Below, in pieces: positions 1 through 52,044 of a DNA stretch of 52,044 nucleotides. Position numbers and translations under genes: made by a program. Origin of the DNA: Chloroflexota bacterium (GTDB lineage: Bacteria; Chloroflexota; Anaerolineae; Anaerolineales; Anaerolineaceae). Location: positions 1-52,044 of the forward strand of contig JAAYCN010000114.1 in assembly GCA_012729755.1 (NCBI GenBank). Reading direction: 5' to 3'. Below the pieces are notes generated by a model. That model was not told the origin of the DNA. It ran no database searches and saw nothing but the letters and a program-made list of their open reading frames with translations. Every line of letters starts with the position of its first letter. The first letter of the stretch is position 1.

Positions 1-23
1 GCTCCCAACTGCGCTATGGGCCC
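1..23 (-). tRNA. tRNA gene, 5' part only (cut by window edge)
   Basis: Read on the minus strand, the segment starts GGGCCCA and continues TAGCGCAGTTGGGAGC. That is a tRNA acceptor strand followed by the start of a D-arm. It closely matches the first 23 bases of the tRNA-Ala 35 bp upstream. The anticodon lies outside the window, so the amino acid cannot be read; G at position 3 would be compatible with Ala. Confidence 0.75.
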
Positions 24-57
24 GATAATTTTACTCTTCTGTTGTTAAGCCTTGCAG

Positions 58-130
58 TGGACCTGGAGGGATTCGAACCCTCGGCCTCTTCAGTGCGATT
101 GAAGCGCGCTCCCAACTGCGCTACAGGCCC
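58..130 (-). tRNA. tRNA-Ala (anticodon CGC)
   Basis: The 73-nt minus-strand sequence folds as a full cloverleaf. The acceptor pairs GGGCCTG with CAGGTCC and contains the G3:U70 wobble, the established alanine identity element. The D stem is GCGC/GCGC, the anticodon stem CTTCA/TGAAG, and the T arm carries TTCGAAT. The anticodon loop ATCGCAC gives anticodon CGC, which reads GCG (Ala). The CCA end is not encoded. A second tRNA begins 35 bp downstream, so the two are probably co-transcribed. Confidence 0.95.
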
Positions 131-168
131 GATTCCCATCCGGTTAAGCCCAGATTTCAAGACTCAGT

Positions 169-198
169 ATTCTACTAGCAGCCGTGCCGATTTGTCAA
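169..198 (-). promoter_or_regulatory. sigma-70-type promoter for the tRNA genes
   Basis: On the minus strand, TTGACA (193-198) is followed after 18 bp by TAGAAT (169-174). Initiation is expected near 162, about 30 nt before the first base of tRNA-Ala. The -35 is a perfect consensus and the -10 is close to it, as expected for a stable-RNA promoter. Confidence 0.75.
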
Positions 199-206
199 GT
201 TCGCTC

Positions 207-265
207 AGCCCCTCGTTCAGGCCCTCGTTTGTGAGAGGGTGTAGCCCCTCATGTCAGCCCTCATT
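207..265. repeat. imperfect 23-bp direct repeat
   Basis: Two 23-bp copies (207-229 and 243-265) share AGCCCCTC at the left and GCCCTC near the right, 36 bp apart. They lie between the tRNA promoter and the downstream end of the 44-codon gene. No function is apparent. Confidence 0.5.
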
Positions 266-267
266 AA

Positions 268-295
268 CACACCCCCGCGCTAAGACGGGGGTGTG
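268..295 (-). terminator. GC-rich hairpin after the 44-codon gene
   Basis: A perfect 10-bp stem (268-277 with 286-295, C5/G5 core) encloses an 8-nt loop, 20 bp downstream of the stop codon at 317. No T-run follows on either strand, so intrinsic termination is uncertain; it may only stabilise the transcript end. Confidence 0.45.
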
Positions 296-316
296 ACATT
301 CGATCACTTAAAAAAT

Positions 317-451
317 TTAGTTGCCTGCGTTGGTGACAGTGTTGACAGTTCGCTTGCTGTCTTTCTTCTCTTCTTTGGCTTTGCGCTTCTCTTTAATGGT
401 CATCTTGGGCTTTTTGCGCTCTTCTTTGCCCACTTTGTCTTTACTTGCCAT
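317..451 (-). CDS. small lysine-rich basic protein (44 aa), function unknown
   Basis: This 44-codon minus-strand frame starts ATG at 451 and stops TAA at 317. A near-perfect Shine-Dalgarno AAAGGAGGT lies 5 nt upstream, and a TATAAT box at 488-493 lies 37-42 nt upstream, so it is very probably translated. The product starts MASKDKVGKEERKKPK and is a run of Lys, Arg and Glu in its first 35 residues, followed by a Thr/Asn tail ending NAGN. It has no membrane segment, cysteine or signal peptide. Such composition suggests a disordered or helical nucleic-acid- or ribosome-associated peptide, but that is inference only. I do not recognise a family. Confidence 0.7.
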   Translation of the reverse strand: MASKDKVGKEERKKPKMTIKEKRKAKEEKKDSKRTVNTVTNAGN

Positions 452-487
452 CGGGTACCTCCTTTATAAAAATGGACAGACAGCATA

Positions 488-493
488 ATTATA
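488..493 (-). promoter_or_regulatory. -10 box (TATAAT) for the 44-codon gene
   Basis: A perfect TATAAT on the minus strand lies 37-42 nt upstream of the ATG at 451. The -35 at 17-bp spacing (TGGAAT at 511-516) is weak. Confidence 0.5.
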
Positions 494-564
494 GCCTGAA
501 TTCTCTCATGATTCCAGCCCTGATGGTATGATTAAGCGCTAATACCAAAGCAGTGGAGGGCTGT

Positions 565-954
565 TTGGAAGACGGGCTTTCAAAGCGAACACGCATTCGA
601 TACTTACTGACCTTGTTGATTGTTATCACGCTGCCTTGCTACATCTTGGGCATCATCCTGCTGCGCCTGGATCGCGGACCCGTGGTAGGCACTCCGACTC
701 CTACCATTACCCTGACCGGGACAATCACTCCCACGGCGACAATCACCCTCACGCCCTACCTCACGCGGACGTCGACCATCACCCCCACTCCTTCCCAGAC
801 AGCCACGCCAACAGCTACTTTTACGGCTACGCTGATGCCCACCAGTACTGAAGAGTTGATCGAGACGCCTGTCCCGACTGATACAGAAGTTCCTCTGCCA
901 ACAGAAACTCCGCCTGAGATTCCGGTGGGGCCAACCCCCGAACCTACCCCCTAA
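565..954 (+). CDS. membrane-anchored Thr/Pro-rich surface protein
   Basis: The protein has a short basic N-terminus (SKRTRIRY), one hydrophobic segment (about residues 15-34) and then about 90 residues composed almost entirely of Thr, Pro, Ala, Ile and Glu (repeats such as TPTPT and TITPT). The topology predicts a type II anchor with an extended, possibly O-glycosylated extracytoplasmic stalk and no folded domain. The frame is open from GTG at 553, but the TTG at 565 has GGAGG five bases upstream and is the better start. It precedes the M42 peptidase genes by 10 bp and probably shares their transcript. Function unknown. Confidence 0.65.
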   Translation: MEDGLSKRTRIRYLLTLLIVITLPCYILGIILLRLDRGPVVGTPTPTITLTGTITPTATITLTPYLTRTSTITPTPSQTATPTATFTATLMPTSTEELIETPVPTDTEVPLPTETPPEIPVGPTPEPTP

Positions 955-964
955 CGAGAGAAAT

Positions 965-2023
965 ATGTCACTTGACCTAATTGAACATCTAAAGCAAATG
1001 CTCTCAGCGCCGGGCCTCTCCGGCTATGAGGATCCAGTCCGCGAGATTATCGCTGAAGCCTGGAAGCCTTACACCGATGAAATCACTGTTTCGAACCTCG
1101 GCAGCCTGCACGGCCTGGCCAAAGGCAGCGCCCCTGAGCCGCGCCCAAGGGTAATGCTTGCGGCTCACATGGACGCGATCGGTTTGATGGTGACCGGGAT
1201 AGACGACGGCTTTTTGCGCTTTACCCAGGTTGGGGGTGTTGACCCACGCATCCTGCCCGGTCAAATGGTGATCGTACATGGCCGTCAGGATCTGCCAGGC
1301 ATGGTCGTCATGCCGCCGGCTTTTGCCTTGCCTCCCGAAGCAGCCAGCGGCTCTGTCGCCCTGCCATATCTGTTGGTTGATACAGGGTTGCGCGCTGAAG
1401 AAGTCGCGCAAAAAGTGCGCGTCGGCGATGTGATCTCATTCGCGCAGGAACCTTTAGAGCTCGCCGGCGGCACTATCGCCGGTCACACCCTGGATAATCG
1501 CGTTTCCGTGGCGGCGGTTACCGTTTGCCTTGAAGCGCTCAGCAAACGCAAACACGCCTGGGATGTGATCGCCGCCGCTACAGCTCAGGAGGAAGTTGGC
1601 GCGATCGCTGCCTTTACCGATCCGGTCGCTATCCGCCCCGATTTCGCGATTGTGATCGACGTGACCTTTGCCAAAGGACCCGGCGGAAGCGGCTGGCGCG
1701 ACTACGAACTTGGCAAGGGCATTACGATTTGTTGGGGCGCGAATCAGCACCCATGGCTTTTCGAGGAAATCACCAGGCTCGCTGACCAACTGGACATCCC
1801 ATATAAGAAAGATCTTGCGCCTGGCATGTCCGGCACGGACGCCTACGGCATCCAGGTTGCCGAAAGCGGCATCCCGGTAGTTGAGTTGGGCATTCCATTG
1901 CGCTACATGCATACGCCTGTGGAACAAGTGGCTTTAAAAGATATTTTCCGTGCAGGCAGGTTGATGGCGGAGTTCATCACTGAACTGCCGATTGATTTTA
2001 TGAGCAAGGTGGAGTGGAAGTGA
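965..2023 (+). CDS. M42 family metallo-aminopeptidase (1 of 3)
   Basis: M42 peptidases are cytoplasmic, self-compartmentalising (TET-type) di-metal aminopeptidases that trim peptides. The binuclear-site residues are visible: H68 (AAHMDAIG), D177 (TLDNR), catalytic E209 with E210 (AQEEVG), D232 (IDVT) and H316 (RYMHTP). The 352-residue length is normal for the family. The gene is first of three adjacent M42 genes and is followed after one base by the next start, so the three form an operon. This copy is the most divergent: it has GAIAA after QEEV where the others have GLRGA. Substrate specificity (Glu/Asp, Leu, Lys or other) cannot be read from sequence. Confidence 0.9.
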   Translation: MSLDLIEHLKQMLSAPGLSGYEDPVREIIAEAWKPYTDEITVSNLGSLHGLAKGSAPEPRPRVMLAAHMDAIGLMVTGIDDGFLRFTQVGGVDPRILPGQMVIVHGRQDLPGMVVMPPAFALPPEAASGSVALPYLLVDTGLRAEEVAQKVRVGDVISFAQEPLELAGGTIAGHTLDNRVSVAAVTVCLEALSKRKHAWDVIAAATAQEEVGAIAAFTDPVAIRPDFAIVIDVTFAKGPGGSGWRDYELGKGITICWGANQHPWLFEEITRLADQLDIPYKKDLAPGMSGTDAYGIQVAESGIPVVELGIPLRYMHTPVEQVALKDIFRAGRLMAEFITELPIDFMSKVEWK

Positions 2024-2024
2024 T

Positions 2025-3119
2025 ATGGCAGTCAAAACAAACACTAGGCCTCAGAACTTAAAAATGAAAAAAGCTGATCTCGACCTGTTAGCCCGTCTGT
2101 GCAATGCGGTGTCAGTCTCGGGTGATGAACAGGAAGTCAGAGACATCGTGCTTGAGCAGGTGAAACCGCTGGCGGATAGTGTCACCGTAGATGCGCTCGG
2201 CAATGTGTTGGCGACCAAACTCGGCAAAGGTAAAAACAAAGTGCGCGTGATGATCGCGGCGCATATGGACGAAATCGGCTTCATGCTGATCAAAGACGAG
2301 GGCGACGGTATCTTTGAGTTTCGCGTGGTTGGCGGGATTGATGAGCGTCAGCTCGTCGGCAAGTCCGTGTGGGTAGGGCGAGAACATGTGCCCGGCATAA
2401 TCGGCGCTAAAGCCATCCATATGACCACACCCGAAGAGCGTAAGGTCGCCCTTAAAGTCGAACAGCTGCGCATCGACCTTGGCCCTGACGGTTCCTCGAA
2501 GGCAAAAATTGGCGACCGCGGAACCTTCGCGACCAAATTGCAGGTCATCGGCCCGAGCATTCGTTCAAAAGCTCTGGATGACCGCCTGGGTGTCTTTAAC
2601 CTGATCCAGTTGCTCAAAACCGCTCCAGACAATATCGATTTGTTGGCCGCCTTTACCGTCCAGGAGGAAGTTGGCTTGCGTGGCGCGCACGTGGCGGCTT
2701 ATACCTTTGACCCCCAGATTGGCATCGCCCTTGACTCGACGCCAGCCAATGACCTGCCGTTCTACGACACCGGCGAAGTCAATGCGTCTTACAACACCCG
2801 TTTGGATGGCGGCCCGGCTATCTACCTGATGGATGGCGCGACAATTGGCGATCGGCGGTTGATCAGTTGGTTGACTGCTGTGGCTGAGGCCGAAGGCATC
2901 CCATGGCAATATCGCCAACCCGGCAGGGGCGGCACCGACGCCGGCTCGATCCACAAAACGCGATCAGGCGTTCCCAGCGTTTCGGTCTCAGTGCCGCAGC
3001 GTTACCTGCATTCCGCCGCGGGGCTGGTGCGCATGGATGATTGTGTGAACACTTTGCGCCTGATTCAGCAGGCGTTAATCCGACTTGATCCCAAGATCCT
3101 CAACAGGCAGGAGAAATAG
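2025..3119 (+). CDS. M42 family metallo-aminopeptidase (2 of 3)
   Basis: The 364-residue M42 peptidase carries the full metal and catalytic set: H80 (AAHMDEIG), D185 (ALDDR), E214/E215 (VQEEVGLRGA), D237 (ALDST) and H329 (RYLHS). The start ATG follows the previous stop by one base and has GGAAG upstream. Its N-terminus carries about 14 extra residues relative to the third copy. Successive M42 paralogues with different S1 pockets can form mixed TET complexes in some organisms; whether these do is unknown. Confidence 0.92.
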   Translation: MAVKTNTRPQNLKMKKADLDLLARLCNAVSVSGDEQEVRDIVLEQVKPLADSVTVDALGNVLATKLGKGKNKVRVMIAAHMDEIGFMLIKDEGDGIFEFRVVGGIDERQLVGKSVWVGREHVPGIIGAKAIHMTTPEERKVALKVEQLRIDLGPDGSSKAKIGDRGTFATKLQVIGPSIRSKALDDRLGVFNLIQLLKTAPDNIDLLAAFTVQEEVGLRGAHVAAYTFDPQIGIALDSTPANDLPFYDTGEVNASYNTRLDGGPAIYLMDGATIGDRRLISWLTAVAEAEGIPWQYRQPGRGGTDAGSIHKTRSGVPSVSVSVPQRYLHSAAGLVRMDDCVNTLRLIQQALIRLDPKILNRQEK

Positions 3120-3120
3120 C

Positions 3121-4140
3121 ATGAAAAACGAAACCCCAAAAGACGCTTTATTCGCTTTAATCAAATCCTTAGTCGAGACCCCCGGGCCGTCCGGTCAGGA
3201 GCACTTGATCAGAGAGGTAATCAAGGCTGAGATCAAAGACTATTGCGATGAAATTGTGACCGACGCGTTAGGCAACCTGATCGCCCGCAAGGGTAAGAAG
3301 ACTGCCGATGGCAAGCGCGTCATGATTTCAGCGCATGTGGATGAGATTGGCGTGATGATCACACACGTGGACGAAAATGGCTTTGCGCGCTTTATCACCA
3401 TCGGCGGGGTGAATCCGCTGACCTGCATCGGCGGCAGGGTGTTGTTTATGAATGGCGTTTCGGGTGTGATTGGTGTCGAAAGGCTGGAGCCAAACACCAT
3501 GCCCAAACATGAAAATCTGTTTATCGATACCGGAGCGACCTCCGTGGCTGATTCACCGGTCAAAGTTGGTGATGTGGCTGGTTTTTATCGCCCAGCCGTC
3601 CAGATGGGCTCTCGTCTGGTGGCGAAGTCAATGGATGACCGCATCGCGGCTGTCGTGGCGATTGAGGCGATGAAGGCAATCAAAACGACCCCTAATGAGC
3701 TCTATTTCGTTTTCAGCGTGCAGGAAGAAGTTGGCCTGCGCGGCGCGACAACCGCCGCTTATGGTGTTGACCCCGATTTGGGGCTTGCGGTCGATGTCAC
3801 CCCAACCGGTGATACACCGAAGTCAACAAGGCGAAGTGTCGCCTTGGGCAAAGGTCCCGCAATTAAAGTGCGCGACTCTTCATTTATCGCTGATACACGA
3901 ATTATCAATTGGATGGTGAAGGAAGCTGAAGCCCAGAAGCTGCCATATCAGATGGAAGTTTTAGAAGCCGGCGGCACGGATGGCCGGGCGATCCAGATGA
4001 CTCGCGCTGGCGTTCCAGCTGGCTGTCTTTCGATCGCTTGCCGTTACGTTCACTCGCCTTCTGAAATGGTTGACCGCGCCGATGTCGAGAACAGCATTAA
4101 GCTTTTGGCCGGCCTGCTCTCAAAAAAGATAGTTTTGTAA
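3121..4140 (+). CDS. M42 family metallo-aminopeptidase (3 of 3)
   Basis: The product is 339 residues. It has H72 (SAHVDEIG), D172 (SMDDR), E202/E203 (VQEEVGLRGA), D225 (AVDVTP) and H311 (RYVHSP), the complete M42 set. The frame is open upstream to 3085, but the ATG at 3121, one base after the previous stop and preceded by GCAGGAGAA, is the real start. It is the last peptidase of the operon; the next gene starts 20 bp later with its own -10 box. Confidence 0.92.
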   Translation: MKNETPKDALFALIKSLVETPGPSGQEHLIREVIKAEIKDYCDEIVTDALGNLIARKGKKTADGKRVMISAHVDEIGVMITHVDENGFARFITIGGVNPLTCIGGRVLFMNGVSGVIGVERLEPNTMPKHENLFIDTGATSVADSPVKVGDVAGFYRPAVQMGSRLVAKSMDDRIAAVVAIEAMKAIKTTPNELYFVFSVQEEVGLRGATTAAYGVDPDLGLAVDVTPTGDTPKSTRRSVALGKGPAIKVRDSSFIADTRIINWMVKEAEAQKLPYQMEVLEAGGTDGRAIQMTRAGVPAGCLSIACRYVHSPSEMVDRADVENSIKLLAGLLSKKIVL

Positions 4141-4147
4141 ATCATTG

Positions 4148-4153
4148 TAAAAT
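4148..4153 (+). promoter_or_regulatory. -10 box (TAAAAT) giving a leaderless start
   Basis: TAAAAT ends 6 bases before the ATG at 4160, so initiation about 7 nt after the box would fall on the start codon. There is no Shine-Dalgarno in the 19 bp between the previous stop and this ATG. The same TAAAAT-N6-ATG layout occurs at 16404-16418. Confidence 0.5.
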
Positions 4154-4159
4154 TAGTCT

Positions 4160-5509
4160 ATGAACGGATTAGGATTTCGGCTTGTGCTAAAGCGCTTCAA
4201 ATGGCTGTCGACCTGCATCTGTTTGCTTTTCCTGATTGGTCTAAGCGCTTGCGACCGGTTGCCGATTGAAATAGATTTGCCCCGGTTTTGGGAAATGTCT
4301 CTGACCCCGGAAGCAACCGAAGCCTTCGAACCTACCGGGCCCGAGAATAGCGAGCAGCCCCAATCCATCCCCACGCCGATAGGCGAACCCGAACCGGTGA
4401 AACAATTAACCCTGTGGCTCAGGCCAGAATTCGACCCGGAATCTGATACCCCTGCCGGCAAAACGCTCAAAGCGAGATTGGATATTTTTACCCGCGATCA
4501 TAAGATCAAGGTGGTTACGCGAGTCAAAACTGCTGGTGGTGTGGGTGGCATGTTAGATGCCTTAAATTCGACCCAACACGCTGCGCCCGGGTCGATGCCA
4601 GACCTGGTCATGCTGGACCGCGAAGAGCTGATCAGCGCTGCCCGGCTCAACTTGGTCTATCCCCATCAGGCGCTGAATTCGATCCAGTCTGGCTCTGACT
4701 GGTACCCTGTCGCGGACTCGCTGGCGGTCGTGGAAAATTTGAAGGTGGGCCTGCCCATTGGCTTTGACCCTTTAGTTATGGCGTATGACTCAACGACGCA
4801 GATTCCTCCTGCCAACGAGTGGTCGGCGATTGTCACCAACCCTGGCCGACTTGGCTTCCCAGCCGCTGATCCTCAGGCGCGCTTTATGCTGTTGCTTTAT
4901 CTGAGCGTGGGCGGTCGGGTGGAAGATGACCTGCAGCGTCCTATGCTCGAGTTGGAACCGCTCACCGACGCACTTCTTTTGCTGGATAAAGCTGATGCTG
5001 CCAAACATATCAGTTCGCTTTCACTCGAATACGAAACGGATCAGGACGTCTGGGAGGCGTTTAACGCCTGGAGTATTAACAAGGCGATCATCCCGATGCG
5101 ATTGATTTTCGAAGGCATGCATGAAGGTGACGCGAAGGTGCCCAAGCCCGGCGTGACCACCCCTGAGGTGACCTTGGCGGATGGGCTGTTGTGGGCTATC
5201 AGCCGGCCCGAACCTGAACGGCAGGCAGTGGCGCAATTATTGCTTGAGTCTTTGTGTGAACCCTCCTTCCTGGCGAAATGGTCAGCTGATCTCCATTTGG
5301 TGCCAGCGCGTAAATCAGCTGTTACTTTGCTTGAGTTCCCCTTGCTTAAACCGGTGATCGACCCGATCGCGCAGGTGGCGGTAATGTACCCTGATCAGCG
5401 CATTCTCGAGACGGTCGGTCCCGTTCTGGGCAATGCCATGCGGGTAGTTCTGCAGGATGGCGGTGACCCGGCCGAAGTTGCGGCGGCAGCGGTGGAGAGT
5501 GTCAGATGA
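4160..5509 (+). CDS. ABC-type extracellular solute-binding lipoprotein, family 1
   Basis: The N-terminus is a lipoprotein signal: a basic stretch (LVLKRFKW), a hydrophobic core and the lipobox LSAC, with the lipidated Cys near residue 31. A Glu/Pro/Thr linker follows, then a family-1 binding fold: LTLWLRPEF at the start of the mature domain, PDLVMLD, then the hinge-type motif GLPIGFDPLVMAYD, and the LGFPAAD region. Such proteins capture sugars, polyols or similar solutes outside the membrane for an importer. No permease or ATPase gene is adjacent, so this is an orphan binding protein or sensor partner. The following gene overlaps by 4 bp (ATGA). Substrate unknown. Confidence 0.8.
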   Translation: MNGLGFRLVLKRFKWLSTCICLLFLIGLSACDRLPIEIDLPRFWEMSLTPEATEAFEPTGPENSEQPQSIPTPIGEPEPVKQLTLWLRPEFDPESDTPAGKTLKARLDIFTRDHKIKVVTRVKTAGGVGGMLDALNSTQHAAPGSMPDLVMLDREELISAARLNLVYPHQALNSIQSGSDWYPVADSLAVVENLKVGLPIGFDPLVMAYDSTTQIPPANEWSAIVTNPGRLGFPAADPQARFMLLLYLSVGGRVEDDLQRPMLELEPLTDALLLLDKADAAKHISSLSLEYETDQDVWEAFNAWSINKAIIPMRLIFEGMHEGDAKVPKPGVTTPEVTLADGLLWAISRPEPERQAVAQLLLESLCEPSFLAKWSADLHLVPARKSAVTLLEFPLLKPVIDPIAQVAVMYPDQRILETVGPVLGNAMRVVLQDGGDPAEVAAAAVESVR

Positions 5510-5814
5510 AAAAAAACTCTCAGCCAAAACCGTTTACTGCTGATCGCTGGTGCGGTATTATCACCACGATCATCGTGCTCGCGCTGATCGTAATAGCCCT
5601 GGTAGTTGTGGTGATCGTCCTGCCGCTGAATGACACGACAAAAAATGTCCTGCCGACAGTCACGCCGACCACGAACGCGGCAGAGCCAGAAGCTTTGCTG
5701 ACCCTTCCGCCCATCATTGATACCACTGGCATTGTGGTAATCGGCGGGGTGTTAATTCTGCTGGTCCTGCTGTTTGTTTTGCGCGAACTGAACTGGTTCA
5801 GGCGCAACTGTTAA
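5506..5814 (+). CDS. small two-helix membrane protein, function unknown
   Basis: The 102-residue product has two hydrophobic segments (about residues 19-40 and 72-93) separated by a 30-residue Thr/Asn/Pro-rich loop, with short polar ends (KKNSQPKP and ELNWFRRNC). Its ATG overlaps the stop of the solute-binding protein gene (ATGA), so the two are translationally coupled and the protein may partner the lipoprotein. I do not recognise a family. Confidence 0.7.
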   Translation: MKKNSQPKPFTADRWCGIITTIIVLALIVIALVVVVIVLPLNDTTKNVLPTVTPTTNAAEPEALLTLPPIIDTTGIVVIGGVLILLVLLFVLRELNWFRRNC

Positions 5815-5910
5815 GCTTTATTGTCTTCCACCTTTAAGTTGGCTCATCAAATCGCCTCTTTGTTGTCTTCTCTGACGTTGTTGGGTTGGCTTTATATTTG
5901 ATAAATAATA

Positions 5911-5916
5911 TATAAT
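5911..5916 (+). promoter_or_regulatory. -10 box (TATAAT) of the first propeller gene
   Basis: A perfect TATAAT lies 40 nt before the ATG at 5957, with TTGGCT 19 bp upstream. The 40-nt leader between box and start is largely shared with the second propeller gene (8345-8390), so promoter and leader were duplicated together with the coding sequence. Confidence 0.55.
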
Positions 5917-5956
5917 TTTTGTTTGTTATCGGAAAGATAATTTGATTGGAGGAGAA

Positions 5957-7894
5957 ATGAAAAAGAAACTTGCCGTTGTATTGTTGGTTGTCATCCTGGC
6001 GATAAGTTTGCCGTGTTCTGAGGCGCGGGCGGGGGAAGAAACAATCTGGGAGAAGTCAGATGTTGGAATGGAAGGCGGCGAAATCATGGCTTTGGAGATT
6101 GACCCGCTGACACCTTCCACGCTCTACGTTGGGACGTATGGGGGCGGCGTCTTCAAGAGCGAGAATGGGGGAGCCTCCTGGAGCGCGGTTAACAACGGTT
6201 TGACAGCGACCAAAATCCTTTCGCTGGCGATTGACCCGAAGGCGCCTTTGACGCTTTACGCGGGAACTTGGAGGGGTGGTGTCTTTAAGAGCGTGAATGG
6301 AGGAGCGAACTGGAGCGCGGCAAGCAGCGGTTTGACTAACCTGGACATTTCTTCGCTGGCGATCGACCCGAAGACGACTTCGACGCTTTACGCGGGAACT
6401 TATGGAGGAGTCTTCAAGAGCATGGATGGGGGCGGGAATTGGACCCAAGCCAACAATGGACTGACAACGCTCTATATTCATTCGCTGGCGATCGACCCGG
6501 AGACGACTTCGACGCTTTACGCGGGAATTTATGGAGGAGTCTTCAAGAGCTCGAATGGAGGAACGTCCTGGACCCACAGCGGTTTGGCTTCGACTACTAC
6601 TGTTTATTCGCTGGCAATCAACCCGCAGACGACTTCGACGCTTTACGCGGGGACTGATGGGGGCGACGTCTTCAAGAGCTCGAATGGGGGAGCGAACTGG
6701 AACCAGGTTAACATCAATATTCCACATAACGCCTACGTAAACGCACTGGCAATTGACTCGCAGACGCCTGCTACGGTTTACGCGGGAACTAGCGCAGGTG
6801 TCTTTAAAGGTGTGAATGATGGCACGACATGGGCCGAAGCTAACAACGGTTTGACCGAAACTCGCATAAACACGCTGGCGATCGACCCGCGGGAGCCTTC
6901 GACGCTTTACGTGGGGACTGGTGGCAGTGGCGTGTTTAAGAGCGTGAATGGGGGCGGGAATTGGACCGCAGCCAACAGCGGTTTGACAGCGACCATTGTT
7001 CATTCGCTGGCCATTGACCCGAAGACGACTTCAACGCTTTACGCGGGGACTTATGGAGAAGGAATTTTTAAGAGCATAAACGGGGGGGAGACCTGGAGCG
7101 CAGTTAACACTGGTTTGACAGGAATCCACATAACCACTATCGCGATCGACCCGAAGGCTCCTTCAACGCTTTACGTGGGAACTTTTGGACCAATCGTTTT
7201 CAAGAGCACGAATGGCGGAGAGTCCTGGAGCGCAGCCAACAGTGAATCACCTGTGACTGACATCCTAACTCTCGCGATCGACCCGAAGATGACTTCAACG
7301 CTTTACGCGGGGACTTATTGGCACGGCGTCTCCAAGAGCGTGAATGGGGGAACGTCCTGGAGCGCAGTCAACAATGGTCTGACAGCGACCATTGTTTATT
7401 CACTGGCGATCGACCCGGAGGATCCTGATACGCTTTACGCGGGGACTGGTGGAGGGGTTTTCAAGAGCGAGAATGAGGGAGCGAATTGGAACGAAGCCGG
7501 TTTGATAGGCTCCAACATCACCGCGCTGGCGATCGACCCGAAGACGACTTCAACGCTTTACGCGGGGACTTATGGAGGGGTCTTTAAGAGTGTGAATGGG
7601 GGAGAGTCCTGGAGCGCGGTCAACGCCGGTCTGACAGCGAACATTATTTATTCACTGGCGGTTGACCCGAAGGCGCCTTCGACTCTTTACGCGGGGACTG
7701 AAGGAGGGGTTTTCAAGAGTGTGGATGGGGGCGGGTTCTGGAACGCGTTCAACAGCGGACTGACGTCGATCGATGTTCTTTCACTGGCGATCAACCCGCT
7801 GACGACTTCGACTCTTTACGCGGGAACTTATAGCGGGGGACTGTTCAAAAGCCAGTGGTCGCAATCGGTATTCCTCCCGCTGGTCTTACGATAA
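5957..7894 (+). CDS. secreted 14-repeat Asp-box beta-propeller protein (paralogue 1)
   Basis: The signal peptide is MKKKLAVVLLVVILAISLP ending near ARAGE. The rest is 14 repeats of about 43 residues built on LAIDP-x5-TLYAGT-x-GGVFKS-x-NGG-x2-W, the Asp-box signature seen in BNR, sortilin and HCF136-type propellers. Fourteen units fit two seven-bladed propellers; the last unit stops at FKSQW and the N-terminal WEKSDVG segment can close it. The protein ends SVFLPLVLR. The frame is open from 5942, but GGAGGAGAA directly before the ATG at 5957 fixes the start. Location is extracellular. No catalytic residues are recognised, so binding of glycan or protein is the best guess. It is followed by an intrinsic terminator. 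Confidence 0.85.
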   Translation: MKKKLAVVLLVVILAISLPCSEARAGEETIWEKSDVGMEGGEIMALEIDPLTPSTLYVGTYGGGVFKSENGGASWSAVNNGLTATKILSLAIDPKAPLTLYAGTWRGGVFKSVNGGANWSAASSGLTNLDISSLAIDPKTTSTLYAGTYGGVFKSMDGGGNWTQANNGLTTLYIHSLAIDPETTSTLYAGIYGGVFKSSNGGTSWTHSGLASTTTVYSLAINPQTTSTLYAGTDGGDVFKSSNGGANWNQVNINIPHNAYVNALAIDSQTPATVYAGTSAGVFKGVNDGTTWAEANNGLTETRINTLAIDPREPSTLYVGTGGSGVFKSVNGGGNWTAANSGLTATIVHSLAIDPKTTSTLYAGTYGEGIFKSINGGETWSAVNTGLTGIHITTIAIDPKAPSTLYVGTFGPIVFKSTNGGESWSAANSESPVTDILTLAIDPKMTSTLYAGTYWHGVSKSVNGGTSWSAVNNGLTATIVYSLAIDPEDPDTLYAGTGGGVFKSENEGANWNEAGLIGSNITALAIDPKTTSTLYAGTYGGVFKSVNGGESWSAVNAGLTANIIYSLAVDPKAPSTLYAGTEGGVFKSVDGGGFWNAFNSGLTSIDVLSLAINPLTTSTLYAGTYSGGLFKSQWSQSVFLPLVLR

Positions 7895-7920
7895 ACAGCT
7901 ATTTCATTTGAAGCCAAATT

Positions 7921-7959
7921 GCCAGGCGAATCACTCGATCCGCCTGGCATGGATTTTTG
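7921..7959 (+). terminator. intrinsic terminator of the first propeller gene
   Basis: GCCAGGCG (7921-7928) pairs with CGCCTGGC (7941-7948), followed by ATGGATTTTTG with a five-T run. The sequence from the stop codon through the hairpin is nearly the same as after the second propeller gene. Confidence 0.8.
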
Positions 7960-8090
7960 TAACAATCAAAGGACTTACACAGGCTGACTGGCGGGTGGGA
8001 GGTATAAACGCAGGCAGGTGAGGCGGTCTTCAACGAACGCATCGAACCACTCTCTTCAGTCATATTGCCTTCGCTGATCGACCACACAAC

Positions 8091-8189
8091 TGTTCGTCGG
8101 GTTTCACCCGGCCTGCATTTTTTCACGCAGGTTGGGTGGAGCGACGACATATATCATCTGACCTCCATCTTCTGGAGCGTAACCCAACA
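8091..8189 (+). repeat. dispersed 99-bp palindromic element, copy 1
   Basis: The element starts TGTTCGTCGGGTTTCACCCG and ends GGAGCGTAACCCAACA. It contains three potential stem-loops: a GGGT/ACCC hairpin, CCTGC/GCAGG, and TTGGGT pairing with AACCCAA at the far end. The same arrangement and length recur at 51869-51967, with a diverged copy at 51440-51531. It has the look of a non-autonomous palindromic repeat; no transposase of its own is present. Confidence 0.7.
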
Positions 8190-8238
8190 CAGTCCTAATC
8201 CTGTGAGTTGACGCGAACTTGACCAAACGTATCGAACT

Positions 8239-8273
8239 ACCCTCTTCAGTCTCGCTTTGCTCGCCAGCTTCCC
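8239..8273 (+). repeat. dispersed 35-bp element, copy 1
   Basis: ACCCTCTTCAGTCTCGCTTT continues to GCTCGCCAGCTTCCC. An exact 35/35 match lies in inverted orientation at 23822-23856. Partial copies are at 51651-51678 and near 8049-8075. Confidence 0.75.
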
Positions 8274-8344
8274 TCAGGGCAAGCCACGTATTGCCCTGCG
8301 CGCGGTTGTTGCGCGCGGTTGGCTTGGGAATGGATGGGATAATG

Positions 8345-8350
8345 TATAAT
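8345..8350 (+). promoter_or_regulatory. -10 box (TATAAT) of the second propeller gene
   Basis: A perfect TATAAT preceded by TG, 40 nt before the ATG at 8391, with TTGGCT 20 bp upstream. The leader shares CGGAA-GATAATTTG-TTGGAG with that of the first propeller gene. Confidence 0.55.
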
Positions 8351-8390
8351 TTCTGTCAGTTCTCGGAAGGATAATTTGGTTGGAGTAGAA

Positions 8391-10343
8391 ATGAAAAAGA
8401 AACTTGCCGTTGTATTGTTGGTTGTCATCCTGGCGATAAGTTTGCCGTGTTCTGAGGCGCGGGCGGCAGAAGGAATAACTTGGCGCCAGTCAGATACCGG
8501 GATTTGGGGAGGCGATATTAGGGCTTTGGCGATCGATCCGCAGACGCCTTCAACGCTTTACGTGGGAATTTATGGGGGTAGCGGAGTTTTTAAGAGCGTG
8601 GATGGGGGCGCGAGCTGGAGCGCAGCAGGCAGCGGTTTGGCAGTGCCCTATATTCTTTCACTGGCGATCGACCCGAAGGCGCCTTCGACGCTTTACGCAG
8701 GGACTTATGGGGGCGGTGTCTACAAGAGCGTGGACGGGGGAGCGTCCTGGAGCGCAGCAGGCAGCGGGCTCCCATCTGCGCCTATTATTCGAACCCTTGC
8801 GATCGACCCGCAGACGACTTCAACGCTTTACGCGGGAACTCAGTGGGATGGTGTCTACAAGAGCATGGATGGGGGCGCGAGCTGGAGCGCGGCAAATACC
8901 GGTCTGACAGCCCGCTGGATAAACATACTCGAGATTGATCCACGGGCGCCTGCTAAGGTCTACGCGGGAACTGCCATAGGGGTCTTCAAGAGTGTGAATG
9001 GAGGAGCGAGCTGGAGCGCGGTTAACAGCGGTTTGACCGGAACCCGCATAAACACGCTGGCGATTGACCCGAAGAAACATTCTGCCACACTCTACGCGGG
9101 GACTGATTTGAATGGCGTGTTTAAGAGCTCGAATGAAGGAGCGTCCTGGAGCGCGGTCAATACCGGTCTGACAAGCAACCGAATAAAAGCGCTGGCAATC
9201 GACCCGAAGGCACCTTCGACGCTATACGCGGGAACTGACGCAGGCGTCTTCAAGAGCGTGGATGGGGGAGCGAATTGGAGCGCGGCCAATACTGGTCTGA
9301 CAAACTTTGTAAAAGCGCTGGCGATCGACCCGCAGACGCCCGCGACGCTTTACGCGGGGATTGATGAGGGCGTCTTCAAGAGCGTGGATGGGGGAGCGAA
9401 TTGGAGTGCGGCAAATACCGGTCTGAAGGTGAGTAATATTAACACACTGGTGATCGACCCGCAGGCGCCTTTGACGCTATATGCAGGGACTGATGGTGGC
9501 GGCGTTTTCAAGAGCGTGGATGGGGGAGCGAATTGGAGCGCGGCAAATACCGGTCTGACAAACTTCGTAAAAGCGCTGGCGATCGATCCGCAAACGCCTT
9601 CGACGCTTTACGCGGGGGTTGTTGGCGGTGGCGTCTTCAAGAGCGTGAACGGGGGCGGGACTTGGACCGCAGCCAGCAATGGATTGACTAACCTGGACAT
9701 TTGGGCGCTGGCGATCGACCCGCAAACACCTTCAACGCTTTATGCGGGAACTCAGTGGGGTGGTGTCTTCAAGAGTGAGAATGGGGGAACATCCTGGAGC
9801 GCGGTCAATGTTGGTCTGCCAATGACCCATGTAACAACACCGGCGATTGACCCGAAGACACCTTCGACGCTTTATGCGGCGACTGATGGGGATGGCGTCT
9901 TCAAGAGTGTGGATGGGGGAACGTCCTGGAGCGCAGCCAACAATGGTTTTCCATATGCCTACGTAAACACACTTGCTATTGACCCGCAGGATCCTGATAC
10001 GCTTTACGCGGGAACTTGGGCCAATGGCGTCCTTAAAAGCGTAGATGGAGGAACATCTTGGAATTCCGCTAGTAACGGTTTGACAGCGTTTGACAATCGA
10101 ACACTTGCCATTGATCCGCAGGCGCCTTCGACGCTTTACGTGGGAACTGATGAGGGAGTCTTTAAGAGCGTGGATGGGGGAGCGAACTGGAGCGCGGTTA
10201 ACAACGGTTTGACCGAAACCCGCATAAACACGCTGGTGATCGACCCGCAGACGCCTTCGACGCTATACGCAGGCACTGAAGGTGGGAAAGTTTTCAAAGG
10301 TCAGTGGTCACACTCGCTGTTCCTGCCGCTGGTCTTACGATAA
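8391..10343 (+). CDS. secreted 14-repeat Asp-box beta-propeller protein (paralogue 2)
   Basis: The 650-residue product is a paralogue of the protein encoded at 5957-7894. It has the same signal peptide (identical at the DNA level for about 75 bp), 14 repeats of LAIDP-x5-TLYAGT-x2-GVFKS-x-DGG-x2-W, and a C-terminus LFLPLVLR. Fourteen blades suggest two seven-bladed propellers on one chain. Asp-boxes are more regular here (mostly SVDGGxxW) than in the first copy. Blades 6-7 and 8-9 are near-identical at the DNA level with a 258-bp offset, indicating internal duplication. The start is ATG at 8391 behind TTGGAGTAGAA. Extracellular; binding function inferred only. Confidence 0.85.
   Translation: MKKKLAVVLLVVILAISLPCSEARAAEGITWRQSDTGIWGGDIRALAIDPQTPSTLYVGIYGGSGVFKSVDGGASWSAAGSGLAVPYILSLAIDPKAPSTLYAGTYGGGVYKSVDGGASWSAAGSGLPSAPIIRTLAIDPQTTSTLYAGTQWDGVYKSMDGGASWSAANTGLTARWINILEIDPRAPAKVYAGTAIGVFKSVNGGASWSAVNSGLTGTRINTLAIDPKKHSATLYAGTDLNGVFKSSNEGASWSAVNTGLTSNRIKALAIDPKAPSTLYAGTDAGVFKSVDGGANWSAANTGLTNFVKALAIDPQTPATLYAGIDEGVFKSVDGGANWSAANTGLKVSNINTLVIDPQAPLTLYAGTDGGGVFKSVDGGANWSAANTGLTNFVKALAIDPQTPSTLYAGVVGGGVFKSVNGGGTWTAASNGLTNLDIWALAIDPQTPSTLYAGTQWGGVFKSENGGTSWSAVNVGLPMTHVTTPAIDPKTPSTLYAATDGDGVFKSVDGGTSWSAANNGFPYAYVNTLAIDPQDPDTLYAGTWANGVLKSVDGGTSWNSASNGLTAFDNRTLAIDPQAPSTLYVGTDEGVFKSVDGGANWSAVNNGLTETRINTLVIDPQTPSTLYAGTEGGKVFKGQWSHSLFLPLVLR
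9248..9597 (+). repeat. two-blade internal duplication, 258-bp period
   Basis: The stretch from the Asp-box (GTGGATGGGGGAGCGAATTG) through CTGACAAACTT-GTAAAAGCGCTGGC occurs at about 9256-9340 and again at about 9514-9598, with only a few silent or near-silent differences. The offset of 258 bp equals 86 codons, exactly two blades. Confidence 0.7.
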
Positions 10344-10369
10344 ACAGCCATTTCATTTGAAGCCAAATT

Positions 10370-10397
10370 GCCAGGCGGATTGGATGATCCGCCTGGC
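10370..10397 (+). terminator. hairpin after the second propeller gene
   Basis: A perfect 11-bp stem: GCCAGGCGGAT (10370-10380) with ATCCGCCTGGC (10387-10397), loop TGGATG. It is homologous to the terminator at 7921 but followed by ATGGTTAATC rather than a T-run, so termination may be weaker. Confidence 0.65.
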
Positions 10398-10536
10398 ATG
10401 GTTAATCGCCGCTTTGCGCTTAAGTTGCCAGTTTAAAAAGCGCGATAATCTCCAGGAATCCATTTGACCAGCAATTTTGACAGAAGAGCGCTTCAAAATG
10501 GCAGGCTGTTTTATAATAAAAAAAAGGGCATTTCCC

Positions 10537-10612
10537 CGTAGCTTGCTACGAAACTGTCCTCAAGATCCATCCCGTAGGGTGAGAGCCCGTAATGCTTCGC
10601 AGCTTGTTGCGA
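10537..10612 (+). repeat. pair of related small palindromes (G-Y-AGC-TT-G-Y-T-R-C type)
   Basis: CGTAGCTTGCTACG and CGCAGCTTGTTGCG share the same loop and position of pairing. The T-A pair of the first is a C-G pair in the second, so base pairing rather than sequence is conserved. They lie about 45 bp apart, upstream of the M24 peptidase gene. Confidence 0.55.
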
Positions 10613-10666
10613 GGGTAGGGATCGAAAGGATTTTGATTTTACTTCTGTTTAGAAAGCGAGGCATAC

Positions 10667-11782
10667 ATGAATTCCAGACTCTCCCGTTTAGTTAAAATCA
10701 CCCAGGAAAACAATCTTGATGCGGTGGCCCTGAACCCGGGTCAGACGCTCACCTGGCTGACAGGTCTTCAGTTCCATCTCATGGAGCGGCCTGTTTTGGG
10801 GCTTTTCGCCGCTGATGGCAGCGTCAGGCTGGTCTTGCCAAACCTGGAACGCGCCAAACTTCAGGGTTTGAACTTTGAACCAGTCGTAGCCGGTTATGGG
10901 GATGATCCGTCAAAATGGGACGAAGTGTTCATGGAAGGTTTCGCCGGTTTGGATGGCAAGGAGTTGAAAATTGGCGTTGAGCCCGCCCGCTTGCGCGTGC
11001 TTGAATTGGGCTTCCTTCAGCGGGCGCTGCCTCAGGCAGCGGTTGTCGATGCCAGCAAGGCGCTTGCCAAATTGCGCATATGTAAAGATGAGCAGGAAAT
11101 CGCCCAGATGCGTCAGGCGGCGGTAATCGCCCAAAACGCCTTGCTTGAGACGCTCAAAACGATTGAAGCTGGCCAGACCGAGAAGCAAATCGCCGGCGAG
11201 CTGATGGTGCAGTTGTTCAGAGCTGGGAGCGACGCGGAACTTCCCTTCGCGCCGATCGTGGCGATTGGCGAAAACAGCGCTAATCCGCATGCCGCGCCGG
11301 GTGATCGCGTCCTGCGGGAAGGCGATATCCTGCTGATTGATTACGGGGCTTCCTTTGAGGGCTATTATTCCGATATCACGCGCTCTTTTTTCTGCGGCGA
11401 GGTCGAAGAAGAGTTTAAGACCATCGCCGAATTGGTGCATGACGCCAACCAGGCTGCCAGATTAGGCGGCAAGCCAGGCATGCGCGCTGGCGAAATTGAC
11501 GACCTGGCGCGGAATGTGATCGCCGCGGCTGGATATGGAGAAGCGTTCTTTCACCGTGTTGGTCACGGTCTGGGCATGGAGACTCATGAAGAGCCCTATA
11601 TGTTCGCCGCCAACCCCCTGCTGCTTGAAGAGGGCATGGTGTTTACGATTGAACCGGGGATCTATCTGACCGGTCGTGGAGGCATCCGCATCGAGGATGA
11701 TGTGGTGGTGACCAAAGATGGTTTGCTCAGCCTCACCGACCTGCCTCGCCGCGTGTTGCCCATCTCGATGTTTAAAGGATGA
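10667..11782 (+). CDS. M24 family Xaa-Pro-type aminopeptidase
   Basis: M24 enzymes with the creatinase fold cleave N-terminal residues next to proline (aminopeptidase P or prolidase). The two-domain form is present: an N-terminal creatinase-like domain (residues 1-130) and a catalytic pita-bread domain (140-371). The metal ligands are D225 (LIDYG), D236 (SDITRSF), H300 (RVGHGLGMETHE), E329 (IEPGIY) and E343 (RIEDDV). The length of 371 is typical of the PepQ/YpdF group. The start ATG has GCGAGG upstream. Its stop overlaps the MFS transporter start (ATGA). It is cytoplasmic, and with the M42 enzymes and peptide importer it suggests peptide catabolism. Choice between prolidase and aminopeptidase P is not possible from sequence alone. 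Confidence 0.9.
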   Translation: MNSRLSRLVKITQENNLDAVALNPGQTLTWLTGLQFHLMERPVLGLFAADGSVRLVLPNLERAKLQGLNFEPVVAGYGDDPSKWDEVFMEGFAGLDGKELKIGVEPARLRVLELGFLQRALPQAAVVDASKALAKLRICKDEQEIAQMRQAAVIAQNALLETLKTIEAGQTEKQIAGELMVQLFRAGSDAELPFAPIVAIGENSANPHAAPGDRVLREGDILLIDYGASFEGYYSDITRSFFCGEVEEEFKTIAELVHDANQAARLGGKPGMRAGEIDDLARNVIAAAGYGEAFFHRVGHGLGMETHEEPYMFAANPLLLEEGMVFTIEPGIYLTGRGGIRIEDDVVVTKDGLLSLTDLPRRVLPISMFKG

Positions 11783-12963
11783 AGCTCTTTGATCCAGCCA
11801 GAAGCGATCTCAACCTGCTCTCAATTTCTTTATTGATCTGGGGGCTGGGTGAATCGCTCTTCTTGATTTTTCAGCCGCTCTATTTGCAGGAATTAGGCGC
11901 TGACCCGGTCAAAATCGGTGTGATTTTAAGCGGTGGCCTGCTGGTGATGGCACTGGCGCAAATACCTGTTGGTATTGTCGCCGATCGTTTCGGTCGGCGG
12001 TTTCTGCTGTTTGCTTCCTGGGGTCTCGGTTTTGTGGCGGCGTTGATTATGGGGATAGCGCGCAGCTTGACTTGGTTTGTGGTGGGGTTGCTGATCTATA
12101 ATCTCACCGGCGCTGTTGTTGGTGTGATGAACAGCTATATCAGCCATGCCCGCGGAGATTGGTCGGTTGGCAGGGCTGTTACCTACGTCCTTGCCTTTTT
12201 CAACGCGGGATCGTTGATTGGCCCACTTGTTGGTGGTGTTCTGGCTGAGCGGTTTGGCTTGCGCAGCATCTATCTGATTGGGGCGGCAACTTTCTTTGTT
12301 TCCACAATTCTGGTGCTGTTCGTGAGTGAACAGCCGATAATCGCCCGCCGCGAGACGCCTTCCGTTCGTTCACTGTTAAACAATCGCCGCTTTTTGGGTA
12401 TGATAGCCATGCTGGCGGTGGTGACTTTTTGCTCCTACCTGCCAATGCCGTTAACAGCCAATTTCTTGAAGAATGAACGCGGCGTCGCTCTGGCCAGCAT
12501 TGGTACTTTTGGCTCGCTGGTCAGTTTGAGCGGCATCTTGTTCAACGCTTTTCTCGGACAATTGAAGCCTGATCTGGTCTATTTGATTGGCCAGCTTTGC
12601 ATGGTGGTCGCCTCAGCTTTGTTCTTCAAATGCGATGGTCTGGTCTGGTTTGGGGCGGCTTATTTTTTGTCGACCGGGTCGAGATTAATCGGCACGATCT
12701 CGCCCGCGGTTATCCAGCCTATGGTGCACGAAGGGCAGATCGGTCTGGCTTTTGGCATTCTGGAGGCCGGACGCAATTTGGCATTGATGTCAGCGCCGCT
12801 TCTGGCAGGTTGGCTGTATTCAATTCAGCCCTCGCTGGTTTACCCGGTGGCGATTGTAGCCGGTTTGCTGATGACTGTGATTTTCAATCGTTTCTACCGG
12901 GCGCAGCGTTTTACAGCGCCGGAGGAGGCTTTATCTGAAAAAATCGCCGAAACCGCTTCGTAG
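11779..12963 (+). CDS. MFS transporter
   Basis: The 394-residue protein has about 12 hydrophobic segments and the major facilitator signature GIVADRFGRRF in the loop after the second helix (about residues 66-76). A second basic loop near ARRETPSVRS marks the six-plus-six junction. It probably exports or imports a small molecule by proton coupling; the substrate is unknown. Translational coupling to the M24 peptidase gene (4-bp ATGA overlap) hints at export or uptake of an amino acid or peptide, but that is context only. Confidence 0.87.
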   Translation: MKLFDPARSDLNLLSISLLIWGLGESLFLIFQPLYLQELGADPVKIGVILSGGLLVMALAQIPVGIVADRFGRRFLLFASWGLGFVAALIMGIARSLTWFVVGLLIYNLTGAVVGVMNSYISHARGDWSVGRAVTYVLAFFNAGSLIGPLVGGVLAERFGLRSIYLIGAATFFVSTILVLFVSEQPIIARRETPSVRSLLNNRRFLGMIAMLAVVTFCSYLPMPLTANFLKNERGVALASIGTFGSLVSLSGILFNAFLGQLKPDLVYLIGQLCMVVASALFFKCDGLVWFGAAYFLSTGSRLIGTISPAVIQPMVHEGQIGLAFGILEAGRNLALMSAPLLAGWLYSIQPSLVYPVAIVAGLLMTVIFNRFYRAQRFTAPEEALSEKIAETAS

Positions 12964-12990
12964 TGCGAAATACACGGCAGGAGAATGATA

Positions 12991-13632
12991 ATGAGCATTG
13001 AATTAATCCAGCTTGTGGATAATACCATGGGAAACAACGTTTACCTGATCAATGATCAGCAGGCTGATTTTTGTGTGGTTGTCGACCCTTCTTTTGATGA
13101 AGAACAGATCCTCTCTCATCTCAAAAAGAACGCTTGGACGCTTGGTCAGGTGTGGCTGACCCATGGTCATTATGACCATTTCTGGAGCACGGGCGAGTTG
13201 ATGCGCAAAGCCGGCGGAAAACCTCAGCTGGTGATGGGCGCGGCGGCAGCGGCTCAGGTCAAAGCTCAGTCTGGACTGATGCTTGGCGGAAGCGCTGTGC
13301 CTGATATTCCCGTTGCTGACGTACTGCTCCAGGGGGGTGAAACGTTTCGTCTGGGCGGGCAGGGGGCCCGGGTGGAAGTGTTCGATGTCTCAGGACACGC
13401 CCCGGGATCAATGCTCTTTTACCTGCCGGAACATCATCTGGCTTTAACGGGGGATGCTATCTTCCGCGAGGGCATCGGGCGTTTTGACCTGCCCGGCAGC
13501 GATGGCGAGTTGTTGTTCAGCAATTTACGTGAGAAGGTTCTGACCCTGCCTGAGGACACGACCTTATATTGTGGGCATGGCCCGAAAACGACCGCAGGGT
13601 GGGAGCGGGACCATAACCCGTTTTTGCGCTGA
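12991..13632 (+). CDS. metallo-beta-lactamase-fold hydrolase (glyoxalase II-like)
   Basis: The 213-residue protein has the binuclear zinc motif THGHYDH (H58, H60, D62, H63), the later His in SGHAPGSM, the bridging Asp in TGDAIF and the C-terminal YCGHGP. This fits the glyoxalase II/YcbL branch, which hydrolyses thioesters or related bonds in the cytoplasm. The frame opens at 12985 (ATG), but AGGAG ends only one base before it; the ATG at 12991 has correct 7-base spacing and gives MSIELIQ. It is the last gene of the peptidase-MFS run and is followed by a bidirectional terminator. True substrate unknown. Confidence 0.87.
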   Translation: MSIELIQLVDNTMGNNVYLINDQQADFCVVVDPSFDEEQILSHLKKNAWTLGQVWLTHGHYDHFWSTGELMRKAGGKPQLVMGAAAAAQVKAQSGLMLGGSAVPDIPVADVLLQGGETFRLGGQGARVEVFDVSGHAPGSMLFYLPEHHLALTGDAIFREGIGRFDLPGSDGELLFSNLREKVLTLPEDTTLYCGHGPKTTAGWERDHNPFLR

Positions 13633-13643
13633 CGACGTGTGAC

Positions 13644-13676
13644 AAAAAAGCCCCGAGGAAAAACTCGGAGCTTTTG
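13644..13676. terminator. bidirectional intrinsic terminator
   Basis: AAAAAAGC-CCCGAG and CTCGG-AGCTTTT form a stem around GAAAAA, with T-runs on both strands. It sits between the converging MBL hydrolase gene (ends 13632) and rny (ends 13692). Confidence 0.8.
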
Positions 13677-13691
13677 TAGTCCAAAAGATGT

Positions 13692-15254
13692 CTATTTTGC
13701 GTAGCTGGTAGCGCGGGTCTCACGAATGACAGTGACGCGGATCTGCCCCGGATATTGCATGGTATCTTCGATTTCGTTGGCAATATCCTTGGCGATGCGG
13801 TGAGCTTCCACATCATCAATTTCTTCAGGGCGCACAATGATGCGCACTTCCCGGCCAGCCTGTATGGCGAAACTTTGTTCAACGCCTTTGTGAGAATTGG
13901 CGATATTTTCGAGCGCTTTAAGGCGTTTGATGTATTGTTCGAGGTCCTCTCGCCGCGCGCCGGGGCGAGCGCCAGAGATAGCGTCAGCCGCTTCGATAAT
14001 GACCGCTTCAACGCTGGTCTGATCGACCTCGTGATGGTGTGATGCAATCGCGTTGACGATTGCGGCGTTCACACCGTGCCGTTTTGCGAACTCAGCGCCA
14101 ATCAGCGCGTGTGTGCCTTCGGTGTTGTGATCCATCGCCTTGCCGAGGTCATGCAGGAAGGCGCCGGTTTTGGCGATTTCAACGTCCGCGCCAAGTTCAG
14201 CGGCAATCACGCTGGCGATCTTGCTGGTTTCGACCGCGTGAGCCAACTGGTTCTGGCCATAAGAAGTGCGGAACTTGAGCCGCCCAATTTTCTTGAGAAT
14301 TTCGGGGTGCAATCCATGCACACCGGCTTCATAGGCAGCTTCAGCGCCAGCTTTGCTGATTTCCTCATCCATTTGAGTAGTTTCTTCAGCCAGGATCTTC
14401 TCGATATAAGCCGGGTGAATGCGGCCATCGACAACCAGCCGCGAGAGCGTGCGGCGGGCGATTTCGCGGCGCACCGAGTCAAAACACGAGATAGTGACCG
14501 CTTCAGGCGTGTCATCCACAATCACGTCCACACCGGCCACCTGCTCAAACGAACGAATGTTGCGCCCATTGCGCCCGACGATGCGGCCTTTCATTTCTTC
14601 GTTGGGCAATGTGACGAGCGAGGTAGTCACTTCTGCAACCTTGTCGGAAGCAACGCGCTGGATGGCGTCGGCGATCAGCTCTCGGGCTTTTTCCTGCCCG
14701 TTTTCACGCGCCTCATTTTCAATCTGACGAATGATGCGTGCCATATCGTTGCGGCTCTCTTTTTCAACCTCCTCGAGGAGGATCGTTTTAGCCTCATCGC
14801 GGGTCATTTCAGCCACGTGTTGCAGTTCAGTCAACCGTTGCGCGTAAAGCGCGTCGATTTCGTTCGCGCGCTTGTCAACGCTGCTCTGGCGTTTATTGAG
14901 TGAGGTCTCGCGCTGCTGCATCTGATCAAAACGACGATCAAGCTCTTCGCGGCGTTTGACCAGGCGGTCGTCCTCGCGGGAAAGCTCGTTGCGCTTATGC
15001 TGCAAATCGTTTTCAGCCTGTTGGCTGATCTTTAGTGCGGCGGCTTTGGCGTCCAGTTCGGTTTGGCGGGCGCGTTCTTCAGCGGCGCTGATGATCTCGC
15101 GCGCGGTTTCATGCAGCCTTTCCTGTTTGGCTTTTGCCATTTGGACGGCGATTAACCAGCCAATCGCCAGGCCAATAATCAAGGCGATCACAGCGGGCAG
15201 CATCCAGGGCGGACCGGCTTGCTGCCCCTGGGTAAGAATTAATGTGTAGTTCAT
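13692..15254 (-). CDS. rny: ribonuclease Y
   Basis: RNase Y is a membrane-anchored endoribonuclease that initiates mRNA decay. All hallmark parts are present: an N-terminal membrane helix (about residues 16-38), a long charged coiled coil (40-190) with many Arg/Glu/Gln, a KH domain with GRIVGRNGRNIR, and an HD domain with the metal motif HDLGKAMDH and later SHHHEVD. The length of 520 is normal for the family. The gene lies 41 bp downstream of recX on the same strand and is probably co-transcribed. GGAG lies 12 bases upstream of the ATG. The C-terminus (RETRATSYAK) matches the family end. Confidence 0.96.
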   Translation of the reverse strand: MNYTLILTQGQQAGPPWMLPAVIALIIGLAIGWLIAVQMAKAKQERLHETAREIISAAEERARQTELDAKAAALKISQQAENDLQHKRNELSREDDRLVKRREELDRRFDQMQQRETSLNKRQSSVDKRANEIDALYAQRLTELQHVAEMTRDEAKTILLEEVEKESRNDMARIIRQIENEARENGQEKARELIADAIQRVASDKVAEVTTSLVTLPNEEMKGRIVGRNGRNIRSFEQVAGVDVIVDDTPEAVTISCFDSVRREIARRTLSRLVVDGRIHPAYIEKILAEETTQMDEEISKAGAEAAYEAGVHGLHPEILKKIGRLKFRTSYGQNQLAHAVETSKIASVIAAELGADVEIAKTGAFLHDLGKAMDHNTEGTHALIGAEFAKRHGVNAAIVNAIASHHHEVDQTSVEAVIIEAADAISGARPGARREDLEQYIKRLKALENIANSHKGVEQSFAIQAGREVRIIVRPEEIDDVEAHRIAKDIANEIEDTMQYPGQIRVTVIRETRATSYAK

Positions 15255-15295
15255 GGTGTCAAAATGCTCCGTTTTTTAAAAGTTAATAATGCCTG

Positions 15296-15925
15296 TCATT
15301 TGGGATGATTCTCATCCCAGACCTGTTTGACAGCCTCAGCGGCTGTCGAATACCCAAAACCCCTGCGCATCAAAACATTGCCCATTTTTACGCGAAAGGT
15401 TTGCCAATCTAATTTTTCAAAGCGCCGATACGCTTTTCGCGCTGCCTGCAAAGCGAGCTCGGCGTCGCTCAGCGGGCTCGAGGCAAGCGTCTCCTCGATA
15501 ACATCTTCCGCAATGCCCTTTTGCCTCAGCTCTGCCCTGATTTGGGCATGGCTGCGCGGGCGAAAGGTTGCGCGGTTGTCGAGCCACTCGCTGGCGAAGC
15601 GAGCGTCGTCCAGATAACCTTCATCAGTCAGTCTGACAAAAACAGCTTCGCGCACCGCTGTTTCATAACCGTGTTTCTGCAAGTAACGTTCCAGCTCCTG
15701 TCGCGACCGCGCGCGGTGAGAAAGCAGGCGCATCACCCGCGCGCAGGCGTTCTCAACTTCGTCTTTGGAAAGGAGTTTTTTGATTTCAAGATCGCCGAGC
15801 TCTCTGCCAACCGTCAGCCAGGCAGCAGTAATGCGGTCCAGCGAGAAAGCGTAAGCGCCGTCGAGGCTGATTGAAAGCCTGTTAGCGTTATGTTTTTGAG
15901 GTTCTATGGCAGTTATTTTGCTCAT
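15296..15925 (-). CDS. recX: RecX regulatory protein
   Basis: RecX binds RecA filaments and modulates recombination. The 209-residue protein shows the N-terminal ITAIEPQKHN start, tandem three-helix RecX repeats, the Arg-rich SHRARSRQELERYL element, and the FASEWLDNRATFRPRSHAQIR-type segment typical of the family. Its ATG follows an intrinsic terminator by 9 bases, with no Shine-Dalgarno, so its own promoter or start of transcription is unclear. recA is not in the window; rny follows downstream. Confidence 0.93.
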   Translation of the reverse strand: MSKITAIEPQKHNANRLSISLDGAYAFSLDRITAAWLTVGRELGDLEIKKLLSKDEVENACARVMRLLSHRARSRQELERYLQKHGYETAVREAVFVRLTDEGYLDDARFASEWLDNRATFRPRSHAQIRAELRQKGIAEDVIEETLASSPLSDAELALQAARKAYRRFEKLDWQTFRVKMGNVLMRRGFGYSTAAEAVKQVWDENHPK

Positions 15926-15934
15926 TTTTCAATT

Positions 15935-15963
15935 AAAAAACCACGGCTTTTCCGACCGTGGCT
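15935..15963 (-). terminator. intrinsic terminator just upstream of recX
   Basis: On the minus strand AGCCACGG pairs with CCGTGGTT around TCGGAAAAG, followed by a T6 run and AATTG. It ends transcription coming from the region above recX, 10-15 bases before the recX ATG, so it must terminate an upstream unit or act as an attenuator of recX. Confidence 0.8.
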
Positions 15964-16257
15964 CGGGGTCAAGGATGATGTCAGGCGAAACTTCCGCCTC
16001 AATATGGTCATGCGTATGCTGATTTAACTCAGAACGTATCTGAATCGTTGATCCAGAAAGTTAATAAATGAGTCAACCTGATTTCCAGTTCGTTTTGCCG
16101 TCTGGTAAACGCTCCTCGTCATCAATCAGCTTTATATTATCCAAAGTTCTACGCCTCTGGTGGCGGAACACATCCATAAACCAGTTGTTTCCAACTCATC
16201 AAGCCACAGTCCATTCCCTTTCGGGTGATCAGCAACTGTGAACATATCTACTTATTA
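15935..16257 (-). ncRNA. candidate structured RNA or decayed small gene
   Basis: Transcription predicted from TATAAT at 16264-16269 would run about 320 nt to the terminator at 15935. The RNA could form CCC-GAAA-GGG inside a CACAGT/ACTGTG stem, AGTTG-GAAA-CAACT (a five-pair GNRA-tetraloop hairpin), GTTC/GAAC around GCC/GGC, TCAGA/TCTGA and AGGCG/CGCCT hairpins. I see no match to RNase P RNA, tmRNA, SRP RNA or a cobalamin element. Alternatively it is a broken gene: a 34-codon frame (16177-16073) reads MDVFRHQRRRTLDNIK with protein-like content, and other phases are open nearby. I cannot decide between these. Confidence 0.35.
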
Positions 16258-16263
16258 ATCAAG

Positions 16264-16269
16264 ATTATA
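16264..16269 (-). promoter_or_regulatory. -10 box (TATAAT) of the minus-strand unit above recX
   Basis: A perfect TATAAT on the minus strand (ATTATA on plus). The -35 region at normal spacing is poor (GCCCAT), so strength is uncertain. Confidence 0.45.
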
Positions 16270-16403
16270 CAACACTTATGCTTGCAATGGGCCTCCATAA
16301 TCGATGAATCTTAAAGATTGCTTGCTGCTATTTGATTCATTTGACCCCTCAAACTGGCGCTTGATCATTCTGCATAGCTGTCGAACAGACTGGAGACTCA
16401 TGT

Positions 16404-16409
16404 TAAAAT
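16404..16409 (+). promoter_or_regulatory. -10 box (TAAAAT) giving a leaderless start
   Basis: TAAAAT, then exactly six bases (AGCTCT), then ATG at 16416. The start point would coincide with the initiation codon. No Shine-Dalgarno is present. Confidence 0.5.
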
Positions 16410-16415
16410 AGCTCT

Positions 16416-16859
16416 ATGGATCCGACACCCGCCATTAACACACTCTCTCAAAAGCAAGTAAACATGCGGCATTCGCGAGAACGCTTCTGGCAGATTGTCT
16501 TTCCGATGGCAATCGTTCTCCTCCTGGCGATTGCTCTTGCCGTCTGCCTGATCGCTTTTGCCGGCGCGGAGGGCGTGCGGTTAGGGCAGTTTAGTGCGAT
16601 AGCCGCGATCGTGATTATCATTCCCGCGCTTGCCGGCTTCCTGATCTTTCTGGCGTTGAGTGTCGGCATGATTTACCTGCTTGCCAGGTTGGACGGCAAG
16701 GTGCCTGAATTAGCCGGCCAATTGTTGACCTGGTTGAGCATCGGGAAGAATAAGGTGGACAAAATAAGCGATAATATGGCGGAGCCCCTGTTGTTATTCA
16801 AGCAGTTTGGCGCTCAAACTATACAGATATTCAACAGCTTCAAAAAGCGATTTAATTAA
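16416..16859 (+). CDS. two-helix membrane protein, function unknown
   Basis: The 147-residue protein has a polar N-terminus with RHSRERFW, two long hydrophobic segments (about residues 27-50 and 58-88) joined by a short loop, and a C-terminal tail with amphipathic stretches (LLFKQFGAQTIQIFNSFKKRFN). It is followed after 10 bp by another small membrane protein gene and then rnz. No family is recognised. The start lies six bases after a TAAAAT box and is probably leaderless. Confidence 0.75.
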   Translation: MDPTPAINTLSQKQVNMRHSRERFWQIVFPMAIVLLLAIALAVCLIAFAGAEGVRLGQFSAIAAIVIIIPALAGFLIFLALSVGMIYLLARLDGKVPELAGQLLTWLSIGKNKVDKISDNMAEPLLLFKQFGAQTIQIFNSFKKRFN

Positions 16860-16869
16860 GGAAAACCTC

Positions 16870-17073
16870 ATGAACTCAACTGCAAAAACGATCACAATTC
16901 TGGTAGGCGTCCTGGCAGGCGCTGCTATCGGTTACAAAGCCGCTGTTACTTTAATTGCTGAAGCGGAACGTGACGACAAAAAACTGCCTGTGACAGCTAC
17001 CCAGGGGCTGCAGATTGGTTTGTCGGCAATGCAAATGCTCAAACAGATCTCTGGGATCAGCCGAAGTAAATAA
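16870..17073 (+). CDS. small membrane protein with Gly/Ala-rich helix (67 aa)
   Basis: The product has one N-terminal hydrophobic helix with small-residue spacing (VGVLAGAAIGYKAAV), reminiscent of YtxH-like or glycine-zipper proteins, then a charged stretch (EAERDDKK) and an amphipathic C-terminal helix. The frame is open upstream to 16807 within the previous gene, but ATG at 16870 with AAGGAAAA upstream is the proper start. The gene sits between the two-helix membrane protein and rnz. Function unknown. Confidence 0.72.
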   Translation: MNSTAKTITILVGVLAGAAIGYKAAVTLIAEAERDDKKLPVTATQGLQIGLSAMQMLKQISGISRSK

Positions 17074-17087
17074 GAAAGATTGCTGCC

Positions 17088-18044
17088 TTGTTTGAAATTG
17101 TTTTTCTGGGCACTTCCGCATCTGCCCCCTCAATTAAACGCGGATTAGCCTCGCTGGTCGTCATGCATGACGACTACCGCTTTTTAGTGGATTGCGGCGA
17201 AGGTACTCAGCGGCAGATCCTGCGCTCCGGCGTGGGCTTTAAACGGTTGAACCATATTTTGCTGACCCACGGTCATCTCGACCACATTCTGGGCCTGGCC
17301 GGGTTGGTCTCAACCTTCATCCGTTGGGAAGCGATTGACGAGGTCAACATCTACGGTAGTCAGCATACCATGGACCGTGTGGACGACCTGATCAACGGCG
17401 TTGTTTTGCGAGGAGCCAAGCCGCCCATGCCAGTGAACCTGCTGGATATCGAACCGGGTCTGGTCTTGGACTGCGGAAAATTCAGTCTCAGCGCTTTTAG
17501 GGTCGAACATCGTGGCTCCAGTTCGCTGGGCTATCTTTTCGAAGAAGCCTCACGCCGCCCATTTCTGGTGGAAAAAGCGTCAGCCTTGAATATCCCGCCT
17601 GGACCGTGGCGGAGAGACCTGGTGGCAGGGTTGCCCGCCGCGCTGCCGGATGGTCGGACGATCGACCCAGAGTTGGTGTTGGGTCCCATCAAACCAGGCA
17701 CGCGTCTGGCTGTGGTTGGAGATGTCGGCAAGCCGGAACGCCTGTTGGAGCAGGTGAGAGGCGCGGACGCGCTGATCATTGAAGCGACCTATCTCGAAGA
17801 TGAAGCCGTCATGGCGCGCGAGTTTGGACATGCCACCGCGGCTGAAGTGGCGCGTTTGGCTGTGGCCGCTGATGTGAAGAAGCTCATCCTTACCCACGTC
17901 TCAAGGCGCTATCGAGATGAAGAAATTCTGGCTGAGGCCCAGTCAATTTTCCCCAACACCAGTCTCGCGTATGATTTCACGTCCTACCAGGTCAAGCCGT
18001 CAGTGGATGAACTTGAAACCCAATTAGACTCAACGCAGAACTGA
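17088..18044 (+). CDS. rnz: ribonuclease Z (tRNA 3'-end endonuclease)
   Basis: RNase Z removes 3' trailers from tRNA precursors, an essential step where CCA is not encoded, as for the tRNA-Ala and tRNA-Gln genes here. The 318-residue protein has the N-terminal FLGTSASAPS strand, DCGEGTQRQ, and the zinc motif THGHLDH (H61, H63, D65, H66). It also has an exosite-type insertion region (about residues 170-200), the VVGDVGK metal ligand and the C-terminal LTHVSRRY. The start is TTG at 17088, 14 bases after the previous stop, with weak AAGAAAG upstream; no ATG precedes the conserved first strand. Confidence 0.92.
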   Translation: MFEIVFLGTSASAPSIKRGLASLVVMHDDYRFLVDCGEGTQRQILRSGVGFKRLNHILLTHGHLDHILGLAGLVSTFIRWEAIDEVNIYGSQHTMDRVDDLINGVVLRGAKPPMPVNLLDIEPGLVLDCGKFSLSAFRVEHRGSSSLGYLFEEASRRPFLVEKASALNIPPGPWRRDLVAGLPAALPDGRTIDPELVLGPIKPGTRLAVVGDVGKPERLLEQVRGADALIIEATYLEDEAVMAREFGHATAAEVARLAVAADVKKLILTHVSRRYRDEEILAEAQSIFPNTSLAYDFTSYQVKPSVDELETQLDSTQN

Positions 18045-18073
18045 ATTTGCGAAAAGCCTTCTTAATCGCGCAG

Positions 18074-18101
18074 ACGATGGTAGTCCCACGATGGTAGTGC
18101 C
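18074..18101 (+). repeat. 14-bp tandem direct repeat before maf
   Basis: ACGATGGTAGTCCC is followed immediately by ACGATGGTAGTGCC (13 of 14 identical). It lies 26 bp upstream of the maf -10 box and could be an operator, but this is inference. Confidence 0.5.
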
Positions 18102-18126
18102 ATAAAGTGAACATGGCCATTTATGT

Positions 18127-18132
18127 TAGAAT
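18127..18132 (+). promoter_or_regulatory. -10 box (TAGAAT) of maf
   Basis: TAGAAT lies 11 bases before the ATG at 18144, giving a leader of about 4-5 nt. An in-frame ATG at 18123 falls before this box and so is unlikely to be used. Confidence 0.45.
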
Positions 18133-18143
18133 CGTCGCTTAGA

Positions 18144-18794
18144 ATGGTGCGATATGCTTTGGTACTGGCTTCTGGCTCGCCGAGGCGCAGGGAACTGCTC
18201 GGCTTATTTGACATTCCCTTTAAGACCCGACCCGCTGATATTGATGAAACCCAAAACGCCGATGAAACGCCGCTGGACTATGTCTGGAGGCTGGCGAGGC
18301 AAAAAGGTTCGGCGGTCGCTGCTAATAACAGTGATCTGCCGGTGCTTTCAGCGGATACGATCGTAGAATTTGAGGGCTCGGTGTGGGGAAAGCCCGTTGA
18401 TTTGAGTGACGCGCGGAGGACCTTGAGCGCTCTCAAAGGCAAGACCCATCGCGTTTATACCGCCATTTCACTGCTGGACCCTGCCCACAATCTCGAACTG
18501 GAACGCATGGTGAAGTCGGAAGTTCACATGCGGGACTATTCTGATCAGGAGCTTCAAGCTTACCTCGATTTAGGCGACTGGCGCGACAAAGCCGGCGGCT
18601 ACGCCATTCAACACGCTGGCTTTCACCCCTGTCAGGGCTACACGGGCAGCTATTCCAATATCATGGGCCTGCCGCTCTGCGAAACCGCCGAGCTCCTGCG
18701 TCAGGCTGGCTTCGCGATTCCAGTTGAATTGAAAGAAAGAGCTGAGGCAGAGTTGGGTGTGCTGCTGGATTGTGAAGAAGGTGGAAATGCCTAA
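18144..18794 (+). CDS. maf: Maf-family nucleoside triphosphate pyrophosphatase
   Basis: Maf proteins hydrolyse dTTP, UTP and modified nucleotides and act as house-cleaning enzymes. The 216-residue protein starts MVRYALVLASGSPRR, with the substrate-binding SGSPRR loop at residues 10-15. It has the catalytic-region motif SADTIVEF with the following GKP, and GDWRDKAGGYAIQ near residue 155. The frame extends upstream to 18123, but the extra residues are not in the family and overlap the predicted promoter. The stop overlaps the PBP start by 8 bp, so the two are translationally coupled. Confidence 0.93.
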   Translation: MVRYALVLASGSPRRRELLGLFDIPFKTRPADIDETQNADETPLDYVWRLARQKGSAVAANNSDLPVLSADTIVEFEGSVWGKPVDLSDARRTLSALKGKTHRVYTAISLLDPAHNLELERMVKSEVHMRDYSDQELQAYLDLGDWRDKAGGYAIQHAGFHPCQGYTGSYSNIMGLPLCETAELLRQAGFAIPVELKERAEAELGVLLDCEEGGNA

Positions 18795-20976
18795 AACTCA
18801 CCTGCGTTTCTTGATGTGCGCGCTTGCGGTCGCTTTGCTGCTTGGCGCTTGTGGTAAAGGCAGAGAACCGCAGACCGCTGCGCCGTCCGCTCCGCCTGAG
18901 ATTGCGCTGCCGACGCCGATGGTTGATATTAGCGAAGCCCCCGATGTCGAAGCCGCCGCTCAGGCCTATCTGGCGTTCTGGAAAGCTGAAGATTACCCTT
19001 CGATGTATTCTATGGTCAGCCGGCTCACTCGCGACGCTTTCGATGAAGAAACTTTTACGAAGAAACACCTTGACGCGGCTATTGCGCTGACCATGAAATC
19101 GCTGGATACCGCTATCCTTTCATACTTGCTCAAGCCCGATACAGCGCAGGTCAACTACCATATTACCTACGAAACCAATTTGTTGGGCAAAATCGAACGG
19201 GAACCGGTGATGAACTTGATCCTCGAAGATGGCACATGGCATGTGCAGTGGGAAGGGGGCATGATCCTGCCGGAGCTGAAAGGCGGCAATGTTCTGGCAA
19301 TCGACTACACCACGCCAACGCGCGGCAACATCTACGCGGCGAATGATTACCCGCTGGTGGCGCAGGCCGAGGCGATCGCGATTTCGGTGGTAGCCGGCAA
19401 AGTTGACCCGGCGACTGAGGGTGACATGGTGAGCTTGCTCGCCAATCTCACTGGTCAGTCTGAAGAACAGGTTCGTGTGAGATATATCTACGCTCAGCCG
19501 GAATGGAAACAGCCAATTGGAGATGTGTCGCTCGAAACCGCCCAGCGGTACATGAGCCAGCTGACTTCATATCCAGCGGTGATCCTGGATACCTTCAAAG
19601 CCCGCTATTATACCGACCACGGTATCGCCCCGCACGCTATTGGGTATGTCCAGTCGATCTTCCCTGAAGAAATGCAGGCTTACCGTCGTATGGGCTATGC
19701 CGGTGACGAAAAAGTTGGCAAGCAGGGCATTGAAGCGTGGGGCGAAGAATATCTCTCTGGCACCCACGGCATAAATGTGTATGTGAAAGACCCCAGCGGC
19801 CAGATCGTGACCCGCCTTGGAACTGTTAAATCCAAGCCATCCGCTTCAATTTATACAACTATCGACAGCCAATTGCAGTACTGGTTGCAGCGTTCGATGG
19901 GTGACCTCAAAGGCGCCATCGCCGTGGTCGAGCGCGACACTGGCAAAGTATTGGCGATGGTCTCGAACCCGGGGTTTGACCCTAATATTTTTGAACCGAC
20001 CAGTGGCGTGAGAGATCAGCTGACGGCTGTGACCAGCGACCCCAATCTGCCGCTGTTTAACCGGGCGGCTCAGGGTGTTTACCCGCCTGGCTCAGTGTTC
20101 AAGATTGTCACCATGGCAGCGGCATTGGAAACAGGCGTGTTCACTCCCACCTATCCCTATAATTGTGGCAGCACTTGGGAAGAAGCCGGTTATACCCTGT
20201 ATGACTGGACCCACGACAAAGGTTTCGCCGCCTCGGGCTTGCTGACTCTGCAGGAAGGTCTGATGAGATCCTGCAACCCCTGGTTCTGGCATATTGCCTG
20301 GGTGTTATGGAACGATGGTTATCGAACTGCTCTGCCGGATGTCGCAGAACGCTTTGGTTTAGGCCAATCGACCGGCATTGAAATTCCAGATTTTGCCGGC
20401 CAAGTGCCTTATCCGGAGGATGTCAACGATTACGTGCAGATGGCCATCGGCCAGAGCACTCTTCAAAACAGCCCATTGCAGGTGGCGATGTATGTCGCCG
20501 CGGTGGGCAACGGCGGAACGCTTTATCAGCCTACGCTGATCAACCGCATTGCTCCGATCGACGGCAGCGCGGATATCTATACTTTTGAGCCCAAAGTCCG
20601 CGCGACCCTTAATATCACGCAGGAAAATATTGAAGCGATTCAGGAAGCGATGGTTTGGGCGGTGAAGAACCGCCGCGGCACTGCGGAATACCAGCTCGGC
20701 GGCCTGCCTTATAAATTGGCAGGTAAAACCGGAACCGCCGAAAACCCGTTGGGGGATTCGCACGCCTGGTTTGCTGGCTATACCTGGAATAATAACCCCA
20801 ACAAGCCGGATATTGCCGTGGCGATCATCCTCGAAAACGCTGGTGAAGGCTCCGAAATGGCTGCCCCGCTCTTTAGGCGTGTCGTGCAGTTGTATAACTC
20901 CAATTATTCAAATGCTGGTGGCACGATGCCCTGGGAAGATCGTCCTTACGTGCCGGCAACCGATGACGATGAATAA
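18787..20976 (+). CDS. class B penicillin-binding protein (MecA-like lipoprotein)
   Basis: The enzyme is a D,D-transpeptidase cross-linking peptidoglycan outside the membrane. The N-terminus is a lipoprotein signal ending LLLGAC (Cys near residue 22), not the usual membrane helix. A NTF2-like MecA_N domain follows (about 50-165), then the PBP dimerisation domain (about 175-345) and the transpeptidase domain. The active-site triad motifs are S436-VF-K439, S495-C-N497 and K647-TG. The length is 729. The ATG at 18787 lies within the end of maf, with AAGGTGG upstream; the longer frame from 18757 is unlikely. rsgA follows after 24 bp. MecA_N-type PBPs occur broadly, so no resistance is implied. 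Confidence 0.92.
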   Translation: MPKTHLRFLMCALAVALLLGACGKGREPQTAAPSAPPEIALPTPMVDISEAPDVEAAAQAYLAFWKAEDYPSMYSMVSRLTRDAFDEETFTKKHLDAAIALTMKSLDTAILSYLLKPDTAQVNYHITYETNLLGKIEREPVMNLILEDGTWHVQWEGGMILPELKGGNVLAIDYTTPTRGNIYAANDYPLVAQAEAIAISVVAGKVDPATEGDMVSLLANLTGQSEEQVRVRYIYAQPEWKQPIGDVSLETAQRYMSQLTSYPAVILDTFKARYYTDHGIAPHAIGYVQSIFPEEMQAYRRMGYAGDEKVGKQGIEAWGEEYLSGTHGINVYVKDPSGQIVTRLGTVKSKPSASIYTTIDSQLQYWLQRSMGDLKGAIAVVERDTGKVLAMVSNPGFDPNIFEPTSGVRDQLTAVTSDPNLPLFNRAAQGVYPPGSVFKIVTMAAALETGVFTPTYPYNCGSTWEEAGYTLYDWTHDKGFAASGLLTLQEGLMRSCNPWFWHIAWVLWNDGYRTALPDVAERFGLGQSTGIEIPDFAGQVPYPEDVNDYVQMAIGQSTLQNSPLQVAMYVAAVGNGGTLYQPTLINRIAPIDGSADIYTFEPKVRATLNITQENIEAIQEAMVWAVKNRRGTAEYQLGGLPYKLAGKTGTAENPLGDSHAWFAGYTWNNNPNKPDIAVAIILENAGEGSEMAAPLFRRVVQLYNSNYSNAGGTMPWEDRPYVPATDDDE

Positions 20977-21000
20977 CAATGTTTCAGCGATCAGAGGTAA

Positions 21001-21954
21001 ATGACGAAGTCTGAAGCTGGTTTGGTTGTGCGCTCCCAGGCCGGATATATGACGGTCAAGACTGATCGCGGTGAAGTGGTCTGCCGGGTGCGTGGAAGGC
21101 TGAGACGCTGGCGTGCCGAAGGTGATCTAGTCGCAGTCGGTGATAACGTGCGCATCTCCCGCAACGACGACGGAAGTGGAAATATTGATGAAGTGCTTCC
21201 GCGCAAATCAGTGCTCGCCAGACAGCTTTCAGGTGTCAGTTATGATTACAAACAGATCATTCTGGCCAATCCAGATCAGGTGCTCTTGGTTTTTGCCGTC
21301 AAACAGCCCGATCCTCGCCTGCGAATGCTGGACCGGTTTTTGGTTGTCGCGGAACGGGCTCAGATACCGGCGGTGATCATCGTCAATAAGGTGGACCTGG
21401 TTGATCAGAATTATGCGGTGTCTCTGTTCGCTCCATACGAGAAAATTGGCTATCGGGTGATCTACGCCTCAGCTTATACCGGCGAACGTTTGGACGAGAT
21501 TCGGGGATTGCTGCCCGGAAAGATCACTACCCTTGCAGGCCCGTCCGGAGTGGGCAAGACTTCCCTGCTCAATGCCATTAAACCTGGTTTGGCCCAGTTG
21601 GTTGGCTCAGTCAGCCAGGGTGTGGGGAGGGAAAAAGGTAAACACACCACCCAGGTAAGACAGCTGTTTGAGCTTTCTGAGGGCGGCTATTTGGCAGACG
21701 TCCCGGGCATGCGCACATTGGCTTTATGGGATATTAAAGGCGAAGAGTTGGATGCTTATTTCCGTGAGATCGCCCGCCTCGTCCCGCGCTGCAAGTTTAA
21801 CGACTGCACCCATAGCCACGAACCTGGGTGCGCGGTGAGAGAGGCGGTAGAAACAGGCGAAGTCTCACCCGCTCGCTATGATTCTTATTTACGGTTGCGT
21901 TTTGGCCACCTCCAGGATGGCGATATAGAGGATGAAGATGATTTTGAAGATTAG
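21001..21954 (+). CDS. rsgA: ribosome small subunit biogenesis GTPase RsgA
   Basis: RsgA is a circularly permuted GTPase that checks late 30S assembly. The order OB-fold, then NKVD (G4, residues 129-132), then GPSGVGKT (G1, 180-187), then DVPG (G3) shows the permutation. The C-terminal zinc-binding part has C-x4-C-x-H-x5-C (CKFNDCTHSHEPGC). The length of 317 is standard. AGAGG lies 4 bases before the ATG. The 3' end overlaps the next gene by about 17-23 bp. Confidence 0.95.
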   Translation: MTKSEAGLVVRSQAGYMTVKTDRGEVVCRVRGRLRRWRAEGDLVAVGDNVRISRNDDGSGNIDEVLPRKSVLARQLSGVSYDYKQIILANPDQVLLVFAVKQPDPRLRMLDRFLVVAERAQIPAVIIVNKVDLVDQNYAVSLFAPYEKIGYRVIYASAYTGERLDEIRGLLPGKITTLAGPSGVGKTSLLNAIKPGLAQLVGSVSQGVGREKGKHTTQVRQLFELSEGGYLADVPGMRTLALWDIKGEELDAYFREIARLVPRCKFNDCTHSHEPGCAVREAVETGEVSPARYDSYLRLRFGHLQDGDIEDEDDFED

Positions 21955-23728
21955 AAAATGCTGGCAGGACGTTGCGCTCTGCTTGGCTGCGCTGTCGCTT
22001 GTGCTGACAGCGTGCGGTCCAAAACAGGCCGAACTCACGTCGACAGCGGCACAAACCGAACTCCCCACGGCGGCTGCAGCGTCAGCTGAACCTGCTGATG
22101 CGTCCCAACCGCGCGTGCTGAATGTATGTACGGCTGAAGAACCAGTCAGTCTGTATCGTTATGATGGCAGGAACTCAATCTCAAAACAGACAATCTTCAG
22201 TGCCCTCTACGGCGGGACGTTCATGGCACGAGAAGAGCTCTGGGAGAGCTTGCTTGATCAAATGCCCTCGCTGGAAAACGGCGCCATCGAGATTGTCTCC
22301 AAAACGGTGGAGGCGGGAGATGTGGTTGTCGATTTAGCCGGCCATCTGGTCGTGTTAAAACCAGGCGTTCAGGTCGTCCCATTTGGCTGTGGCGAGGGGG
22401 ACTGTTCAATAACCTGGGATGGCGAATCTGAGCTCAGTCTGCCTCAGGTGGTGATTTCTTATCAGCTGAAGCCAGACTTGGTTTGGTCTGATGGCGAACC
22501 GTTGACAGCGAGCGATTTGCTGTTTGCTTTTCAGGTCGATGGCGATGATGCTACCCCTACCACCAAGCGCAGGGTTGATTTTACCGACACGGCGGCTGTT
22601 TCAGGCGATCTCATTTTTATCTGGAAAGGAGTTCCGGGGATTTCGACACCTCATCCGGAACGTTACCTTTGGGCGCCGCTGCCGGAACATCTCTTGGGGA
22701 ATTTGGGTGCCAAAGAAGTTCTCGAAAGTGACCTGGCCAACCAATCCCCCTTGGGTTGGGGGCCATACCGAATGACCAGCTGGGACCGTGGCGAACAGAT
22801 CAGCTTTGAACGCGGCCCCCGCGACCCGTTAAATGAACCGGTAATCAATCAATTCGATTACCTGAACATTAAATTTGTGCCGCAAAAGAATGACGCCCTG
22901 CGGGCGTTTGAGCAAGGGGAATGCGACATTTTGGACGCGTCATTTGGGTTGAATGACGGCGATGCCAATGGTGTCGTCCGTCTGATACCGCTTAATGAAT
23001 ATGGCGCCCTGGTGTTTGGCGTCAAACCTTCAAGTTATGATGATGGCCATTCGCTGTGGGATGAAGAACGCCCAGATTATTTTAACGATCTGCGCGTGCG
23101 GCAGGCAATCGCTCTGTGTATTGACCCGCGAGCTCTGATGGCCGATGTGGCCATTGAGCATTATCACGCTGATCCTGATAGTGTTAATTTGCCAGACAAC
23201 AGTCTGCCAGCAGTGCAGCCAGATGCCTTATTGAGCGAAGCTGGCTGGGTGGATGAAGATGATTTGCCGCAGACGCCCCGTGTTTCCCAGGGAAGCTCTT
23301 TCGTCAATGACGGTACGCCCTTTGAAATAAAGCTGTATAGCGGCCTGGCTGAGGCGGATGTTTACGCTGCCCAGAAGGTGGCGGAACGGCTGGGCGCCTG
23401 TGGGATTAAGGTGGGTGTGAGCAGCTTGCCGGCTGTCGAGTTGTATGCTCCTGGCCCCAACGGCGTGCTGTTCGGGCGTCAGTTTGACCTGGCTCTGGTG
23501 AACTGGTCGGGTTACCCCGGGGTCGCCAAGGACTGTGAGTATTATTTAAGCAGCCAGGTGCCGAACGCTGCCAATAGCTGGGTGGGGACGAATTTGGCAG
23601 GTTGGGCGGACGCGGCTTTTGATGCGGCGTGTCTGCATGGCGAAATGCCGAATCAGCTCTTGGCGCTTGATCTGACCAGACGTTACGAAGTGGAAATCTG
23701 GCGCCAGGGACTGCTGTCTGTGGAATAA
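21938..23728 (+). CDS. family-5 ABC solute-binding lipoprotein (canonical order)
   Basis: The signal peptide ends in the lipobox LTAC, followed by a Thr/Ala/Glu linker. The family-5 (oligopeptide/nickel-type) fold is in the usual order: VWSDGEPLTASDLLFAF (about residue 170), WGPYRMTSW (about 272), FEQGECDILDA (about 325) and LRVRQAIALCIDPRALM (about 385). It binds a peptide or similar ligand extracellularly. No permease genes are adjacent; the nearest importer is the operon at 24314, which has its own binding protein. In-frame ATGs exist at 21932 and 21938; the AGAGG at 21927-21931 favours 21938. The gene overlaps rsgA. Substrate unknown. Confidence 0.87.
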   Translation: MILKIRKCWQDVALCLAALSLVLTACGPKQAELTSTAAQTELPTAAAASAEPADASQPRVLNVCTAEEPVSLYRYDGRNSISKQTIFSALYGGTFMAREELWESLLDQMPSLENGAIEIVSKTVEAGDVVVDLAGHLVVLKPGVQVVPFGCGEGDCSITWDGESELSLPQVVISYQLKPDLVWSDGEPLTASDLLFAFQVDGDDATPTTKRRVDFTDTAAVSGDLIFIWKGVPGISTPHPERYLWAPLPEHLLGNLGAKEVLESDLANQSPLGWGPYRMTSWDRGEQISFERGPRDPLNEPVINQFDYLNIKFVPQKNDALRAFEQGECDILDASFGLNDGDANGVVRLIPLNEYGALVFGVKPSSYDDGHSLWDEERPDYFNDLRVRQAIALCIDPRALMADVAIEHYHADPDSVNLPDNSLPAVQPDALLSEAGWVDEDDLPQTPRVSQGSSFVNDGTPFEIKLYSGLAEADVYAAQKVAERLGACGIKVGVSSLPAVELYAPGPNGVLFGRQFDLALVNWSGYPGVAKDCEYYLSSQVPNAANSWVGTNLAGWADAAFDAACLHGEMPNQLLALDLTRRYEVEIWRQGLLSVE

Positions 23729-23821
23729 AGCGTATTTCGATAAGATCAGGCAGGTCAGGCGAAGCCCGTCAAAATATGCAAGGAGTGGATTAGGCACGGG
23801 CTCCACGAGGTTTCCCTTTGG

Positions 23822-23856
23822 GGGAAGCTGGCGAGCAAAGCGAGACTGAAGAGGGT
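23822..23856 (-). repeat. dispersed 35-bp element, copy 2 (inverted)
   Basis: Exact reverse complement of 8239-8273 over 35 bases. It is flanked by CTCCACGAGG and TTTCCCTTTGGGGGAA, which can form a further small palindrome. Confidence 0.75.
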
Positions 23857-24137
23857 GTTTTGAGGTGTCTGCTGAACTAAGCGTAACCCGAAAGCGAAAA
23901 CGCCTTTCTGTGACTTTAACAAATCTCTCCAAATAATAAGGCTAAATTTTGACAGCTAAACCAGCTTTGGCGGTCAATTTTCAAAAACAGAAAACGTATC
24001 GCTTATCCCGTCCCTTCCACCGATCCCGATACAATGTTTATTTCCGCAAAGAGTAAAAAACCAGATTCAGTCCTCAACTCATTTTAATACTATAAGGTGC
24101 AGTTGCCATGCCAATCCTGACTTCAAAATTGCAGTAG

Positions 24138-24166
24138 TTGACAGTTCGTCTTCTAAATGATAATAT
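24138..24166 (+). promoter_or_regulatory. sigma-70 promoter of the ABC transporter operon
   Basis: TTGACA (24138-24143), 17-bp spacer, TAATAT (24161-24166). Initiation is expected near 24173, leaving a leader of about 140 nt before the binding-protein gene. Confidence 0.75.
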
Positions 24167-24227
24167 TTTTAATCATCTCAAGGAAAACTTGGGACCAAAA
24201 AGAATGGGGAGGGCAATTTTAGTCATG

Positions 24228-24300
24228 ATAGGATGGTTAAGAGGAGAACCTGAATATCCAGTCTTAAACGTGCCTAAACCAATAATTCACTTAATCCTAT
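24228..24300 (+). promoter_or_regulatory. leader stem next to the ribosome-binding site
   Basis: ATAGGA-TGG-TTAAG (24228-24241) can pair with CTTAATCCTAT (24290-24300): 11 pairs with a 3-nt bulge. The right arm ends directly at the Shine-Dalgarno TAAGGAGG (24301-24308). It could tune translation or protect the mRNA of the binding protein; inference from pairing only. Confidence 0.35.
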
Positions 24301-24313
24301 TAAGGAGGACTAC

Positions 24314-26866
24314 ATGAATCGAAAGTTATTTACGGTTCTCAGTGTTGTGATCGTTGCCAGCATGCTTCTCGCAGCTTGCGGTCAACTATCTGTAGCTCCC
24401 ACTGCTGAACCCCCCGTTGTCACGGAAGCCCCCACCGAGGCTCCCGCTGAGGCTCCCACCGCGGAACCCACTCCAGAACCCACGCCTGAGAAAACAACCC
24501 GTGTGGGCGGCTGGTTGGATGAGATCGTCTATACCGTAGCAGATCCTGCTGCAGTGCTCACCCAAATCCAGGCTGGTGATGTTGACATTTACGCTGAAGG
24601 ACTTGGTCCGGCTCAACTTGAAGCTATCAAAGAATCTGGTTTGGGATACTCCTCGTCTCAGGGAACCTATTATGACATCCTCTTCAACCCAGCTACCTTC
24701 AAGGATGGCCGTTTCAATCCTTTCACAAACCGCAAGATCCGTGAAGCGTTCAACTGGTTGGTTGATCGTGAATACTTCGCCCAGGAAATCTTTAACGGCG
24801 GCGCAAAAGCCAAATGGTTCGCGATTACCACTGAATGGCCAGATTATGCCGATCTCGCTGATACTGTCCGAAAACTGGAAAGCTACTATGCTTACGATCC
24901 AGACAAGGCCAAAGAAGTTATTACAGCTGAGATGGAGGGTATGGGGGCTGAATTGGTGGACGGTGTGTGGTCCTATAATGGCGAACCCATTAAATTGAAT
25001 TTCCTCATCCGTAATGACGCCGCCCGTACCGCAATGGGCGACTGGATTGCTGATAAGCTGGAAGAAATGGGCTTTGCTGAGATCGACCGCCAATACAAAT
25101 CCGGTTCCGAAGCTTCTCCAATCTGGATTGGTTCAGATCCTAAGGAAGGCCAATGGCATATCTACACCGCTGGTTGGGGCGCTTCAGTCATTGACCGCGA
25201 TCAGGGAAATATTTTCCAGGAAATGTACCTGCCCACTTCACAGCAGGGTATTCCAGTATGGCTGGTAAACGAACCAGATCCAGAATTCCAGGAACTTGGC
25301 GATCGTCTTTACAATGCTGACTACACGACTCTTGAAGAACGTCATCAGATGATGGCACGTGCTCTCGAGCTTTCTCTTCAGGACTCGTTCCAGTTATTCC
25401 TGATCGATTCCATCGATTTCACGCCTTATCGATCCGACCTGGTTGCGGTTGCCGACCTTGCTGCTGGCGTTCAGGGAGCTCAGGTTGCCCCCTATATGCT
25501 CCGCTTTGATGGCGAGGAGGGTGGTACCGTCAAATGGGCTCAGCAGGATCTTTTTGCTGAACCTTACAACCCAATTGCGGGAACGAACTGGACCTTTGAC
25601 CAGGCCGTGATTCGCTCTACTCAAACCGGCGACGTCCTCTACGATCCATACACCGGTCTCGTCCACGGCCATCGCCTCGAAAGTTCCGCGATCACCATGC
25701 AAACTGGATTGCCTGTCGGCAAGACTCTCGATTGGGTAACCCTCGATTTCGCAGACGAAATCGTTGTTCCTGATGACGCCTGGTTTGACTGGGACGCGGA
25801 AGCTCAGAAATTTATCACCGTTGCCGAAGCTGGCAAGACCGGTTTAACTGCCAAACGCAAAGCCGTTTCTGTCTACCCGGCCAACGTGTTTGAAGTGAAC
25901 AAATGGCATGACGGTTCCAACATGGAACTGGCTGACATGATCATGTCCTTCATCCTGACCTTCGACCGTGCCAACGAGAAGAGCGCTATCTATGATGAAC
26001 AAGCTGTTCCTATGTTCAATGTCTTCAAGGACAGTTTCAGAGGTTTGAAGATTACCTCCACTGATCCCCTGACCATCGAGTACTACAGTGACAGCTACTC
26101 TCAGGATGCCGAACTGAACGCTGCAGGCCTATGGCCAACCTGGACCTCTGGTGAATTGTCATTCTCCCAGGCTGCTGCTGCGAACGCTGCCGAAGCCGCG
26201 GGCGAATTAGCTTACTCATCTGATAAAGCTACCTCTGAAGAAGTCGAACAAACCAGCTTCATTGGTGGCCCCAGCCTTGAAATCCTCGCCGCGAAATTGG
26301 ACGAGTTAATTGCCAATCAAACAGTGCCTTACGAAGCCACCCTTGGTGAGTTCATTACTCCTGAGCAGGCTGTCGCCCGCTACGAAGCCCTCAAGGCATG
26401 GTATGCCGAAAAAGGACATATGTGGGAAGGTACTGGCCCCTACTTCGTGGACCAGGTTTACATGACCGAGAAGTCGCTGGTTGTCAAGCACAACGATCAG
26501 TATCCTGATTTGGCTGATCGCTGGAGTATGTTTGCGAATCCCATGATCGCCACAGCCGAAATTGACGGACCAGGCCAGGTCACGGTCGGCGAAGCTGCCA
26601 CCTTCGATGTGTTCGTAAGCTTTGAAGATGCGCCTTATCCCGCCGGAGATGTCAAGCAAGTTAAATACCTGCTTTACAATGCGGCGAACGAGTTGGTTGT
26701 CATCGGCGAAGCTGTGCTCGTTGAGGATGGTCATTACGCGGTGGAATTAACCGCTGATGATACCACCATGCTTGGCGCTGGTTCGAACAAACTCGAAATC
26801 GCAGTTATTCCGATCCCAGTCAGTCAGCCGACTTTCACTTCGGTTGAATTTGTGACTGCCCAATAA
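24314..26866 (+). CDS. peptide-type ABC solute-binding lipoprotein with permuted family-5 fold (850 aa)
   Basis: The lipoprotein signal ends LLAAC, followed by a Pro/Glu/Ala/Thr linker to residue 60. Family-5 motifs occur in rotated order. The segment normally in the second half comes first: IQAGDVDIYAEGLG (about 79) and KIREAFNWLVDREYFAQEIF (about 140). The segment normally first comes later: YDPYTG (about 442), WHDG...ADMIMSF (about 527-545) and GTGPYFVDQ (about 705). A C-terminal beta-rich domain (about 755-850) follows. Shine-Dalgarno TAAGGAGG precedes the ATG. It captures a peptide-like ligand outside the cell for the permease encoded next. A strong hairpin after the gene suggests it is made in excess of the permease. 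Confidence 0.85.
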   Translation: MNRKLFTVLSVVIVASMLLAACGQLSVAPTAEPPVVTEAPTEAPAEAPTAEPTPEPTPEKTTRVGGWLDEIVYTVADPAAVLTQIQAGDVDIYAEGLGPAQLEAIKESGLGYSSSQGTYYDILFNPATFKDGRFNPFTNRKIREAFNWLVDREYFAQEIFNGGAKAKWFAITTEWPDYADLADTVRKLESYYAYDPDKAKEVITAEMEGMGAELVDGVWSYNGEPIKLNFLIRNDAARTAMGDWIADKLEEMGFAEIDRQYKSGSEASPIWIGSDPKEGQWHIYTAGWGASVIDRDQGNIFQEMYLPTSQQGIPVWLVNEPDPEFQELGDRLYNADYTTLEERHQMMARALELSLQDSFQLFLIDSIDFTPYRSDLVAVADLAAGVQGAQVAPYMLRFDGEEGGTVKWAQQDLFAEPYNPIAGTNWTFDQAVIRSTQTGDVLYDPYTGLVHGHRLESSAITMQTGLPVGKTLDWVTLDFADEIVVPDDAWFDWDAEAQKFITVAEAGKTGLTAKRKAVSVYPANVFEVNKWHDGSNMELADMIMSFILTFDRANEKSAIYDEQAVPMFNVFKDSFRGLKITSTDPLTIEYYSDSYSQDAELNAAGLWPTWTSGELSFSQAAAANAAEAAGELAYSSDKATSEEVEQTSFIGGPSLEILAAKLDELIANQTVPYEATLGEFITPEQAVARYEALKAWYAEKGHMWEGTGPYFVDQVYMTEKSLVVKHNDQYPDLADRWSMFANPMIATAEIDGPGQVTVGEAATFDVFVSFEDAPYPAGDVKQVKYLLYNAANELVVIGEAVLVEDGHYAVELTADDTTMLGAGSNKLEIAVIPIPVSQPTFTSVEFVTAQ

Positions 26867-26884
26867 TTGATTTGATCGACTAGG

Positions 26885-26918
26885 AAAAGGGGCAAGTTGT
26901 AAAATACTTGCCCCTTTT
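26885..26918 (+). terminator. perfect hairpin between binding protein and permease genes
   Basis: AAAAGGGGCAAGT (26885-26897) pairs perfectly over 13 bp with ACTTGCCCCTTTT (26906-26918), loop TGTAAAAT, then AT. In transport operons such hairpins allow partial read-through or protect the upstream mRNA, giving more binding protein than permease. Confidence 0.85.
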
Positions 26919-26940
26919 ATCAATAAAGTTGAGTAACGCT

Positions 26941-28065
26941 ATGGCTTCTGATACAAATTTTGAGCTCTCAAAACTTAATAAAGCCGCGGTATCCAACACG
27001 ATAAAACGCCTTTCGAAATTTATGGCGTTGAGGGTGGTAATGCTCTTTATCACCATTGTTGTTGGCATCTACATCACAATTCTCATCGCTAACATGGGTG
27101 GTTACGTGGACACAATCATGCGTAATGATATTCGTGAGCGTGTGAATATGCAGGTGTCCGCGATGACCGCCAACAAACCCATGAGTACTGAACACAGAGC
27201 GGATTTGGTTAATAGAATGATTGCTTTGGAAGAAAAGCGCTTGGGGTTGAATACCCCCTTTGTGATTCGGTCTTTTCGCTACTTAGCGAATGCCCTCACA
27301 TTGAATCTCGGTCGCGCGGTCCACATGGTCAGCGATCATGGCTCAAGGGCTGTTAGTAATATTATCCTTGAGCGCCTGCCAGCCACTCTGTTGTTGATGG
27401 GAACGTCACAATTATTCTTGTTCATCTTTAGTGTGTTTATAGCGTTGGTGCTGTCCAGAGCTTACGGCAGTTTTTGGGACAAATTAATCATCACGCTTTC
27501 TCCCACATCATCCGCGCCCCCTTGGTTTTACGGAATCTTCTTTATTTTGCTGTTTGCGGCTGTTCTGAAAATTCTGCCCTTTAGTGGCATGGTTTCTGCC
27601 CCGCCGCCTAAAGAAACCGGCGCCTATATTCTCGACCTGCTGAAGCATTTAATTCTGCCAGCCGGGTCATTAGTTATTTCTTCTATCGCTATCAGTATCT
27701 ATAACTGGAGAACCTTCTTTCTGATCTATTCCAGCGAAGACTACGTTGATGTGGCTAAAGCTAAAGGCCTGAACCCGCGCGAAATAGAACGCCGATATAT
27801 TCTGCGTCCAACTTTGCCGACCATTGTGACCAATTTTGCGCTCTTGGTAATTGGTCTGTTCACTGGGGCAACGATTACGGAGACGATCTTCTTATGGCCT
27901 GGTTTGGGTCGAACGATCTATCGAGCCGTAGGTTTGTATGATACCCCGGTCATCGTTGGCACGACCATCATTTATGCTTACCTGCTTGCCTTTACAGTGT
28001 TTTTCCTGGACTTTATATATGCTATTGTAGACCCGAGGGTCAAAGTAGGTGGGGGGAACAGTTAA
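26941..28065 (+). CDS. ABC transporter permease, DppB/OppB type
   Basis: The 374-residue inner-membrane subunit has six predicted helices. The first is near residues 27-45, followed by a long extracytoplasmic segment (about 50-150) with the charged stretch EEKRLGLNTPF. The conserved EAA-type cytoplasmic loop is DVAKAKGLNPREIERRYILRPTLP, which docks the ATPase. The frame is open from 26908, but that start lies inside the upstream hairpin, so ATG at 26941 is chosen. The ribosome-binding site is weak (GTTGAG). The next permease begins one base after the stop. It forms the translocation channel with the DppC-type subunit. Confidence 0.9.
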   Translation: MASDTNFELSKLNKAAVSNTIKRLSKFMALRVVMLFITIVVGIYITILIANMGGYVDTIMRNDIRERVNMQVSAMTANKPMSTEHRADLVNRMIALEEKRLGLNTPFVIRSFRYLANALTLNLGRAVHMVSDHGSRAVSNIILERLPATLLLMGTSQLFLFIFSVFIALVLSRAYGSFWDKLIITLSPTSSAPPWFYGIFFILLFAAVLKILPFSGMVSAPPPKETGAYILDLLKHLILPAGSLVISSIAISIYNWRTFFLIYSSEDYVDVAKAKGLNPREIERRYILRPTLPTIVTNFALLVIGLFTGATITETIFLWPGLGRTIYRAVGLYDTPVIVGTTIIYAYLLAFTVFFLDFIYAIVDPRVKVGGGNS

Positions 28066-28066
28066 C

Positions 28067-28900
28067 ATGAAGAATTTTAAGAATACATTACGTGAAATCT
28101 CACACTACCCATCGGCGATATTTGGCGTCATCATCATCATACTATTAGTTGTGTTGGCCATCTATGCGGTGAACGCTATCCCTTACGAAGAAGCTGTCCG
28201 CCAGTGGCGAGGTGGTGAGGAAGTAGTCTATAAAAACCCGAAAAATGTTCCTCCAGCGTGGTTCAACTACTTTACTGACAAGGATTTGCCGATTTCCTTT
28301 GCCGTTGTTGCTGGTGAGGATGAAGAGTTCACCAAGGTTGTTACCCAGGGAGATACCACCGACACAATCGACTACGAATATTCCTTCGATTTTCCTTATG
28401 ACGAATTTCCTCAGGAGCTGTTTCTCTATATCCAGTCTGACTACAAGGTCAAGAATCCGTTCCTTTCAGTCGTCCTCGAGACGCCTGATGGCGGAGAGAT
28501 AAAAATTAGCGACTTTGGTGCGTCGAATAAGCAAACCTACCGTTTTTCTCAGGATGAAAAACTGGCCACTCGCCTTCGCCGCCTTCATGGCAAAGAAATC
28601 CAGGTGATGCGTGGTTTATTTTCTGTTCCCAAGTCAGATCCTTTGAAGGTCAACAAAGGTGTTTATACACTCAAGATCAAAGCTACTGTCTTCGAAAAGG
28701 GAACAGATGTCCGCATCGAGTTTGTCAATCATGGCCTTGTGTTTGGTCTGTTTGGGACAGATCACATGCGCCGCGATATTACGAGCTATTTTGTGGGGAG
28801 CCCCCATCGCCCTGGCGTTTGGTTTGTTGGCTGCGGCCGGCACGTCTATCCTTTCGATGTTAATTGCCGCGATCGGCGCATGGTTTGGCGGCTGGATTGA
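28067..28900 (+). pseudogene. ABC permease DppC-type, N-terminal part up to a frameshift
   Basis: The frame begins MKNFKNTLREISHYPSAIFG with the first membrane helix (about 17-38), then a large extracytoplasmic insert (about 45-225) not found in Escherichia coli DppC. It reaches the conserved FGTDHMRRD element at residue 237 (base 28777). After that the frame reads out of phase to a stop at 28900, giving a false tail beginning ITSYFVGSPHR. The proper continuation (LRAILWGAPIAL) lies in the +1 phase from 28779. A gain of one base or loss of two at about 28775-28781 explains this. It may be a sequencing error, a recent mutation or recoding. Confidence 0.8.
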
Positions 28901-29423
28901 TGAGTTGATTCAGAGAATCACTGAAATCAATCTGGTTTTACCTTTCCTGTCGATATTAATCATGGTCGGCACGTTTTACTCCCGAAGTATCTGGGTTATT
29001 CTTGGGGTAACCATCGCGTTGTCGATCTTTACAGGGGCAATTAAAACCGACCGGGCTATCTTCCTCCAGGTTAAAGAGTCCACTTATATCGAAGCGGCGA
29101 AAGCCTATGGCGCGGGCGACTTCCGCATTATCGTCCGCTACCTGATTCCGCGCATCATCCCGCTGCTCATCCCGGGTTTGGTTTCAGCCGTGCCGAGCTA
29201 TGTTTTCCTTGAGGCGTCATTGGCGCTGTTGGGGCTGGGTGATCCGACTTTGCCCACCTGGGGTAAAGTGATCAACGACGCGCGTGAGAACGGGGCGTTA
29301 TATAAAGGACAGTTTTATTGGATACTCGAACCTGCCCTGTTGCTGATGATCACAGGTCTCGGATTCGCCATGTTTGGGTTTGCCCTGGATCGAATCTTCA
29401 ATCCAAGACTCAGGGGAATGTAA
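28779..29423 (+). pseudogene. ABC permease DppC-type, C-terminal part after the frameshift
   Basis: From 28779 the frame reads LRAILWGAPIALAFG and continues through four to five membrane helices with the EAA loop YIEAAKAYGAGDFRIIVRYL and the typical C-terminal LDRIFNPRLRGM. Together with 28067-28777 it makes one complete DppC/OppC-type permease of about 450 residues. The frame is open upstream to 28659, but that part has no homology to the family and overlaps the true N-terminal frame. The ATPase gene starts 3 bases after the stop. Confidence 0.85.
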
Positions 29424-29425
29424 AA

Positions 29426-30400
29426 ATGAATGAAGAAAAAGTAATTCGTATTCAAGATCTTAAACTGCACTTCATCACCACCAAAGGCCCTGTCCAGGCG
29501 GTTGATGGGGTCAATTTTGATCTAACTGCCAACAAAGCGGTTGTGGTGGTGGGGGAGTCTGGCTGCGGAAAGACCTCGCTGGCGAAAGCCATCTTGCGTC
29601 TTCTGCCGCGCAACGCCGGCGAATATTCAGGAAAAGTCTGGTTGAAAGATATCGAAACCATGTCGCTTTCTGACGAAGAATATCGCAAGAAAATTCGCTG
29701 GGTTCGTATGTCGATGGTTCCGCAGGCCGCAATGAACTCGCTTAATCCAGTGCTGAGGGTTGGTGAGCAGGTAGCGGAGCCGATGATTGTCCACTACGAT
29801 GTCAACAAGCATGAAGCCTTTGATCAGGCCGCTAAGATGTTCCAGAACGTTGGCGTGCCTGTTGACTTCTTGACCCGCTACCCCTTTGAACTGTCCGGCG
29901 GTATGCGTCAGCGTGTGGCGATTGCCATGTCCTTAGTGACCGGTCCTGATCTGGTCATTTTGGATGAACCTACTTCTGCGCTCGATGTGTTGACCCAGGC
30001 AAACATTTTTAACCTGCTTAAACGCATCAAGAATGAACTGCAGACCAGTTTTATTCTTATCACGCATGATATCTCCACTTCATCAGAGTTGGCCGACATC
30101 GTCGCTGTTATGTACGCGGGTCAGATCGTAGAGGTCAGTGGATCTCACCGCTTCTTCAGCAATCCGCGGCATCCATACTCTGCCAAACTGATGGCCAGTG
30201 TGCCGAGACTGCGTACTAAAGAAGAGCCCGACTTTATCGTTGGTCGTCCGCCTTCGTTAATTAACCCTCCCAAGGGATGCCGCTTTGCAGAGCGCTGTCC
30301 CAAACGCTTTGAGAAATGCAGTGAAGAGCCACCCATTTATCAGTTTGGTGAAGATTGGGTTAAATGCTGGCTCTATGAAGGGGAAGGTGACCAGAAATGA
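29426..30400 (+). CDS. peptide ABC transporter ATPase, DppD/OppD type
   Basis: This cytoplasmic ATPase powers the importer. It has Walker A GESGCGKTS (about residue 38), Q-loop VPQAAMNSLNP, signature LSGGMRQRV, Walker B LVILDEPTSALD and switch ITHDIS. The C-terminal oligopeptide-transporter extension has NPPKGCRFAERCPKRFEKC, whose cysteines may bind an Fe-S cluster as in other Dpp/Opp ATPases. The frame is open from 29318 inside the permease, but the ATG at 29426 after AGGGGAATGTAAAA is the start. The stop overlaps the next ATPase start (ATGA). Confidence 0.93.
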   Translation: MNEEKVIRIQDLKLHFITTKGPVQAVDGVNFDLTANKAVVVVGESGCGKTSLAKAILRLLPRNAGEYSGKVWLKDIETMSLSDEEYRKKIRWVRMSMVPQAAMNSLNPVLRVGEQVAEPMIVHYDVNKHEAFDQAAKMFQNVGVPVDFLTRYPFELSGGMRQRVAIAMSLVTGPDLVILDEPTSALDVLTQANIFNLLKRIKNELQTSFILITHDISTSSELADIVAVMYAGQIVEVSGSHRFFSNPRHPYSAKLMASVPRLRTKEEPDFIVGRPPSLINPPKGCRFAERCPKRFEKCSEEPPIYQFGEDWVKCWLYEGEGDQK

Positions 30401-31425
30401 CGGAACAACTATCAACCAAAACTGGAATTGAACAACCAGAGATTAATATTCTCGAATTAAATGAGCTTGAAGTCTATTTTGAGCTGAAAAAATTTGGTTT
30501 TCAACACGCTGGCTATGTTCGCGCCGTTGATGGCGTCAGCATGAAACTCAGGCGGGGTGAAACGATCGCGATCGTTGGTGAAAGTGGCAGCGGCAAAACC
30601 AGCCTGATGAGAACCATCCTGCGTTTAAACACGCCTACTAACGGAACGGTGACTTTTGATGGTCAGGTAGTTAATGCTCTCAACGCGACGGCGCTCAAAC
30701 AATTTAGGCATAAGGTCGGTTATGTCCAACAGGATCCATATGGCGCCATGCCGCCTTTCATGAGTGTCCGCTCCATCCTTGAGGAACCCCTCAAAATCAG
30801 CGGCATCAAAGATAAGGAAGAACGCTACCAGCGTGTCGTTAAGGTCATGGAAGAAGTCAAGATGACGCCGGTCGAAGAGTTCCTGCATAAGTTCCCTCAC
30901 CAGCTGAGCGGTGGGCAACAGCAGCGTATCGTCATCGCCAGGGCAATGATCCTCAACCCTGTTCTGCTCGTCGCCGATGAGCCTGTTTCCATGTTGGACG
31001 CTTCAGTGAGGGTCGAGATCCTGAAACTCTTGCGCAACTTACAGGAAACTCACAATCTCGCTGTCATCTATATCACACACGACCTGGCGACAGTGCGGTA
31101 CTTCTCCGAGTATATTTTTGTCATGTACGCCGGTCAGATCATCGAGAAGGCAACCGAATCAGACCTGATTAACCATACCGCTCATCCTTATACTCATGCG
31201 CTGTTGGCTGCCACCTCTGATCCTGACCCCAAGAATGTTGACGAGTTTCAGGATGTGCCGCCCGGAGAGCCCCCCTCGTTGGTGAATCCGCCAGAAGGCT
31301 GCCGTTTCCATCCGCGGTGTGCACATATGATTGCGGGCAAGTGTGATACAACCCGACCGCCTGATTTCGACCTGGGCAACAGCCATATAGTTGCCTGCTG
31401 GTTGTTCGAGGATAAAGGTGTCTAG
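30397..31425 (+). CDS. peptide ABC transporter ATPase, DppF/OppF type
   Basis: The second ATPase of the importer heterodimer has 342 residues. It has Walker A GESGSGKTS, Q-loop VQQDPYGAMPP, signature LSGGQQQR, Walker B LLVADEPVSMLD, ITHDLA and the C-terminal NPPEGCRFHPRCAHM extension. Within Walker B the usual LLDEP is LVADEP, with the catalytic Glu kept. Translation is coupled to the preceding ATPase by a 4-bp ATGA overlap. The small membrane protein gene starts inside its 3' end. Confidence 0.93.
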   Translation: MTEQLSTKTGIEQPEINILELNELEVYFELKKFGFQHAGYVRAVDGVSMKLRRGETIAIVGESGSGKTSLMRTILRLNTPTNGTVTFDGQVVNALNATALKQFRHKVGYVQQDPYGAMPPFMSVRSILEEPLKISGIKDKEERYQRVVKVMEEVKMTPVEEFLHKFPHQLSGGQQQRIVIARAMILNPVLLVADEPVSMLDASVRVEILKLLRNLQETHNLAVIYITHDLATVRYFSEYIFVMYAGQIIEKATESDLINHTAHPYTHALLAATSDPDPKNVDEFQDVPPGEPPSLVNPPEGCRFHPRCAHMIAGKCDTTRPPDFDLGNSHIVACWLFEDKGV

Positions 31426-31687
31426 GTTTTCAAGCAAGCACTACCTGATTATTGCCGGCGTCAGTTTACTGATCAGCTGGTTGTTTGCCCTGCTGATGAC
31501 AGTTAAACTGGTGCCGTCAAGTTATTGGCTCAACCTGATTACCTTTCTGTTGATGCTGCTCGGTATGTTCACTGGGTTTTGGGGAATGTTTAACTACGTC
31601 AAAGCCCGAAGGGATAAATTAATCGCCGCCCAACGCGAGATACCCGAGGAGTATCGTGCTGATTTGACTGACACAAAGCACAACTAA
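31418..31687 (+). CDS. small two-helix membrane protein at the end of the ABC operon
   Basis: The 89-residue protein has two hydrophobic segments (about residues 9-29 and 36-58) and a basic/acidic C-terminal tail (KARRDKLIAAQREIPEEYRAD). A GTG start at 31418, overlapping the previous stop by 8 bp, has GAGG six bases upstream; the longer frame from 31391 (TTG) lacks a site. It may be an accessory subunit of the importer, but no family is recognised. A terminator follows 15 bp after the stop. Confidence 0.72.
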   Translation: MSRFSSKHYLIIAGVSLLISWLFALLMTVKLVPSSYWLNLITFLLMLLGMFTGFWGMFNYVKARRDKLIAAQREIPEEYRADLTDTKHN

Positions 31688-31702
31688 TCAACACCATCGT
31701 TG

Positions 31703-31733
31703 CAAGACCCGGCAACCCCGGGTCTTGTCTTTT
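31703..31733 (+). terminator. intrinsic terminator of the ABC operon
   Basis: CAAGACCCGG (31703-31712) pairs perfectly with CCGGGTCTTG (31718-31727), loop CAACC, then TCTTTTAAT. Confidence 0.88.
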
Positions 31734-31782
31734 AATGCTAACTTTTCTGTCTTTGAAATTGTCATATATTTAGAGGCAATAC

Positions 31783-32376
31783 ATGGAAAGCAGTGAAGAG
31801 AAGTCAGCGATCGATCAGCTTATCAAGGGTAATCTTGACGGTTTGGACTGGTTGGTCAGGGAATATTATCATCGGGCTGTGCGCACAGCTTGGTTGATCC
31901 TCCAGGACTCACAGGCCGCGGAAGACGTTGTTCAGGAAGCTTTCATCCAGGCTGGTCACAAGATCCATCAATTGCGGGGCAGCAGTTTTGCGCCATGGTT
32001 CTTGAAAAGCGTGGTCAATCGGGCGTTATCGCTCACGCGAAAAAGGGCGCGTTTCGTCCCGCTTGATTCGCACGATACGTTCGAAGACGAAGCGCCGGCG
32101 TCTTCAATGGATCAAACTTCTCCTTCAATCGAAGAAAATCTGATCTCGGCGGAAAACTCACTTCAAATCGCTCAAATCATCAACCGCCTGACCCCGCGAC
32201 AACGGGCGATTCTCGTCAGGAAATATTATCTCGGTTTCAGCGAGAAAGAGCTCGTCGAAGAGTATGGCCGGCCGCTTTCCACCATCAAATACTGGTTATT
32301 TGCCGCGCGGCAAAAATTAAAGCTGCTGCTTGAAAACCATGATGTCTCTGAAAATGGAAGAGTTGAACGCCAATAA
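31783..32376 (+). CDS. ECF-type RNA polymerase sigma factor
   Basis: The 197-residue protein has sigma region 2 (about residues 20-88: LILQDSQAAEDVVQEAFIQA, then PWFLKSVVNRAL). A linker follows, then region 4 with a helix-turn-helix (LTPRQRAILVRKYY, then LSTIKYWLFAARQKL). It recruits RNA polymerase to a stress regulon. GAGG lies 6 bases before the ATG. The next gene, 15 bp downstream, encodes a membrane protein placed as its anti-sigma factor. The regulon is unknown; self-regulation is common in such pairs. Confidence 0.92.
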   Translation: MESSEEKSAIDQLIKGNLDGLDWLVREYYHRAVRTAWLILQDSQAAEDVVQEAFIQAGHKIHQLRGSSFAPWFLKSVVNRALSLTRKRARFVPLDSHDTFEDEAPASSMDQTSPSIEENLISAENSLQIAQIINRLTPRQRAILVRKYYLGFSEKELVEEYGRPLSTIKYWLFAARQKLKLLLENHDVSENGRVERQ

Positions 32377-32391
32377 CGAAAAGAGGACAAA

Positions 32392-33591
32392 ATGACCCTA
32401 ATTGAAGAAAAACTCCATCAATATGCCGAAACTTGTCAGCCACCCGCGCAGCTGCCAATTGCGACTATTCGGGATAAATTTGAGCAGAGCCGAATGAGGC
32501 GAAACAAGCGAACAATCAGGCTCACCGCCTCAGCGCTGATTTTATTCGCGTTGCTTTCCTTTATCCTGCTGACCCCGCAGGGGAAAGCGCTCGCGCAGAC
32601 GGTGATCGGATTGTTTACAAATGCTGAAAAAGACGTTGTCAGCCTTCGGGAGGCAGGCGCCAATCACTTCTTAAAGCCTGCCATTCAGGGCTTGAGCCTT
32701 GAGGATGCTTCGAAGACGGCAGGGCTGGCTTATAGCGACTTGCCGCTGGTACCCGCTGGCTATCAGCTGGATGGACGCACGTATTATTTGAGCGGTAAAA
32801 TTTTGCGCACGGTTTATAAATACAATCCCTATAACGCCGGAGAAATGTTTATTCACGATCAATCGCCCAATGATATCCAACCCGCGATTGTGGGAAAGTC
32901 AGCGAATGTCGAAAACTTTGAGCTGGCTGGCTATCCAATCGCTTATGTGGAAGGCGCGTGGGTCTTCACTCGTCCAGCAGGGATGATGGAATGGGAAGGG
33001 GAAACGAACTTCCACACCTACCGTTGGGAAGAGGAGGGTGTCATCCATAACTTAAGCTTTGTTTATGACGACAGCGATTCAAAAAGCCCCGCCTGGTTGA
33101 GTGAACAGATTCAAAAAGAAATCATTGAAGGAGCATTGGGCTTGCGTACGAGCTTTTCGCCTGACGTGTTCCTCAATCGAGTGGCTGACCTTGAAACATT
33201 AGAAAAGCTGGCAGGGTTCAAGGTGATGACACCGGCATACCTGCCGGATGGGTACGCTTTAGGTCGGTTCGCTTATGACGAAAAAGGCGGCTTCGTTGAA
33301 TTACATTACTCGATGGATGGAAGTGAGAACGATTCGATCATCATACTGGCTGGCAAGCCAGGCTCGCTTGGCCCCGAGCTGGCGGTTGATGACCCGGATT
33401 ATTCCCGAATTCTAGTTGAAGGTGATCAGGCGTTTTATTGGGCAAAGATTTATCCGCAGGACAAGATGTTTGCTACCGGATTGCGCTTCAAGCTCGGAGG
33501 GCTCGATTATATTATCCGCCAGGTGGGCGAAGGGATTGAGGTTAAGCTAGCCCAGGCGGACCTGGTCAAAATGGCTGAAAGCATGAAGTAA
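32392..33591 (+). CDS. membrane anti-sigma factor with DUF4367-like outer domain
   Basis: The 399-residue protein has a cytoplasmic N-terminal region (about 1-40), one membrane helix (about 43-61) and a large extracytoplasmic part. The motif FKVMTPAYLPDGYALG (about residue 275) matches the DUF4367 type found in Firmicute-like anti-sigma proteins; a related segment, YSDLPLVPAGYQLDG, occurs earlier (about 110), so the outer part may hold two such domains. No zinc-binding HxxxCxxC motif is present. Position directly after the ECF sigma gene supports the anti-sigma role. The signal sensed is unknown. Confidence 0.78.
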   Translation: MTLIEEKLHQYAETCQPPAQLPIATIRDKFEQSRMRRNKRTIRLTASALILFALLSFILLTPQGKALAQTVIGLFTNAEKDVVSLREAGANHFLKPAIQGLSLEDASKTAGLAYSDLPLVPAGYQLDGRTYYLSGKILRTVYKYNPYNAGEMFIHDQSPNDIQPAIVGKSANVENFELAGYPIAYVEGAWVFTRPAGMMEWEGETNFHTYRWEEEGVIHNLSFVYDDSDSKSPAWLSEQIQKEIIEGALGLRTSFSPDVFLNRVADLETLEKLAGFKVMTPAYLPDGYALGRFAYDEKGGFVELHYSMDGSENDSIIILAGKPGSLGPELAVDDPDYSRILVEGDQAFYWAKIYPQDKMFATGLRFKLGGLDYIIRQVGEGIEVKLAQADLVKMAESMK

Positions 33592-33609
33592 ACGATTTTC
33601 TCGAATGTC

Positions 33610-33638
33610 TCACCCAGGGTGGGTCCTGGGTGATTTTT
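33610..33638 (+). terminator. intrinsic terminator of the sigma/anti-sigma operon
   Basis: TCACCCAGG (33610-33618) pairs with CCTGGGTGA (33625-33633), loop GTGGGT, followed by TTTTTG. Confidence 0.88.
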
Positions 33639-33723
33639 GTTGTTTTCTTTTATCCCCAATGAATAGAATGGTTCCGGAAAATGTCGTCAGGTAATCTGGG
33701 TTGAAAGCGCTGTGATATCCAGG

Positions 33724-34185
33724 ATGATGTTCCCTTACCGAAAGAATTCCCACCTAAAAGGATACAAGTACAACCAACTTGGAACATATTTCATCACAAT
33801 CTGTACAAAAAATCGTGAAAAGCTGTTGGGCGAAATTATCAAAGAACCCGACGATCTCACTTTGCCAAAAGTCAAGTTGAACCCCATCAGCGAGGTGATT
33901 GAGAAATTTATCTCATCGATAGAGGACACATACGAGAATGTCATTGTTGATCAGCACGTAGTGATGCCGAATCATCTTCACCTGTTAATCTCGCTGAGAG
34001 ATGAAAAGATCCAAGTGCTCGTCATCGTCCGCATCTTGAAAACTCTGGCAACCAAATCGCTCGGTTTTTCAATTTGGCAAACTTCTTTTTATGACTATAT
34101 TATCCGAAGCGATGAAGATTTCAGGAACGCTTGGGAGTATATCGAGATGAACCCCGCAAGACGGGAAAACGATGATTATTATTAA
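33724..34185 (+). CDS. REP-associated tyrosine transposase (RAYT, Y1/HUH family)
   Basis: The 153-residue protein has the Y1 transposase layout: YNQLGTYFITICTKNRE at the start, the HUH metal motif in MPNHLHLLI (about residue 92) and the C-terminal block SFYDYIIRSDEDFRNAWEYIEMNP, which contains the candidate catalytic Tyr. Such enzymes nick single-stranded DNA at palindromic REP sequences and are usually domesticated single-copy genes rather than insertion sequences. The spacing between HUH and Tyr is somewhat short. The frame starts at GTG 33712, but ATG at 33724 after CCAGG is more likely. Two hairpins follow the gene (34193-34256). Confidence 0.83.
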   Translation: MMFPYRKNSHLKGYKYNQLGTYFITICTKNREKLLGEIIKEPDDLTLPKVKLNPISEVIEKFISSIEDTYENVIVDQHVVMPNHLHLLISLRDEKIQVLVIVRILKTLATKSLGFSIWQTSFYDYIIRSDEDFRNAWEYIEMNPARRENDDYY

Positions 34186-34358
34186 GATGGTTTTCGTAGG
34201 GTATGTCCCCCACGAATCAATTGCAAATCATCGCAGGGCAGGATGCCCACATCCTGTCGTATACATGATGCCCATGCTACACTCTGCCCTTTTGCCAAAT
34301 TCATAACGATGTGGGATTCACCAATGATTCTGTGCTAAAATATATCCCTGTTTGACTC
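34186..34358 (+). repeat. hairpins downstream of the RAYT gene and tRNA promoter region
   Basis: TTCGT-A-GGG (34193-34201) pairs with CCC-ACGAA (34209-34216). CAGGATG (34239-34245) pairs with CATCCTG (34250-34256) around CCCA. These may be REP-like targets of the adjacent transposase. TAAAAT at 34336-34341 is the likely -10 of tRNA-Gln. Confidence 0.5.
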
Positions 34359-34429
34359 TGGGGCATGGTGCAATGGCAGCACACCGGACTTTGAATCCGT
34401 GGATCTAGGTTCGAATCCTGGTGCCCCAG
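34359..34429 (+). tRNA. tRNA-Gln (anticodon TTG)
   Basis: The 71-nt sequence folds as a cloverleaf: acceptor TGGGGCA/TGCCCCA with discriminator G, D stem GTGC/GCAC, anticodon loop CTTTGAA and T arm CTAGG-TTCGAAT-CCTGG. The anticodon TTG reads CAA (Gln). The first anticodon-stem pair is a C-T mismatch (27:43), the other four pair. CCA is not encoded. A TAAAAT box lies 18-23 bp upstream. Confidence 0.93.
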
Positions 34430-34482
34430 CCTGAGTAATTGTGGACACTGATAGCAACGAAGACCCTTCTGACCATTTACTG

Positions 34483-34526
34483 ACGACGAGCGGCAGTTTA
34501 ACACCGCCTGCCCGTCGTTTCCTTTT
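34483..34526 (+). terminator. terminator between tRNA-Gln and glmU
   Basis: ACGACG (34483-34488) pairs with CGTCGT (34513-34518) and GGCAG (34492-34496) with CTGCC (34508-34512); a 3-nt bulge lies on the left. TTCCTTTT follows. Confidence 0.65.
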
Positions 34527-34538
34527 ATGGAGAAAATT

Positions 34539-35903
34539 ATGCTGACTGCATCGATCGTTCTCGCCGCTGGCCATGGCAAGCGAATGAAATCCGCGCTTCC
34601 CAAAATACTGCATCCTCTATTGGGCAAGCCAATGATTCTGCATTCCCTGTCTGCGGTCACCAGCCTTTCCGACCTTCCGCCCGCGATTGTGATTGGGCAC
34701 GGCGCCGACGCGGTCAGGCAGGTCATTGATCAGGCGATGGCAGGGCGTGTTAACTTCGTTTTACAGGCCGAACAGCTGGGAACTGGCCACGCGGTGAGGC
34801 AGGTCGAACCGCTCCTCAGAGGGAAATGCGCCCGCGTGCTTGTCACCTTTGGTGACATGCCCCTGCTCACTGAAAGCGCCCTGCGGCAGGTCATCGACTT
34901 ACACCAGCGGTCCGCTGCTGTCGTCACCCTGACCAGCGTGGTTGGAGATGTCCCGCGCGGGTTTGGACGTGTGATCAGGGATGACGCGGGAAAAGTGCAG
35001 GCCATTGTTGAAGAAGCTGTGGCGACCCCCGAACAGCTCAAAGTCAGAGAATACAATATTTCCGCCTGGTGTTTTGACGCTGATTGGTTGTGGGAAAGTT
35101 TGCCAAAAATTCAGGTTTCGCCCAAAGGGGAATATTATGTGACCGATTTGGTGGCGATAGCGGTTGCCGAAGGCAAAACGGTCGAGGCGCTGCGGCTCGA
35201 TGATCCCGCCGAGGGGTTGGGGATTAACAATCGCGTTGATTTGGCGGATTGCGAAACCGCCATGCGCCAGCGCGTTAATCGTCATTGGATGCTTGAAGGC
35301 GTAACTTTTCTTGACCCGGCGACAACAACAGTAGAAAGTGATGTGACCATCGGACAGGATACCGTTCTGCTCCCCGGCACGCACCTGAAAGGAAGCACGG
35401 CCATCGGGGCGAATTGTGAGATCGGGCCATATACCACCCTGCTTGATACAACGGTCGGCGACCACTCGATCATCTCTTATTCCGTTGCAGAGGGCGCTAA
35501 AATTGGCAATCATGTCACCATGGGGCCATTCTGCCACCTGCGCAAAGGCGCGGTGCTTGGAGATCACGTCCATCTGGGGAACTTTGGCGAGGTAAAAGAT
35601 TCGGTTTTACACGAAGGCGTCAAGATGGGGCACTTCTCCTATATCGGCAACGCGGACATCGGCAAGAATGTCAACATTGGTGCGGGCACGATCACCTGCA
35701 ACTACGATGGACAGCGCAAAAATTCTACTGAAATCGGTGAAGAAACTTTTATCGGCAGCGATACCATGTTGGTCGCGCCGCTTAAGATTGGCAAGCGTGC
35801 CACAACCGGAGCTGGTTCCGTAGTGACTCACGACGTGCCCGACGATACGACCGTGTTGGGCGTCCCCGCGCGGCCAAGACAAAGAAAGGAAAACTGTGAC
35901 TGA
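34539..35903 (+). CDS. glmU: bifunctional UDP-GlcNAc pyrophosphorylase / GlcN-1-P acetyltransferase
   Basis: GlmU makes UDP-GlcNAc for wall synthesis in two steps. The N-terminal nucleotidyltransferase domain (residues 1-225) shows VLAAGHGKRMKS, the QLGTGHAV loop and GDMPLL. The C-terminal left-handed beta-helix acetyltransferase (about 245-454) shows hexapeptide repeats and the conserved GAGTITCNYDG loop. The 454-residue length is standard. An ATG at 34527 is in frame, but GGAG at 34529-34532 serves the ATG at 34539 (MLTASIVLAAG). It overlaps the CBS-domain gene by 8 bp. Confidence 0.96.
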   Translation: MLTASIVLAAGHGKRMKSALPKILHPLLGKPMILHSLSAVTSLSDLPPAIVIGHGADAVRQVIDQAMAGRVNFVLQAEQLGTGHAVRQVEPLLRGKCARVLVTFGDMPLLTESALRQVIDLHQRSAAVVTLTSVVGDVPRGFGRVIRDDAGKVQAIVEEAVATPEQLKVREYNISAWCFDADWLWESLPKIQVSPKGEYYVTDLVAIAVAEGKTVEALRLDDPAEGLGINNRVDLADCETAMRQRVNRHWMLEGVTFLDPATTTVESDVTIGQDTVLLPGTHLKGSTAIGANCEIGPYTTLLDTTVGDHSIISYSVAEGAKIGNHVTMGPFCHLRKGAVLGDHVHLGNFGEVKDSVLHEGVKMGHFSYIGNADIGKNVNIGAGTITCNYDGQRKNSTEIGEETFIGSDTMLVAPLKIGKRATTGAGSVVTHDVPDDTTVLGVPARPRQRKENCD

Positions 35904-37173
35904 TTTAGCGTGGCTGATCTCAGCCCTGATATTGGGTATTATTTTTGACCTGATTGCTTCAACGACCAAGTCAGCTTTTACCCATGTCAGATTACCCCAC
36001 CTGCTTAATATCCACGAAAAAGGAGAGCAAAAAGTCGAGCGCACGATCAGCTTGCTTGAAAAAGCCGGCATGCGCACCGCGCTCAGGCTGGCTTTGGCGT
36101 TCTGCCACTTCATTGTGGCGGGCGTGCTCGTCTTGCTGATCCAAAAAATATTCGGGGAGTTAAGCCTGGGGCTCAGCCTCTTGGTTTTGATTGCGGCCAT
36201 GCTGCTGTTAAGCGTTTTTGAATTTGCCCTCGAAAAATTTGTTTTAAACGACCCGGAGCGGTCAGCCGTCCGTTGGGCTGCGATGGCGGGGTTCATTAAC
36301 CTTACATTCAGCCCGTTTTCGAAGATTATGATGGCGATCTTGGGCGACAAGGCCGAGAAGGTTACCTTATCGGTTACTGATGAAGCTTTGCTGAATTGGG
36401 TGGCCGAAGATCAGCCCGAAAGCACGCTCGAAAAAGGCGAACGGGAGATGATCTATTCGATCTTCCGTTTTAGTGACATTCTTGCCAAAGACATTATGGT
36501 GCCGCGGATGGATCTGTTGGCCCTGGATATCAACACAACAATTAGCGGCGCGCGTCAGGAATTCATCCGCGCCGGTCATTCCCGTGTGCCGGTTTATGAC
36601 GACACTATCGACAATATCGTTGGGCTGCTTTACGCCAAAGATTTGTTGAGCGTTATCGATGGCAGTGACACGATCGCCTCACAAAGGCGTCTGTTGCGCG
36701 AGGCTTATTTCGTGCCGGAAGCGAAAAAAGTAGATGAGTTGTTGGCCGAAATGCAAAAGGGCGGCATCCATATGGCTTTGATTGTGGATGAATATGGTGG
36801 TGTGGCTGGCGCAGTGACGCTTGAGGACATCGTGGAAGAGATTGTTGGTGAAATCAAGGATGAGTATGATCAGGGCGAAGAACAGCTCTGCCAACAGATC
36901 GGGTCGGACGAATACCTCTTCCAGGGGCGTGTGACGATCAGCGAATTTAATGAGATTACCGGAAGCCGGCTCTCCGATGAACATGCTGACACCCTGGGCG
37001 GGTATATTTACGGCGAATTGGGTCGGGTCCCGCAGCCGGGCGAAGTAGTGTCTCAAAGTGGTGTGAGTTTCACGGTCGAGGAGGTTGTCGGCAGGCGCAT
37101 CAAGAAGGTCAGAGCCAACCTCAACCAACCCCTCACCAATGTTATCAAAGACGAGGTGAACCTTGGTGGATAA
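35896..37173 (+). CDS. CNNM/CorC-type membrane protein with CBS pair
   Basis: The 425-residue protein has an N-terminal DUF21-like membrane part (about four hydrophobic segments in residues 1-160). A CBS pair follows (about 200-335, with DIMVPRMDLLALD, HSRVPVYDDTIDNIVGLLYAKDLL and GGVAGAVTLEDIVEEIVGEI). A C-terminal CorC/HlyC domain lies at about 340-420 (HADTLGGYIYGELGRVPQPGE). Family members are linked to Mg/Co efflux; the haemolysin name is historical. The start is GTG at 35896 with AAAGGAAAACT upstream, overlapping glmU. Transported ion not determinable. Confidence 0.9.
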   Translation: MTDLAWLISALILGIIFDLIASTTKSAFTHVRLPHLLNIHEKGEQKVERTISLLEKAGMRTALRLALAFCHFIVAGVLVLLIQKIFGELSLGLSLLVLIAAMLLLSVFEFALEKFVLNDPERSAVRWAAMAGFINLTFSPFSKIMMAILGDKAEKVTLSVTDEALLNWVAEDQPESTLEKGEREMIYSIFRFSDILAKDIMVPRMDLLALDINTTISGARQEFIRAGHSRVPVYDDTIDNIVGLLYAKDLLSVIDGSDTIASQRRLLREAYFVPEAKKVDELLAEMQKGGIHMALIVDEYGGVAGAVTLEDIVEEIVGEIKDEYDQGEEQLCQQIGSDEYLFQGRVTISEFNEITGSRLSDEHADTLGGYIYGELGRVPQPGEVVSQSGVSFTVEEVVGRRIKKVRANLNQPLTNVIKDEVNLGG

Positions 37174-37570
37174 AAAAACAAAAGAGAAGCTGGTTCAAGC
37201 TGCGCTCGAAGCACAGAAGCAGGCTTACGCGCCCTATTCCAAATTCAAGGTAGGGGCGGCTGTTTTAGCCGAAGATGGAATAATTTATAAAGGCGCGAAT
37301 ATCGAAAACGCCGCCTATCCTTCGACGATCTGCGCTGAACGCTCGGCGATTGTTACCGCGATCAGCGCGGGCAACCGCAAGGTGAATGCCATCGCGGTTG
37401 TCACCCGCAACGCGGGTTCCCCGTGCGGCGCCTGTCGCCAGGTGATGCGTGAGTTCGGCGGAGTCGACCTGCCGATCCTGATCGCCAATGAGGCGGGCGA
37501 GATCGTTGATGAGACTGACCTGTCAGTGCTCCTGCCGCGGTCTTTTGGGCCTGAAGATCTCGAAGAATGA
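37163..37570 (+). CDS. cdd: cytidine deaminase
   Basis: The enzyme deaminates (deoxy)cytidine to uridine in pyrimidine salvage. The 135-residue protein has the zinc motif C57-A-E59 and P-C88-G-A-C91, and the substrate motif NIENAAYP. The GTG start at 37163 overlaps the CNNM gene by 11 bp. cdd-recO-glyQS is a gene order also seen, with era, in many Firmicutes. upp at 44170 completes uracil salvage in the same window. Confidence 0.95.
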   Translation: MVDKKTKEKLVQAALEAQKQAYAPYSKFKVGAAVLAEDGIIYKGANIENAAYPSTICAERSAIVTAISAGNRKVNAIAVVTRNAGSPCGACRQVMREFGGVDLPILIANEAGEIVDETDLSVLLPRSFGPEDLEE

Positions 37571-37589
37571 TTTTTTAAACGAATTCTGA

Positions 37590-38354
37590 ATGGCGATTTC
37601 AGACCGGGAAACCCGAAATTTTCACGCGACAGCGGTCGTTTTGCGGCACATGGAGTATGGCGAAGCGGACCGAATTCTGACCCTTTTTACCCTGGAACGC
37701 GGAAAAATGAGCGCGATCGCCAAAGGCGTGCGCAAGCTTAAATCTCAAAAATCCGGTCACCTCATGCCTTTCACCCAAGTGGCATTGTATCTGGCCAAAG
37801 GTCGCAATATGGCTGTTGTGTCGCAGGCTCAGGCAATGCGAACTTACGACAACGTGCGCTCAAATCTGCTGCTTACCGCTTACACGGCTTATGTGGCTGA
37901 GCTCGTCGACCGTTTTTCCTTCGAAGATAGCGACAACCGGCCGCTTTATAAGCTCTTAGTTGACACGCTCGACCGTCTGGATCAATGCACTGAGCCAGCC
38001 ACGACCATACATTATTTTGAAGTGCACTTCATGGACCTTTTGGGCTTCAGGCCAGAACTCACAAAATGTGTGGGCTGCGGAAAGGCTATTCAACCGCTGG
38101 ATCAATATTTCACCGCAAAATTGGGCGGAGCTCTCTGTCCGAATTGCGCAGGCAAGGACCCTCAGGCTTGGCGTGTAAGCATGAATGCCTTGAAATATCT
38201 GCGCTTCTTTCAGCGGTCACCCTGGGCGAAGGTGAAGGAGCGTGTCATCCCGGAAGCGGTTGAAGCCGAGATCAAGACCCTGATGGAACGTTATCTGACT
38301 TATCTGCTCGAGTATTCGCTCAAGACCCCTCCCTTCTTGCAGGCTGTAAAATAA
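37590..38354 (+). CDS. recO: DNA repair protein RecO
   Basis: RecO loads RecA onto SSB-coated gaps together with RecR. The 254-residue protein has the N-terminal OB-fold (TAVVLRHMEYGEADRILTLFT), the alpha-helical domain and a four-cysteine zinc site (CVGCGK and later CPNC). The ATG lies 19 bases after the cdd stop, without a clear Shine-Dalgarno. RecX, an opposing RecA regulator, is encoded elsewhere in the window. Confidence 0.94.
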   Translation: MAISDRETRNFHATAVVLRHMEYGEADRILTLFTLERGKMSAIAKGVRKLKSQKSGHLMPFTQVALYLAKGRNMAVVSQAQAMRTYDNVRSNLLLTAYTAYVAELVDRFSFEDSDNRPLYKLLVDTLDRLDQCTEPATTIHYFEVHFMDLLGFRPELTKCVGCGKAIQPLDQYFTAKLGGALCPNCAGKDPQAWRVSMNALKYLRFFQRSPWAKVKERVIPEAVEAEIKTLMERYLTYLLEYSLKTPPFLQAVK

Positions 38355-38538
38355 ATCTTTAGAATCGCTGATTCACAGTTTAGTTCCCACTGAAAATGAC
38401 GTCAAATTTGGTCAGGACTACCTGCTGTGGACGAAACCATACATATTTTCCGCTCCAAAACAGTTAAATAGCGAAAGACAGAGACGTGGCACAGCAGATA
38501 ACGTATGATTCAGAGAGAAGACCATCTGGCGCCTGATG

Positions 38539-38544
38539 TATAAT
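38539..38544 (+). promoter_or_regulatory. -10 box (TATAAT) of glyQS
   Basis: TATAAT preceded by TG, 31 nt before the ATG at 38576. No T-box element is recognisable in the 220-bp gap after recO. Confidence 0.5.
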
Positions 38545-38575
38545 CATGTCGTTAATCTAAAACGAGGAAACTGAC

Positions 38576-41560
38576 ATGCCAAATCCGCAACTCGACTTTC
38601 AATCCATGGTTTTTGCCCTGCAAACCTATTGGGCAGGCCAGGGGTGCCTGATCTCTGAACCTTACTATTCTCAGGTTGGCGCAGGAACGATGAACCCCGC
38701 CACTTATTTGCGTGTGCTCGGCCCCGAGCCGTGGAAAGTCGGTTATGTGGAACCTTCCATTCGCCCGGATGATGGCCGCTATGGCATCAACCCAAATCGA
38801 TTGCAGCAGCATCATCAGTTTCAGGTAATTCTCAAACCAGATCCGGGCAACCCTCAGGAACTTTACCTGAAATCTCTCGAAGCTATCGGCATCAACCTTC
38901 ACGAACATGACATTCGCTTTGTGGAAGACAACTGGGAATCGCCGGCGCTCTCTGCCTGGGGGCTGGGTTGGGAAGTCTGGCTCGATGGTCAGGAAATCAC
39001 TCAATTCACCTACTTTCAGCAGGCCGGCGGCATCGTATTGGATGTGCCTTCGGTTGAGATCACTTATGGCCTCGAGCGCATCGCCATGACCCTTCAGAAA
39101 GTCGACCACTTTACCAAAATCAAATGGAACGGCAAGCGAACTTTTGGCGACATCTTTCAGGTTGCCGAGCGGGAGCATTCCACCTATTATTACGAAGTGG
39201 CTGATGTGGAGCGCATGCACAACCTTTTTGAGGTGTTCACGTCTGAGGCCGACTTGGCGCTCGCCAGAGGTTTGGTATTGCCAGCTTATGACAATGTCAT
39301 CAAATCGTCTCACACCTTTAATGTGCTGGATGCCCGCGGCGCGGTTGGCTTCACCGAACGCCAGGCTTTATTTGGACGCATGCGGGATCTATCCAAAAAA
39401 GTGGCTGAGGCTTACCTGAAACAGCGCGAAGAAATGGGCTTTCCCTGGCAGGAAACACACCAACATGCGCTTGGCTTTGAAAAACCCCTCCTGCCGGAGG
39501 TGAATGAACCCTGCGCTGATTTGCTGCTCGAGATTGGCACGGAAGAACTGCCGACCGAGGATCTCGAAACTGCGCTTGAACAGTTCGAGGCGCTGTTGCG
39601 CAAACTGTTTGAGGATCTGCGTTTACATTATCAAACCCTTTCAGTTCGGGGCACGCCTCGACGTTTGACAGCGGTGGTTGAAAACTTGGCGACTCGACAG
39701 GCCGACCGTGTTATCGAAGTGAAAGGCCCGCCCGCTGATCGCGCTTTTGATGCTGACGGCAAGCCGACACAGGTCGCCATGGGCTTCGCGCGCAGCCGTA
39801 ATATTCCGCTTGAGAACCTGGAAGTTAAAGATAAATATGTGGTTGTTAAAATTGCCGAAGCCGGCAAGCCGACCATGTCGCTGCTTTCAGAAGCTCTGCC
39901 GGCTCTCTATGCGGCGATCAAATTTACCAAAGCGATGCGCTGGAATGCCAGCGGCGCGGCATTCTCACGCCCGGTGCGCTGGTTGACTGCGCTCTTCGGC
40001 AGTGCGGTGATCCCGTTTAGTTTCGCCGGCGTCCAATCAGGCAGGGTCACTTGCGGAATGCGCTTTGCGAATCCGCCGGAAAAAAGCCTCAACAGCGTTG
40101 CTGACTACTCGGCGTATCTCTCTGAACAGGGCATTATCTTAAGCCAGTCCGAAAGACGTGAGCTGATCTGGCGCAAGTCACTCGACTTGGCGGAAAAAGT
40201 TGGCGGCACCTTGGCTGAAGACCCCGGCTTGCTCAAAGAAGTAGCTAACCTTGTCGAGAAGCCCTATCCGCTGCTGGTGAGTTTCACCCCGCGCTATCTT
40301 GAGTCCTTGCCCGCTGAGGTGTTGATTGGCGTGATGAAAAAGCATCAGCGCTACTTCCCGGTCTTATCACCAGACGGCAAGTTGACCAACCACTTTGTCG
40401 TTGTTCGCAATGGCGATGGTCAGGGCGCTGATTTGGTTGCCGACGGCAACTTGCAGGTTGTCTTGGCGCGCTTCGCGGACGCGGAATTTTTTGTCAACTC
40501 TGATGAAGCGCATCAACTGGCAGATTTTGTGCCTAAATTAGAGCAGCTTACTTTTCAGAACAAATTAGGATCAATGCTGGATAAAACTCAGCGCATTGTC
40601 AAGCTGACCAAAGAAACTGCCGCCGCGCTCGCTTTGAGCGCCGGGGAAACGAAAACAGCCATGAGGATTGCTGAGCTCGCCAAAGCGGATCTGGCGACTG
40701 AGATGGTGGTTGAGATGACCGCCCTTCAGGGTGTCATAGGGCGTTATTACGCGGAATTTTCAGGTGAGTCAGAAGAAGTCGCCCAGGGCATTTATGAACA
40801 CTACCTGCCGCGTACTTTGGAAGATGCCCTTCCGGAACTGCGCTCAGCCTGGGCGGTTGGCATCGCCGACAGGCTGGATTCGATTGCCGGGTTATTCGCG
40901 GTTGGTCTGGCGCCGACAGGCAATAAAGACCCCTTTGCTTTGCGGCGAACTGCGCTTGGTCTCTGCCAGTTGTTGATTGGCAAAGGCATCGACTTTGACC
41001 TCAGGCAGGAGCTCGAACAGGCTGGCGCGTTGCTCCCAGTGCCATTCATCCATGAAACCTTGCTGGCATGTCTCGATTTTATCGCCGGCCGCTTGAAGGG
41101 GCTGCTTCTGGATCGTGGCATTCGTTATGATGTGGTGGATGCGGTGTTAAAGACTCAGGCTCACAATCCGGCCAGAGCTCTCGAAGCCGCTCAAGCCCTG
41201 ACCCGTTGGGTGGCCAGTGACGTCTGGGAAGAGCTGTTGCCCGCTTATAGCCGCAGTGTGCGCATCACGAGAGATCTCAAAGAAAACTTCCCGGTGTTGT
41301 CTGAGGTGTTGGTGGAACCTGAAGAGATAGCGCTTTATCAGGGAGTATTGAAAGCGGAAGCAGCGCTCACCGGGCAGAACAGCCTCGATCAGGCTCTGAG
41401 CCAGTTGAGCGGTTTGATCGTCCCCATCAACGCTTTCTTCGACAAAGTATTGGTAATGGCCGAAGATCCCCAACTGCGTCAGTCGCGCCTGGGTTTGCTG
41501 CAGCGCGTCGTCGCCCTGCTCAAACCCTATGCAGACCTCTCGGCGTTGGAAGGTTTCTAA
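38576..41560 (+). CDS. glyQS: glycyl-tRNA synthetase, fused alpha and beta subunits
   Basis: It charges tRNA-Gly. Bacterial-type GlyRS is normally two proteins; here one 994-residue chain has the GlyQ catalytic subunit (residues 1 to about 305: [41 protein letters not shown]) joined by a short linker to GlyS (from about 318: [16 protein letters not shown]-like and anticodon-binding regions after). Fused forms are known in Chlamydia and some Chloroflexota. GAGGAAACTGAC precedes the ATG. The gene follows recO and ends at a hairpin facing the convergent MerR gene. Confidence 0.96.
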
Positions 41561-41571
41561 GCGCTATCATT

Positions 41572-41599
41572 CTGTCTGGCTTTTGAGTGAGCCGGACAG
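41572..41599. terminator. hairpin between converging glyQS and the MerR gene
   Basis: CTGTCTGGCT (41572-41581) pairs with AGCCGGACAG (41590-41599) over 10 bp with one G-U pair. T-runs are poor on both strands. Confidence 0.6.
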
Positions 41600-41643
41600 G
41601 CGCCGGTTTTGATCTATACGTGTGTTTGGAAGTCAGTGCAGAC

Positions 41644-42597
41644 TTATGGGACGGCAATGAGTTGTTTAACGGTCTTGATGCCTTCCTCGAGTGTCGGACC
41701 GATATAGATGCCGCCGAATTGAGCGCGCAGCGTTTCGTTATCCTGCATGTACTGACCTGTGTAGCCAAACTTCGGGCGGCCGCGCAGAGAGCCCAAAGCC
41801 TGAGCGAAGTCCTTGAGCAGATATGCCGTGTTTTCGTTCGTGATGCTTAAAATAACCAGCTTTGGCCTTACTGAGGTGGAATAATCGATCACGTCATCTG
41901 TCGGAAGGTCAGGCCCTAAATATTCCACAAAGTAGCCCGCTTGTCGGAGCAAAACCGCGAACATCAGCAGGTTGAGCTCGTGCGTTTCTTCCGGCCCGCA
42001 GCCCACCAGAATCAGCGCGCCCTCTTTTGACATTGGCATGATCTGCATTAAAGCCAGCAGTTTACCCTTGAGATAGGTGGAGGCAGCATGTACGGTGGCG
42101 ATGCGGATTTCACCGCGGTACCAGGCTTCCTCTAAAAGCGCCACCGCCGGAGTGATAATCTCCTGAAAAATCGTCAGCAGGTCGAAGTATTTTTGAGAGT
42201 CCTCAAAGATGGCGTTAGCGCGCTGTTCGTTGGACGAAACCAGGGCGCCGAACATAATTTCGGCGTAGTCCCGCGCAGGACGTGGTGCTTTGAGGCGTGG
42301 CGCTTCAGATGCTATGGATTGGATGGTTTCTGGCCAGGTGTCGTTCTGTCTGGCTTGTTTGAACTGCTGAACAACCTGACTGATGCTCATGCCCGAATCG
42401 AGCTTGCGCTGCACCCAGAACAGCAGTTGGATATCGCGCTCAGAATAGAGGCGATAGCCGTTTGGCATGCGCACGGGCGCGAGCAGGTCATAGCGCCGTT
42501 CCCAGGCGCGCAGCGTGACCGGTTTGATATTGGTGCGCGTCTGAACAGATTTGATTGTGAAGACGGGTTCAGCGGAGTAGGACCCAATAGATGTCAT
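41644..42597 (-). CDS. MerR-family regulator with B12-binding domain (CarH/LitR-like)
   Basis: The 317-residue protein has a MerR winged helix (residues 12-80: KPVTLRAWERRYDLL, NGYRLYSERD), a helical B12-binding-2 domain (about 100-185) and a Rossmann B12-binding domain (about 185-317). CarH-type proteins use adenosylcobalamin as a light sensor to repress genes. The Trp and His of the cap motif are present in AWYRGEIRIATVH, but the Glu before His is Val and the residue after Trp is Tyr. The lower-ligand motif ETHELN keeps the His but has Asn for Gly. It is coupled to the upstream PIG-L gene by ATGA. Signal and targets unknown. Confidence 0.87.
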   Translation of the reverse strand: MTSIGSYSAEPVFTIKSVQTRTNIKPVTLRAWERRYDLLAPVRMPNGYRLYSERDIQLLFWVQRKLDSGMSISQVVQQFKQARQNDTWPETIQSIASEAPRLKAPRPARDYAEIMFGALVSSNEQRANAIFEDSQKYFDLLTIFQEIITPAVALLEEAWYRGEIRIATVHAASTYLKGKLLALMQIMPMSKEGALILVGCGPEETHELNLLMFAVLLRQAGYFVEYLGPDLPTDDVIDYSTSVRPKLVILSITNENTAYLLKDFAQALGSLRGRPKFGYTGQYMQDNETLRAQFGGIYIGPTLEEGIKTVKQLIAVP

Positions 42598-43448
42598 GAA
42601 AGCCCTTCGAACAGGTCGTGTTGAACGCGGTGGCTTTTGCCGGGTTCCGGGTAAGCTCGCATAAAGCGGTCAACTGGTCGGGTAAACAGCCTGGTCAAAA
42701 AGTTCTGCACGCCGGTGCCGCGGGTGATGCCGCTTTGGCTGGCGTGGCAGAGCGATGCCTCAACCTGCTTTTCAGCAACTGCTTTGTAATTAATCCGCAC
42801 ATGGGTCGGGAAATTTTGACTGGAAATATCTACCAGATCAATATCACCGTTATTGCCGAACTTGCGGGGGTTCTTGCCGGTCAGTCTCAGCGTCCAGACC
42901 ATCGCTTTAACCAACCCAACAGGCATGGTGTGAAAATAAAGCGCCCTGGGCTGACTATGCGTGGGGTCGCTCGCTCTCACGTTTGCGAAGGCTCTGACGG
43001 TGGCTTCGTGAACCCTGATGTGGTCAGGGTGGCGGTAGCCGCCTATCGGATCAAAAGTGAGCACCACGTCTGGCTTCACCTGCCTGATGACATCCGCGAT
43101 GTGATCTGCCACCTGTTCAAGCGGCTGATTGATTAAAGCTTTAGGATGGGTGTTGTCAGGCCAACCAAGCAGGCCTGAGTCTCGATAGCCAAGTTTGATG
43201 ACTTTATGAAGGCCGAGTGTGTTCGCGGAGCAGGCAAGTTCGGCGCTGCGCAGCTCGGCGACAGTCTGGCCTTCGCTGAGATAGCTTTCCTCGACAATTC
43301 CCGCTTCGCCGAGAGTCGCGCAAGCTAGAGTGACTTCAACACCCTGCGAAGCGTAAAGCGCGAGCGTTCCACCCATGCCGAATGCTTCATCATCCGGGTG
43401 AGCCAAAACCGCCAGAATGCGTTTTGGAACAGCGGCATTTTGGCTCAT
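42594..43448 (-). CDS. PIG-L/LmbE-family deacetylase
   Basis: The 284-residue zinc hydrolase has the family motif AHPDDEAFGMGGTL near the N-terminus (Asp general base, His and Asp ligands) and HPDHIRVHEAT (about residue 140) for the third ligand. Members deacetylate GlcNAc-linked substrates, for example in mycothiol or bacillithiol synthesis. No thiol-synthesis partners are visible here, so the substrate is open. The gene precedes and overlaps the MerR regulator gene on the same strand. Confidence 0.88.
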   Translation of the reverse strand: MSQNAAVPKRILAVLAHPDDEAFGMGGTLALYASQGVEVTLACATLGEAGIVEESYLSEGQTVAELRSAELACSANTLGLHKVIKLGYRDSGLLGWPDNTHPKALINQPLEQVADHIADVIRQVKPDVVLTFDPIGGYRHPDHIRVHEATVRAFANVRASDPTHSQPRALYFHTMPVGLVKAMVWTLRLTGKNPRKFGNNGDIDLVDISSQNFPTHVRINYKAVAEKQVEASLCHASQSGITRGTGVQNFLTRLFTRPVDRFMRAYPEPGKSHRVQHDLFEGLS

Positions 43449-43556
43449 CGCCGCTTAAACCTGACCATCATTGATTGTAGCATAACAAAATTATATACGG
43501 ATATGTTAACGCTGACAATGCGGCGGGGAATTTCTAATAAGATTCTAAAAGAAGCG

Positions 43557-44042
43557 TCAGGATGAAGTTTTTTTGTTCTTTGGGTCAGAAAAAATGCGCA
43601 GCCATTCCTCGATCTCATCCGCGGATGATGCCTCGATTTCTCCTGATTGAGCGTCTGTTGACTGTATGGCATTGAGAACCAGCCTCGCGAATTTCGAGCT
43701 TTGCATCACTGTGGAGCGCCGTTCACGGCCTGTGGCTTGAACCTGTCGGTCGGAGCTTACCAGAACGATATTTTTGGCGGCGGCTTTGTGGCGCGCCAGG
43801 GTTTCCGCGATAGCCTGATCAGCCGTCTTGTTGGCCGGCACGAAAACGGCATTCACCGATCCGTAGCGGCGTGTGCCGTGCTTGCCCAGCGGCGTGCCAT
43901 CGAAGAACACTGTGATGCTGGCGCGTTGGACGCGCTGAAAGCGGCTCAGGAGCTCAAGCAAAGCTTCTTCATCATCCGGATCGCTCAAGCTCAGCCCACG
44001 AAAATGTGGGATTAAATTGTGCCCATCAATCAGATATTGCAT
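43557..44042 (-). CDS. NYN-domain (YacP-like) ribonuclease
   Basis: The 161-residue protein has the PIN-like NYN fold with acidic metal ligands in YLIDGHNLI, VFFDGTP, TADQAIAE and SSDRQVQ. The Bacillus relative YacP/Rae1 cleaves mRNA on the ribosome, so an RNA-processing role is likely. The C-terminus is a short acidic/basic tail that ends in FSDPKNKKTSS. The gene stands alone, 108 bp before the PIG-L gene and divergent from upp. Confidence 0.85.
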   Translation of the reverse strand: MQYLIDGHNLIPHFRGLSLSDPDDEEALLELLSRFQRVQRASITVFFDGTPLGKHGTRRYGSVNAVFVPANKTADQAIAETLARHKAAAKNIVLVSSDRQVQATGRERRSTVMQSSKFARLVLNAIQSTDAQSGEIEASSADEIEEWLRIFSDPKNKKTSS

Positions 44043-44169
44043 GATTTGATTGTATCAAATCACGATAACAATCCGCAGGCGAAAAATCCTCAGGCAATTT
44101 GCCGGCGAGTCTTGCCAAGTGGCGCAGAATGTGGTTTATTTATTCAAACCAGCACAAAATGGAGAAACA

Positions 44170-44793
44170 ATGAACAACGTCTTCCCGTCCAGTCATCCCC
44201 TTATGTCAACCAAACTAACTCTCTTGCGTGATCTCAAAACTGAACCCAAGAAATTCCGTGAATTGGTGAGAGAAATGGCTATCATGTTAGCCGTTGAAGC
44301 CACCCAGGACCTGGCGGTACGTCCCACCACGGTTCAGACCCCTCTGACCGAAGCCACCGGCTACCATCTCATGGAGCGCATCGGACTCGTACCCATTCTG
44401 CGCTCCGGTCTGGGCATGGTAGAAGGTGTCTGGGAGCTGATGCCGGGCGCTGAAGTCTGGCATATCGGCCTCTACCGCGACGAACGCACCCTAAAACCAG
44501 TCTCATACTACAATCGCCTGCCCGTTGAACCGACCGTCTCTGTTTGCCTCATCCTTGACCCGATGCTGGCCACGGGCGGCTCAGCCAGCGCCACAGTCGA
44601 CATTTTGAAACATTGGGGAGTGAGCAAAATTAAGTTTCTTGGCCTGATTGCCGCGCCCGAAGGCATCGAAGTATTGCACAACAATCATCCCGACGTTCCC
44701 ATCCATATCGCCGCGATTGACAAGGGTTTGAATGAACATGGCTTCATCCTGCCTGGTTTGGGCGACGCTGGCGACCGACAGTTCGGTACTTAA
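44170..44793 (+). CDS. upp: uracil phosphoribosyltransferase
   Basis: The enzyme converts uracil and PRPP to UMP. The 207-residue protein has the PRPP-binding motif [13 protein letters not shown], the flexible-loop region and the C-terminal uracil-binding segment ending [14 protein letters not shown], as in the family. The frame extends upstream to 44050, but GGAGA six bases before the ATG at 44170 sets the start ([11 protein letters not shown]). It stands alone, with a terminator after it. Confidence 0.95.
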
Positions 44794-44814
44794 TCTTGTT
44801 TTTTGATTAGCGTT

Positions 44815-44850
44815 AATAGATCGCGCCACAGCGCGATCTATTATTTTATA
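44815..44850 (+). terminator. intrinsic terminator of upp
   Basis: AATAGATCGCGC (44815-44826) pairs perfectly over 12 bp with GCGCGATCTATT (44831-44842), loop CACA, then ATTTTATA. Confidence 0.85.
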
Positions 44851-44879
44851 AATTGGAAACTGCGCATGCCAAAGCCTGG

Positions 44880-45965
44880 TTATGTGTTTTTATTACTCCC
44901 ACCAGGGGCGAAAATCAGCTGTTTAGCGATACGGCGGTCGACCTTTCCCATGGCATAGGCGTCGAGTTCTGCTGGCGCTGCCCATTTCAGATCAGCAGTT
45001 TCCACGATACGTTCCCCCGCTTCGGGCTCACAGAAATAAGCGTGCACTGTGACCTTAAAATGGGTATAGGCGTGAGAATAGATGCCAACGAGCTCATTCA
45101 CCGTAACTTTCAGGTTTAATTCCTCGATCAGTTCGCGTCGGATGCAGGCTCGGATGTCCTGATCGCTCGCTTCCAGTTTGCCCCCTGGGAACTCCCATAA
45201 GCTGCCCAATAATCCTCTGGGCGGACGTCTGGCGATGAGCACTTTTGAGTTGCTCCTCACCACCCCCGCGCCGACGATCAGATGTGGAATTGCTGATTTT
45301 TTCACTTTGACCGGCAGGTCATTTTGTGCGCCATGCTGAAACGCGAGACAATCGTCCTGAAGCGGACATCGCGCGCACTCAGGCGCCTGTGGCAGGCAGA
45401 TTGTTGCACCGAGGTCCATGAGTGCCTGGTTAAAGTCTCCCGGGCGAGCGTGCGGAAGTGAACGTTCCGCGAAGTCCCACAGCAGCTTTTCACTCTGAGG
45501 AGTTCGAATCGGTTCGTTTGAATCAAGCAGGCGCGTATAAACCCGGCGGATGTTGCCGTCCAATGCCGGTTGACGTTGATTAAAGGCGATGGAGAGAATG
45601 GCTCCCGCTGTGTATCGGCCGATCCCAGGCAGTTTGATCAGTGCCTTGGAGTCTGCGGGCAATTCGCCGCTGTGCTCACTGACGACCAGTCGCGCGGCCT
45701 TATGCAAATTGCGTGCTCTGCTGTAATACCCGAGCCCTTCCCACATGATGAGCACCTCCTCTAGCTCCGCTTCCGCCAGGCTTTCAAGAGTCGGGAATCG
45801 CTCTACCCAGCGCTCAAAATATGGGATCACGGTAGCGACCTGGGTCTGCTGCAGCATGATCTCAGATACCCAGGTGTGATATGGGCTCGGATTAGAACGC
45901 CAGGGCATTACCCTGGCGCTGCGGTCGTACCATGCCAATAATTTGGCGGCGAAAGAATTGTTCAA
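44880..45965 (-). CDS. mutY: A/G-specific adenine DNA glycosylase MutY
   Basis: MutY removes adenine mispaired with 8-oxoguanine. The 361-residue protein has catalytic E35 (WVSEIMLQQTQV), the helix-hairpin-helix LPGIGRYTAG, catalytic D136 (ALDGNIRRV) and the 4Fe-4S ligands C190, C197, C200 and C206 (C-x6-C-x2-C-x5-C). The C-terminal 8-oxoG-recognition domain is Nudix-like and retains RELIEE of the Nudix box, with Asp for the first Glu. The start overlaps the stop of the 100-residue protein gene upstream by 4 bp. Confidence 0.95.
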   Translation of the reverse strand: MNNSFAAKLLAWYDRSARVMPWRSNPSPYHTWVSEIMLQQTQVATVIPYFERWVERFPTLESLAEAELEEVLIMWEGLGYYSRARNLHKAARLVVSEHSGELPADSKALIKLPGIGRYTAGAILSIAFNQRQPALDGNIRRVYTRLLDSNEPIRTPQSEKLLWDFAERSLPHARPGDFNQALMDLGATICLPQAPECARCPLQDDCLAFQHGAQNDLPVKVKKSAIPHLIVGAGVVRSNSKVLIARRPPRGLLGSLWEFPGGKLEASDQDIRACIRRELIEELNLKVTVNELVGIYSHAYTHFKVTVHAYFCEPEAGERIVETADLKWAAPAELDAYAMGKVDRRIAKQLIFAPGGSNKNT

Positions 45966-46264
45966 AACTGAAAATTACCTTTGGGCGCTGCGAATTTAAA
46001 CGTGAAGTGATCGACAAAATCTTCCAGCTGGGCCTGCAGGTTCTTCCAGGCCTGGCTGGTCATTAGCTCCCGGGCAGTCGCTAACTCTGGCAGCATTGCC
46101 CCAACCAAAATCTGCGGCTGATTCCCAAAAACAGTTACCCAGGCGTCGGTCAGGTCGAGCCCCATCTTATTCACTTTCGGCAAGAATTCACCGACAATAA
46201 AGTTGAAATACTCCTGTTCTTTGCCTGGCTTGATATTCCAGGTCATGATGACCTTGACTTCCAT
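45962..46264 (-). CDS. small alpha/beta-barrel-like protein, function unknown
   Basis: The 100-residue protein starts with a strand and loop VIMTWNIKPGKEQEYFNFI and has a second half with LMTSQAWKNLQAQLEDFVDHF. This pattern resembles dimeric ferredoxin-like barrels (Dabb/NIPSNAP type). Assignment is by pattern only. It lies between the MBL protein gene (one base away) and mutY (4-bp overlap), so the three genes form one operon. Confidence 0.72.
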   Translation of the reverse strand: MEVKVIMTWNIKPGKEQEYFNFIVGEFLPKVNKMGLDLTDAWVTVFGNQPQILVGAMLPELATARELMTSQAWKNLQAQLEDFVDHFTFKFAAPKGNFQF

Positions 46265-46265
46265 G

Positions 46266-46922
46266 TCAGAGCGGCATAAGTTTAGGGTCCAGCGCGACCA
46301 CGTGGGTTTCTTCTTCGGTGAAAGAATAGCTGCTGGGGATTTTATAGGTTTCCATAGTTTCGAGCGTCGTTATCCCCATCTCTTTGAGGAATTTAGCTAA
46401 TGGGTCGAGGGCCAATTTCGAATACTGCGTTTCGTAGTGCATCGGGATGACCACATTAGGCTCGAGCATGCTGATCACCTCAGCCGCCTTGCTCGCGTTT
46501 AGCGCGCCGCCCTCGCCAACCGGCACGAGCGCGATATTGATGCTGCCGAGCTCTTCGATGCTCGATTGACTCGGGACTGAATTGATCTGTCCTAAATGGC
46601 AGACGGTGAGTGTGCCGTAATCTAAAACATAAAGCGTGTTGCGCATCTCGCTGTCCGACTTTTTTGAAGGCGTTGTCTGCATCCCGGTAATAAAAACGCC
46701 GCCAATCTCATATTCACCAGGCCCGGAAATAAGATATGGGTCGCTTTTAACAGCGGCATGGTTGTTATGTCCAAGATCATTACAGCTGACGGTGACGACC
46801 TCAGCTTTTAATTTAAGTGGGTGATATCCGACGATCCCAGAGTCAAAGGGGTCTGTAACCACCGTTGCGATGCTCCGCTCGGTGATTCGAAAGCAGCTGT
46901 GTCCGTACCAGGTAATTTCCAT
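46266..46922 (-). CDS. MBL-fold protein (UlaG/YtnP-like) with altered metal motif
   Basis: The 218-residue protein has the fold's first strands (MEITWYGHSCFRI; VVTDPF), a GPGEYEIGGV strand and a late His (VIPMHYET). The usual HxHxDH is replaced by CNDLGHN in VTVSCNDLGHNNHA, so two or three ligands are missing. It is probably a metal-poor or non-classical member of the MBL superfamily. GGAGG lies 6 bases before the ATG. It heads the operon with the 100-residue protein and mutY. Confidence 0.82.
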   Translation of the reverse strand: MEITWYGHSCFRITERSIATVVTDPFDSGIVGYHPLKLKAEVVTVSCNDLGHNNHAAVKSDPYLISGPGEYEIGGVFITGMQTTPSKKSDSEMRNTLYVLDYGTLTVCHLGQINSVPSQSSIEELGSINIALVPVGEGGALNASKAAEVISMLEPNVVIPMHYETQYSKLALDPLAKFLKEMGITTLETMETYKIPSSYSFTEEETHVVALDPKLMPL

Positions 46923-47122
46923 TAATCCTCCATACCCCTCAGTGCAGGGGCATTATTGCGCGATTAATTATAACAGGTCGGTCGGGTGGGAAACTGGTAT
47001 CGGTAAAGTTAGCAGATGACAGGGAACGGAGAATTATCTTTGTACACTCTGAGTTTCAAGCCTGCAAATCGGCGGCGGATTAGGTAGAATCAACATATCA
47101 ATCAGAGAGGAGTTCTAAGCAT

Positions 47123-47908
47123 ATGGATGAGTTTTTCGGAGGAGGGTGGTACATTTTAGCCTGTATCGTACCTGCGGTAATTTTTATTTTCCTGTTCCTC
47201 GTTATACGCGGGATTCGCATCATCAATGAATATGAACGGGGAATCGTGTTCACGCTGGGTAAGTTCTCGGGTGTGCGCAACCCCGGGCTGAACATCATTT
47301 TTCCACTGTTCCAGCGTCTTTTGGTGGTCGACATGCGCCTGAAAACCGCGGAAGTGCCACGGCAGGAAGTGATGACCAAGGATAATATCTCCGTGTTGGT
47401 GAATGCGGTGGTGTACTTCAAGGTGATTGACCCTGAATCGGCCGTGATTAAGATCGAAGATTACCAGTTTGCTATTCGCCAATACACCCAGGCGGCACTG
47501 CGCGATGTGATCGGCAACAACGAAATGGATGCTGTACTGACGGAACGCCTGCAGATTGCGGACGCAATCAAGGAGATTGTCGATAAAGAAACCAACAGCT
47601 GGGGCGTGGATATTGAGTCGATTAAGATCCAGGAACTGGAGCTGCCAGCTGAAATGAAGCGTGCCATGGCCAAGCAGGCCGAGGCAGAGCGCGAACGCCG
47701 TGCCACCATTATCGCCTCTCAAGGTGAGCTTTCAGCAGCTGAGAACTTGCGCGACGCGGCCGACACCCTGGCGGCTACGCCGGGGGCGCTGCACCTGCGC
47801 ACCTTGCAGACCATTCGCGATATTGCCTCTGACCCTTCAGAAAAGCTCGTGCTCTTCCTGCCTTCTGACCTGGGGCAAATTGCTGGCCAGCTGGTAAAGA
47901 AAGAGTAG
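47123..47908 (+). CDS. SPFH/stomatin-like (slipin) membrane protein
   Basis: The 261-residue protein has an N-terminal membrane hairpin or helix (about residues 8-29). The SPFH/band-7 domain follows (about 32-200: INEYERGIVFTLGKFSGVRNPGLN, RLKTAEVPRQEVMTKDNISV), then a coiled-coil AEAERERRATIIASQGE and a C-terminal FLPSDLGQ tail. Slipins organise membrane microdomains. Most bacterial slipin operons carry an NfeD gene; none is visible here. The next gene starts 4 bp later. Confidence 0.92.
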   Translation: MDEFFGGGWYILACIVPAVIFIFLFLVIRGIRIINEYERGIVFTLGKFSGVRNPGLNIIFPLFQRLLVVDMRLKTAEVPRQEVMTKDNISVLVNAVVYFKVIDPESAVIKIEDYQFAIRQYTQAALRDVIGNNEMDAVLTERLQIADAIKEIVDKETNSWGVDIESIKIQELELPAEMKRAMAKQAEAERERRATIIASQGELSAAENLRDAADTLAATPGALHLRTLQTIRDIASDPSEKLVLFLPSDLGQIAGQLVKKE

Positions 47909-47912
47909 CCTT

Positions 47913-48584
47913 GTGATCGAGCTGGATAACAATCACCGTTACCTGCAACTGGCTTTCAACAATGACCTGGGCATGGCGATGAAAGTTGTGCCCAGGATCG
48001 TGCGCGACCCGCGGATATGGGTCGAAGCGGGTACGCCTTTCATTAAACGGGAGGGCATGCGCGGGGTATCATGGATGGCGCGTATTTACCCGGGCATGGT
48101 GGTTGCGGATATCAAGGTGGCGGATGGGGCGCAGGGGGAGGTGGAGATGGCCGCGAAGGCCGGGGCGAAGGCCATTACCGTGTTGGGCAATTCGCCCGTC
48201 GAGACGTTGAAGCTGTTCATTGATGAGTGTAAGTCCTTTGGCGTTTTGTCGATGATTGACATGATCGGCGTGGATGACCCGCTGAGCGTGTTGAGGCCTT
48301 TATATACACCTCCGGATATCGTGGTGATCCATCGGGGAAGAGATGAAGAAACCAACCGGGCGAAGATGATTGGTTACCGCCATATTGCCAAGATCCGCAG
48401 CAAATATAACGTGATGATCTCGGCGGCTGGCGGCGTGGATTTGCACGAGGCACGCACAGCCATCTTTAACGGCGCGAACATCGTAGTGGTGAACGTAGTG
48501 AACCCCGATGATCCGTGGGGTGGGATCGTGATGACTGAGGATATTCAGGCGGTCACACAAAAATTCCTGGAAACGATTGCGTAA
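47913..48584 (+). CDS. HUMPS-family protein (3-hexulose-6-phosphate synthase / OMP decarboxylase superfamily)
   Basis: The 223-residue protein has a (beta/alpha)8 OMP-decarboxylase-like fold. The catalytic motif D-x-K-x-x-D is seen in ADIKVADGAQGE (about residue 67). Later are ITVLG and SAAGGVDL, the phosphate-binding region. Family members include 3-hexulose-6-phosphate synthase and 3-keto-L-gulonate-6-phosphate decarboxylase. No partner isomerase (PHI) is adjacent, so the reaction is open. The start is GTG at 47913, 4 bp after the slipin gene, with AAAGAG upstream. Confidence 0.8.
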   Translation: MIELDNNHRYLQLAFNNDLGMAMKVVPRIVRDPRIWVEAGTPFIKREGMRGVSWMARIYPGMVVADIKVADGAQGEVEMAAKAGAKAITVLGNSPVETLKLFIDECKSFGVLSMIDMIGVDDPLSVLRPLYTPPDIVVIHRGRDEETNRAKMIGYRHIAKIRSKYNVMISAAGGVDLHEARTAIFNGANIVVVNVVNPDDPWGGIVMTEDIQAVTQKFLETIA

Positions 48585-48585
48585 T

Positions 48586-48615
48586 AAATCAGCCTCGGAC
48601 CTCCGAGGCTGATTT
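48586..48615. terminator. bidirectional intrinsic terminator
   Basis: AAATCAGCCTCGG pairs with CCGAGGCTGATTT over 13 bp with a 4-nt loop. It lies between the converging HUMPS gene and clpB. ATTTAAATTATTT follows on plus. Confidence 0.88.
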
Positions 48616-48622
48616 ATTTAAA

Positions 48623-51187
48623 TTATTTGAACACGAGTTCACCATTTCGCGCGTCGATCCTGATCGTTGCGCCTTCGGCGAATTTACCGGAGAGCAGGTC
48701 GCGGGCGAGCGGGTCCATAATTTCGCGCTGGATCGCCCGTTTGAGCGGACGGGCGCCGAACTCGGGTTCATAGCCGGCTTCGGCCAGGTAGTCGCGTGCC
48801 GCAGGGGCAATCTCCAGTTTATAGCCGCGTTCCGCCAACAGGTCAGCGACGTGCTTGAGTTGAATGCCCACGATTTCGGCCAGGTTCTTCCGCGTGAGCG
48901 GTTTGAAGACCACAATCTCATCGACACGGTTCAAAAATTCAGGCTTAAAGAAAGTCCTGAGCACTTCCGTGATTTGTTCGCGGGTTACGGTTGTCGGGTC
49001 GTTCATCCACAGCGTGCTGCCCAGGTTGCTGGTCATGATAATGATCGTGTTTTTAAAATCGACCACACGGCCCTGCCCATCGGTCATGCGGCCGTCATCG
49101 AGGATCTGCAGCAGCGCGTTGAAGATCTCAGGATGAGCCTTCTCAATTTCATCGAACAAAACCACGCTGTAGGGGCGTCGGCGCACCGCTTCGGTCAGCT
49201 GACCGCCTTCTTCGTACCCAACGTAGCCTGGAGGCGCGCCAAAGAGCCGCGAAATGGTGTGGCGTTCCTGATATTCGCTCATGTCAATTCTCACCATGGC
49301 GTTCTGATCGTCAAAGAGGAACTCTGCCAACGCGCGCGCCAGCTCGGTCTTGCCGACTCCGGTTGGGCCAAGGAAGATGAACGAGCCGATCGGTCGCTTG
49401 CGATCCTGCAGCCCGCTGCGCGAGCGGCGCACTGCGTTGGCGACTGCCTCAAGCGCCTCATCCTGCCCAACTACGCGTTCGTGAAGCCGCGCTTCCATGT
49501 TGAGCAGCTTCTCCATTTCGCCTTCCATCAATCGGCTGACCGGAATGCCCGTCCACTTGCCGACGACAGCAGCGATCTCTTCCGCGTCAACTTCTTCTTT
49601 TAGCAGCGCGCCGTTTTTCTGCAGTTCTTTGAGTTTGTCTTCAGCCGTTTTAATCTTGTTTTGCAACTCATTGAGCGTACCGTAGCGCAGCCGTGCCGCT
49701 TTTTCCAGGTTTGCAGCTCGTTCAGCCTCTTCAATTTCGTGCTCTGTCTGGTCAAGCTGCTCCTTGAACTGACGCATCTCACCGATCGCCCCTTTTTCAA
49801 TCTGCCAGCGCGCGGTAAGCTCATGCGATTTTTCCTTAAGTTCGCCCAGTTCCTTCTCCAGCTTATCCAGACGTTCGCGGCTGGCTTTATCCTTTTCCAT
49901 CGATAGCGCCTGTTTTTCGATTTCCAGCTGCATGATGGCGCGGTCAACCTCATCGAGCGCCTGCGGTTTCGAATCAATCTCCGTGCGCAGGTGGGCGGCG
50001 GCCTCGTCTATCAGGTCAATCGCTTTATCGGGCAGTTTGCGGTCGGTGATATAGCGTTGCGACAGGGTGGACGCGGCGATCACCGCCGGGTCAGTGATGC
50101 GTACGCCGTGATGGATCTCGTAACGCGGCTTAAGCCCCCTCAGGATGCTGATCGTATCTTCCACACTTGGTTCACTGACCATCACCGGCTGAAAGCGGCG
50201 TTCGAGCGCGGCATCCTTCTCAACATACTTGCGGTACTCGTTGAGCGTTGTTGCCCCAATCAGGTGCAGTTCGCCTCGGGCGAGCATTGGCTTCAAAATA
50301 TTGCCGGCATCCATCGCCCCTTCCGCGGCGCCGGCTCCAATGACTGTGTGCATTTCATCGATAAAGAGAATGATCTCGCCTTCTGTGTCGGTGACCTCTT
50401 TAAGCGCGGCTTTGAGCCGTTCCTCAAATTCGCCGCGGAACTTCGCCCCAGCGACCATCGAGGCCATGTCGAGTTGCACGATGCGTTTATTCTTCAGTCC
50501 TTCAGGTACGTCTTTCTTGATGATGCGCTGAGCGAGCCCTTCGACAATGGCTGTCTTCCCGACACCCGGCTCGCCGATCAGGGCGGGGTTATTCTTCGTC
50601 CGTCGTGACAGGATCTCAACTGTCCGCCTGACCTCCTCGTCCCGGCCAATCACCGGGTCGAGCTTGCCCTGTCGGGCGAGGGCGGTCAGGTCGCGCCCAT
50701 ATTTTTCGAGCGCCTGAAAGGTACCTTCAGGGTTTTGTGAACTGATCGATTGACTGCCGCGCAGGGAGCGCAACGCTTTAAGGATGGCGTCCTTGGTGAG
50801 CCCGTATTCCGCCAGGCGTTGCCCTTCGGAGGTTTCGGTCAGGCCGAGCAGGATATGCTCCGTTGAAGTATATTCGTCGCCCATGCCCTTCGCGTAACGT
50901 TCTGCCGCCTCAAGCGCGCTTAAGCTGGGGCGAGCCAGGCTGGGTTCACCGCTGCCGCCCCCATAAACTTTCGGCATGTTGGCGATATCACGCACTAATT
51001 CTTGTTTAAGGATGTCAACCGAGCCGGCAATTTGCGTAATTACAGCAGGAACGAGACTGCTGTTCTGATTTAACAGCGCCAGCAAAAGATGCGTTGGCTC
51101 GATCGTCTGCTGATTGTTATCTCGGGCGAGAGATTGGCCGGCCACGATTGCTTCTTGTGCTTTTTGAGTGTATTTATTTAAATCCAT
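48623..51187 (-). CDS. clpB: ATP-dependent disaggregase ClpB
   Basis: ClpB is a hexameric AAA+ chaperone that rescues aggregated proteins with DnaK. The 854-residue protein has two Clp-N repeats (1-145). AAA-1 has Walker A GEPGVGKT (205-212), and a long coiled-coil M domain follows (about 405-525: [14 protein letters not shown]). AAA-2 has GPTGVGKT and GAPPGYVGY. The C-terminal domain includes [16 protein letters not shown] precedes the ATG by 6. No CIRCE or HAIR sequence is seen; an inverted repeat (51227-51255) lies 40-70 bp upstream and may be a regulator site. Confidence 0.97.
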
Positions 51188-51226
51188 AATGACTCCTGCT
51201 TGCTATTTTTCTTAAATAGAGTGTAG

Positions 51227-51255
51227 GGTTTAAATGTATTAATTTTGTTTAAACC
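51227..51255 (-). promoter_or_regulatory. inverted repeat upstream of clpB
   Basis: GGTTTAAA (51227-51234) and TTTAAACC (51248-51255) are perfect 8-bp arms separated by 13 bp, 40-68 bp before the clpB ATG. The sequence is unlike CIRCE (TTAGCACTC-N9-GAGTGCTAA). It could be an operator. Confidence 0.45.
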
Positions 51256-51439
51256 GTATAAATAAAATATCAGCGAAAGAAGAATGAACAGGCTTCGAAA
51301 ACCTTAATGTAGCTGTTTGGCTTGGTGACCGCATCTTATTTTAGAAAAAACTGCAAAATAAGGCGTGCTTCAAATGCCGGTCAAGCACTGAGTGAAAAGT
51401 GGAGACCATATTAAGCCCTACTCTGATCAAACCCATACT

Positions 51440-51531
51440 TGTTTCGTCAGGTTTCATCCGACTCATCTAATTGATCACACGTAGGGTTGAGCGACTACAC
51501 CCAACTGCGCGCCTGCCAGAGCGCAACCCAA
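51440..51531 (+). repeat. dispersed palindromic element, diverged copy 3
   Basis: TGTTTCGTCAGGTTTCATCCGAC at the left and GAGCGCAACCCAAT at the right match the ends of the elements at 8091 and 51869. The inner part is diverged but keeps GTAGGGTTGAGCGAC. Confidence 0.55.
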
Positions 51532-51650
51532 TACACCCAAACCAACTTGCGTCATTTCGTTTTATGACAAAAACCTGGCGAAAATGAAAGTTCGTCTCTA
51601 CAAAAAGAGGTCTTTGGTAAGCGATGTGTGTTCAGCACAACCATGTCCCC

Positions 51651-51678
51651 CCCTCTTCAGTCTCGCTGCGTTCACCAG
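51651..51678 (+). repeat. dispersed 35-bp element, partial copy 3
   Basis: CCCTCTTCAGTCTCGCTGCG followed by TTCACCAG matches the first 18 bases of the element at 8239-8273, then diverges. Confidence 0.55.
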
Positions 51679-51868
51679 AGGCAGACCCAAAAGTCAAAGT
51701 CAGGATTTTGCATCCCCACTTTCAGGTCTTTTTTACCATTATTTTGGGCATGCACTGCTTTTTATAGGGTAAAACAAAACATTGCCCCCACTTTTAGCGA
51801 ATTTTTTTCTAATTCCAGGCTTTTGGGTCAGCCTCCACGTGGAGACTTAACCTAATCAACCTAGTACC

Positions 51869-51967
51869 TGTTTTGTCGGGTTTCACCCGACCTGCATTTT
51901 TCACGCAGGTTGGGTGGAGCGATCCAGCGCCTTCACCGACTATCGAATTCTCGGAGCGCAACCCAAC
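51869..51967 (+). repeat. dispersed 99-bp palindromic element, copy 2
   Basis: TGTTTTGTCGGGTTTCACCC at the left, CCTGCATTTTTCACGCAGG in the middle and GGAGCGCAACCCAAC at the right, the same length and three-hairpin layout as 8091-8189. Only the loop of the third stem differs strongly. Confidence 0.7.
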
Positions 51968-52044
51968 GAACCTGATTCACCCTCGTTTAGACGCTGTGCA
52001 GTGTGTAAGTGATAAATAATTATTTCCTTGACCAGACGATAACC

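Follow-up and report, generated by a model that had tools for sequence, protein, structure and literature searches.

The window, by which we mean the whole 52,044-nucleotide stretch of Chloroflexota DNA that was analyzed, encodes an 850-residue secreted lipoprotein and, 3' of its gene, the permeases and ATPases of an Opp/Dpp-type ABC importer (Table 1). The protein combines a lipobox with linkage to the OppBCDF genes; the motif LLAAC ends at Cys22, a residue that is invariant in 14 homologues. Beyond the tether, segments Y1 and Y2 correspond to the end of lobe 1, the whole of lobe 2 and the C-terminal strands of a family-5 solute-binding protein, while segment X corresponds to the start of lobe 1 with its extra domain. 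The C-terminal domain, which the earlier note had described as beta-rich, is Ig-like in its predicted structure, matching PKD, filamin and macroglobulin Ig-type sandwiches at Z ~11, and has no Pfam match. Further upstream, at 21932-23728, lies a family-5 protein whose residues 174-531 align with positions 18-352 of the PF00496 profile in one colinear stretch, so that this neighbor is of canonical order, as the earlier note had read it. The gene for the OppC-type permease is frameshifted near 28780-28800 in this assembly, whereas its relatives are intact and 445-500 residues long; the frameshift may be a sequencing error or may mark a broken gene, and this copy of the transporter may then be broken.

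Table 1. Coordinates of the lipoprotein gene, of the parts of its product and of the importer genes in the window.
Feature	Position	Strand	Basis
850-aa lipoprotein ORF	24314-26866	+	ATG start 3' of AAGGAGG site
Signal peptide and lipobox (MNRKLF...SMLLAAC), residues 1-22	24314..24379	+	sequence
Pro/Glu/Ala/Thr-rich tether (~40 aa), residues 23-62	24380..24499	+	sequence; pLDDT <50
Canonical second half (Y1+Y2), residues 63-399	24500..25510	+	PF00496 148-355; 7FI3 superposition
Canonical first half (X), residues 400-741	25511..26536	+	7FI3 superposition and sequence match
Ig-like beta-sandwich domain, residues 744-850	26543..26863	+	VIA-align
OppB-type permease	26908..28065	+	PF00528 E 2e-27; neighbors the binding-protein gene in almost all family loci that include flanks
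OppC-type permease, ~200-aa extracytoplasmic insert, frameshifted	28067..29423 (split gene, 28049-29423)	+	two overlapping frames; tblastn against intact relative
OppD-type ATPase	29426..30400	+	ABC_tran and oligo_HPY
OppF-type ATPase	30397..31425	+	ABC_tran and oligo_HPY

Comparisons at the sequence level place the two halves of the family-5 domain in swapped order. The PF00496 profile matched residues 68-297 with 89.3 bits, above the gathering cut-off of 32.4, and did so at profile positions 148-355, which constitute its second half. The best match in the PDB was an archaeal OppA (7FI3), recovered by phmmer as two stretches that were again swapped: with the single sequence as query, residues 476-730 aligned with 7FI3 62-306 (i-E 6e-7) and residues 133-291 with 401-569 (i-E 1e-12). 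A profile of 14 sequences extended these matches (483-737 on 64-308, 5e-15; 79-303 on 328-576, 5e-28; overall E 1e-43). When the sequence was rotated to start at residue 400, the two stretches merged into one unbroken match (77-578 on 7FI3 62-569) and the Pfam match became a single stretch spanning profile positions 28-355. The motifs listed in the earlier note were correctly placed to within a few residues (IQAGDVDI at 85-92, KIREAFNWLVDRE at 141-153, YDPYTG at 443-448, WHDG at 531-534 and GTGPY at ~705). The second half of the protein taken alone has no Pfam match. To our knowledge, all described members of SBP_bac_5 (PF00496) have a colinear N-to-C domain order. The 850-residue protein departs from it, with both segments homologous to the parent and contiguous after rotation, and the swapped order leads us to file it as a permuted homologue and not as an ordinary member of the family. 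The exchange of the halves also explains why only one half of such proteins is recognized by standard profile annotation.

Predicted structures describe the same arrangement. The AF2 model of the entire protein had a mean pLDDT of 80 and a pTM of 0.80, and its residues 64-401 superpose on 7FI3 346-755 (Z 25.4, 330 aligned residues, 2.7 Å). Searches with the full-length model in Foldseek and VIA-align revealed just one half, and for this reason residues 397-850 were modeled separately (pLDDT 86); residues 402-740 of this second model superpose on 7FI3 34-346 (Z 26.3, 293 aligned residues, 2.8 Å). The two matched ranges meet at residue 346 and together cover 7FI3 34-755, and between them the two predicted halves contain the two-lobed fold with its extra domain. 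The AF2 alignments comprised 14 sequences only, and pLDDT falls below 50 around the join (376-390 and 425-427).

These superpositions bear on the proposal that there is no permutation at all, the protein consisting either of two copies of one lobe or of a binding-protein half followed by an unrelated second half with short shared motifs. The absence of a Pfam match in the second half by itself would agree with such a proposal. However, each half superposes with Z >25 on a different part of 7FI3, the two parts being complementary, their sequence matches are complementary as well, and rotation yields a single contiguous match; we therefore regard the proposal as highly improbable, and a duplication of one lobe is ruled out by the superposition of the halves on different parts of the reference. 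The central statement of the earlier note, that the second half of the fold precedes the first, is in this way borne out by the swapped matches and their merging, by the superposition of the predicted halves and by the conservation of the order described below. Both outcomes that it had named as contrary to its reading, a first half resembling the N-terminal lobe and halves that copy one another, are at odds with the matches of the first half to 7FI3 346-755 and of the second to 34-346.

With the meeting point of the two halves at residue 346 of 7FI3, the models place the cut inside lobe 1, between the strand that follows GTGPY (KSLVVKHNDQYP) and the strand LDEIVYTV. Both termini of family-5 proteins such as OppA and DppA lie in lobe 1, and the parental termini are consequently expected to be spatially close. 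The excursion through lobe 2 and both crossovers between the lobes are contiguous (about 111-372, inside 64-401). As the cut falls within lobe 1 and leaves both crossovers intact, the topology suggests that the ligand cleft can assemble in the same way as in proteins of canonical order. This speaks against the earlier view that the new termini would demand reconstruction of the ligand site.

The taxonomic distribution of the rotated order was examined with segment HMMs for X (400-741), Y1 (63-224) and Y2 (225-398) run on the open frames of fetched loci. The order Y1-Y2-X was found in 58 of the 63 proteins that contain all three segments, and 13 aligned homologues are colinear with the window protein throughout, at 42-74% identity. 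Of the 400 Chloroflexota genomes sampled, 38, belonging to several classes, had a match at E 1e-15, with some of those in other classes at 26-30% identity; two close relatives were found by a scan of genome contigs. A lobe-2 motif, G-W-x(6)-R-D (R295 and D296), carries R or K in 62 of 63 proteins and D in 50 of 63, and is retained in most members of both permuted forms. The permutation is old and conserved across Chloroflexota. A search of the 400 genomes with the rotated profile for a sister of canonical order in the phylum returned, besides the permuted family, one weak contiguous match (G400, 54 bits), and tblastn against plasmids for relatives outside Chloroflexota gave either no match or partial matches to proteins of canonical type. 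Three members (L132, L117 and L118) carry an insertion of ~100 residues in segment X, near the equivalent of residues 506-522.

This conservation also bears on whether the gene is an artefact of assembly or gene prediction, that is, two genes or a scrambled contig read as one rearranged gene. The frameshift in the neighboring OppC gene indicates that the assembly is imperfect here. Against this, the reading frame has its own signal peptide and its own stop, and the identical order recurs in 58 proteins from many genomes, including genomes that are single contigs (e.g., G047, G097 and G243). The recurrence of the order in unrelated assemblies, together with the OppBCDF neighbors, argues that the gene is no artefact, and we give that explanation virtually no weight.

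The search with the rotated profile also uncovered a second rotation of the fold. In one genome (G445:C19), segment X runs straight into Y1 in a protein of 755 residues (L120:4858-7125), which has its own signal peptide and lipobox, followed by equivalents of residues 225-397, 400-737 and 55-224 of the window protein and then a stop. The PF00496 match of this protein is unbroken over the re-closed first break (profile 115-278). Four further proteins of order Y2-X-Y1, 38-46% identical to that of L120, were found, one each in G476 and G477 and two in G462 (one of these truncated by the start of its contig), giving five proteins (L120, L175, L176, L177 and L178) from four genomes of one Chloroflexota family. 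All five are cut at the same lobe-2 hairpin. Genes for OppB-C-D-F come after those of L120, L175 and L176, and OppC-D-F genes adjoin that of L177.

A tree of concatenated segments places the five proteins within the Y1-Y2-X family, in one sub-clade (UFBoot 100; FastTree 0.984), and this nested position indicates that the second rotation derives from the first. A single clade of all five Y2-X-Y1 proteins was rejected (AU p 8e-7), as was a clade of four that excludes L178 (AU p 6e-8). Over the final 30 residues of its Y1 segment, L177 shares 59-63% identity with L120, L175 and L176, versus 32% with its sister L119, and this mosaic C-terminal end makes exchange or recombination among paralogues likely. 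L178 clusters with L181, L182 and L067 whichever segment is considered, and also at the segment ends, and looks independent in origin. Judged from these sequences, the patterns suggest at least two origins of the second rotation plus exchange, their number not being settled. Together with canonical 7FI3 (X-Y1-Y2), the window protein and its relatives throughout Chloroflexota (Y1-Y2-X) and the five re-rotated proteins (Y2-X-Y1) represent all three cyclic orders of one binding-protein fold. Overall, we lean towards a history in which the third order arose from the second at least twice, each time at one and the same hairpin of lobe 2, and in which the permuted forms later exchanged sequence.

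In nearly all loci with flanks, the permuted gene is accompanied by OppB, an OppC with the long insert, OppD and OppF. The near type of OppC insert was present in 31 of the 400 Chloroflexota genomes, all of which carry the permuted protein; the remaining carriers form a distant group in which OppC is long but divergent. One interpretation of this pairing is that the permutation redirects the tether and supplies an additional Ig-like domain for docking to the enlarged OppC, and the restriction of the insert to genomes with the permuted protein (31/31) fits it. The co-occurrence is nevertheless confounded by operon linkage, and L119 and L120, which are devoid of the Ig domain, retain OppB and the long OppC. 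Pairing thus does not depend on the Ig domain, and a strict requirement for it was dropped. Docking of this kind is therefore an unlikely though not negligible account of the permutation. Orphan OppB-OppC fusions of ~900 residues with the same OppC insert (L183-L188) come from genomes in which the permuted system is likewise present, and no binding-protein gene of that system was seen beside them. In the distant operons L058-L064, a gene for a secreted ~740-residue protein with BNR repeats is located directly 5' of the permuted binding-protein gene.

Operon context also weighs on the possibility that the permuted protein is mainly a sensor or signaling domain and does not serve uptake. A Ser/Thr kinase with a membrane segment is fused to the permuted domain in one locus (L065:2-1876, minus strand), the domain stands behind a matrixin-like metallopeptidase domain with no adjacent permease in another (L066:2978-6205, minus strand), and some further family members are also devoid of an adjacent permease. 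In the window and in nearly all relatives, however, a cluster of the order SBP-OppB-OppC-OppD-OppF begins with this gene, which makes a primary role in sensing improbable. In the L065 fusion the permuted domain begins at the same new N-terminus, and the gene is cut by the contig end.

We consider it highly probable that the 850-residue protein is the tethered solute-binding lipoprotein of an Opp/Dpp-type ABC importer and has a circularly permuted family-5 fold, the fold of each half being a predicted one. Its ligand is most likely an oligopeptide, and the system would accordingly serve oligopeptide uptake. In the proposed arrangement, the old C- and N-termini, both of lobe 1, would be joined at about residue 400 (RFDGEE followed by GGTVKWAQ), and new termini would have been opened in the lobe-1 loop between the KSLVVKHNDQYP strand and LDEIVYTV. 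The signal peptide and tether would enter at this new loop, and the Ig-like domain would leave from its other side. With the lobe-2 excursion and the crossovers intact, the protein should close on its ligand; closure would be of the clamshell type, between the lobes, as in OppA, with subsequent delivery to OppB and OppC.

Duplication, fusion and loss of the outer ends is a standard model for the origin of circular permutants, and the permuted protein may have originated in this manner, through tandem duplication. Tandem copies of the permuted gene in L061 and L119 provide raw material for such a process, for which the term 'permutation by duplication' appears in an excerpt of the topic page PMC3320104. 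Neither a duplicated precursor nor a fused X-Y1-Y2-X-Y1-Y2 intermediate was found among the loci examined.

Circular permutations of natural origin are known from a variety of folds. The evolutionary significance of the present case is that a rotated binding protein has been kept in its operon across a phylum and that one sub-lineage has been rotated again, which offers a natural series for asking at which sites new termini are tolerated by a hinged receptor, whether the position of the tether affects docking to the permease and with what frequency permutation by duplication has taken place anew. The closest solved relative, both in sequence and in structure, is the OppA of Thermococcus kodakarensis (7FI3), likewise a long family-5 protein; it has the canonical order, from which the window protein differs by a rotation near residue 346 and by an additional Ig-like domain at the C-terminus. 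Canonical cluster C proteins (DppA 1DPP, AppA 1XOC, NikA and OppA) share with it the PF00496 domain, the two lobes with an extra domain and the OppBCDF-type operon. In contrast to them, the window protein has its halves in the opposite order, its N-terminus inside lobe 1 and a length of 850 residues. In the open-access literature we found engineered permuted solute-binding proteins only, and no natural one. FRET sensors with engineered permuted ligand-binding modules (Okada et al. 2009, cited in PMC3454389) resemble the window protein in that a ligand-binding module is permuted in both; those modules are man-made, whereas the permutation described here is natural, old, conserved and embedded in an operon.
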